Assembly (NCBI RefSeq): GCF_932294415.1
Contig: NC_065539.1
Coordinates: forward strand, 47,716,501 to 47,780,500
Length of the DNA: 64,000 bases
Reading direction: 5' to 3'
From: Quercus robur
Taxonomy: Eukaryota > Streptophyta > Magnoliopsida > Fagales > Fagaceae
Shown: positions 1 through 64,000 of the stretch, one piece after another
Layout: every line of letters starts with the position of its first letter
Position numbering within the stretch: position 1 is the stretch's first letter
Notes under the pieces: model-generated
The model's database searches: none
What the model saw: the letters and a program-made list of their open reading frames with translations, nothing else
What the model was told of the DNA's origin: nothing
Made by a program: the position numbers and the translations under genes

Positions 1-321
1 CGTGGGCGGCTTGGTTCCCCTTCTACTCATAAAAATTCACCTGATTTCAGAAAGAGAGATGCAAGGGAATCGAGTACTGGCACAGCATTAGCCAGGATTG
101 AAACTGGTGGTGGTTCTGGGAGAAAATTGGGTTTGGATGAGTTAGAGCGACATGAATCTCAGAGAGATAGCCCCGTAGGTACTGGGAGAGCAAGGGAAAC
201 ACCAAGGAATCGTGATTTAGATAGAGAACGTGCTGTGGCAGAGGCAAAAGTATGGGGTGAGAATTGGAGAGAGAAGAAGCGGGCAAACGCGATGGGTAGC
301 TTCGATGGTACATATGAGTAA
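1..321 (+). CDS. 3' end of an unrecognised arginine- and glycine-rich protein gene (partial)
   Basis: The first plus frame is open from base 1 to a TAA at 319-321, giving about 106 C-terminal residues. The segment is hydrophilic, rich in Arg, Glu, Ser and Gly, has no membrane segment, and ends in a more ordered-looking stretch (AEAKVWGENWREKKRANA, then MGSFDGTYE). Such composition is common in plant RNA-processing or nuclear scaffold proteins, but I do not recognise the family and assign no function. The start lies outside the window, so the frame is probably the last coding exon. An internal TTG at 127 also opens this frame, but nothing favours it as a start. The reading frame lacks simple repeats and its composition differs from the AT-rich flank, which supports coding. 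Confidence 0.55.
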   Translation, partial: RGRLGSPSTHKNSPDFRKRDARESSTGTALARIETGGGSGRKLGLDELERHESQRDSPVGTGRARETPRNRDLDRERAVAEAKVWGENWREKKRANAMGSFDGTYE

Positions 322-1284
322 ATACATTAAAGCTCCAAGTCATTTTACATGAGTCTTCTAGGGAGGAAATGTTGCATTGGGAGTAATCATAAAGAAAGAG
401 AATGTGCAAGATGAATCATCCTTTAATTTCTTGGAGTCCATGTACACCCAGGAAATAAAGGGGGTCTTGTATCCAACCTTGACTGTTGCTTGTCTTATAT
501 CATTCTTGTTGTTGAGTACAGAAACTGAACAATGCGTAATTATGTGGTAATGGAAGGAATCACAGTTAGATGGAACAGGGGAGAGGGTTGCTGTTGTGAT
601 ATGGGGCATTTAGATGTAATCCCTCAGCATAATGTTGTCTGCAACACATGTTCATCTATGTATCTAGGAATTTCAGGAGTCTGTTACAGAGAGCCATGAA
701 GTCTAATTTTTGCCCCCATATAATATTGTCTGTACGTGGGGAAACTTAGTGGGTTTGGTGTGGGTGTCAGTTACATCTTGTACTTTCATAGGTATATGGA
801 TTTGAGTTATGTTTTCGGCTTATACAGAAAGGTTTGATCATATTGCTCTCATGTAATGATCTCTCTCTCTCGAATGGAATTAAAATTTTAAAATAGTGAA
901 AATGCCATTGTTGAGAACGCAGTTCAAAGCTGATACGCGGTTCTGTAACCTGTCGACTTTGTTGAATACCAAACATTTCAGAGAACCAGTCGAGCTGCCA
1001 TGTTATATTAAGGAATGTCATGGAATTCAATTGGAATCCTCTTTTGACAATTAGAACTGAAGAGGTCGTCTTTAGATCACCTTACTTATCCGGCCCAATA
1101 CTGAAACCTGGAAAATAGAATGCAGCAACCTCGTATCGTAGGAGTGATGCAACCTATAGACTGAAAGGCTCACAACAAAATCTCATAACGTTACCTTTGT
1201 TCTGAACTATGGTAGATCTCAAAATATGGTAGATCATATGAAATGATAAGATTTTGTTGTACCACACGGATAGGAATAGCTTAA
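322..1284. other. 3' flank of the first gene and intergenic DNA
   Basis: I see no gene here. The first few hundred bases are probably the 3' untranslated region of the upstream plus-strand gene. The rest is ordinary AT-rich DNA with a short CT tract near 860. Open frames in this stretch match nothing I know and lack coding bias. Confidence 0.5.
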
Positions 1285-2674
1285 CGCTCTGTTTGTTTCA
1301 GCATTAACGCTTTCTGGAAAATAGTTTATTTTTCAAAAAGTATTTTCTAGAAAACTATCTTATTTTCCAATGTTTAATAACCTTAAAAATGAGCTTGAGA
1401 ATGTTTTTTGGTGTTTGGTATGTAATTTTTAAAAAATATTTCTTGTATAATTTAAAACATGTGTATTATGTAAACCAACTAATGTAATCATTATAAATAA
1501 AAAACCAAGAATAAATTTGGTTTTCATACTAAAATTTTGACAATAAATACAATCAAAATTAATTAGTTGTCAAATTTTCATGATCTCTACCACTCATCTT
1601 GTTCATATATATGGACAGTAATGTATGTACGTATGTGTACACACACACATATATATATCAACCATTTGACTATATATATATATATATATATATTTGATAG
1701 GAAAATACATTTTCAATAAATATAAATAACAATAACCTTTAATTGTCTACTCTTTTTGTTGGTATACTAATTGTCTACTATGGTCAACCACAAGTCTTCA
1801 ATATTACTCTAAATTATGTATTTACATAATGTATCTGCATAATATATGATCACTGCATAAAGTATATGCCAGCAAATGCTATTCCCCTTAATAATTATCA
1901 TTCATTATATAACAATATTATCAGTCCACGGTAGAGATTGTCCCATGAAAAAGCAATTTAGAGCAATATAGGTACTATATTTAAAATTTTCATCTTTTAC
2001 TTGATTCATTCTTTCTTCTTCTTCTTTTATTTTATTTTTTTGCACTTTATGTACGAAAAAGAAGTAACTTTTGCTTGGAATCCATCAAACCGAAAATTTC
2101 TTAGAGAAAAAAAGAAAATCAAGCTTAAAATTCAAAGTAAAGAATTGAGATTTTGGTAAAGAGGAATGAAATAATTACCGCTGTAAATTTGTTCTCCTTT
2201 GCAAGCCGGAGCTATTAACCAATCAGTGAAAGAAAAAAAAATCTAATCAGAGAATTGTGTTACAAAGGAGAAGAGAAACATGAAGAAAAAAGAGAAGAGA
2301 GACAGTTAGAGAGAGAGATCTATGAGAAGAGGAGAGATCAAAGTTAATAACAATGAGAGTGTGAAGAGAGAAAAAGTAAAGGGAAGAGAGAATAAGTGAA
2401 AAAGCTTACCATGAGAGAAGACACCAAAAAAATATGTTTTCTATGGCTACAGACGAAGATAATATTTATAATAGATGCAAATGCGTGAAAGAGAGATTGT
2501 TTTCCAAATACTTTTTTGGAAAAACAACCTATAAAAAATAAACCTTATTTTTATCAGGATTTTTCGTTGACTAAAGATAGTTTTCCATTGACCAATTTTT
2601 TTTTATACTACCAAACATTGGAAAATGTAGAAAACTATCTTTACATAAAATTTTCCAACTAAACAAACAGTGTG
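1285..2674. mobile_element. PIF/Harbinger-like non-autonomous element, 1.39 kb
   Basis: The ends form an imperfect terminal inverted repeat. The left end reads CGCTCTGTTTGTTTCAG and the right end, read in reverse, CACACTGTTTGTTTAG. Similarity continues inward through GGAAAAT- and ATAGTTTTC-rich stretches for about 100 bases. TAA sits directly outside both ends (1282-1284 and 2675-2677), the 3-bp target duplication typical of PIF/Harbinger and Tourist-like elements. The interior holds a TA microsatellite (about 1665-1692), a purine-rich part (2270-2400) and no transposase. Family is inferred from the target site and TIR only. Confidence 0.65.
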
Positions 2675-3370
2675 TAAGAAGAGATCCTGTTACTAACGTG
2701 AAATAATGAGCTCCCTGATGATGAGAATATAGATGACGTACTTCAATAATTTTATTTTAAAAACCATTTTAATCAAAAATTTAGATGCGGTTGCATGTGC
2801 CATTGGTGGTATTCCTAGTTTAGACATGGCGACTGTGCCTGGAACTTGCAGCAGTGTTTTTTCTCCTCTGATTGAAACTTTTCTAATTTGATAGATTGGT
2901 CAAATTCCTGGAAAGCAGTTGAGAGTAGGCACTTTATTGCTGGTTGGTTCCAGGAGTTGGATTTGACTTTGGGTGCTTGTAAACTTTTCAGGAGACAAGG
3001 GCTGCAATTTGGGACCCTCGACCAACCGAATAGAAACAAACAAAAAGAAATATTTACATTCAAATAGAAAAATTGGGGGGATAGCCTTAAGCAGCTAATA
3101 CAGTATATTTCATTAGATGACCAGCTAAAATCAACTACAAGGTACAAAATACTGGAGTAGTTTCATTTATACAAATTCCAAAACTCTTCAGATCTAATAT
3201 ATTACCAATTCCATCAGTGAAACGATGAATTCTGAACCCTGATCCAAAAACAAGGGGATATAACAAACTAGTGCGCAAACTAGAGCCACTACTTGCCCAC
3301 ACTACTGCTACACCGTAATTTAAAGGGGGGTTCATCCCCCAAAAAAATTTCTTAATTTTATATTTCAATA
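2675..3370 (-). other. 3' flank and probable 3' UTR of the ISWI gene
   Basis: This lies directly after the stop codon of the minus-strand ISWI gene and probably contains its 3' untranslated region and the end of transcription. Small open frames here match no family I know. I could not place a poly(A) site with confidence. Confidence 0.4.
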
Positions 3371-12177
<8,807 letters not shown>

Positions 12178-13262
12178 GGCTTTTTTTCTCTCTCTCCCTC
12201 GGTTTCTCAGATCGAGGGTTTCGTATAAGTGCGTGTGTGTGAGACTATTTGGTGTATGTGCGTGTGAGAGAGAGAGAGAGCAGGAGGGCTAAAGAGAGAC
12301 CGATTTTTTTTTTTTAATATTTTGAAATAAAATTTGAGAAATGGGTGGGATAAGTGAGGGGGTATTTATAGCCGTTTGATTTGAGAAAGTGAGATGTGCG
12401 GTTCGAATTTAGCGAAGCAGGTTTGGGCTTTGGGGCAAAATAGAATTGAGAATTTCCCGCCAACGTTGGGGTGCAATGTGATTTCCCGCCGAGTTTGTGT
12501 GACCACTAACCATGTGGGCTTCTTCTCAAAAAAAACCTAACCAAGTGGGCTCGAACCCAAATGTTGTGGTGCGAGTGCGACGCTTGCTTGGCTGGTTCTA
12601 TTTATTTATTTATTTATTTATTATTATTATTAAGTAGTGATAGATACACAATACCATGTCAATTGAAAAATATGATTTCAATTAAAATTGTTAAATTGTG
12701 TTTTCAAAATAGTGCATGGAAGTGTGTAACAAAATAGTACAGTTGCAATATTTCACTAATCTTCTTAACTATTTAGTAATGAACACTTTATCCCTTGTTG
12801 TTGAGATTTCCATCACATTTAACCGAAAATTCAAATTGCTATTAAAGACGTTTTCTCGAAATAAAATTTGACTTTTTCTTCAAATTTGATGGAAATTCTA
12901 AATGCAGGAGATAATGTGCTCATTACCAATACTTAAGGAGGAACATATATTAAACCTAAATAAAAAACAGAGAGCAAATCTAAAACTATACATATATTAA
13001 ATTTAATTTCAGAGCAAAATAAATATTTTTTTTTTTAAATTAACTCCCTTAAAAACTTAAAAGCATCTGTACCCTTTTTCTTCAAAATATAAGAATAAAT
13101 TGAAATTTTTAAAAAACCATTTTCCTCCAATTTTTTTTTTCAGCTACCAAACAAACCCTAATTGACCATTTCAAAATTTTGATACTTTTTTAAGAGAAAA
13201 ATCCCCAATTTTATGAGCAAAACCCTAATTCGGCAACCGGCCATAGAAAAATTGAAACGCAA

Positions 13263-13294
<32 letters not shown>

Positions 13295-13298
13295 GTAC
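12178..13298 (-). promoter_or_regulatory. 5' leader and promoter region of the ISWI gene, then AT-rich spacer
   Basis: The bases just upstream of the ISWI start carry CT/GA tracts (about 12186-12205 and 12267-12285), common in plant leaders. A clear TATA box was not found; TATTTATAG near 12364 is on the other strand. From about 12590 the sequence turns AT-rich, with a TTTA tetranucleotide run at 12598-12625. No gene is visible. Confidence 0.4.
13262..13295. repeat. (GA)n microsatellite beside the SKA1-like exon
   Basis: A pure GA run ends four bases before the donor of the SKA1-like second exon. A second GA run lies at 13503-13520 beside the first exon's donor. The pairing of GA tracts with both donors is unusual. 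Confidence 0.85.
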
Positions 13299-13549
13299 TT
13301 TGGCTTTAGGAATGGCGAGGGTTTCGTCGCGCAAGCAGTCCTTGATAGAGTGAAGCTGAAGCTCCATCCCCTTCAATGCTGCGTCCACCGCTGACAAATC
13401 CGTTATGCTTGTCGCCGGGTACACTGCAATTTGCAAACAACAACATCAACATCATCCATGGATGAAGACGTGGACGAACCTGATTGGACGAAAAAGAGAA
13501 AAGAGAGAGAGAGAGAGAGACTGTTGCGGGCAATGACGAGGTCTTTAAG
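13299..13549 (-). pseudogene. Two-exon relic resembling the kinetochore protein SKA1
   Basis: Two exon-like pieces read in one frame across a GT-AG intron. They are 13549-13522 (LKDLVIARN plus one base) and 13423-13299, starting YPATSITDLSAVDAALKG and ending LAIPKAK; the joining codon is Met. The pattern (coiled-coil-like, DLSAVDAALKxMELQ, then IPKAK) resembles what I remember of plant SKA1, a spindle and kinetochore protein that links microtubules to chromosomes; the match is from memory and tentative. No start exon or later exon is visible on either side. Both donors run straight into GA/CT microsatellites, and the upstream donor (GTCTCT) is weak. I therefore read it as a gene fragment, moved here or left over, rather than a working gene. 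A short unrelated coding exon is the alternative. Confidence 0.4.
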
Positions 13550-14502
13550 CTATTGACGTGGTAGATTGATAATTTGATAGTAGTAAGTAAAAAAGTGATG
13601 TTAGTGGTGGACTTAAATAAAAACTAATAAAAGTTTGTCAACTCAACTTGTGAAAAATGTTGTGATTTTTTTTTTTTTGTATTGCTCTTTTTTTTAGAAG
13701 TGTTATATTCATAATATTTTTCATAACAAACCTTAGATGTTAATTTGTTACTGGTTCTAATTTGAACTCATCATTGAAATTAATTTTTTATCATCAATAA
13801 TACCCTATAACAATCTATCTCTTAGAATTTATTTTGAAAGTGTTATGAAAAATTTTATGGATATAAATTTTTTTTTGTTTTTCATTTGATAAAAAAATAT
13901 TATTTTATTCATTGGCTAATATTTAGACTTAATTAGTACTATTTTAATATTTTTTAAAAACCCTATAAATTAAAATTTAAGAGCTTTTTTTAATTTGGAA
14001 CCTTAGGTAACCGCATTAGTTGCTTTATATATGGAACCGACACTGCGTTCAAACGTTACAGTGTAAAATAGAAAGTCAAGCTAACTGCAGAAACAGAGTA
14101 GGCACAATGCGAACACACTAAAGACTAAACAACAGAATCTTTTTTTTTTTTTGGATGGAACACTAAACAACAGAACCTCTAAAAAAAAAAAAAAAAAAAA
14201 AAACCCAGCCAAGCAATAAACTGTAAGAGACAAAATAAGCCTTATATTATATAATATAATCAAAACCACCGTCACTGTCTGATCTTGTTGTAAAAGGAGA
14301 TTAAAGTTATTAAATCATTAATTAAAACTCCTTGTGTGTATATCATTAATGCTTGTTTTAGTGAACTTTTAAAATATATTAATAATTGGGGTCTTAATAT
14401 GCATCATAATTGTGTTGCTAAGTAATATTGATTAGAAATTATATAACCTTTAAAAAAATTAATAATAATCATATAGTTCTCTCTTTGAAACAAAGATACT
14501 TA
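13550..14502. other. AT-rich intergenic DNA
   Basis: No gene seen. It holds poly-T and poly-A runs (13667-13680, 14141-14153, 14180-14202). A segment at about 13690-13870 has CATAACA and TGTTATG motifs in opposite orientation, probably the remains of a small inverted-repeat element related to others in this window (16770-16900, 26940-27060). Confidence 0.4.
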
Positions 14503-15258
14503 GAGCAACCGCATCAGTCAATGAAAAATCTTGCAAAATATAAAAAATAGCACATTTTACACATTTTGACCAAAAAAACACCCACATCAGTGGGTGTAAA
14601 ATTGCGCATAAATGCAAAAAGTGCTACAATAACCGTGCATATATGTACAATTATTGTAACTCTTCTATACATTATTTTAATAATTTCTAATTTCGCTCCC
14701 TTTTTTTTTCTCTCTCCTCTCCATTTGCAAAACCAACGCATCTTCTCTCCCTCATCATCTTCTTCTTCCTCTAATAAACACACTCCCACAAACACAAAAT
14801 CAAAAATCAACCACAAAACCAACCACAAAAATCAAAAATCAACCACAGACACTACAAAACCAAACACACCCACACATGAACAAACCAACAGAGACAGAGA
14901 GAGTGGATCAACGCTTGTGGATCGGCGAGTATCGGCGCTTATGATTGGCGAATATCGGTGCTTGGATTAGCAAGTATCAGTGCTTGGATTGGAGTTTCAG
15001 AGAGAAGAGTTTCTCGCCATGCTTGGATTTGAGTTTCAGATGGGAATAGAGAGAGTCTCGTGAGTGGAGAGAGAGAGTTTGAGATAAATATATATATATA
15101 TATATAAAAAAGTGAGAAAAATAATTATTTAAATAAAATAGATGGTAAAATAGACAAACTAATGTGGGTGTTTTGTAAAAATGAGTATGTAAAATAGAAA
15201 AATTAGACTTTTAGTGTAGAATAGAAGGAAATTTTTACACTTACCGATGCGGTTGCTC
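14503..15258. mobile_element. Tourist-like MITE (PIF/Harbinger), 756 bp
   Basis: The left end GAGCAACCGCATCAGT pairs with the right end ACCGATGCGGTTGCTC, an almost perfect inverted repeat. Both sides carry TTA (14500-14502 and 15259-15261), the 3-bp target duplication of the PIF/Harbinger group. The interior encodes no transposase. It contains a CT-rich stretch, CAAAATCAAAAATCAAC-type repeats (about 14790-14850), and three to four copies of a roughly 22-base unit (GTATCGGTGCTTGGATT-like) at about 14926-14990. Open frames inside have only low-complexity products and are not genes. Confidence 0.8.
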
Positions 15259-16599
15259 TTAGTGCTAATTCTCATATTCCTTTTAGTCTAATTAATTAAA
15301 CGATCAACAACAGCAACAAAACTGTTTGGCAAGTCGAACAATCCCAATGTCATTTTATGAAGAGTAGAACAATAAAGCATCCTCGTCAAATAAAGATGTC
15401 TCCAATGGAGCTATTTCTAAATTTTTGGTGGGTTTAGTAGGGCGCAGTGAAGATGTTTTTTGTTAATCAATACCATGAATTGTTGCCTCATGCTCCCACA
15501 AATGTACTTACCTAAAGCATTCCAAATATTTTTTTATTCATAGGGTCATGAACATTGAATTCAGCTACCAATCATAGTCACCAAGTTGAAAAATCCTCAT
15601 TTCGTTTTCCCGCGATTGTAAGGTAAGCTTCATAACTCTCACTTATACAAAAAGGTCACAGTCATCACTTACTAAGCATCGGTAGATTCGGTTTTGTAAT
15701 TGTATAGGATATATCCTATATTTTGAATTCCATTCCGTTTTGGTACATAAATTTGTGCACTAAATCATATATTCTATCTGAATCAAAATTTCGGCCAGTA
15801 CCAGCTAGGGACGACAACCTTTTCCAGTCACTCCTTAACCTGCGCCATCTCGCTCTACCCTGCGCTGGTTTTCCTCGCCCCGCAAAGTAGTGGAGTGGGG
15901 ATGGGGCATAAGACAAAGTCACAAGACAATTTTACTTTTCAATGATAAGAACTAAAAGGATTATCTTTGTTCTGAGTGAAACAACAACGAAATAAAAATA
16001 TTTGCTATTTTATAAGAGCCCTGATAAGGTTTCTCCTACATTCTATATTATGAAGCGATAAAAGGGAGGCTCTTATACATTTTTCCTCATCTCTAATGTC
16101 AGGAAACCACTTCAAATATATAATATGAAATAATTACACTCAATATGACAGTATACTCCTTTCCACGGTTTTGTTTGTGTTGTTCAAAATGTTGGTAAGC
16201 TGTAGGCCATTAATTCTAATCAACAAAAATATGATATCTCAAGTGATTTTTAAATTTAAAATGACTTTTCCTTTACCATTCTTCTAATTCCTTTAGTTGT
16301 TTCTCAAAAAAAAAAATCCTTTAGTTATTATAAAAATCAGTTACATGTTGAGGTAAATAAATTTTTAAAAATTCAGTTAAAAACATGGATCATAAACACA
16401 ATAATTTTTTTTTTGGAGGAACCATAAACACAACAGTTAATAGTATGTATTAGTCTTGTGACAAAAAGAGTATATAATATTTTTTTTTGGATCAAGAGTA
16501 TATAACTCAGCTAACACGTTTAGCTAAAAAAATTACACGGACAATAAACACAATAGTACATTGTCAAATCTTATATAAAAAAAATTTAAAAAAAAGTAA
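15259..16599. other. Intergenic DNA with a degraded GC-richer repeat fragment
   Basis: No gene seen. A GC-richer patch at about 15795-15905 (TAGGGACGACAACCTTTTCC, then GCGCCATCTCGC and CCCCGCAAAG motifs) looks like an old transposon piece of a kind common in plant genomes, but I cannot name the family. The rest is AT-rich. Confidence 0.4.
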
Positions 16600-16760
16600 A
16601 TTTTAGTTAGCTTAACTGGTAAAATTTCTGATAGTTGAATAAGAGATATGGAGTTCAATCCTTACCTATATTAAAAATCGATTAGTGTCTTAGTTTGATG
16701 ATAAAGAGTTAAAACTATTATCAAGAGCGAACACCATAAGTTAAAACTCTTATAAAAAAA
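16600..16760 (+). mobile_element. tRNA-derived SINE, diverged
   Basis: A box A-like TTAGCTTAACTGG is followed about 40 bases later by a box B-like GGAGTTCAATCC, then a roughly 90-base body and an A-rich end. AAAAAAGTAA-like sequence on both sides may be the target duplication. It is non-coding and too diverged to be a tRNA gene. A related, older copy lies at about 43730-43870. Confidence 0.5.
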
Positions 16761-16958
16761 AGTAATGCTACAAGTACAAACTATTTGACAACATTTTTAC
16801 AAACTACTGATGTGACAAATTCTTATTAGTTCTAATATGAGTCCACCATTAACATCACATTTATATTTATAAAAAAAAATATTAAAAAAAATATATATAT
16901 ATATATAATAGAAATCAGTTGCAAAAATTTTGTCTATGTTCAAAACCATATTGATTGT

Positions 16959-17559
16959 TGTTAATAGTCATTTTCGCGACAATTTTTATGGTTTGATAGA
17001 ACGACTAAGCTTAATTGCTTAGCAGATCTGACTAATGTATCTTATCAGTGTATTTTGCTTTGTTGCATGGCCTAAGCCCATGCAAATGGTTGGGGAATTA
17101 AGTAGGAATGATTTGGTGGGTTTGGGTTAGTTCCTATTAGACCTTTTACATGGGCCCAGTCCATATGTGTCACAAAGTGGGCTAGGGACGCTGGAGGGAC
17201 TTAGGGCCCATGAAGGAGGTCCAGTGTCAAAAATTTCTACCCCAGATTTGGCTCCATGCTCTAGGTGACTATGCCCCTAATTTTCAGCCCAGCTCCATTT
17301 TCCACACCAAAGCACAGCTAACTCTAAGAAAAAGGCTGAGCAGCCTAACCCACTCAACCACCCAAATGTAGTTTTCCAAGGCCTACAAAGACCAGAGACA
17401 GTAGCCATGAAGAGGAAACAACTTTATTTCCAAAATCATGCAAAAAGCAACCAAACCTTTCCTTGGCTTTCCAAATAACAGATGAATTTAACGAACCCAA
17501 GGGGAGTTTTTGGGCTCATTTCTGCAATCTCGGCCTTTGTCGTGAAAATTACCTAGACA
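16959..17559 (+). repeat. 5' LTR of the Ty3/gypsy fossil
   Basis: This 601-bp repeat begins TGTTAATAG and ends TAGACA. It matches the right LTR closely over most of its length. The two are unequal in size. Confidence 0.9.
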
Positions 17560-18018
17560 TTTTGGTGCCTCTGCTGGGGAGTCAAGCAGCTAAGGAAGGA
17601 GAAACCATGCCTCCCAAGTCAAAAAACCAACATATGTCCCACACCATCGCTCCATCTTAAAGGGCAGCCGCTGATGCTTCCTCTTTGAGGGAAGTACGTC
17701 TTGATGAGGAGGTTGAACAAGCCCCTCGGCAAATGAAGGAATTATTTGAAATGATGCAAGGCATGTAATGGAACCAGGACAACCTTACTCAGGCTATCTA
17801 GTGCATTGAAGAATCAAACAAGGCTCGCGATAAGGAAAATCCACGGCGAGAGGAGCTCACACTCGAAAAAGGTCAAAATGAAAAGGTGGCGAATAATAGC
17901 AAAAAAAACTAGGTAGGACAAAGCCAATGATGCTCTTGGTGCTAATAATGATTCTCAATATGTCACACTTGCCAACATAGCAAAGCTCATTGAGAGGGAA
18001 CAAGCGAAAATCTCCAAA

Positions 18019-18924
18019 GTGTCAAAGCAATTTGTTCGCCAACCTCCTTACCCGTCTGAGCTATTGCGCAAACCATATCCTCAAAATTATGACGTTCCCA
18101 CATTCTCACTCTATGATGGACGACGAGGAAATGCTCTTGAGCATGTAAGCAAGTTCATAGATACTATGGGCCCATACACTAGTGATTCAGAGTTATGCCT
18201 TTGCGAATTTTTCAAGTCGCTTTCTGACAAGGCTTATTTATGGTACATCACGATCCCAACCGGATCGATCAAGTTGTGGGAGGACATGGTGGAATGCTTC
18301 TGTGGGAAGTATTACCAAGAGCAAGAGGATGTTACATTGATTGGGTTGCACAACACTAAGCAAAGGACCGACGAAGATTTACTTGATTACATACGGCAAT
18401 TCCGAGATATAGCCCTCAAATGCCATGTGAAGTACGAGGAGCATGAATTGGTTGAAATTTGCATTGATAATATGTTTTCTGAGTACAAAATTCACCTTGA
18501 GAATTTTAAGATCAAGCAATTTGCTTCGCTACTCCGAAAGGCCTGCAAAACCATAACATCTTGGAAGACAAACGAGAGAGCATGGAAAACAAGTGAGTGG
18601 TCAAAGACTGATAAGGGGAATGCTCCCCAAGCGCTTTTGGTGGCTACCAATGAGCCCGCTAGCAAGAAGAAGCGCGAGAAAGGCAAGGCAATTGAAGAAT
18701 ATCTGCCCATATCTTGCATGTCAAAGGAGTTGAGTGTCATCCTTGATCGGTGGATCATGGACAAAGTGATAAAACTGTACAAGATTGATAAAGAGCCAAC
18801 CAAGGAAGACAAGAAACATTCACGTTTTGTCCCTACCATAGATATGTTCATCACCCAACTATGGAATGTCACTACATACGAAGGTTGTTTCATGAGAAAT
18901 TGGCAGACGGCACTCTCGAAGTAG
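18019..18924 (+). pseudogene. gag-like region of the Ty3/gypsy fossil
   Basis: The translated stretch resembles the retrotransposon gag domain (Retrotrans_gag). It has a PTFSLYDGRRG-like entry, a LSDKAYLWY motif and a LLDYIRQFRD motif in the usual order. This is a part of a dead element, treated as a fossil. Confidence 0.8.
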
Positions 18925-20046
18925 GCCGTAGCACTCAAGGTGTACAAAGAAATCCTTTGCCTCAGCAAGATAGGGGAAAGGGGATGATCGTTGTGGTCAG
19001 ACATGCTGGCGACGAAGAAGAGAATCCCATGATATCTGCCACACTTACTCCAGTCGCTAATAAGACATTGCAAAGAAGTCCCGCGTTTCATTCATTGTTC
19101 AACCAATTGGGATTAACCCCCGAGGATAGAACAGTAGCGACAGAAGCCATAGTTGGCATTGCATCCTCATCTGAATCCCATTGTTTTACAGCAGAAGTTT
19201 ACGCGATTCAAGCCTTTCTAGAGATGACCAACGCGATCACCTTTACTGATGAAGACATGGAAGTCCAATACATCGATCACAAGAGGCCATTATATGTCTC
19301 AGCAATGATAAATGAAGTTCATGTGAGGAGAGCCCTCGTGAACATCGACTCATCCCTCAATGTTACTCCATTAAGTACTCTTGTTGCAGCAGTCATTTCC
19401 CGGAGAAAAATACAAGGATTGCCAATGGAGATTATTGGATTCGGAAGAGGATGCGAACATACCATTGGACACATTCAGTTAGTACTAAAGGTCGAACCAC
19501 TCATGGGGCTCACCAGGTTCCATGCTCTTGTTCTTCTGTGTCCTACCATGTGTCATTAGGAAGGTCATGGCTGCACAAGCACGAGCTTATATCGTCTACC
19601 TATCATCAATGAGTAAAGGGACGCTTAAACGGAAAATCGATTCATATCCCAGCCAGTTTTACTCTTTTTGACCAATCAGAGGCTCATTATCTAGAAGCGG
19701 CCTTTTATAATCAATTGACCATAAGTGAAGAGGACGCAATTGCGAAGCCCTTAAGCACCCCTTTGCCTAGTTGGGAGGATATTAAAGGAGGGTCTGAAGT
19801 GGACTTGCAAGATCTCCTTAAAAGGAGGAAGAAATGCAAAGAGTGAAGGGAGACGACCCATGATGCCCCAAGATGTGAGAAGATTCAACTGCCTGATGGG
19901 CGCACTAGTTATTGCTTGTGAAGGCATGCAGGGCCTGAATGTGCCAAGCAAGAAGGCCCCGAACTGACATAGGGGGTTGTCCTTCCTCCTGTTGTCTGTT
20001 AGAAGAAACATTTGATCCAACTAAAAAAGAAGCGGTATCGCAATAA

Positions 20047-20763
20047 GTGTTGACCCTGCCTAAGCTGTCGTCAATCAATGAGGAACTCGAAATAGTCAAT
20101 TTGGGCGATGATCATAATATGGAGCTTCCTATCTCCATCAATCCCTTACTCACGCCACCAGAGAAAAAGGAATTAGTGTCTTTGCTTAAAGAGTATTGCG
20201 ATGTGTTCGCATGGCAGTACGAAGAAATGCTGGGTCTAGATCCCGAAATGGTGGCTCATACTCTTAATATTGAACTGGGGGCTAAACTAGTGGTGCAGCC
20301 AAGGAGGATTTTCCATCTCGACATTGAAGCTCAAATTGTTCAAGAGGTTAAGAAGTTGTTAGCAGCAAGATTTATCAAGCTTATTGAACACCTACAGTGG
20401 CTCTCAAACATAGTTCCCATGAAGAAAAAGAACGGAAAGATAAGATGTTGTGTTGACTTTTGAGACCTGAAGAAAGTCTGCAAAAAGGACGAGTTTCCTC
20501 TCCTTAATATGGACCTGCTTTTTGACCTAGCCGCAGGTCATGAGATGTTCTCCTTTATGGATGGCTTTAGCGGCTACAATAAAATTAAAATGGAACCAAG
20601 AGACGCAGCCAAGATCCTCAATAAAGGATTCATGACAACTAAACCGACTGTTAACTACTCGATGAAATCATTGTGCTTGGTTCGTAGATGTTCCAACAAT
20701 GGAACACTCTTTAAAGGGACTGAGAATCGATGGATAGGTGTGCTTGGGCCTACGAAGTTGTAG
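20047..20763 (+). pseudogene. Reverse-transcriptase region of the Ty3/gypsy fossil
   Basis: Similarity to gypsy reverse transcriptase is visible from a YCDVFAWQYEEM-like entry through IVPMKKKNGKIR to FSFMDGFSGYNKI. The catalytic domain is incomplete. This is a part of a dead element, treated as a fossil. Confidence 0.8.
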
Positions 20764-22794
20764 AAATGGGAAGCCTCATGCTCATTATTTTTGTCTTGTT
20801 TGAACCTACCCAAGAATGCTTCGATGTGCTCCCCATTAGAAATGAGAGTTAGGGAATCAAGACATATGGACATGGGTTCAATTTGAGAATCTGGTACGAT
20901 GGTGGAATCGACGGGTGCCTCAACGCCCATCCCGAGGGTAACCTGAACCTGTAGGTAAGTGGCATAAAGACCAGTCAAAATGTATGTGTGAACTAAAAAA
21001 AGAAAAAGAAAAAAGTGAAAGACCTATATGCATATACATATATACATATATACACACACATATATAGGAACGTGCGCACCCCAGGAAGCTTTAAAATACT
21101 CACTGAGGCTTTCGCGATCACAAGCTTCATGTTGGTCGCCTCCTCAATAGCATCGACTCCCTTGCTCACATCCAAAGTCCCCTACGCACAGAAAGTCACA
21201 TGGTATGAGTAGAGGCATAAAGTTATTTTTTAAAAAAAAAGAAAAAAAAAGAAAAAAGAAAGGAAGGGGCGAGAAAGAAAGTTTTGTCATAAGGCTTACT
21301 GTGGTTCTAGTTAAACTTTCACTTGTCCCATCATAGCTTTCTTCAGTAAGTGGAATATCCTGAATGAGATGGTGGTGATCCCCTTTAGTAAAAAACAAGA
21401 GAGAGAGATAGAGAGATAGAGTGAGAGAGAAGGAGGAACAAGGGGTGGATTAGAAAAAACTAGAGGAATTGACTTACCAAGGTCATCTCATTACCGGCGC
21501 CCATTGAAGACCTTTGTTCTACGGCGATAAAGGGGGAGGCAGCAGTAATAGGTACTACAACATTCTCACAATCACCCAACAAGTCATCTTTAAATGAATC
21601 TAGGATGTCCACTTTTCCTTTAGAGACCACAGGAGAAGAAGGAACCTAAAAAAAGAAAAAAAAGTGAGAGAGAAAAAAGGGGGGAGTGATGGTAGTCCTG
21701 TAGAGTGATAGATAATATATATATGAATGATAAAATAACCAAAATAATAATAATAATAAAATATATAAATAAATGAAATAATGAGGAAAAGGGAAGGAAG
21801 TGGACGTACCAGGTTGTCAGAAACCTGACTCTAAAAAAAAAAAAGTTGTCAGAAACCTCAGGCCCAAGTAGAGGACGCATTGTGACAGTGCAATTCAAGG
21901 GTGCAAGAGCATTATCTTTCATGGCACGAAGCATCAACACTGTGCAGGGTAAAACCCTTGAGCCCATAGCTACTGAGGAGCGGACTTTTTAGGTAGGAGA
22001 GGAGGAAGGGCAAAGGTGTCGACATAAGTTTCTGGTCTTTCCCTCTTGGTTGGGGGCTTGGCATTCAAGGCCTCACCACGCGCCAAAGGAACAGATACGC
22101 GAGCTTTAGCCATGGATTCATATTTTTTCCAAGGTTTAGGAACTTCGCCTGCGTATGCCACCTAAGCCTTTACCTCATCATGTTAAGCAACAAAACCTAT
22201 TTTCTCTTTTGTAAAACATGTGATCAACCCATGACTAAATTTTATGTGGTGCGACCTATTAATTGGTGCCAAAGGAGGGGGATGAAAAGTGCATTTATTC
22301 CTACCAGCCGTTGTGTAATCATTGAATCTAACAGCTATCTCATTCCAATATCAACAAGCCCTCCGAGTAAGAACCCCAACTCTCGGATTTTCAGGAAGCA
22401 ATGCTAGCAGAGGTGCCTTATTCAAACGAGAACACCTGGTTTGCAGAACGAATGGAGCCACATAATGCTTATGGTCAAGGACCACTGGGTTCTCACTCGG
22501 CACACCCTGATCATACCCAAACTGATGCCTAGCTCTGTGTGGGTTGTATCGTACCCAAGAACCCGAAGGCCCATAAGGAAATAATCAAAGCGGAGTACAA
22601 GCTAACAAAGAACTATATGCACTCATATCAGATTCAACATCTTCATCCAATAACATTGACAAAAAACCATCAGCAATGCTAACATATGGACGCCAGATAA
22701 AGTCAGCCTCCCTATCTATCAACTCGACCCAAGATAGTGAGAGAGACTTAATTCCTATCCACTTAAGAAGTATGGGAGGAGATTCGTAGAATTT

Positions 22795-23560
22795 TTATAA
22801 AAAATTAAGTTGGTTGTTCTTAAGACTTGGTGGATAGCGCTTGCGAACAGCTGTGATGGAATGAGCGTATGCTACGAGAGAAAGAGCACGTTCCCACGCC
22901 CAAACTTGCAGTAATGCCAAGATCAAATGAGTTACCATAGCATAATACAGTGATACCTCCATTTCGGAAGTGTGAAGAGTATCCAAATGATTATACAAGT
23001 TACTTAAGCACATGGCGCTCACAGCGAGAGATTTGCCATGAACCAGCAATAAGCCAGAGGAAACAAGTATGCTTTTATGTAATCAAAGGGGGACTCGGTT
23101 AACACAAAGTGACTCAGCCAATAAACCACGAAAGCAGCATGACAAATAAGGGTTCCCTCAAACTTTTCAAAACACTGAACTCATGTAGCAAATCGAGAGT
23201 GCTTATTACATGGTGGAGCATCACGACCACCATAACCTGTGTACAATTGTTCAATGATACCCTTACTCCCTTCGACTAACACAATCGGCCAAGGCTGCTT
23301 ACAACCCACCAACGACAACAATAAAATTTTCTCTACATCCTCTAAAGTTACAGTAGCCTCACCCCAAGCAAAAAAGAACATGTGGGTTGCTGAGTTCCAC
23401 CTACGAACCAAACGTCGCAACTCGGCAATGTCTTTTTTCATGTTCAGATCATGGGACACCAATACACTACCATAGATTTGAGACCGCTTCAATAAATTCA
23501 CAAACTCAATATCTTGCAATTCCCTATCAACCTAATGGTCAAAATCAACAAAGTGGCCAC
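22795..23560 (-). pseudogene. Plant mobile domain (PMD) region on the reverse strand inside the LTR fossil
   Basis: Read on the minus strand, this has the order of motifs of the aminotransferase-like plant mobile domain. It shows RRWNSATHMFFFAWGEATVT then LEDVEKILLL, a FVVYWLSHFV-like middle and LLQVWAWERALSL near the end. PMD proteins such as MAIN and MAIL1 act in plant nuclei, and the domain is also known as cargo of plant Mutator-like and Ty3/gypsy elements. The flanking minus-strand DNA (about 20800-22160) has further gene-like frames rich in Val, Glu and Ala separated by intron-like gaps. The unit may have been a spliced reverse-strand gene of the element. It is decayed and treated as part of the fossil. 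Confidence 0.7.
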
Positions 23561-24666
23561 ATTCCATACTAAAAATGATAGGAAGGAAGTACCTTTTGGC
23601 GACAAAGTCAGAGTTATGTTATGCCATTTGGTGATGGAAGATTAAACTCATTAGAATCCACAATGTTAGACCTAATCTCCATTTTTTCCTCATTTGGAGT
23701 CATGGGATCGAGCGGCAAAGGAAAGGGGAAAGATGAAGTTGTCGTGACCCATGGATTGTAAAGCGGTCTTAGCGGCGAGTCATTAACCACTGACCCACCA
23801 GACGATGGCGAAGAACCACAACTATCTTTGGTCTATGACCTCTTCGAATTCTTGCTACCACCCTTGGAGCGCGACTGTTTTGAAACAATTCGGCTTTGAT
23901 CATATGATAGGATGATAAGGCAAGACTAGGAAGATAAAAATCAAACCATGGGAAGAGCTGATCTCTTCACTCTCACCCTTGTACTCTTTCTTTCTTGACC
24001 TTCTTCTTGCCTCACTGGTTAGTCACGGTGATAGTAGAATGGAGTGACAAAGTGCCCAACACAGCAAAGTGGAGACCCATTCGGTGGAAAAAATTGAGAA
24101 ATTTGTATCCCTCTTTCTAAGTTGAACCTAATGTTGGTGGGTGCAAACAAGTGGTGTGGGAGGCCACTCTTTTATGTGGGCCTAACCTTGACACGCCTTT
24201 TACCCAAGGTAAAGGTGTGGACCAAAAACAAAAGAAGAGAAGAAACGGCTAGACAAATATTACATACACACATATATAAGACAAAAGTCATAAAGGAGTC
24301 CGACTTTGACACACCTATTACTTGAAGTAAAGAAAAAAAATGAAGACCAAGGAAACAAAAGAAAAGGCATGGACCGAAAAAAAAAAAAGGAAGAAAAAAA
24401 AAAGGGAAAGGAGAGTGAGACAAATATATGTATGTGTATAGGACAATAACAATGATGGCAGCAACAACATGAGATGAGGAAGAGGGATTTTAGAAGAAAA
24501 AAAATGCGTAGGCAATGTACTAGTCCGTGCAACGTATGAAGATTTAATGGGCCATGATATCATCAGGTGTGGGCCTATACTATGATTCATCAAGTATTCG
24601 AAGCTTACGAAAATTCTGTGAAGCTCACACGCATGCCACAAGCGCCACTCGTGCAAGGGGGACTAA

Positions 24667-25695
24667 TGTTAATAGTCATTTTCGCGACAATTTTTATGGT
24701 TTGATAGAATAGCTAAGCTCAATTGCTTAGCAGATCTGATTAATGTATCTTATCAGTATATTTTGCTTTGTTGCATAGCCCAAGCCCATGCAAACTGTTG
24801 GGGAATTAAATAGGAATGATTTGGTGGGTTTGGGTTAGGGTTAGTTCCTATTAGACCCTTTACATGGGCCTAGTTTGTATGTGCCACAAAGTAAGCTAGG
24901 GACACTGGGGGCACTTAGGGCCCTTGAAGGAGATCTAGTGTCAGAAATTTCTACCCTAGATTTGGCTCCATGCTCTGGGTGATTGTACCCCTAATTTTTC
25001 AGCCCAACTTAATTTTCCACACCAAAGCACAACTGACTCTAAGAAAAAGGCTGAACAGCCTAGCCCAATCAGCTACCCAAATGTAGTTTGCCAAGGCTTG
25101 CAAAGGCTAGAGACAGTAGCCATGAAGAGGAAACAACTTTATTTCCAAAATCATGTAAAAAGCAATCAAACATTTCCCTAAACATAAAACATAATACACC
25201 AAGTCATAGAAATAGCATCTGAAAGGTCCAAGGCTTTCCTCCCAACTAAAAAACTGTCACATGCATCTTCTAAAGCTTGATATAAATATTCATCATCAGC
25301 CCATAAGAGGGGAACAACGTTTCCCTAAAAAAAAACCCAAAACTTTGACATAAAAGCCCAATCAACTACCTAGTGTATGGACGATTTGAAGGTCTGTAGG
25401 TGAAAATATTGATACAGGGGAATCCTCCCTCTCTTGCTCGGCACCTCCCTTAATTTCTCCCTCTCGTTGATTGCGGGCTAAAATTTCTGACTTATGAATA
25501 TATAGTTTTTGTGCTTTCTTGTGTTTCATTTTGTGTTGGTTTCTTTTTCTATAAAGCACCATTAGCCTTTGTGTACCTCACATTGTGAATTTTGGGTTTG
25601 GCTCTCCAAATAACAGACGAATATAACGAACCCAAGGGGAGTTTTTGGGCTCATTTCTGCAATCTCGGCCTTTGTCGCAAAAATTACCCCGACAA
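24667..25695 (+). repeat. 3' LTR of the Ty3/gypsy fossil
   Basis: This 1029-bp repeat begins TGTTAATAG and ends CCCCGACA, directly followed by the ATTGT target duplication. A purine-rich tract lies just before it. Confidence 0.9.
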
Positions 25696-25700
25696 TTGTA

Positions 25701-27700
25701 AACAAGTAATCTTTTGATTCAATTACAAGAAGACTTTAAAAGTATTACCTATTACCTATTATTTAAGTATAATAACTATAAAATAACAATCATGCTAAAT
25801 ACACAATCATATCACTAATGACTACTTTGGTAAATTTTTTAAAAACAACTAAAAAATTAAAGAGACCTAGAATCTAGTTTTATTCATGTTGTTCTTGCTT
25901 TTACTCTCATTGCTGATTCTACACTTGTGCAATTAAAGCAATTAAAGTCTGGCAGCTTTTCAGCAGCAATTGCTTAATGGTGATCTTGCCTACATCCATC
26001 ATTGGGTCTTTTATTGGGTGTTTTTTTTGGAGATAGCCCCAACCTCCCAAGATGAGTTTTGACTAAAGTCTTTGATAATCACGAAAAGAATTACACAGTT
26101 AGTTTTATACTAAAACTACAATGTTTCAAATCAAAAATTAAGGACTCCTAAATCGAAAAGCTACGTGGTGATTGTGTGTCTATTTTTAAGTTGCGAAGGA
26201 ATACATCTAGGTTTTGAGAAATAAGTTGTTACAACGATTTTAGATTTAGGGTTTGTGTGTGTTAAATATTAGTTATGATATATATTCCATGTTGAATATG
26301 CTTGAATAGATGTGGAAGAGTAAAGCATAAAATAGGAACACAAGAACATGAGAGTTACGTGGTTCAACCTTATGGCCTACGTTCATGGAGAAAACCTTTA
26401 AAGGATACATCTTTATTATATAAGCATGTAGTACAAAACATGCGTTACAATGAACCATAACATGAGTATATATAGTAGACTAAACCCTAAATTAATAGAT
26501 TTTTAGTACAAATAAGAGACTTGGCTTGCACACAAAGTAGTATTAAGCTTGGACCTATATGCTAATGGGCTAATATATCTCTAAGAGTGGGAGCAATAAA
26601 ATTTTTGGATAAAAAAATCCATATGTATTTCATGGTAGTTTTTGTACTTGTGAAGTATATAGCTTTCACATCTTTGTGTTTCATAAAGAAGGCTTTGCTG
26701 TGACGGCTCTAAGAGTTTTTTTTAGGGTGTTCACTAAGAAATTTAAATTATAAAAAAATTAATAAAGAGACAACTTGAATATATCAAGTTCACCAAAAAA
26801 AAAAAAAAAACACACACACACACACACACACAAATACATGAAATATTACAATTTTTTGTACTAGCAAAGAGGAAAAAAAAAAAATACTAATAAGAGATAA
26901 AGTGGAAATTGAAAATACTGATATGAGAATAATAAAGTGATCACAATAATTTCATAACAAATTTTATGCAACAAGTTGTTATTGGTGGATAAAACATGTA
27001 AATATTGAGCCCAAATTATAATTAATAACTGCTTACCACATAAGATTTATGTATAACATTACTATTATTTTTGTTGAATTCAAATTCTTGTGATCCTCAG
27101 GTCATATTGTTTAACATTTTTATTATGGTGGTCAAAATAAGTTAATCTAATATATAATTTTTTTTTGTAAGTATAAATATACATTTTTTTTCAAGTCATG
27201 GTGGTCATTGAACAGATTAATTTAAACTAATTATTTATATATATTTTTTTCTAAGTATAACTTTTTTTTTTGGCAAGTGAGGATGGTCCTGTGACCACCC
27301 TCACATACAAGTGGAGCCACCACTGACTCTGCGTTTGAGCCATGAGAAAACAGGGGAGCGAAAGATATCAAAGGTTTCGTGTGTTATCTTGTTAAAAAAT
27401 TTAAAAAAAAAATTATGTACTCATCCCAATTAGAAGATAAGTTTTACGTTTAATAATATGATGTATTATTAGTTGTCAAATTTCTTTAATCTTTTAAATT
27501 ATTCAAGTATATTCGCATTTCATTCATAATTTGATCAATATTTGAACTCATCGACCTGAAGTATAGGATTGAATCGATTGATTAGCGTATGACACTTCTA
27601 GTCTTCTACGAACACTTGTGTTTGACACAAGCGTATGACTTAACCCCGAAGTAACCGCCAACGTTTTCTTATTTTGTTTTGGTTTCCTAGTCCTACACGG
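25701..27700. other. AT-rich intergenic DNA with repeat remnants
   Basis: No gene seen. A stretch at about 26258-26520 (GTTACGTGGTTCAACCTTAT and following) has the look of a Copia-type LTR remnant, as a fossil without visible partner. A poly-A plus (CA)n microsatellite lies at about 26795-26832. Segments near 26940-27060 resemble the small repeat at 16770-16900. Confidence 0.4.
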
Positions 27701-27718
27701 ATTCGGTAAGGCTTACAC

Positions 27719-27726
27719 TATAAAAT
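27719..27726 (+). promoter_or_regulatory. TATA box candidate for the PRP31-like gene
   Basis: TATAAAAT lies about 100 bases before the start codon, followed by a pyrimidine-rich leader (about 27760-27800). Spacing fits a plant core promoter. Inference from sequence only. Confidence 0.5.
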
Positions 27727-27825
27727 AAGAGTCGACGAACACAAACTTATTATAATAATTCTCGTTTTCCTTCTTTTTCTTATCTAACACTGTCGCTTCC
27801 TTGAAAACCCTGATTCTGATTCGTC

Positions 27826-29037
27826 ATGGTAATTCTTGAGGACTGCGATGCTTATTTGGAAGATATCAATGAACTTGATGATGATGAACAACAACAACAA
27901 AACTCAAACAACAATTGCGTCTATAACGTCGATGAATCTCTAACTCTTTCCAATTTCTACGTAAAAGGGTTCAAAGATATTACATCCAAAGTCGAAAACC
28001 TCTTCTCTCTTGGATTAGAATTGACAATGGATAATGACCCAGATGCTCAATACCGATTTACAGTGGCCTCTAACAACTTGTTGCTCGAGATTGATAGCCA
28101 AGTCTTTAACCTCTACAATCTTATTCGCGACAAGTATTGCAAGAAATTCCCAGAACTCGAATCTGTAATTCAAGAACCTATCGAATACGCTCAAGTTGTT
28201 AAAAAGATTGGTAACGAAATAGATATCACTGTAATCGATGGCTTAAACTTAGCCCCAGCTATTCTAATGGTAGTTTCTATAACAGCATCAACAACTAGTG
28301 GAAAACCACTTTCGGAACAAGATTTAGCAGACACAATACATGCATGTGATTACGTTCTTGCTCTTGATTCGTCGAAAAAAAGAGTGTTGGACTTGTTAGA
28401 GGCTAGAATGAGATATATTGCACCGAATCTTTCAGCCATTGTTGGTGTCACTGTTGCGGCGAAGCTTATAGTTGCTGTTGGTGGTCTTTCATCACTGGCA
28501 TTTACACCTTCTTGTAATGTTAAGCTTGTTGGTGCTGTTAAAAAAGCAAACATAGGATTCTCAAATGTGAAAACATGTCTGTTAGGTTATCTTGAGGAAA
28601 CTGAGATTTATAGGAGCTTGCGGCCTTCATTGAAGAGGTGCATTGGTGGAATTTTACCTAATAAAGCTGTATTAGCAGCTCGTATGGATTTAACTAAAGG
28701 AGATCCAACGGGGAAGTGGGGAAGGGACACGTTGGATACGATACGTGAGACGATTGAGAAGTTGCAAGAGCCTCCTCCTGCTGCAAGACTAGCCAAACCA
28801 CTCCCAGTTCCTGTTCTTGATTATAGTTCTAAAAAGAAGAAAAGGGGTGGCCAACGACAAAGAAATTCAAAGAAACGTTATGGGATAACCGAGACTAGAA
28901 AGTTGGCTAATAGGGTGCAGTTTGGAGTACCTGAGGAGAGTTATTTAGGTGCTGGATATGGCAAGGGATATGGGATTCTTGGCCAGGTTGGTTTGAAGGT
29001 TCAGAGAAAGCTTCCAGCAAGGAATTGGGTTTGTTAA
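27826..29037 (+). CDS. Intronless PRP31-like U4/U6 snRNP protein
   Basis: PRP31 bridges U4 and U6 snRNPs with U5 in the tri-snRNP and is needed for spliceosome assembly in the nucleus. This frame (403 aa, uninterrupted) shows the family's order: acidic N-terminus, KFPELESVIQEPIEY, VVKKIGNEID (about 125), the Nop domain with APNLSAIVGVTVAAKLI (about 205), GYLEETEIY, ARMDLTKGDPTGKWGRD (about 285), LQEPPPAARLAKPLPVPV, a basic stretch, and RYGITETRKLANRVQFGVPE (about 350). It stops soon after GYGKGYGILGQ, so about 80 C-terminal residues found in typical PRP31 (about 485 aa) are absent, and the N-terminus is diverged. An intronless, shortened, diverged copy fits a retroposed paralogue still under constraint. 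However, I cannot say how many introns the parent has. The start is the first ATG after the TATA box. Confidence 0.85.
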   Translation: MVILEDCDAYLEDINELDDDEQQQQNSNNNCVYNVDESLTLSNFYVKGFKDITSKVENLFSLGLELTMDNDPDAQYRFTVASNNLLLEIDSQVFNLYNLIRDKYCKKFPELESVIQEPIEYAQVVKKIGNEIDITVIDGLNLAPAILMVVSITASTTSGKPLSEQDLADTIHACDYVLALDSSKKRVLDLLEARMRYIAPNLSAIVGVTVAAKLIVAVGGLSSLAFTPSCNVKLVGAVKKANIGFSNVKTCLLGYLEETEIYRSLRPSLKRCIGGILPNKAVLAARMDLTKGDPTGKWGRDTLDTIRETIEKLQEPPPAARLAKPLPVPVLDYSSKKKKRGGQRQRNSKKRYGITETRKLANRVQFGVPEESYLGAGYGKGYGILGQVGLKVQRKLPARNWVC

Positions 29038-29076
29038 TTTATAGGTTCATGCAAGTCGTCTTGGCGTTGGAATTGG

Positions 29077-29625
29077 AAGTACCTTTTCTTAGATAGGATT
29101 TGAGTAAATTTTAGTTCTTTTATATTTGTGTCATTGGGATTTTGGCAGAGATTGTAATTAATTAGTTATAAGGATTGTGTTTGAGATGGTTTTGTTTAAT
29201 GAAAGGCAATTTTCTTCATATTAGAATCAAATCCATTGAAGCTAGTAAAGTTTGATATTACATATTGATCTTGATGATGATGATGTGTGAGTTGATGTAA
29301 TGTTTTTGATAATGTTTGTGAATCTAACTTATGAGCTTTGGAACTGGAAGTACCTACTTTTCTATATTGGATTTGAGTAAATTTTAATGTTTTTATAGTT
29401 GTGTCATTGGGATTTTGCAGAGATGGTACTCCTCGTTAGTTAGTTATAAATGTTGTGTTTGATTTGGTTTCGTTTAAGAAAGACAATTTTCTTCATTAGA
29501 GTCAAATCCATTTGCAGCTAGTTAACTTTGATAAATATTACATCTTGATCTTGATGATGACATGTGAGTTGATTTTATGCTTTTGATAATGTTTGTGAAT
29601 TCCAATTTATGAACTTTGGAACTGG
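29077..29625 (+). repeat. Tandem duplication downstream of the PRP31-like gene
   Basis: Two direct copies of about 271-278 bases (29077-29347 and 29348-29625) each start AAGTACCT and end GAACTGG. They share GATTTGAGTAAATTTTA, GTGTCATTGGGATTTTG and TTGATCTTGATGATGA. They differ at many positions, so the duplication is not recent. It covers the likely 3' UTR of the gene. Confidence 0.85.
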
Positions 29626-30599
29626 TTTCCAATAATTTAGTGCTAGATAGAGAGATTATCAAGTTATAAAAATAATGGAGAACTTCCACACTCATGCCAT
29701 AAGCCTGGTAGTCTCCTTCTTATGCATAAGCTCATGTGGAGCCAATTCCTGAACCAAAAGTTCCTTAATAACATGATTATGAAAAAATTTTAATGATCTT
29801 TTAAGATGTGTATTGCCTTCACTTATAAATTTAGACTTGTTTCCCATGATCATGAAGACATCATGTTTTGGTGATTTTAACTGATAAATTGTTGCAAATT
29901 TTTACTTAAACACTAGTTGATGATGTAATGTTTTGGTTGGGGTTTTCTCTTCGGGAAATAATTTTGAGCGTTGCATGGAACTAAGGTGGTCTTGGATGTA
30001 ATATCAGGCTGTATGTTATGTGGTTGTAGCTGTCTTATTTTTCATTGGCCTTATAAGCGATAAAAATGCTAACTGAGTGGAGAACTTTGTTCATATCAAG
30101 ATACTCTTACTCTTCATAGTATTCCATTTACTCTGTCCTTTCCCTAAAGGAAATCTTAGGCTGTAATCTTGTTTTCCTAGTTGTCCTGCTAGTCTGTTAA
30201 GAGGGTTTAGGTATAAAAATTGATAATTTACCACTTGTTCCAAAAGCTTAATCTATTAAAAAAACCTGGTGAATTTAAGCACATAACCATTATTCTAACA
30301 ATAATGATAAGTTATTGTTTATTGTTGTTGAGATAAGTCTTGTTAAACTGTGTAATGTATTGTCAGTTCTTGCTATCACCTAAGATGTTGAACTCTGCAT
30401 GTTTTTGCTAAGCAACTGCATATCTGAAAAAGAACGAAACAATTGTTCCAACTATTAGTTTTTTTTTGAATTTGAAAAGGAATTAAAAAAAACTGCTATA
30501 CTAATATGCTCTTTGAACTCAAAGATGAGCATGGTAGTTCTATCTGTCAATGTTTTCACTTGATCAAGAAGTGGTGTGGTGACTTTGATATCTTGGTAC
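29626..30599. other. Intergenic DNA
   Basis: No gene seen. A piece at about 30221-30300 (CCACTTGTTCCAAAAGCTTA) resembles a piece in the lipase intron near 34965-35040, so both belong to a dispersed repeat. Confidence 0.4.
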
Positions 30600-31140
30600 T
30601 TGCAGCACAAGAACAACCAAGTCAAGCATATGTGGATATCCAATTGATGCCGATTACATTTGGATTGCTTTGAAAACATATGCAATTTGCATCTAAGGGT
30701 AAAATCATAGAATTGCTGCCATCTCTTTATGGTTCAACTTATTTACAGTTCTACTTTAAGGCTTTTACCAATATCGTTCGTTAGCTGCCTTAACTCATCT
30801 CATATTATTTATATGTTAGTAACATTATAGTTTTCTATCCACAAGTATTTTCCTGGTTACAGTGCTTAATAGAACCAAAACATGGCATTTTGTTTTGATT
30901 TTGAAATGTGCTCTTTAGAGTTTATTATTAGATGTGGCTGTATTTGCTTTTAGAAACATCTTGCAATCTAACTATGCAGACCAAAATGCGCCCTGCCAAA
31001 TATACCATGAAAGCAGATGATGATGCTTTTTTAGGATTGATGAAGTTCTATCTAGCCTCAAGGGAAATGCATCTAATGGCCTCTTGAATGGTATTATTTT
31101 TTCCAAATCAGCACCCCAGAGGGACAAGGATAGCAGATAG
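30600..31140 (+). pseudogene. Decayed GT31 beta-galactosyltransferase gene relic (GALT-like)
   Basis: GALT enzymes add galactose to hydroxyproline of arabinogalactan proteins in the Golgi. Two exon-like pieces remain. The first, after an acceptor at 30605, reads HKNNQV and, in a shifted frame, AYVDIQLMP. This matches the family's HKN then GDIQLMPFVDYY region. The second, after an acceptor ending at 30979, reads PAKYTMKADDDAF, the DDD motif region that binds metal and UDP-sugar. It then shifts by one base into IDEVLSSLKGNASNGLLNG and SAPQRDKDS before a stop. Frameshifts and stops show it is dead. Intron-like spacing shows a genomic, not reverse-transcribed, origin. Other exons are not visible. 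Confidence 0.6.
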
Positions 31141-31969
31141 CACTAAGGCAAACATCTAGTCAGATTTCACTTTTAATTGCTTTATCATTTTTCCATAAAA
31201 ATTTTCTAAAAATAGTTTCTAAACCAATATTCTTAAGTCATCCGTTAGCTTTTCTATAATTGTAATTATACCCTTGATATTTAGGTCAATTGTAAAAAAC
31301 ATCTCCTCAGATTTCAGTTCTTTCTAATAAATTACTAAGGTTTCATATCCACTAATTGGATCACATGATTAACTTTCATTAGTTCTTATGAACATAAAAA
31401 TCATGTGATTCTTGTGAGACCAATAACACGAATCAGTTGGTGAATTTTCTTAATGTAGTCAAGTGATAATCATGTGATTTTTTTTCACCCATAAGAGCTA
31501 ACCAAGGTTATATGCAGAAGAATCTTTGAAGATGATTCCAAATGAGATTCATAATCTAACATTAAAAATCTTGAACCAAAATTTTACAGTTCTGGGTTTC
31601 AAAACCATGACAACACCCAAATCTCATAACTCCAAACTTTTTTGAGAAACTTGAGGTACTAAACAACAAAAAACAAAAGTGTCAAATAAACAGTCATTTG
31701 AAATTTTTAAAAAGATTAAAAAAAATAGTCTTTCTAATATTTTAAAAAATGAAAATATAAAAGCCAAACAAATTAATATGCATAACATTTTAAGAATTTG
31801 CTAGGTAAAAGGGGGAGGCATATATTCAGCATAAAAATATAATAAAAAAAAGGTAAAAGGGGGAGGATGACGGACGAATCATAGCAACTGGTCAAGTAGC
31901 AATTTTATTTAAAGTTGTTAAGACCAAATTTCAAATTTTTTTTTTACCCAAACTCTAAGACCTTGTAAT
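31141..31969. other. AT-rich intergenic DNA
   Basis: No gene seen. Direct short motifs (ATCATGTGATT, three copies at about 31360-31490) are present but look incidental. Confidence 0.4.
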
Positions 31970-33108
31970 CAGGGATGGAACCACACTTGGACCAGGGGGC
32001 AATGCCCCCCAAAATTTTTTTAAAAAAATATTATTATATATATGTGTGTACTAATTTTAGCAATTTTGTTCTATAAAATTATATTTTGTTTTCTTTTAGC
32101 AATACCATTGATTCTTTTAAGAGTAATATTATACTCACAAATTTTTTTATAACATTTTTACAAACTGTTATGGTAGTAAATTCTTATTGGTTTGCATATA
32201 GGCACACCACTCATATTATTTTTTTACTTACCAGTAATTACTTATCACATCAGTAATTTATAAAGATCTTGTAACTCTAGCATTTTCCTCATTTTAATGA
32301 CCATAAAAAAAAAAAAAATTATAGATCTAAAATCTAAAACAAAATATACAAGCCTAAAAAAAAATAGCTTAACAACAAATATTACCAATAAAACTAAAAA
32401 TTAACTAATTTTATCCAAAATAAATAACCCTGCCTTTTAAAAAATTCTAAACAAAAATAATTTTGTTCTTATCCACAAAAAAATAAAAAATAAAAAAATA
32501 TCAGCAGCTAAGTAGCAGAATCAAGGTTGAAACCGCTGTATACAGCCACTAGTAAATGATCATAAGGGAATGGAAAAGAACGAAATGAAATGGAATGTAT
32601 TTAAGCAAGAGAAAGGAATGGAAAAGAATGGAATGGAATGAAATTAAGTAACCTTGATTGGATGTTTTAAAATGAAAGAATGGAAAGGAATGGAATGTAA
32701 GTAATTTTGTTTGGGAGCAACATGGAGGGAATGGAATGGATTCATTTTATAACAATATTACTATTAGACCCTTATTTTAAAATAAATAATTGAATATACA
32801 GGGGTATTTTGGGAGTTTTAGTAAAAAAATCATTAAATCTAATTTCATTCCCTCCCATTCCTCCCAATTTCGGGGGGAATGAAAATTTGAGGTTTTAAGG
32901 GAATAGAGAGAAATGAGTGTTTCCTCCTACTCATTCCATTCCCTTCTACTTAAACTTCCAAACAAGGGAATGAACTTTCCATTCCCTCCATTAAAACTTT
33001 CAAACAAGGGGAAGGGAAGAATATTATAAAATTATTCTTTTTATTCCTTTCCATTTCATTCCATTCCCTTCTCCCAAACGAGGCCTTAAAGTTTTGGCTT
33101 CGTCCCTG
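31970..33108. mobile_element. hAT-type non-autonomous element, 1.14 kb
   Basis: The left end CAGGGATGGAACCA pairs with the right end TGGCTTCGTCCCTG. Flanks are CTTGTAAT (31962-31969) and CTTATAAT (33109-33116), an 8-bp target duplication with one mismatch, as expected for hAT. No transposase is visible. Another small element is nested inside (32652-33086). A further repeat piece (about 32119-32285) is of the kind that ends in TTGTAACTCTAGCATT. Confidence 0.75.
32652..33086. mobile_element. Nested small TIR element rich in GGAATGGAATG
   Basis: The left end CCTTGATTGGATG and right end CCCAAACGAGGCCT are weakly inverted, and the GGAATGGAATG / CATTCCATTCC motifs face each other across the unit. 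TAA flanks both ends (32649-32651 and 33087-33089). A similar partial copy at about 32560-32645 suggests one element landed in another of its kind. Confidence 0.5.
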
Positions 33109-33518
33109 CTTATAATATTATATTATATTATATTATAATATATATATATATATATAAATTAAATGGCCCCTCTTTTCCTTAAGAGGTCCTATTGTTTTTA
33201 TTCTTAAAACTTATTTATATAGTTTTTTTTTTTTAAAGATATAATAAAAAAATAGTGGCTTAAAAGTTGGCATTTGACAGCAAATCAAGCTTGTGTAAGG
33301 TACTTTTTATTTCACTTATTAACAAAAAACACCGACGTCCTCTCATCCAAAAATAAAAATAAAATAAAACACGGACTTCCCAAACAAATGGAGCAGAGAG
33401 AGAGTATAGAATTAAGCACTGTAAACGTAATTCAACTTTAATTCAAACTCAAACTCAAACTCAAACTCAAACCCAACTAAAACCATTCCTATCCGGTAAT
33501 AAAATAAGAAATATGCTA

Positions 33519-33903
33519 AGAACACAAACAATCACACAATTTTTATCACAATTCATCACGTAATGAGTTATGAGTAATTGAAGTGTAGACCCATATAAAC
33601 TTACAAATTTTTATTCAACTCTTACAACTCACCGTATATCATCGTGGCAAAAGCTAGTGATTGTTTATGTTACAAGCATTGCTCATAAAATAACACAAAC
33701 TCAACTGAGAACACAAACAATCACACAATTTTTATTACAATTCATCACGTAATGAGTTATGAGTAATTGAGGTGTAGACCCATGTAAACTTACAAATTTT
33801 TATTCACCTCTTCCAACTCGCCATATTTCATTGTGGCAAAAGCTCGGTGATTGTTTATGTTACAACTTACAAGCATTGCTCATAAAATTCGCAAACTCAA
33901 CTG
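33519..33903. repeat. 189-bp tandem duplication upstream of the lipase gene
   Basis: Two direct copies start AGAACACAAACAATCACAC at 33519 and 33708 and end CTCAACTG. They share TCATCACGTAATGAGTTATG and GTGATTGTTTATGTTACAA and differ at roughly ten positions. The array ends about 690 bases before the lipase start codon. Confidence 0.9.
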
Positions 33904-34591
33904 TTCTTCTTCCATTCTTCTATCTAAACTTCTAAGCACGCCACGACTATTATATCAACAGCCACCAACATTTACAACGTGTACCTTCTTCGTAGTAGTA
34001 TCAAGTATCAACAAGTAACACAACACCCCGTACGAAACAAAAACAAGAGCCACCGAACCCAAAATAGTGAATACATTCACACTCTCTGATCTCTCACTGC
34101 CACACGGCGACGCATCAGAAACCATCAACGGTCATAACCAACAAAACAACAACAAAAATCAACGGTCTATATCCAAAGAATATCCACTGGGGGTAATTTC
34201 GGTAATCCACAGAAAGAAAAAGAAAAAAGTACAAAACGACTCCGTCTTCGAATTTCATGCTTCTTTTCTTTTCTTCCACAACTCTCTCTCTCTCTCTCTC
34301 TCCAACAGAAAGTCGCTCAGCACACGCCGATTTTGCCAAAACTACCGGAGGGACCGAGCTATAAAAATCTCTCACATTGGTTGTACGGATCACCAACCCG
34401 GTTTCCCTCCGGAGCTCCGAATTCACCTTGCAGTCGGGTCCACCCAGTTCCCTTTTGATTCATATTCAGGAAAAAAAAGAAAAAAGTCAACTCAGGCATG
34501 CCCTAATCAACGTCAATCAGAAAAATTTATATAAACCCAAATTCTTTTGCTAATTTTTATTTATTTATTTTTGTTTTTAATTTTACAGAAT
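33904..34591 (+). promoter_or_regulatory. Promoter and 5' leader of the lipase gene
   Basis: A CT microsatellite (34285-34302) and a GC-richer leader precede the start codon. TTTTACAG directly before AATATG could be the acceptor of an intron in the 5' untranslated region. Frames in this stretch have no recognisable product. Confidence 0.4.
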
Positions 34592-37500
34592 ATGGGGAAA
34601 AGTAGGTGGTTAATTTGGGCGATCATTGCATGTGTTCTTGCCTCTTCTAGTGCGAGAGGTAACAATTTAATTTTAATTTTTTTGATAATGGAATTTATAA
34701 ATTTATATTATCAATTATATAAGCTTTTTGTTTGTTTCTCTTTTTGATTATAGCTGGTTCTGTGAGGAAATTCATTTATGCATTTGGACTTTATTTTGAT
34801 TATTAGGTATAGGGTTTGATATTATAGTTGCTGGAACTAGTGCAAACAGGCTTTGAACTCGTGTTCGCCCGTATCGATTCCATTATAATAAACTATTAAT
34901 TGTTCTAAAAGATTAAGCCGTTAGGAAATTGTGAATTTAATGTACCATTGCTGTGATACCATGATAAATTATCGCTTGTGCCAAAAATTTATGCTGTTAG
35001 GAAATGGTGGATTTAGTAATTTAATCGTTATTTTAGCATAAGTAATTTTCTTTTATCGGGCAAACTTTGAGGGATGATTTTTCGAGTGTTTTGTTTAATT
35101 AGAGAGATTTCGATTGACCTGATTGTCCCTGCCCAATGCTCGCCCTTTAAATCAAAGGAAAATGAATTAGTGAGCCGCGAAACCTTCGCTAGTAGAGATA
35201 TATTATTTGCATTTGAAATCAGGATAATCAGGATTAGTTAACTGTATTAGAGGCTTTATTATTCATTTAATTGTGGGTTTTAGGAAGAATTTCGTTGGGT
35301 GCTTTGGGGGGGGGGGGGGGTATATTTTTGCATATTTAATCATTCTACTTTATAATGTATGTTGCTGTATTCTGTGACACATTCTAATGAGGTTTGTCTT
35401 TTTTACTTGTAGAACTTAAGTTGTTCAAGCACAAGATGGGTCATGAATCCGATTACAATCATACCCTGGCCACAATATTAGTGGAGTATGCTTCTGCAGT
35501 AAGTTCTAGAATTCTTTTTAAAATCATTAGTGGGACATTTTAAACCGTACAATTCACTTGTAGCTTTAACATGGAGTGTTTCAAGTCTTTCGAGTTGATC
35601 AAGATTTCCATATCTAATAAGAGGTGGCATTGAAAGTTCCCGGAGTTGTGTAGAAGTTTTGAGCTTAGCTCTAAATTAGCCAGTTGACTTACTCTACCCT
35701 TCTATTTTTTAATGGTATAATAGACGAGTCAATGTACCCCCTGTAATCTAAACTCTCACAAATACGTTGTTGACCTTGGTCCAAATGGAGAAACCAAACC
35801 ATTTAGTTAAGGTATTCATACATAAAGATTAGTCTTTGGTTATCACACTCTTTCTTGGCATGAGTCAAAACGGTGTAAATCTAGTTGCAGCAAGTCAATC
35901 TCATGGTGCTCCAAATTGCAATTCAAAGTTTTTAATATCAGATAATACTGCCAAGAGATTACATGACATCAAATTGGTGATTGATGCTCTTGCTCTTGCA
36001 GGTGTACGTGACAGATATGACACAATTATTTACTTGGACGTGCTCAAGATGTAATGGTTTGATAAAGGTACTGAGATTAATTTTATCAACTTCACTAGTT
36101 CAACTATTTGCAAAACTAAGCTTTGACTTACATGCTTGCTAGAAGTTGGTCTCTTTTACTTTTCCTAATTAAAAAAGTTGGGCTAATGCTGTTTTTGATT
36201 GAAACAGGAATTTGAAATTATAGAGTTGGTTGTTGACATTCAGCACTGCTTACAGGTGCATTCTTATAGCACACTGCGTTTAATTTATATAATGTTTTTC
36301 CTGGTCTTATACTGTCATTTATTTACTCAAAAGTTTTCTTTTTGCCTTTGATATTTACTTGATTATACTATGACGATCTACTGCAGAGTTTTGTTGGAGT
36401 GGCAAAAGATCTTAATGCTATTGTGATTGCATTTAGAGGAACTCAGGAACACAGGTAGATATTCTTCTGGCTTATTTATTCATAAACTCTGTTAAGAGAC
36501 TTTTAGATCATTTGAAGTCCTTGCTAATCAGGACCCTTTTTGATTGGTCTCAGGTTTGGGGTTTTACACATTGTACTTCTATTTTTGATTTCCCAGCTCT
36601 CTTTTTAGTTCCTCATGTTGATTTGATTGTAATTGTTTTACATACTGTTCATCGTCGTGAACATAGAGTTCTTGTTTCTTCATCAATAAATTCTTATTAC
36701 TTATCAGAATGGTTGAATTGCATGTGTACAGCATAATGAATTGGATCGAAGACTTATATTGGAAACAGCTTGACTTGAATTACCCTGGCATGTCCGATGC
36801 AATGGTATGTATTGCAGAAATGTTTCTTTTAATGGGTTTAAACAGTATCAATTCTCATGATCTTTTTCATTCTTTCTAGGTGCACCGTGGATTTTATTAT
36901 GCTTACCACAACACAACTCTACGCCCTGCAATTTTAAATGCTATTAAAAGGGCAAAGGAGTGCTATGGAGACATTCCCATCATGGTGACAGGGCATTCAA
37001 TGGGAGGGGCAATGGCCGCATTTTGTGGGATTGACCTAAAGGTAATCATAAATAAGACTTAATTCAACTGCGATATTTTTGGGTATGATTTGGGGGGTGG
37101 GTTTTTATTTTTTACTTTTTAAATTTAATAATCTTAGTAAAGTCCATTACTATTGTTGTTGTTTCCAATGTCTACATTGCTCTGAGGTTCTTTACAAATG
37201 CTGAATAGGGTTGAATACTTGAATATGTACTGTTCTTTAGGATCGCTTGTATGAGCTGGGTTGTATGTTCTGGCTGCCATGTGTTCCTTAACAGCAGTGG
37301 GTGGACATGGAAAATGGTGGCCTGACTCTTCGACACATGACAATGTTTTCCACTTATTTATGCATGTTATGTTATCTGATCCCAAATTCCATTGCTAGCA
37401 TTAAGTTTAATATGATTTTCTTTTCTTTTTTTGGTGTAATATGATTTTATTTTTGCTACTTAGTTGTTATATTTTGCATTGTATAGTCAAACCAAAGTTC

Positions 37501-38767
37501 TTTTGGGATGGTTAACTGTATGTGGAACTTGTGGTAATCCATTTTCTAATTCGGTAATTGTTGACTTGTATTTCATATAATCTATTAGAAGTGGAGTTCA
37601 AATGAAAATAACTTTATTCATTAATCATATTCACTCCTTGAAAATATATTTGTCCAATAGCTACTTATTAATATGTGTGTGTGTGTGTCCCATAGCCATT
37701 GTTGAAACCATATTTGAAGTTCAAGTTTTGAGAAACTTGTTTTGAAATAAAGTTCTGAGTTTGTTACTTGATTTCTTGCGACTGCTTGCTGAGCTGTTTC
37801 TTTTTCATCCTTTTCTCTACTGTTTCATTAGATGTTAGGTCTTATGGAAAGTTTGATATGGAAGTACATTTTTTGAAACAATTGGTGTTTCAATGAAGGA
37901 CTATCTGTTTATCTCCAGGTTAATCATGAAGCACGGAATGTTCAAGTTATGACATTTGGACAACCCCGTATTGGTAATGCAGTGTTTGCATCTTACTATA
38001 GCAAGCTTGTCCCAAACACAATTCGAGTCACAAATGAGCATGATATTGTGCCTCATTTGCCTCCATACTATCCTTATTTCCCACAAAAGACATACCACCA
38101 CTTCCCAAGAGAGGTATATCCTTTTCCCAAATGAAGTGATGAATTATGTAGTAATGCTTTATTATCTTTTTATTGTGCCTTATTTGCTTCCAACATTTTT
38201 TTTAAGGTGTGGCTTTACAACATTGGATTGGGAAGTCTTGTTTATAATATTGAGAAGGTCTGTGATGGTTCTGGAGAAGACCCATCTTGTAGCAGGTGTG
38301 TCTCTTATGATGCGCTTTAGATAATTGAAGAGACTACCCCTCATTTAAACCTAACTACTTCATTCAGCATTTTGATATTGGAAATTTATTTTAATTAATG
38401 AATTCATGAAATTAGAATATTCATCTGTCATTCAATGTTTATATCCTTTTCCCCCTCCCTTCCATCACATTGGAAAACATAATGAATTGATACAGTGAGC
38501 TTATCTCGTTGAGAAGAGAGGAATTTTACAAATTCTTTGGCTATGTTGTGCAGGTCAGTGACCGGGACCAGTATTTCAGACCATTTAGTTTATTATGGTG
38601 TTGCATTAATGTCCGGAGAACCAGGGACATGCAGAATTGTGATGGATCCCCCTGTTGTGGATTATGGTACAACTGATCTCGGAGGAAACTTCATCTTATC
38701 CAGAAATCCTGCAACACCAGTTATTAAATTGAATACAGAGTCAGATACTGGGGGCAAAAATGTTTAA
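34592..38767 (+). CDS. Class 3 lipase (alpha/beta hydrolase), secreted or vesicular
   Basis: Lipase_3 proteins hydrolyse acylglycerol esters. Exons: 34592-34658, 35413-35498, 36002-36067, 36208-36255, 36387-36454, 36732-36804, 36880-37041, 37919-38113, 38207-38295, 38554-38767. They total 1068 nt (355 aa). The N-terminus (MGKSRWLIWAIIACVLASSS) is a good signal peptide, so the protein probably enters the secretory route. Visible: YVTDMTQLFTWTCSRC (about 52), VIAFRGTQEHR (about 103), the nucleophile elbow GHSMGG with Ser near 176, the Asp in NEHDIVPHLP near 232, and the His in SDHLVYYG near 295. The complete catalytic triad and intact frame suggest a working enzyme. The start is the ATG directly before the signal peptide. 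The substrate cannot be told from sequence. Confidence 0.93.
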
Positions 38768-40731
38768 GATATGGCTGGGAGTATGAAATCTCTTGCAAGA
38801 TAGCTAGAGAGGTCTGTTATATGAATTAACATTTAATCTAATACCCCATACAGAGTATTTTCATCTTTTTTTTCTTTCTTTTTTTTTGGTTTAGTGCCCT
38901 TCCAGAAAGCTTTGGCAGTTGATTATATTGTTGCAAAGGGCTGGGGCTGGAAAGAAATTTGTGTATATACGAATTGTGTACATCTTCATCCTTGTTAATA
39001 TGATCACTATTGATTTCATTGTTTACACATTCCCTTCCCTCCTTTTTATAGAGCATCTAATGGAAAGAATGGTGTGACCCTTAATAGACTCACTTTTTTG
39101 CTCTTGTCAAGAGGATGAGGTAGATCCGTAATGAAGATAGGATAGATAAGATCATAGAACTCCCTGGAGAGTTGGTATCACTATACCCGCATTGACTTAA
39201 AACTGAAAAACCCTACGGGTGGTTTGTTGCTTACCATCAAACTAAAGAATCCATTAAAGACAAAATGGAAGTTTACAATAAACAATATCCCAATCCTTGT
39301 ATTGCTCCCTATAGCAAAACTTACTCGCGGGACCACACAAAGCTCTAACTTGGTTGGACTCCTGTCTTGTGGATCTCTACAACGGTGCATGAATATTCAA
39401 TTTGTGTCTAACTCACCGCAACAACTTGATTGTATTAGTTTATGTGTAGGAACTTCACTATGAACACTCTTTGATCTTCAATTAAGTCTTGGAGACAATG
39501 CTTGGTACAAACCCGTGGCGCGTAGTTGTCACAACAAGATCTCCTCTTTACACAGTGTTCTCTCTATGTTTATAATGATCTAACACAAGTTTATATATGC
39601 TCTGGAACCTAGTGCATAGATTTCTAGGCCTCTAGTCATCGTTGGTTGCAACTTTAGAAAACAAATATTTTGAGGCTCGATTGATCTAGTGGTGTCGAGC
39701 TTGAAGTTGAGGTTTTTTAATGAAGCTCGACTGATCAAGCTACAATCAAGTATGTGTCGAGCCGTCGAGGCAACTAAAACTCTTCCTCTTGAGCTGATTT
39801 TTCTGTCTTCCATGTGGATCTTCAAACCCTAATGTACACACTAACATTACAACTCAATTACATTGGAGATAGGGTTTTAAATACGGATTTACCGACACAA
39901 ATTACATTTGGCCCTAAAATCTTCTTTATTGTAAATATTAAAGGCTTAAGTAGAAATAAACATAAGCAGAATAGACCATTATAATAATATTGGTTGTTCA
40001 AAAGATCAACCATATCAAATTTTTAATATCGTTTGTTTGCATTACCATAACGTTGGGATGTAAAGTTGTGGCTAAGCCTTTGTAACCATGTGTGTGTACA
40101 CTTTTGGGGTTTGCTTTATGATGATTATTAATTTTATCATCAAGTCCAATATCAAAAAAAAAAAAAAAAGGTTTGGTGTAGGTGAGATTTGAACTCAAGT
40201 TGTTTGTTTGACGATAATAGATTTTGACCTTACCAATTGAGCCAATTTGAACCTACTTTAAATCCATGTATAATATTGCTACACATTGACAAGATTTGGT
40301 TTCGAGATTGGATTGCTATTACAACAACAAAAGTAATGACCAAGCCTTAGTCTCAAAAATTTTGAGATGATTATGAATAATAAACAAATTAATTAAAAGT
40401 TGAGTACTGTTACATGAAAGAAAATTTGTCTTCAATAAAGACAAAAGATCTCACTTCTATCTTCATTTTTATGCTTTAATATTCCACATCTTGCTAAAAA
40501 CCATGTTGTGTTTGGTTGGAGACTTTTGAAATGTCTACATTCGTGGCAGTGCCGGGGGAAGAACACATGGGATCACAAAAAGAACAAAGTTTACCATAAA
40601 ACACTAAATGTATATGATCAGCTGTTTTCTGTAACAAGCATGTATCGACCTAGATTAAAGTACATGAATCCTGAAACCATAAACTTGATAACAAAACGCA
40701 TGACAAGCTTCATGTTATCCTAATTCTTCTT
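38768..40731. other. Intergenic DNA with LTR-like remnants
   Basis: The first about 250 bases are probably the lipase 3' UTR. From about 39150 to 39870 the sequence has features of an old Copia-type LTR region (TTGAGGCTCGATTGATCTAG and a long non-coding body), as a fossil with no visible coding part. No gene is seen. Confidence 0.4.
40166..40256 (-). repeat. tRNA-like SINE head, minus strand
   Basis: Read on the minus strand, TGGCTCAATTGGTAAGGT (box A-like) is followed by TTGAGTTCAAATCTC (box B-like). There is no proper tail on the expected side, so it is a remnant, not a tRNA gene. Confidence 0.4.
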
Positions 40732-41919
40732 TCACTTTGTGTCCTTATCCTTGGTTGGTATATCAGCCTTAATTTCCTGCAAAAACAAAAGCTTTTGTAA
40801 GTTCTTCTAAGTTTCCTTCTTCCCAACAAAAATAAAAATAAAATCTTGTTATATTTCATCAAGTGTAAAATCATTTTGAACCCTCAAATTCAAATACCTC
40901 AGCTTTTTTATCCTTCTCTTCTGTAGCAGGACTTGAAACTTTTGCTTCAACAGTTGCCTCCGGTTCTGCTTTCTTGACCACATTCTCTTCCTTCACGTTT
41001 AAGGCCTCTCCTATACATGTAGCAAATTATTTCAATGAAATAAAAGGAATCAAGAAAAATACATTCATATAGTCAGCCATATTAATAAAAGACAAAACTT
41101 AGTTACAATTAAATTAAAATACATGTCTACATTAACTAATGTAACATAAATAATGTTATCTTTCCCAATGATAATTATATTCAAGGCAGTCATATGCTCA
41201 AAATTAATTAGAGAAACTAACTATAAACAACTGTATATATCTATGTTTTAACCTTAATAGCCACCTAGGCTCAATTGACATCTTCTAGTATTTTCAATAA
41301 AAAAGTCAAGAGTTCAAATCCCCCTTCCCTGACTATCAAATTATTAAAAAAAAAAAAAAAAGTTATTACCCTAATAAAAATGCATAGGTTACAAACCATT
41401 TTTCTTTTCTGCATTTGTTTCATTAGCCACAACTTTCTCCTGCACTGCATTATCAGCTCTCACATTCTCATTCAACAAATCTTCCTTCTCTGCTGCATGT
41501 GGAGAGTCATACTCAGACTTGGCATCAGAAATAATCCCTTCCACTGCTTCCTCATCTTTCCTTGATGAAAAGTAATGGTTTGGTGAGTCATGGGATATAA
41601 ATCTCTCTCCCTCTTGCTTTTCATCACCACCTTCTTTCCCTTTATCTATTTCTTTGTCATCTCCTTCCTTCACAGTCTTGTTTTCACCTATGACCTTAGC
41701 ATCACCAGCTTCAATTGCACCACTAATTTCCTTGTTATTGTCTTCTTTAGTCACCTTCTCCGGTTTTTGCACCGATGAGTTCGTGGTGCTATCTTTGGTG
41801 TTTGTTTCTGTGACAATTTCTATGTCTTTGCTGTTCTTGGAATTGGAATTGGCATTAGGTTTCTTGCGGAGGATGGTGTTGTCGGTGACAACATCGTGTT
41901 TTGATTCCCCACAACCCAT
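40732..41919 (-). CDS. Small acidic, lysine-rich protein with a MGCGES N-terminus (probably myristoylated)
   Basis: Exons 41919-41397, 41010-40898 and 40776-40732 join in frame: 681 nt, 226 aa, ending TKDKDTK. The N-terminus MGCGESKHD gives Gly2 for N-myristoylation and Cys3 for possible palmitoylation, so the protein probably sits on a membrane surface. The remainder is very rich in Glu, Lys, Asp and Asn (for example GDDKEIDKGKEGGDEKQEGE), has no folded domain I recognise, and is probably disordered. Similar MGCGESKH-type proteins of unknown function exist in plants. The start is the Met of this motif; the frame is open further upstream, but that part has no coding look. Intron 1 carries a SINE. 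Confidence 0.82.
41260..41361 (+). mobile_element. tRNA-derived SINE in an intron of the MGCGES gene
   Basis: TAGGCTCAATTGAC (box A-like), AGAGTTCAAATCCCC (box B-like) and a poly-A run (41343-41361) lie in order. TTAACCTTAATA before and TTACCCTAATA after resemble a target duplication. It lies antisense to the host gene. Confidence 0.6.
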
Positions 41920-42558
41920 TTTGTGTAAAATGTTGAACAAGTTGTGAGGAGAGACAGAGAGAGAAAGTACGTATATATTCTCTCCCTTTGTTGTTGGGAG
42001 AGATAGAGATGGAAATGAAAACTTTGTTTCTGTTTTTGTTATACCTTTGTGTTGGAATAGAGCATTGCATGGGTGTAATGTGGTGTCAATACCTTGGTAA
42101 CAAACCACTAAAAAAAACGCGTCTCTAAGCCGCGTTTTTTAGCTGCGTTTTACAAAAACGCAGCTACAGGGGGTAATTTGAAGGTATGGATGGGTCTTTA
42201 CGAAGCTCAATTTCAATAGAGCTATATATAAGTGTATTTTTAGGCAAAGTTAAACGTCCCTTTTAGGAAGGAATTGTGCTGGCAATGTGAATTTATGACC
42301 TTTGTTTTGTTTTGTTTTGTTTTTTTAAGAGGCTTTTGGTTGAATAAACATAATTTCAAACATAATTTTCCTCCAAACAAGTTTAAAGGAAAGCTCATGT
42401 GATCCATTATGGGTCAAGTTACGCATAGCTTTAGTCACATAATTTATTTAAATGACTTAATGTATGATATGATATTATGATTTAATACATTTGGATGATT
42501 TTATGAGCTATAACCCAGTTTAGAGGAAATTTTTTCTCTTTTTGGTTTGCTTCTTATT
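41920..42558. other. Upstream region of the MGCGES gene, with a CACTA-like end
   Basis: The promoter of the minus-strand gene should lie here. At 42104-42172 the sequence CACTAAAAAAAACGCG is followed by inverted GCCGCG/GCTGCG-type motifs (AGCTGCGTTTTACAAAAACG). This resembles one end of a CACTA transposon, but no partner end was found. A TTTTG pentamer repeat lies at 42304-42321. Confidence 0.35.
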
Positions 42559-42856
42559 GGGCCAAAATGGATATTTGCCTCTTATGCCAAAACTTTCCAG
42601 CATAATGCCTCTATTTTAAATTCGATTTTCTAAAAATCAAATTTCTAAAAATCGAATTATGTGAAATCAAACTTTAAAATAAAAAAATTACATGGAACTT
42701 GAGTTCCATGTAAAATTTCTCACATTACTTGATTTTCATTAAAACTCGATTTTCTAAAAATTGAGTTTCAAAACAGGAGCATTTTGCTAAATAGTTTCAA
42801 AATAGGGGTATTTTACTACATCTTTTGGGCGAAAGAGGCAAATGCTCATTTGGGCT
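42559..42856. mobile_element. Mutator-type MITE, 298 bp
   Basis: Left end GGGCCAAAATGGATATTTGC and right end, in reverse, AGCCCAAATGAGCATTTGCC form an inverted repeat. Flanks CTTCTTATT (42550-42558) and CTTCTTGTT (42857-42865) are a 9-bp duplication with one mismatch, as expected for Mutator-like elements. The inside is filled with AAATCGAATTT-like short palindromic motifs. Confidence 0.65.
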
Positions 42857-42985
42857 CTTCTTGTTGACTATAATTGTTTGAAAATTGGGAGTTTTTCTGG
42901 AATGAAACACATCTAAAACCAAATGTTAAATTCATTGACCAAAAAACTTTCTCAAACAAAAAAAATTCATTGACCAGTTGATTAA

Positions 42986-43294
42986 GGGTCCGTTTGGATA
43001 CAGTTGAAAACTGAAAAACACTGTAGCAAATTTTTTTTAAAATGTGTGAATAGTACGGTAGGACCCATTTTTAATGAAAAAATTACTGAAAAGTGAAACT
43101 TGTGGGTCCGTGAACAGTGCACGATGTGCATTGATTGGCTGAAAATTGTTTGACAAGTCAAACTTTGCGGCTACTGTTTATGAACAGTGCATGAACAATA
43201 GCTGTAACAGTAAAATTTGTCCCTAAAACGCGTGAAAAAAAAAAATTTGGAAAAACGCAGACGCAGACACTTTCAGCCGAATCCAAACATACAC
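42986..43294. mobile_element. Tourist-like MITE, 309 bp
   Basis: GGGTCCGTTTGGATACAG at the left faces CCGAATCCAAACATACAC at the right, with TAA on both sides (42983-42985, 43295-43297). The CTGTAGCA and AAAACGCG motifs inside are typical of an abundant woody-plant MITE type. Non-coding. Confidence 0.75.
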
Positions 43295-43328
43295 TAATTG
43301 TATACATGGATTCAACACGAACCAGATC

Positions 43329-43556
43329 CAACTCATTATATTATGACCAACTATTTGTCATAGATTGATGGATTCATTTTCGTGGAAATCAATGATGGGA
43401 AATGCATTATGCATGAATCTATCTTATAGTACATTTGAAGCCGTCAACTCATTATATTATGACCAACTATTTGTCACAGATGGATAGATTATTTATTCAT
43501 GGAAATCAATTATGGGAAATGCATTATGCATGAATCTATTTTATAGTACATTTGAA
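43329..43556. repeat. 116-bp tandem duplication
   Basis: Two direct copies start CAACTCATTATATTATGACC at 43329 and 43445 and share GGGAAATGCATTATGCATGA and TATAGTACATTTGAA. They differ by about ten changes. It lies directly beside the MITE at 42986-43294. Confidence 0.88.
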
Positions 43557-44514
43557 TTAGCCAGAGTGCCTAATTAATTTGTAACCAACTTACTTAGTAA
43601 ATACTAAATACAATAAATATTGTTGAGGGCAAATTCATAAGTTAATGACATAAATTATACTTTTTTTAATGGGGAATAAATTATAAAATTAAGTTATAAC
43701 TTTATCCACCTTCCTTGAAATTACCTTAATCGGTGAATTCCAGTTAATTCAAATTATAATGTTTTTTGTCATTGAATAAGAGATTAGGGTTCAAATCTTG
43801 TATGTACCAAAATCAAATAGTGTCTTAACATAATAATAAAGAACAATTATTATGAAACAGACACTATAATTTCAAATCTTAATGTATCCATCAAAAAATA
43901 AATTAGTCTAATGTTTCTCTTACAATAGCGCAAATGCCATATTAAGTATTAACCCCTCCTTGATATCAAAAAAAAAAAAAGTATTAACCCCTCCTTCCCC
44001 TGCCCCCTTCCCCCTCTATTTTACCTAATAGTATAATTTATTGTGCCAGCATGTTATAAATATAGAACTCAAGGGAAAATAAATATATAAATATATCACT
44101 TTGCATTTAGAGGATAATACTTTTGCGGAATAAATTTTTATATCAGTAACAAAGTAGGAAATTAGATTGGGTTCATTGTATGCGAAATTCTTGTATGGCC
44201 AGTTTATAGATCCCCTTCTCTTCCTCTCCATCCAAATTGACCAGTTATAAGTTCTATAAAATTGTATTAGATGTTTTTTTTTTTTTTTTTTAATAAAGAA
44301 AATAGTAAAAGTAGCAATGCCCCAAGAAGGTTGCAACTTTTTTTTTTCCTTCTTATTATTAGGTTTTACAATCCGATTGGAGGTTGTGACTTGTAAACAT
44401 CTCAGGGTCCATCTTAACATTCAATGCACAGACCTATGTGAGTTGTTCGAATTAAAGATTTGGATAGTCTATCTAAAAGTCATAAAGAATAGTTATTTAA
44501 GAAAGCTCCAGATC
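43557..44514. other. Intergenic DNA with an old SINE copy
   Basis: No gene seen. At about 43730-43870 a diverged SINE shows box B-like TTAGGGTTCAAATCTTG and the body of the copy at 16600-16760 (TAGTGTCTTA...AATAATAAAGA). A poly-T run lies at 44274-44290. Confidence 0.4.
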
Positions 44515-44620
44515 ACCACCGGGCCTTGTGCCTGAGTGGTACCCGGACTTTAGTGTCTTGTCAAGCTCGGGGTTCGATCCCCCTATAAACCAATTACCCA
44601 GCAAAAAAAAAAAAAAAAAA
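44515..44620 (+). mobile_element. Short tRNA-derived SINE with perfect target duplication
   Basis: The 106-bp unit has box A (TGCCTGAGTGG), box B (GGTTCGATCC) and an 18-base A tail. AGAAAGCTCCAGATC occurs directly before it (44500-44514) and directly after the tail (44621-44635), a perfect 15-bp target duplication. It shows a young LINE-driven insertion. It is not a tRNA gene: the acceptor stem does not pair. Confidence 0.85.
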
Positions 44621-46334
44621 AGAAAGCTCCAGATCTGGAGATGTCATGTCAAAGAGAAAAGGTTAATAAAGATAGGAGATATTAATTCAGCAAAAAAAGA
44701 TAGGGGATATTAGATATAAATATAAATTAGTAAATTGATAAATTGTTTTGATTTCTGTTATCGACAAGAAAAAATGGTACCAAAAAGGGCATGGGCCCAT
44801 GTGTATATGCCATCATTTGGTCCCATATCAACATCCCCTATTTATCTCATTACATATAAAACCTTACTCTTATTTTTTTATTTTTTCCTAAAAGCATATG
44901 AACCTCTAGTTGAATTTTTTTTTTTTTTTTAATTTTAGCATAAGAACATAATTTTTTTTTTCATTTTATTTTACATATTTACTTATCAAAACACTTTATA
45001 TTATATTATATATTTTATACTGCATTTCATTAAAATATCAAATTTTATTGATTTCTTAAAATTATTTCTCTTTATTCACGTATAATTACCACCACCCAAT
45101 CTTTTCATTAATTATTGAAATACGTAAATAAAAAATAAAAAAACTAAATGCAAAATGAATAGTGATAATGATAGTGTAAATATACGTAATTATTATAAAA
45201 ATAATATATTTTATTATAACTTTACATGGCCTGATATAGGTAAAATTTTGACTTGGTTGGTTTAGATATGATCATTTTTTCTATTATACAAGCACTAATA
45301 TAAATATTCCTATTGTTGTATGAGAATCTTATTATAAGATGGGTGTTATATTTATCAAATATATTAGATACATTCTCTCTCCCTCTGTGTTTTGATAACC
45401 CTTTTCACATCATAGGTGTTCAAGTGATGAGTTCATTGATATTGGGCTTGACATAAATTTATATTCTCAAATTTAACATATCACATTATTAGTTATGAGA
45501 TTTTTGAGTGTCTGCTGTGAGTAAAATAGTTTGGCTGAGTTGTTACTTAAAAAAAAAAAAAAAAATTTTGTGTTTATGTAATAAAGAACAGGTTTTTGAA
45601 TAAACGACGGGGTAGAGTAAATTTTGCCTTTTACCATATGGGACAGATGCTACTGAAAACCATGTGGAAGTTGGTGCAGACTGCAGAGAGAGTGTAAAAT
45701 GATTTTAGGTAACGTGATTTTATATCGTCTTCCAAGTTTTATTATAATCAAAAGCAAAACACAGTCAGTTAATAGAGAGTGGTTTCACTATGAATGTGTA
45801 TATATTATTTTTATAATCTCATTGCAAATTCCAAAATTTTAAACATTATAAATCTTCCTCGTATCTAAAGTGGTAATTTTTAAAAGCTCAGTGGGGAGTC
45901 TTTCACCCAAACCAAAAAAGTTGGAAAAAGGAAAAAGGAAAAAGGAAATATAGGATATGTTTGGCTCTATCAAAAAAGCATATTTTGTATACGTTTCAGT
46001 TTGTTGTGAGACTCACCATTAAAAAACTTGTTTGGCTTTATATTTGTATTCAATTTTATTTTCTTGAAAATGAATACAGTGGTATTTTCGAAAAAAAAAA
46101 AAAAAAAAAAATCTGTGAGTCTTACTATCACTGATTTGTCGCATCAAAGAACACTCTTTTTATTTGTTGGTGATTGTCATAAAAAAAAAGTGAAGAGAAA
46201 GACAAAGTAGAAAATGATATCAAACAAAAAGGAAAAGATAGAAACAAAAAATAAGTACAAAATTTAAGTATAGAAAATGAGTACAAAAAATAAAATTAGA
46301 AAATGAATACAAGACACAAACCATAGACCCATAA
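44621..46334. other. AT-rich intergenic DNA
   Basis: No gene seen. It holds several A and T runs (44917-44931, 45548-45565, 46090-46110) and an AAAAAGG-like short array at about 45917-45945. Confidence 0.5.
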
Positions 46335-46520
46335 GAGTATTAGCACCAGTACATGTAAAATTTATTATCTATTTTAGTATAAGAACTTACTTTTTCTATT
46401 TTACAATACCACTTTTACAAAACACTCATATCAGATTATCTATTATACTTATATTTTTATTTTAATAATCATTTTTAATCATTTATTATTGTTATTTTTA
46501 CCTTTGCAAGCTCTTATACG

Positions 46521-47321
46521 GGGTTTTTTTTAAAAATAACTATAAAACACATACTATATTATAAGTTAGACAACATTTCAAACTTATTGCATTTCTAACA
46601 ACTCGAGTCCGGTGGACTCGATTTACCCAGAAATATGACGTGGACAAAGTAGGAAATCGAGTTTACTGAACTCGATTTCTATACATAGAAATCGAGTTTA
46701 ATAAACTCAATTTCTGTGTACAAAAACCAAGTTTAACAAACTTGGTTTCTATACATAGAAACCGAGTTTATTAAAATCGATTTCTATGTATAGAAACCCA
46801 TTTCAATAAAACTGAGATGCCTGCTCAAAAAATCTCAACTCAACATTACACCCAACAAAAAAAAAAAAAAAAAAGAACATAAGACCCAGAAAACAAGACA
46901 CAACCCAAAAACCACATAGAAGATCAAATGAGAAAATGATACCGGTTGTTGGGACGGCGACGGCGACTAAACTAATATTAAAAAAAAAAAAAATTCTCTC
47001 TCCCTCTCTTCAGTCTTTAGTCAGCTCTAAGCTGAGCTGAACTCAACACCCAACTGGCGCGACAGCCGGCTTGACCTTAGGCCTTCCTCTCCCTCTCGGC
47101 GAGCCGCCAGTTGGAGCCACAGCAGGAGCCGAAGAAGCCGCAGTCTTAGCCTTCTTAGGAGGACGGCCACGTGGCCTTCCAGAGCCAGACGACGCCGCCG
47201 CTTTCTTCGTAGGCGAAGGCACTGGAGCAAAAGGGTCTCTGGGCTTAGGCGGACGGCCTCTGGGCCTAAGCGGAGACGCCACGGCACCAGGCCTAAACTA
47301 ATATTTTCTGGGTCTTATGTT

Positions 47322-47356
<35 letters not shown>

Positions 47357-47707
47357 TTGTTGTTGGGTGTAATGTTGAGTTGAGATTTTTTTAGCAGAAA
47401 TGATGAGCATTCTCAGTATTATTGAAATCGGTTTCTATACATAGAAATCGATTTTAATAAACTCGGTTTCTATGTGTAGAAACCGAGTTTGTTAAACTTT
47501 GTTTCTGTACACAGAAATTGAGTTTATTAAACTCGATTTCTATGTATAGAAATCGAATTCAGTAAACTCGATTTCCTACTTTGTCCACGTCACATTTCTG
47601 GGTAAATCGAGTCCACCAGACTCGAATTGTTAGAAATGCAATAAGTTTGAAATGTTGTCTAACTTATAATATAGTATGTGTTTTATAATTATTTTTTTTA
47701 AAAACCC
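46521..47707. mobile_element. Pack-MULE with about 370-400 bp terminal inverted repeats
   Basis: TIRs at 46521-46893 and 47304-47707 begin GGGTTTTT and are long and similar. The target duplication TCTTATACG is perfect at 9 bases (46512-46520 and 47708-47716), diagnostic of Mutator-like elements. The TIRs are made largely of alternating short palindromes of the type TCGATTTCTATACATAGAAA. No transposase is present. The 410-bp centre carries a GC-rich piece of a host HMG-Y/HMGA gene. Gene-piece capture between long TIRs defines a Pack-MULE. Confidence 0.85.
47043..47303 (-). pseudogene. Captured HMG-Y/HMGA AT-hook fragment inside the Pack-MULE
   Basis: The minus frame from the Met codon ending at 47282 encodes 79 residues with three AT-hooks: LRPRGRPPKPR, GRPRGRPPKKAK and SPRGRGRPKVK. 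AT-hooks bind the minor groove of AT-rich DNA. Order, spacing and the terminal KVKPAVAP match the C-terminal part of plant HMG-Y-related (HMGA) proteins. The N-terminal linker-histone-like domain of that family is absent, so this is a fragment. GC content is far above the flanks. The frame is intact, and a fused or new short AT-hook peptide could be made if transcribed; whether it is transcribed is unknown. Confidence 0.8.
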
Positions 47708-47802
47708 TCTTATACGCGTCTATTTTATAATATATTGTGTAAATTTTTATATTTTTTATATTTTACACTTTTTATATTTTACACCTGCTGAAGCAATTGC
47801 TC

Positions 47803-49138
47803 TAATGTTGTTGTTATGAGTACTAGTTGTTCGTTAAAATGCCCACAACGATGGCTTGAATTCGTTGCTAAAAGCTCAGCTCAAGTCTCCTGCTCTGAAA
47901 TTTGATTCGCCGGTGTCACGGTGTCTGTCGCTTAGTCCCCAAGTCACTACACCTCCTGCCATACCACTGACCCCTCCTTATCCACTCCAAGTGGGCACCA
48001 TTCACAGGTTATGATGATACATGCATATCCTTGAGTGATTTTATGATTTTATCCCCATATTTAACATAAATTAAGTTTCAAATTTTTTTGGGATAATATT
48101 AAATTTTTTAATAGAAGTTGTTTGGTAATTACAATAGGACTAGTTGATATGAATTTTTGTCGAATTAAGTTAAAATTTCTGGCCGTGAAATCCACTTATT
48201 TAAACACTAGTCTCATCACACATGCATGTGCGGTAAGACTCTTTTTTATTTTTTATTTTATGTTTAGTGTCATAATGTTTAAAAATGATATAGAAATAGT
48301 GCCCTAATTCTTAGAATATTTTCAATAAAGAAAAAAGTCTAAAACTTACGATTTTTTTTTTTTAAAGTAGTAAATTACTCTTTCAACTAGTTTGTATTTT
48401 TAAATTTAAAATGATTTAAATAAAAGATAGAAGTATTTTAGAAAATTTAAGAATTTGTGTGAGAATATTTTAGTACACAAAATGATGAAACCCAAACAGA
48501 GAATCTTGTTATTAGTAGTATAAATTATTTAATCAACTTAAAAAATATAAGTATTTAAGAAGAAATTTTACACAAATACACGTATATATACTTATATTAT
48601 GTTAGAGTAAGATTTATATTTAAAGAAAAAAAAAGTACATGCCTCCTACTATTTAATAACTAAAAGTTTTACCAAATAAGCTAGTGAAACCACTTATTTG
48701 AACATGTTTATAATAATTTTTACCTATCAGGAAACCAATATCTAAAAAGTTTTAGATGAAAGAAATAAAAACTTTAATCCAATCTTCTAATCATTATAGT
48801 AAATTGACGATATACCAACTTTTAATTTCTAACCTCTAATCATAGTTTGACCTTAATCCCATCTTCTAATCATCAAATAGTAAATTGACTAAATTCTCAC
48901 TTAGTATAATAATATTTAAAAAATAAAAAAATAAAAGAAAAATAAAAAAGAATAAAGGGTGATTCTCACACCTATTCCTTTCTTTAATAACAAAGAATCA
49001 AAGATGGCTGCCCTCTCTTATTAAAGATTGAGACAAAAGTAACCCAAAAAAGAGAGCCACCCATCTTCCCAAATCAGGAAACTACGGTTCCTTCATTGTC
49101 TTTGAGCCATTCTCTCTGTAAATTTCTCTACTTTTCAC
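47803..49138 (+). other. Upstream region of the MIEL1-like gene
   Basis: A GC-richer stretch at about 47866-48010 is open in one plus frame (LLKAQLKSPALKFDSP, SLSPQVTTPPAIPLTPP) and ends at AGG|TT. It could be an exon remnant, but I do not recognise it. The rest is AT-rich; the promoter and leader of the downstream gene lie in the last few hundred bases (CT-rich near 49100-49130). Confidence 0.4.
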
Positions 49139-52100
49139 ATGGAAGGCTCAGCAAATGAACGTCTTAGTTTTGGGAAGATGGGCTACGGGTACACACAAAC
49201 CAGCTCTATTTCCCTTATCTCAACTCACTGCGTTCAGTTTTTGATGTTATTTCCTAACTGGGTTTCTGTTTTTGTTTTGTTTTGTTTTGTTCCTCTTAAG
49301 GTGCAAGCATTATAGAAGGAGGTGCATGATTAGAGCTCCTTGTTGCAACGAGATCTACGATTGTCGCCATTGTCACAATGAGGCCACGGTATATGCTGAT
49401 GCATTATTAGTTTATTACTACACGCATACGCATACACAAAGACACAGCTTTTTGGGACTTTTTATCTTGTTTTAGATTAATATATTTGCCTTTTGTGACC
49501 TCTATTGATCTGGGTCTTTCTTAATTTTCATGCATGTTTGGTTTATTAGAACATGTTGGGGAACCCAGTTGATCGGCATGAACTCGTTAGATACGATGTT
49601 AAACAAGTACGACAATTCTGCTTTATCTGTTTGTTTCTTTTTCTTTTTTCTTTTAAAAAGAAACAATTTTTATGATTAATTTACACTGTTGTGAATTGCT
49701 AATGATGCTGTTGTTGTTGTTGTTTAAGGTTGTTTGTTCAGTTTGTGACACAGAGCAGCCGGTAAGTGTTTTGTGTGTGTGTGTGTGTGTAAGGTGATGT
49801 AAAGCTAAAAGCTTTCTTGTTCTGATTTTCTGTTATGTATTAATTGGTTTAGTTCATATTCTCTTATTGTTCCAGGTTGCTAAAGTTTGTACCAACTGTG
49901 GTGTAAATATGGGGGAATATTTTTGCGAAGTCTGCAAATTCTATGATGATGATGTAATTACACTATCTCAGATTCAACTATTTAAATGGAAAATCCAAGA
50001 AATATTTAATAAATTTTCTTTTTTTGGTGTTTTTGTTTTACCTATCAAAAAAAACTTTTTTGTCCAGATAATCTAGAATGAGATTTAATATCCTTGTTTG
50101 TTTACTTGTTCTTTTTATTGATGCAAACTGTTGTTTTAACTAATCTCAGACTGAGAAAGCGCAGTTTCATTGTGATGATTGTGGGATATGCAGGTTAGTA
50201 AGCATAGTATGATTAGTGTCTCTTTGTTTTTTTATATTTTCACTTATCATTGAATTGGTGATATCAAAGATGTACTGATCTAAATTCTGTTCTTTCTATC
50301 AGAGTTGGTGGTCGCGAGAACTTCTTTCATTGCAAAAAGTGTGGTATGCACTTCCTCCCCAGTAACTAGAAATTTGTCATTATGATTGGTTTTGTTACTT
50401 TAGTTGCACAAAGCAGAAGCAGTACGTCACTTTTTCTTCTTCTTTTTGTTTGTCTTTCTGTTAAACTTAAGTTATTATTTTTGTGTTTTGTTTTGCTTGT
50501 CCATTCATTTTTACGTGGATGCTTATCAGTTTTAATCATATTTTAATTTCCAGTGAATGTAGATAACCCAGCAAGTGCAACCCAGAGTAATACAATAAGA
50601 TTGGAGGGTTCTGGTTCCTTTTTTTGTTTAAAATAAGAAATTTAGGTGAAATGGGATGTTGCTGATTGATCCATAAATTGGGTGTCCATGGTGATATTCT
50701 TTGACTTTGCAGAATTTATCAGGCATTTTATCACCCATCTGGTCTTGCTTGAAGGAAATGTAGTTATCCTGATTGCCTTGCAAAGTTGCAATAGGAAAAG
50801 CCTTTGAATGCTTTACAATATAATATGCTGTCAAAGTTCTGATGGATCTTCTAGAGTATTATACATGAGGAAGAACTATAATTTATGATCGATCTTCTTT
50901 ACAAATGTCTAAATTTATGTTTCATCTTCAAGGGTTGGGAATATGTAAGATGTTAAAAACCTTAAGACAGGAAAAAATAGTTAAGATGTCAAAAGAATGA
51001 ATGTGTAACCAGTTCTTTTGGAGCATATTTCCCAGAAGCATAAGCCCTGTTTTATATTTTCTAATATTGAACATAAGTTTAAAAGTTTTACCTGTTTATA
51101 TTTATATGCTCTCATATAAGGGCCTTTTGCTATTGAAAGTTCCTATATTTCTGATGCCACATATATTATGGTTTCATAACTCAGTGCTTGCATGTTGGAT
51201 GTGCTCTCGTATAAAATCTTCGGCACTATGTATTTTTCTATATTGTCTTTTGTCATGTTCAAAATTGACATGCAGTTTTTCCTCCTGATTGGAGTTGACT
51301 ATGTGAGCCCCTTTTCCCAAAGAATTTGAGTATGCTCCATGAGTTATACATGCATAAATATGGTTATTTTCCCCTCTTTCTTCCCTTTTCTTTTGAATTA
51401 TATATTTTCTAATTAGAATATTTACTCCACTAATAGGGTCTTGCTATTCGGTTAGTCTGCGTGATAACCATTTGTGTGTGGAGAACTCCATGCGGCACCA
51501 TTGTCCAATATGCTATGAGGTTTGCTTCCTGTGTGCTTCATTTGTGTATTGAAATAGAATTGCTTGATGTTCTAACATATAATGGTATTTTTGTAGTATC
51601 TTTTTGACTCACTTAAGGACACAATTGTAATGAAATGTGGGCACACAATGCATTGCGAATGTTATGGAGAGATGGTAAAGCGTGACAAGTAAGCAACCTT
51701 TACTTCTTATTGCTTTAGTGTTATTTGTTGACTGGGCCAAACATTTATGTTTTTTAAGTTCTAACTTGATTTTGTCATGCCGCACAGATTCTGCTGTCCC
51801 ATATGCTCAAAGTCAGTAATAGACATGTCTAGAATCTGGAAGAGAATAGATGAGGAGGTAGACTTATTCAATTTAGCTATTCTTGCAGATACAGTATTTG
51901 ATCTGTGTATATTTATGAAGATTCAGTGGCATGTTGGTTGTGCTTCCATATAGCAATTATCTTGCGTAAACAGAAATTTCACTCCAATCTGTTATTATTA
52001 TGTTATCAGATAGAAGCAACTGCCATGCCTGAGGATTACCGTCACAAGAAGGTGCTTACTTATCATCCTTGTTCTTATCTAATAATTTGGTGCTACATTT

Positions 52101-52587
52101 CCTTGTTGCCCATATTTCAAAAATTCATGAATTCTATAAATGCTCATGCAGAGACCTTAAGCACCTTCTCTGGCTAGATTATAATTGTATTTGGGTTATG
52201 TATTGCTTGTGGTTTGCATTCATCTGGCAAATATATTTGCATGCACAAACACTACGCATTCCTAAAGAATATAGAAAAAGAAAGGTGGAAGGAAGGTGTA
52301 ATAACTGAAAAGGCCACCCCTTGTTTTTCAATGTCCAAAACTTTGAAAACTTAGCAAGGAGAAGGCACACCCGTATCCCTATCTATCACACTTATAGAAC
52401 TCTTACTACCTCTGAGCAAACTTTGCTGGAAAACACTAAGAAGCAAGAGTATTTTTTGCAGGTCTGGATACTGTGTAATGATTGCAATGATACAACTGAA
52501 GTTTACTTTCACATAATTGGGCAGAAATGCAGCCATTGCGAGTCATATAATACCCGTACAATTTCCCCTCCAGTTCTTCCTCAATGA
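49139..52587 (+). CDS. MIEL1: CHY/CTCHY/RING-H2 E3 ubiquitin ligase, MIEL1 type
   Basis: RCHY1-type ligases attach ubiquitin to target proteins; Arabidopsis MIEL1 promotes turnover of MYB factors such as MYB30 and MYB96. Exons: 49139-49188, 49301-49388, 49550-49606, 49729-49761, 49876-49953, 50150-50193, 50303-50343, 51437-51519, 51597-51688, 51788-51857, 52010-52051, 52462-52587. They total 804 nt, 267 aa, the length I recall for MIEL1. Visible: CHY zinc finger ([25 protein letters not shown]; about 15-90), CTCHY finger ([20 protein letters not shown]; about 92-150), RING-H2 (CPICYE ... [12 protein letters not shown] ... CCPIC; about 153-198), and a C-terminal zinc ribbon (CNDCN ... CSHC; about 230-250). 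All ligands are present, so it should be active. Confidence 0.94.
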
Positions 52588-53243
52588 TCATACTATTACA
52601 GAAATATATCCAGCCAGGCAGGCTTATTGAAAGCTTGCACCCTGTGGTTTTTTAAATAGAAGGGGGTATTTAATTGCTTGTTCAATCATATTGAACTGTC
52701 GTAGTGTCGTCCTTCTTAGAAGGGGATATTTATTTTGATTTTGTATCATTACATTATGATCCAAACGACTGTCACTGTATCATTCATGTACAAGCCTCGG
52801 AAACTCTCAGGCTATTCTTCTTTCTATTTATCAAGTTAGAAGAACCAAATGAGCCCTTTGGTTGTTGTAAACATTATATATGTACAGTAATTTAATGGAG
52901 CACTGTTTTCCAGTTATGGATGACTGACAATGCATGATATCTGATCATTCATTGACTGCTTTCGTTATGAAATGTGATGTGATAACCTCCATTGATGCCT
53001 ATGTGATATATAACCTTACAAGTGTTAAGAACTTGTTACATGCCTTGCAAGTGGTAGTTGCTGACCATGAGATACTGTGATAATCTGTTGATATCTCACC
53101 ACTTATAATTTCATTTGCCTGTACAACTTAACATTTCCAAGGAGGTTTATAAAGCAACCAGTACAATTGATATAGCCTTGAAAGGAAGCATTTCCACCCT
53201 GAATGACAGCAGCTAAAATAATGATTTGCTTTATGTATGCTTA
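52588..53243. other. 3' flank of the MIEL1-like gene
   Basis: The first 300 to 350 bases are the probable 3' UTR. Nothing else recognisable. Confidence 0.4.
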
Positions 53244-53464
53244 GTGTGTGTTTGGATAGCACTGATGCGTTGGGTGTTTGGCCTCTGGCCTTTTTTTGGG
53301 ATCTCATGGCACTGTTCATGGGACTGCCAAACTCAGCAAAATGCACATACCCATGCATTTTTGGGTCCTATAGCACTATTCACACATTTAAAAATTATTT
53401 TGTTATAGTGTTTTCAGTAATAAGTTTTCAGTTTTTAGTAAATAAGCGGTATCCAAACAGATTT
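53244..53464. mobile_element. Tourist-like MITE, 221 bp
   Basis: GTGTGTGTTTGGATAG at the left faces GTATCCAAACAGATTT at the right, with TTA directly outside both (53241-53243 and 53465-53467). The interior motif TTTTCAGTTTTTAG resembles the element at 42986-43294. Non-coding. Confidence 0.65.
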
Positions 53465-53699
53465 TTAATAAGAAGTAATTTCTATAATTCTGAGAATTTT
53501 TAATTTAGACATGTGTTTGTATCGTATTGGGTCCATTGCATTGATGCACCTAATGGGTCAGTTCTATTATTAATAATCTGTTTGCCTAATTGGAAAAAGG
53601 GTTTGATTTACCTCAATTACTTTTTTAATTAGATATGTCATTTTGTTTTAAATATACAATACCAAGTGGTATGTGTTTTAATTTACACATTTTATTTAA

Positions 53700-53853
53700 A
53701 TTTTTTTTTTATACAAGATAGAATTTTACTCTAACTTAATCTAAGTGTATATGTGTGTGAAACTCCCTCTTGGAGACTTGAACCCCGGCCCTTGTCCTCT
53801 ACACTCTATAAGCACTTATACTTGTGGAGTGACCATCGCACCAAGGGAGTGTA
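53700..53853 (-). mobile_element. tRNA-derived SINE, minus strand (Au-like)
   Basis: On the minus strand it starts CCTTGGTGCGATGGTCAC (box A), has GCCGGGGTTCAAGTCTCC (box B), continues TTTCACACACATATACACTT and ends in a poly-A tail (poly-T at 53700-53710 on the plus strand). The body is of a SINE type widespread in plants. Confidence 0.75.
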
Positions 53854-54981
53854 GTGACGTGATAGTCTCTCATTAAAACAAAAGGGGATTTCAATTATAA
53901 AAGTACTGGAGGTAAGTCAAACCCATTGAAAAATGTGATGGGTGGACTGGATCAAGCTTATGATTAGACCCAAATTTAAGGTTAATGGTTTGCAGGCCAA
54001 TTTGGGAAAACTACATGGACGATCCAATTCATCTATCATAGGCTGGAAGTTTGTATAGCATGCATCCCTGCTTTTTTCTGTCACTAATCTACCAATTATT
54101 TTAGAGCATATCTGAATTTCTGTCTATTCTCTTCCATTGTGTTTTTTGTTTTTTTTTTTTTTTTTTGTTTTTTTTGGTCACTAGGCGTTGTGAATGCCTG
54201 GTTTGCATTGATGATGAGGTTGGCGTTATAATTCTGATAGGCTGACAGAGGATAAGATTGCTATAAATATAATTTAAATTGTGTTTCCAAAAATTTCAAA
54301 CACCTGACTAATTTTATTTATTTAAAAAAAGCAAAAGAAAAAAAGGATAGCAAGTTCTAAATGCTGCTCCCATCCCATGTAGCTGGATTTGTAAGGTCCA
54401 GAGTCTATAGATTGTTGGGGTGACAATGCATGGTGATTGGAATATGGGGTATGAAACGAAGGCCAATTGAGTTACCTTATCAAAGTTAGTACTATTTTTT
54501 CCTCCTATCCATGTCACTAATTTATAAATTCTAAGTTTCTAACCATAAAAAGTATTAACCTTCTCAAAGTTTATATATAGCTAAAATGAAAGATGTACCT
54601 CTAAATTTGACTAAAATTTATTTATATCCTTTAACTTTATTTTCGTTCAATTGAGTCCTCTAAGTTTCAAATTTATTCAATTGAGGCTTTTGTCCAAATA
54701 CATTTTTAAAAAATGTCATGAAATATGCAACTAACTAATGATTTTTTTTTTTTTTAATAATTCTCACATAAAAAAATCTATAAATTATTTTTATTAATTT
54801 TTTAGATTTTTTTCATGTGAAAATAAATTTTTTATGGAAATTTTTAACAAAAATGTATAGAATACTTGAATTGAATAAATTTGAAGCTTAGAGGATTCAA
54901 TTGAACGGAAAAGAAAAAAAAAAGGCGGGCTATTACCTTCCATAGTTGTTATTGAGATTTTATTTTAGACTATTTTATTTA
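53854..54981. other. Intergenic DNA
   Basis: No gene seen. A poly-T run lies at 54148-54174. Confidence 0.45.
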
Positions 54982-56780
54982 GCAGTGGCAATTTGTGTTC
55001 GCATGTTAGGTTCGTGTCATGTCAACTAATGAGTATTTGACTATATGAGTCAAGACTAACCCGACACATTTGTTATACGGGTCAAGATTTTTCAACTATA
55101 ACATGGCTTGTTTATTAAATGAGTTAGTCGTGTTGACTCATTTATCAAATTTTATTCAAGCGAAAAAAAATACAAATTTTAGTATTATCCAAATTGATCT
55201 AAATTATGAAAAGCCAATTTTTTTTAATATTAAATTCAGAACTAACAAGTAAATGCATCACAAATAATCATTTAAAATTAAGACATATCTCAATACCACA
55301 AATAATCAATCACAACATGCTAAAGAAAATAAATTACAATAACTAATAAGTTTATATAGCTAGGATTTGAAGGGTATATTGGTAAAATGTTATTTAATTA
55401 AACGAGTAAAACGAGTTTCATGTGTTGGACATTGTTGGGGACGTTTTTGCGACAAGGGTTGAAAAAGTGAGAACGGCCCAAATCTCCCCTTGAGTTCTTT
55501 TTAAATGTTTATTTGTGGAGAATCAAGCCCAAAATTCCAAATGTATGATAAACAAAAGGTTAATGATTCTTTGACAATAGAGAATCAAAATGCTACTAAC
55601 AAAAGTGTAAAAAAAGTATAAAAACATAACAGGTTTGAAACTTCGACCCGCAGTTACCCAAAAAAGGAAAATGAAAGAGGTTGTAAGGAAGAGAGAGAAG
55701 GTTCCCTTATACCCATATTTCCACCCCTAAGGTTCAGAATTATGAGAATGTTTCCTGACTCCATGAGTTTTTGCTCTCAAGTTTCAGTTTTATGGGAAAA
55801 ACGTGGTTTAACAGGTCTGAAACTTCGACCCACAGTCACCCAGAAAAGGAAATTGAGGGAGGTTGTAAGTAAGAAAGGGAAGGTTCCCCTATACTTATAT
55901 TTCCACTCCCAAGCTCTGGAATTGTGAGATTGTTGACTGGATGAATGGAGTTTTGCTCTGAAGTTTCAGGTTTGTGGGTAAAACGTGGCTGGCCTTTTTA
56001 TGAGCTGAAGAGAGAGTTTTATATAGAGTTTGGGGTGTTGCTTTTGACTGGTTTTTGAGTAGTGGAAGAGGCTTTTATCCCTTAAGATACCAATTTGGTG
56101 TTTTGGCTTGGGTTGCTTTTGTTTAGGGAAGAGTTTGGTAAGCTTTTTACATATTTGGAAATAAAGGAGGTTTGCTCTAATTGGTTGCCTTTAGTCAGAC
56201 ATTTTAGTTAGACATTTCAGACCATTGGGAGGCTCACCTAAGTGAGGCCTAGCAGATGAAGTTGGCTAATGAGAGCCAACTATGTTTTAAAGGTAAAAGT
56301 GGGTTAGGGTAGAAACTTTAGGCCACAGTCACCCAAAGCATAAAATCTATTTTAGGGTGGAAATTTTGGATACAAGACCTATTCCATGAGCCTGAGGTGC
56401 TACCAGTGTCCCTTTCCCACTTAGTAGCACGCATGGGCTGGGCTCATGCAAAAGGTCCGAAAGGAACCGACCCATACTTTCTAAACCACACATCCTTAAT
56501 TTTCCCCATAAGTCACATGGGTTTGGGCCATGCTTAAAAGAATAAAATATAATATAATACATGAATTGAGCCCACAATAAAGTCGGACTTGGTTGAATCG
56601 GGCTTGTAGAAATGTGTCGCGAAAATGGGTATCAACAGACACTAACCCAATCCGTTTATTAAACGGGTCAGTCGTGTCAACTCGAATATGATACAAACCC
56701 GTTAACCTTCAACCCATAACATGCTAATTTCATGTTGAGTCGTGTTGTGTTCACGGGTAGTGTTAAATTTTGCCATCCCT
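54982..56780. mobile_element. TIR element (hAT-like) split by a solo LTR
   Basis: The left part starts GCAGTGGCAATTTGTGTTCG and the right part ends, read in reverse, AGGGATGGCAAAATTTAACA. Both carry facing GTGTCATGTCA, CGTGTT and ACGGGTCA-type motifs common in a plant hAT-like repeat. The two halves are separated by the solo LTR at 55433-56637. A clean target duplication was not found. Confidence 0.45.
55433..56637 (-). repeat. Solo LTR, minus orientation, of the Ty3/gypsy fossil family
   Basis: On the plus strand the unit starts TGTTGGGGACGTTTTTGCGA and ends GTGTCGCGAAAATGGGTATC AACA. Reversed, these match the ends of the LTR at 24667-25695 (TGTTAATAGTCATTTTCGCG, and TTTGTCGCAAAAATTAC). GACAT and GACAC flank it, a 5-bp duplication with one mismatch. 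No internal element part is present, so it is a solo LTR left by recombination. It holds an internal tandem duplication of about 180 bp (about 55631-55990). Fossil. Confidence 0.75.
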
Positions 56781-57124
56781 AATTTTAAGTTAAAATCGAT
56801 TTTTTTTTTTTTTTGGAGTCATTCTTACTTTCTTAGAATTAAAAAAAAATAAAAATAAGAATAAGAGCGGTTGATTGACATAAAATTGTAGTATTAAATA
56901 AAAAAAAAAAAAAAAGAAAAAGAAAAAAAGAGCGCAGGTTCACAGGAACAAGGCTGGACCGCCGGTCTACCCACACGTATCCCTTGTTTCTTCCCCGCAC
57001 TAAACCCTGGTCGCTCTAACCACATTTGGGCTTTAGCTCTCACTCACAAAACAAAACACACACACCACCGAGTTCACTCTAAACTCAATACAATACCAAG
57101 GCTCAAACTCGGTCCCTCCAAGCC
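56781..57124 (+). promoter_or_regulatory. Promoter and leader of the PPR-like gene
   Basis: A GC-richer leader (about 56935-57124) precedes the start codon. No convincing TATA box was seen. Confidence 0.4.
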
Positions 57125-60100
57125 ATGCAAGTGGTTTCGCAAGCTCGCAGACTCTCTAGGGCTTTCAAATCTCCGATTCTTCTCAACTCGGACCGATTCT
57201 TCGCTCCCGATTTCCGATTCCTTGAATCTCCTCTCACTTCTCTTCAATGTCCAAACCACCACAGCTTCTCCTCTCTAACCCCCTGCTTTTCAGGTACCTT
57301 AACATTTCTTTGCTTTTTAAAATTTTTTTGTTTGGTTGCTTAGAAAGTTGTAGTAAAATGAAATCACGGAAATGAATTTGAAATCCTCGAAAAAAAGTAA
57401 CAGCTTAATCTAGACATTAGTTATTTATTTATTTTTTCTTAATTGGTGCTGAATGTGAACCTTTTTTACATTTATTTCTGGTTAAATTTTGTTTGGTTAC
57501 CGAGAAAGTTATTGAAAAAAGAAAGCACGGAAATGAATTTGAATTTGCTGATAAAGGAACTGAAAAAGCTTAATCTAACTTGGCTGAGTAATTTTTTGTG
57601 CTCAGCAAAATTAAGTAGTGGTTATTGTTCTCTCCGTACAAAAATGAAAAATCTTAAGACTAAAACTTATTTATTTTTCGATTTTCATGCATTTTAACTT
57701 TAATCTTGTTTGGTTGCCGAGAAAACCTAGGAAATGAGAAGAAAAGAAAATTCTGGAAATTGAAAGTTTCAATTGATCAATTATGTATTGAGATATAAAG
57801 GAATTATTTTCTCTGTAACCAGAGAGAGTACATATGATTGGATTGGGATTGGATGAATGATTTTGTGATATGAAGATATTGGAATGTTACACAGGGATGA
57901 TTCAAAGCAATCATTTGCAAGTGGCACAACAGCCGATGTATTTGATGATGTCAAGGGCGTCTTTTGCTTCGGAGGCGAGTACAACCGAAAGAAATCCCAC
58001 AGGTTATTTACTTATGTGTTGGATTTTATTTTTTGAGGTTGTTCTTGAAGCTAGTTTGATGATATTTTGCTTCAAATTTGTTGAATGCAGAGGCTGTGAA
58101 GGAGCTTTATGACAAAATGCTTGATTCTGTGGCTGTTAAAAGAACGATGCCCCCTAATGCTTGGTTGTGGTCGATGCTTGAAAATTGTAAAAACCATGAC
58201 GACATTAAACTTCTATTTGACATTTTAGAGAACCTCCGAAGATTTGTAAGTTTTTGTAGTTTCTAAATTATAACACCTTTTGTAATCTGCAATTTGTCCT
58301 GTAGAATTTTTTTTTGGGGTAAGTTAGATACACTCTCGAAGGATCTTGAACCAAAAACAATCATCCTCCATCCTATTTTTATGGGAGGGGGAAGTTCCGT
58401 TTGAGCTACAGTTTATTGACAGTTTGATCTATAGAGTTAAAATGGTTGATAGCTGACAGTTCAATGCTTTTGGCTGCAGAGGCTTTCAAATCTTCGTATC
58501 CATGACAATTTTAATTGCAATCTGTGCCGAGAAATTGCTAAGACATGTGCTCGTGTAGGGGCCCTTGACTATGGTATGCTTTTGAATTTGTATTCTATGC
58601 TTGAGTTTGACTTCTTTCTATATGTCAACATCCATTCTGCTGATTGCTTTTCTTATTTAAGCTAGTTTGCTTTTCTAGTTGGTTGTTTACACCTAGACTT
58701 TTAGGAATCCATGCATCCCAATTGCTACACTTGCATTGTGTTGTTTGGAACTTTGCGCCTGCAAGGCTTCTTCAATTGCTACTATGTAGTTTATCAAGAT
58801 TGTTTAGTTTAAATGTATGCAGGGAAGAAGGCCTTGTGGAAGCATAATGTGTATGGCTTGACTCCTAGTATTGGATCTGCCCACCATTTACTGGTATTAA
58901 TGACCTTTGACTAAAAATCTTATTTGGAATTCCCTTGTATTAGCATTTGACATGTAATAAATGATTCTTGTAATTCGATGCAGCTGTATGCTAAAAATCA
59001 CAACGATGCTAAACTCATGGTAGAAATAATGAAACTTCTGAAGAGGAATGACTTACCACTGCAACCTGGTACAGCAGATATTGTTTTAAGGTATGTTGGT
59101 TATAACTTACAACTGCTTCCTGCTTTTGCTTTGCTTTCCAGAAAACTCCAAATGCTCCACTTTCTAGGAAATTTGTCAATTCTAAATTTAAGTGATTTCA
59201 ATTTTGAACTTCAGATGATCGGGACTGGGTCCCAAAAGGAAATTCTCCACCAAATTTAGAACTCAAGTTTGTTTCTTGTCCAGTTTTCCTTGGTTCAACT
59301 ATCTAGGTTTTCATGATTGTTGTGGTTACATGCATGTGTTTATATAATTATATGTTTATGATTATGCTAAATAGGTTGGATCATTGTTTGAGTGAAGAGC
59401 CCATATCTAAATTTAAAGTGTGTTTAATTAGATTTGTTAGGATTTAGGACTGAACCTTTGATGTGATGAACTTGTTTAGCATTTAAGGGATTGGAATGCG
59501 GAATGGGTTGTGGGATGGTAATTGTTTAGGGAAAGTGATAAGGGGAATGACTTCTTTGTTGTAGTCATCCTCCAAGAAGAAGAAGACCTCCTTGATTGTT
59601 GCACTTTTCACTTAATTTTGTATACATATTGTATACCTCCTGTGTACATGGGGGGCACATTTCTAGTTGATTAATAAAATTTTTACTTATAAAAAAGAAG
59701 AAGAAGAAGAAGAAGAATAAATGGGGATTAGGAAGAGAGCATAGAAGAGAGTTTGGAAAAATGTATCAACTTTTGTAATGACCTTGAGTACATGGTTGCC
59801 TAGTATTATACTAGGAGATTCCAATGCAATTTTCAAGAAAAAGATAAAGATTCACTCTTTAACTAACTAACAACCTTTGTAATTGACTAACTCTTCTTGG
59901 TTTAGTCTTGCATGAGCTCCCCACAAGCATAGATGTGTTGTTGGGCTGGCTGTTGAGCTAGATGCAGCTTGGGTTCACTACATTTGATCTTTAAATTGAA
60001 CTTGTGCCACTGTCTGTGTTATCAAATTTAAGATGTTAATCCATTGAAAGGCCTTGCCTTAAATGTGTTACATTGTGACTCTGTTTGGCCAAGTCTAATT

Positions 60101-62794
60101 GCTCTGAAAGAAGTGGTCAGTGGAGTTAATTAGTAGTGAAGGAAATTATTTCTTAACGATTTATTCCTAATATTTTTGTGTCTTTTGTTCTTTCTTATTT
60201 TTAATCTATAATTTTATCTTGTCAATTTACTTTGGTGCTGTTTTTAAAATGATTTTGCTAATGTATTTGTTAATCAATTGCAGCATTTGTTACAACACGG
60301 ATAATTGGGAGTTGATGTCCAAGTACTCAAAAAGGTTTGTCAAGGCTGGAGTAAAATTACGACAAACTGCATTTGATGTATGGATGGAATTTGCTGCGAA
60401 AATAGGTCTGTGAAAAGTTTTATGTTCTCCTGTTTCTTTTTTTCCTTTTTGATATTTTGATAGTTATAATGAGAGAGGGGGGAATTTAAACCCTGGGTGT
60501 GAGTGTGTTTCCGTTGGAAACACCAGGCAGTACCGGTTGAGTTACAAGGCTCTTGGCTATGTTCTCCTATTTCATGTACAACATATGTGCTTATGTTTAA
60601 TGTCTGTACTTACTGTCAGATTTTGGATGGTGGTGGTTGTTTTTGGGAGGGGATTGTATGTAGGAATTGAAGTCTAAATTTAGTAAAGTTCCATGGAATA
60701 TGCTGTGTTCTGTTTGCATGAATCATATACTTGCATACTTAGTGTACTTGGCTTGCTGCCTGTTTTGGTACTTTTACACTGAATTTCTCTTGAAATAATA
60801 CTCCCTTTGTCCCAAAATAGGTCTTGCTTTCCTTTTTGGGATTGCCCAAAATGAGCATCTGCTTTCAAAAAGCCAAAGAGTTCACCTTTTAATTTTCCCA
60901 TATTTCTCTTGCCTACTTGTTAAAACAAGCAAGACATAAAAAATACACAATTTTCAACCAAGACACAGTTTTTGTGATGGAGGGAGTATTGATAAGTTAG
61001 TTGAGAAGTTATTTCCTTGCTAAACATCACTTACCATGAGGCAACCCCCTCCCCTCCCACCCCCCCCACAACACCCCCCCCCCCCCCCCAAAAAAAAAAA
61101 AAACAAAGCCCCTCTTTTCAAATAAAAGCAAAAAAAAGTTGATCAGCATGGTGTTATTTTGTAAATAGTAGCATCTCTAGGAGTTGTGTCATTATTTCAA
61201 TAATTATGCTTTCCTTTAGTCCAGAAGATTACTGTGCTATTTGTAGAATTGCGTTAGTAAAGTGTTTCAAGTTATTTATCTGCAGGGGATACTGAGACAC
61301 TATGGAAAATAGAGAAGTTGAGATCTGAGTCAATGAAGCAGCACTCTCTTGTGACTGGTTTTTCATGCGCTAAGGTAATAAATCTTATTATCATCAAGTT
61401 TTATGTCCTGGTTGAGTGTGAAAATTGATTTGGATATAAAAAATGTGTCGTTCCTAAGTTTATTCTGCGCTCTTTATAGTATGCAACTTCTCATAGAAAG
61501 TCCTCAATAAACTCTGAGACATTGCTGTCACTGTAGAAAATAATTTTGACTTTTGTTTATGTTTTCTTTCAGATTTTAATTGTTTTTGGTTAAGAAATTT
61601 GAGCTTGTTTTGAGCAACTCTAGTTAAGGTTTGGTTTGGGTTAAGCTATGGTAGATTTTCAGACACACAGTGTATGGCTAAGCTTGGGTTTATGTCCTTG
61701 CAGGGTTTCATATTAGAACATAAGCCTGAGGATGCTGCTGGCATCATTCAAGTCCTAAATCAGGTACCTAGAATTTTGTGTGCTTGTTAATATTTTCAGA
61801 GAATTCTCCCCCAACACACCCACACACACAAATGAGAGAGTGAGAGAGAGAAATTAAAGAAGAAGGAGAAGAAGAAGCAGAAGGAGAAAAAGAAAGGAAA
61901 AAAAAAGTTGTGGCATAAACTGCTCCAGCTATCTGGAGCAACTATCATACCATTGAAACCACTAAACAATATATTTTAGCTTCCTGCTTGTTATATCCAA
62001 GAGTGATGAATATAAAATTTTGATATATAGTATAACAACCCACATCATGGCTAGTTTTGCTTATGCAGTGCTGATCATATTGATAGCATGCAGAGAGGGA
62101 AAATCTTTCCTAGGTTTTCTGTGAGATGCAGGTTTTGTTTATTCAACATACTAATTAAGGGCTGGGCATAATATAGATTGCATCTTAATGGGACTTTAGC
62201 AAAAAAAAAAAAAAAAAATCTTGAATAAGTAACATGCCATTGATAGTGTTGATCATGCCAAAGCAGGCCCTGGGAGGGGGGAGATCTGGATATGGTCTAG
62301 TGACAAGCAGGGTCCAAATTATTATCCAGTGTAGCTACATCAGTAACATGATTTTTGTTACTTGGGTGAACAGAAAAGATGTTGAGAGTTAAAACATGTT
62401 CTTTTATTTGTTTTTTTTTGTTTGTTTTGTTAAAGCGATTGGTGCTTATGTGTGGCAGACTTTATCTGATGCAAAGAAGTCAGGCATCATGGCTGAACTC
62501 CAAAAGCTGGTAAACGAGTGGCCTTTGGAGGTTATCAAACGCCAAAAAGAAGAGGATAGGAAGGTAATGCTTTTAATAATTGAAGATTTTGAACTTCTAT
62601 GTTTGTTAAATTGTGTGTTTGTCTTAGAAATCTAAGCTTAAGCATTTCTGTCTCTGTTATGTCCCATAACCCAGGCATTAGCTACGTCTTTGAAATCAGA
62701 TATTCCTGCTATGGTTAGTGGTCTATTAGACATGGGCTTAGAGGTGAGTGTAAATGTTGAAGACCTAACCAGTAAAGAAGGTATTCTGTATTGA
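57125..62794 (+). CDS. PPR/TPR-like helical-repeat protein, probably mitochondrial
   Basis: Exons: 57125-57293, 57895-58002, 58091-58245, 58480-58573, 58823-58893, 58984-59090, 60284-60405, 61286-61374, 61704-61763, 62459-62563, 62675-62794. They total 1200 nt, 399 aa. The N-terminus (MQVVSQARRLSRAFKSP, rich in Arg and Ser, no acid residues) looks like a mitochondrial targeting sequence. The body is helical with degenerate 30-35 residue repeats (for example PPNAWLWSMLENCKNHDDIK near 110, NAK-type LYAKNHNDAKLMVEIMKLLK near 200, FVKAGVKLRQTAFDVWMEFA near 255). Such proteins bind RNA or ribosomes in organelles. I do not recognise the precise member. For exon 10 I chose the acceptor at 62458 because it keeps frame; the upstream AAAG at 62435 would not. 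No breaks seen. Confidence 0.85.
58307..58412 (-). mobile_element. tRNA-derived SINE remnant, minus strand, in intron 3 of the PPR-like gene
   Basis: On the minus strand CTGTAGCTCAAACGGAA (box A-like) and TTTTTGGTTCAAGATCC (box B-like) lie in order. A T run at the plus-strand left end (58307-58314) fits a poly-A tail. Confidence 0.5.
59600..59720 (+). mobile_element. 3' end of a plant LINE with AAG tail, in intron 6 of the PPR-like gene
   Basis: TTGTATACCTCCTGTGTACA, then TGATTAATAAAATTTTTACT and TATAAAAA and an (AAG)n run (59695-59717). This has the form of the 3' end shared by plant LINEs. Only the 3' part is recognisable; the rest of the insertion may extend upstream to about 59430. Confidence 0.5.
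60466..60560 (-). mobile_element. tRNA-derived SINE remnant, minus strand, in intron 7 of the PPR-like gene
   Basis: On the minus strand AGCCTTGTAACTCAACCGGT (box A) and CCAGGGTTTAAATTCCCCC (box B-like) lie in order with about 45 bases between. Diverged. Confidence 0.6.
60801..60986. mobile_element. Stowaway MITE (Tc1/mariner), 186 bp
   Basis: CTCCCTTTGTCCCAAAATA at the left faces TTTTTGTGATGGAGGGAG at the right. TA lies directly outside both ends (60799-60800, 60987-60988). The TIR CTCCCTYYGTCCC is the Stowaway signature. Lies in intron 7 of the PPR-like gene. Confidence 0.88.
61061..61103. repeat. Poly-C/poly-A low-complexity tract in intron 7
   Basis: A C-rich run with a long pure C stretch, then a pure A stretch. 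Likely hypervariable and error-prone in assembly. Confidence 0.85.
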
Positions 62795-64000
62795 AGAAAA
62801 TTGGCGCTGAATGTGAAGATCTAAGCTCCTTGCACTCATTGTATCTTGTACCAGAGAGATGACCATGTGTTTCAGCCAATACTGGTTGAGAATGAGCACC
62901 TCAATGATTTCCTCTTTACAAAAGACACTTCTAAAGCCCTCATTCGCATCCTCTGACCAAGACAAAGATCTTTATTCTCTTTTTGGATGTAATTCTTTTG
63001 CGTCTCTACAATTGTTGCCATTCATTTTTCTGTTACATGCTCATGCTGTATATTGTGGATCCGCTGGTAGATTGGTGCGGCATAGTCATAAAATTTTGGT
63101 GAGTTTTGTTGAAAGGAGAAGGATCAGAATATCTGATTTAATAAAACAATCGTTGGGCGTCTGTTTCTAGGAACAGTTTTACACTGATTTCCAATTTCTC
63201 ATAGATAGAGCTTGGTTGCTGTCCCAAATGTACACTGTCCTGTTACAGAGTTGAGCTTAAATTTTGCTTGCCTCTACTAGCACACTAGATTGTTGTAAGT
63301 GCCCTACATGGTATGGCAACATTTTTTCTTTCTCAACCATTCGACTTTCTACTTTTGACATACTATATTAGTAAGATTTTGGTATGTTCTGATTTTAGCT
63401 GGGAAATTGAGTTTAAAACCGCCCTCTCTCTACGTTTGGGTTGGGGCAATTTAAGTAAATCCCTTGTACTCTTACTTCAGTGGGTTTATTTATTTTTTTT
63501 TTTGAATGAGGAAAAAAGGATCTCGTGTGTGTGTTTATTGACCCCGACCTACTTAAACCCTGAAACACATGGCTTGGGACCACTTGGGAAAGTTGGAGCT
63601 ATCACTACACGAATCCCCTCCCAGCCTCTTCACTGGCATTGATCTTAGAGGTATAAAAAATGACATAATTAACTTCATTAATCGTGACAGAAAGTGGTCA
63701 TGTGATAAAATTAGTCCATGTAACCAACTTATTATGAAAATATCTTTTAATAAAACTGTCATTTTAAATTGTGAGAATATCATTTTCAATTAAAATTTAG
63801 TAAAAAAGAAAAAAAAAGAAAAGAAAAAACAACAACAACAACAATAAAAAATTTGGCTTGAAAAGCACAGCACCCCTCTCTTTCTTATTTTCTTTCTCTT
63901 ATGGACTGACCACATTTTTTACTTTTTAGTGAGAAGTAAAAAAGCACACTTCTAGATTCAAGAACGTTGATCAATAAATAACCAAAAGTTGAAGAGAATT
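62795..64000. other. 3' flank of the PPR-like gene and intergenic DNA
   Basis: The first few hundred bases are probably 3' UTR. Short frames in both strands (for example 63313-63642) have no known match and no coding bias. No gene or repeat recognised. Confidence 0.45.

Follow-up and report, generated by a model that had tools for sequence, protein, structure and literature searches.

A Pack-MULE carrying the AT-hook end of a GH1-HMGA gene in Quercus robur

A short open frame with AT-hook motifs lies between two long inverted repeats in a stretch of 64,000 nucleotides of Quercus robur DNA (the window). Where did this coding piece come from, by which route did it enter the element that now carries it, and is it likely to be read as a peptide?

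Structure and origin of the captured fragment

Positions 46521-47707 of the window are a non-autonomous Mutator-like element with long terminal inverted repeats (TIRs). Its bounds are exact: the left end, GGGTTTTTTTTAAAAATAAC, starts at 46521, and the right end, ...AAAAACCC, finishes at 47707 and is a near complement of the left one. The long inverted ends announced by the original prediction are indeed present, with arms at 46521-46817 and 47411-47707 that are 95% complementary over 297 nt without gaps, and an extra inverted stretch follows inward (46854-46893 and 47304-47343, 95%). The perfect 9-bp target site duplication (TSD) was also found (9/9), and as a C precedes TCTTATACG on both sides, it can be read shifted by one base as well. 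In related elements, the matching left arm reaches element position 447 (window 46967). We list the features below in window coordinates.

46512..46520, no strand: left copy of the TSD, TCTTATACG, 9 bp, matching the right copy perfectly
46521..46893, plus strand: left TIR, with the ungapped core 46521-46817 and 35-nt tandem palindromic units, which the arms hold
46965..47291, minus strand: captured HMGA gene fragment, coding end and 78 nt of 3' UTR (blastn against the C3 stretch L004)
46967..46979, plus strand: 13-nt repeat CTAAACTAATATT, within the 3' UTR portion of the cargo (repeat comparison)
47043..47297, minus strand: open frame of 84 codons and a stop, with no ATG and with an in-frame TAG at 47298-47300 (frame reading)
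47076..47096, minus strand: shortened AT-hook RGRGRPK, parent hook 4 minus one proline codon (comparison with the parent)
47154..47177, minus strand: AT-hook RPRGRPPK, parent hook 3 (translation)
47244..47267, minus strand: AT-hook RPRGRPPK, parent hook 2 (translation)
47293..47305, plus strand: the 13-nt repeat again, at the opposite junction (single occurrence in the 10-kb parent stretch)
47304..47707, minus strand: right TIR (inverted-arm comparison)
47708..47716, no strand: right copy of the TSD, TCTTATACG, 9 bp, matching the left copy perfectly

Four frames of at least 40 aa overlap 46400-47850. In the three that were scanned (the fourth has 47 codons and lies at the right edge), there is no transposase and no Pfam family, which bears out the predicted absence of a transposase. 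The centre is GC-rich, also as predicted, with a GC content of 0.57 in the captured part and 0.64 in its coding portion, against 0.35 for the window.

Rfam and tRNA scans of the whole window were empty. About 1.6 kb past the element end, the plus strand has a CHY zinc-finger match; CHY zinc-finger and zinc-ribbon frames lie there at 49245-49472 and 52309-52584 (plus strand) and are perhaps exons of one gene. On the same strand, the window also holds an open frame with a retrotransposon gag domain (PF03732) at 17917-18921, overlapped by the open frame 18792-19559, and a single 405-codon open frame matching Nop and Prp31_C at 27820-29034, which may be a splicing-factor gene copy without introns.

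The frame 47043-47282 (minus strand) is open, and the first start codon listed for it is a GTG instead of an ATG. Its 79 aa matched no HMGA family in Pfam and no HMGA chain in PDB. A whole-genome protein search with the same query (E ≤ 0.001) returned three matches: the window itself, C3:27292064-27292297 (97%) and C38:18233828-18234061 (96%). The HMGA gene that the original prediction had expected as a parent in the same genome is the one on C3. This locus looks like a gene, with an exon 1 and a GT-AG intron, both read by eye, and with an open frame of 173 codons that holds the exon with four AT-hooks. The joined protein matches the linker-histone family PF00538 (E 1.6e-6), and its match to the AT-hook model falls below the cut-off of that model. 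The parent is a GH1-HMGA gene made up of a linker-histone domain and four AT-hooks, and it is because of this gene, not of a direct family match of the piece, that we assign the cargo to HMGA.

The cargo runs from just before hook 2 to the stop codon and on into the 3' UTR, and is 92.5% identical to the C3 parent over 332 aligned columns (blastn; element bases 445-771). It was correctly predicted to lack the histone-like domain: the parent has both the GH1 domain and the AT-hooks that define a GH1-HMGA gene, whereas the cargo has no GH1 part and no ATG. Three AT-hooks in one open frame had also been claimed. The frame is open and hooks 2 and 3 are unchanged, but hook 4 is one codon short, reading GRGRPK in the window copy against GRGRPPK in the parent and in the C38 copy.

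The C38 match is a second HMGA-carrying element, with breakpoints identical to those of the window copy and a 9-bp duplication of its own, different from that of the window copy and with one mismatch (8/9). The two copies are separated by a K2P distance of 0.033 (computed without gap columns), differ from the parent at nine common bases of the coding part and group together in a tree of left arms with a support of 98/95. Given the strong protein match to an HMGA gene, one could take the locus for part of a normal HMGA gene, or for a local pseudogene, whose likeness to TIRs is accidental. We regard this as next to impossible: the TSD is an exact 9 bp, an HMGA-carrying element occurs again on C38 beside another duplication, the parent lies on C3 according to the protein search of the genome, and the TIRs belong to a family with other cargoes.

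Related elements, transposase and capture junctions

With the whole element as query, at least 154 matching pieces were found in the genome. A 30-mer of the TIR occurs 100 times with up to three mismatches, against zero for the reversed-pattern control. Twenty elements were fetched, the window copy counted in, and their TSDs agree at 9/9 positions in 16 of them, at 8/9 in one and at 6/9 in one; the remaining two have no end by the rule used. When different elements were paired with equal freedom of ends, 9/9 was reached in 0 of the 342 pairings and 8/9 in two.

Several relatives carry pieces of other genes. A WD40 gene fragment is found in five of them (L038, L040, L041, L042 and L047), with 94.9-98.3% DNA identity to its parent at C2:64172798-64173022, which lies within 369 open codons and is WD40 by Pfam. 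This cargo, which we take to be LWD/AN11, is a 5' coding fragment, and in L038 its frame stays open into the GC-rich TIR end. The fragment alone had no match in PDB, but the parent protein did. L043 and L046 share another cargo, L048 and L065 another again, and L067 (C39:24778500-24780200), an element with related TIRs, has a fragment of a NAC domain on the minus strand (PF02365, E 4.2e-11). In the left-arm tree, made from 18 of the 20 elements (L054 and L055 left out), L043 and L046 are joined at 99/96, the WD40 group is weak (57/92) and nine of the 15 inner branches are open. The tree agrees with one capture for each cargo, followed by movement.

As for the source of the transposase, 150 of the 1249 candidates from a genome search with PF10551 were scored. 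One of the loci, L058, has a TIR 83% identical to that of the window element, followed by a 678-codon frame of a transposase of the MuDR type, with PF10551, PF03108 and SWIM. L059 has PF10551 and SWIM, and L061 part of PF10551; the frames from L057 and L069, two of the five scanned from such loci, matched no family. The link between L058 and the window element rests on one end, because no opposite end of L058 could be located within the 10 kb that were fetched. By that end, the element appears to be kin to MULE transposase carriers.

The junctions of the cargo keep traces of the capture. At the left one, GGCGAC/TAAACTAATATT stands in the element, GGCGACGG is typical of the arms in relatives with a different cargo, and GAGACTAAAC is the parental sequence; GAC is common to them. 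At the right one, the coding end (GGCACCGGG in the C38 copy, GGCACCAGG in that of the window) precedes a C and CTAAACTAATATT, after which the TIR continues from TTCTGGG. The 10-kb parent stretch has a single CTAAACTAATATT, and each copy has two of these 13-mers, one on either side of the cargo. The donor was therefore probably reused from the same point of the UTR, either through a template jump or in a circular form, in what would be one event inherited by both copies. A fuller scenario, which we put forward as a rather doubtful one, is that the scar records a circular or repeatedly used donor, with slightly more than one lap of the HMGA piece of about 330 bp copied into a break that started at the GC-rich inner end of the TIR. 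By eye, the WD40 pieces and those of L043 and L046 are likewise joined at the GC-rich inner TIR end.

Fate of the captured frame

The original prediction held that the element could yield a short AT-hook peptide, and this is the claim that our data do not support. The reading of a selected peptide, encoded now or in the future, may draw on the fact that the frame is open in both copies and that both of its indels in the window copy comprise whole codons. These indels, however, sit in repeats of GCG and of CCT, in which slips of three bases are to be expected. Moreover, a stop codon cannot arise in the cargo from one C>T or G>A change, so that an open frame is expected anyway. The captured frame has no ATG and a TAG stands in frame five codons upstream; among the ATG-started frames of at least 25 aa within 46301-48000, none covers it.

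Synonymous and non-synonymous changes were compared, as had been suggested for this locus. Between the parent and the window copy we counted 11 synonymous and two non-synonymous changes (ratio 0.07), and between the parent and the C38 copy 10 and three (ratio 0.11), but these ratios include the history of the parent itself and their low values can reflect selection on the parent lineage. Between the two copies, there are five synonymous and three non-synonymous changes (ratio 0.24). These are the eight private substitutions of the copies, all of them C>T or G>A. The probability of at most three non-synonymous changes in eight is 0.03-0.04 if all C>T and G>A changes are equally likely, which would speak for a peptide, but 0.08-0.22 if CpG sites are weighted, and the neutral null then stands. 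Seven of the eight private changes fall in a CpG of the parent or of the sister copy. Two of these seven hit a single CpG, which the parent still has intact, and against the sister copy alone the count is five. Such changes fit the decay of methylated DNA, which would suffice as their cause, and these counts neither show nor exclude selection on the copies. We consider a selected AT-hook peptide very improbable. As it has no start signal, the cargo is most likely not a new protein but an ordinary gene fragment in decay. The supposed peptide is nevertheless a useful negative, as an open frame in a GC-rich capture can stay intact without selection.

A role at the RNA level may also be considered, in which the element gives a hairpin RNA or antisense small RNAs that act on the parent HMGA gene. 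The long inverted arms enclose the cargo, 86 windows of 21 nt of the cargo are identical to the parent, and the internal regions of rice MULEs bear 24-nt small RNAs, according to PMC4858842. The HMGA piece, however, would lie in the loop of such a hairpin and not in its arms, and we see this role as unlikely.

The account that we hold to be very well founded as a whole is that of a Pack-MULE which copied a piece of a host gene and moved with it. About 330 bp of the GH1-HMGA gene (C3:27292052-27292380) would have been copied, most likely while repair or replication was under way within the element, and at least one later move of element and cargo would have produced the copies on C6 (the window) and C38. 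A related autonomous element of the MuDR type would supply, or would once have supplied, the transposase. In its present form, the HMGA piece is probably untranslated and would be decaying as silenced DNA.

Comparison with known systems

The original prediction of a Pack-MULE holds. The element has TIRs, a TSD of about 9 bp, no transposase, a cargo with its parent elsewhere in the genome and kinship with a MULE transposase, and it is a good, ordinary Pack-MULE. Among the listed titles and abstract beginnings of the literature on Pack-MULEs, HMGA, oak (Quercus) and eccDNA, there was no case like an HMGA-carrying element.

Pack-MULEs of rice, maize, tomato and Arabidopsis have TIRs and a short TSD, 7-11 bp being accepted (PMC4858842), and a preference for GC-rich fragments is described in PMC4858842 for rice and in PMC3310237. 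The oak element is like them in its TIRs, its short TSD, its gene fragment with a parent elsewhere and the GC-rich nature of the fragment. It is unlike them in that the cargo is the tail of an HMGA gene, in the GC-rich repeats with which many arms of its family end on the inner side and in the parental 13-mer present at both capture junctions. With regard to the gene itself, plant GH1-HMGA genes have a GH1 domain followed by AT-hooks, as outlined in PMC9635857; the C3 parent is alike, whereas the captured piece has AT-hooks only.

In animals, Pack-TIRs have been explained by a model of fork stalling and template switching (FoSTeST), with multicopy elements whose cargo is joined at short microhomology (PMC8277862). 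The oak element is likewise multicopy, with its cargo joined at short microhomology, but it is a plant MULE whose cargo has one and the same parental 13-mer at either end. PMC3310237 describes the mechanism of gene capture by Pack-MULEs as yet to be understood, and PMC8277862 calls cargo capture perplexing. In the oak family, the breakpoints and the parent are known, relatives carry other cargoes and both copies have the same scar, and therefore models of capture can be compared there at the level of single bases.
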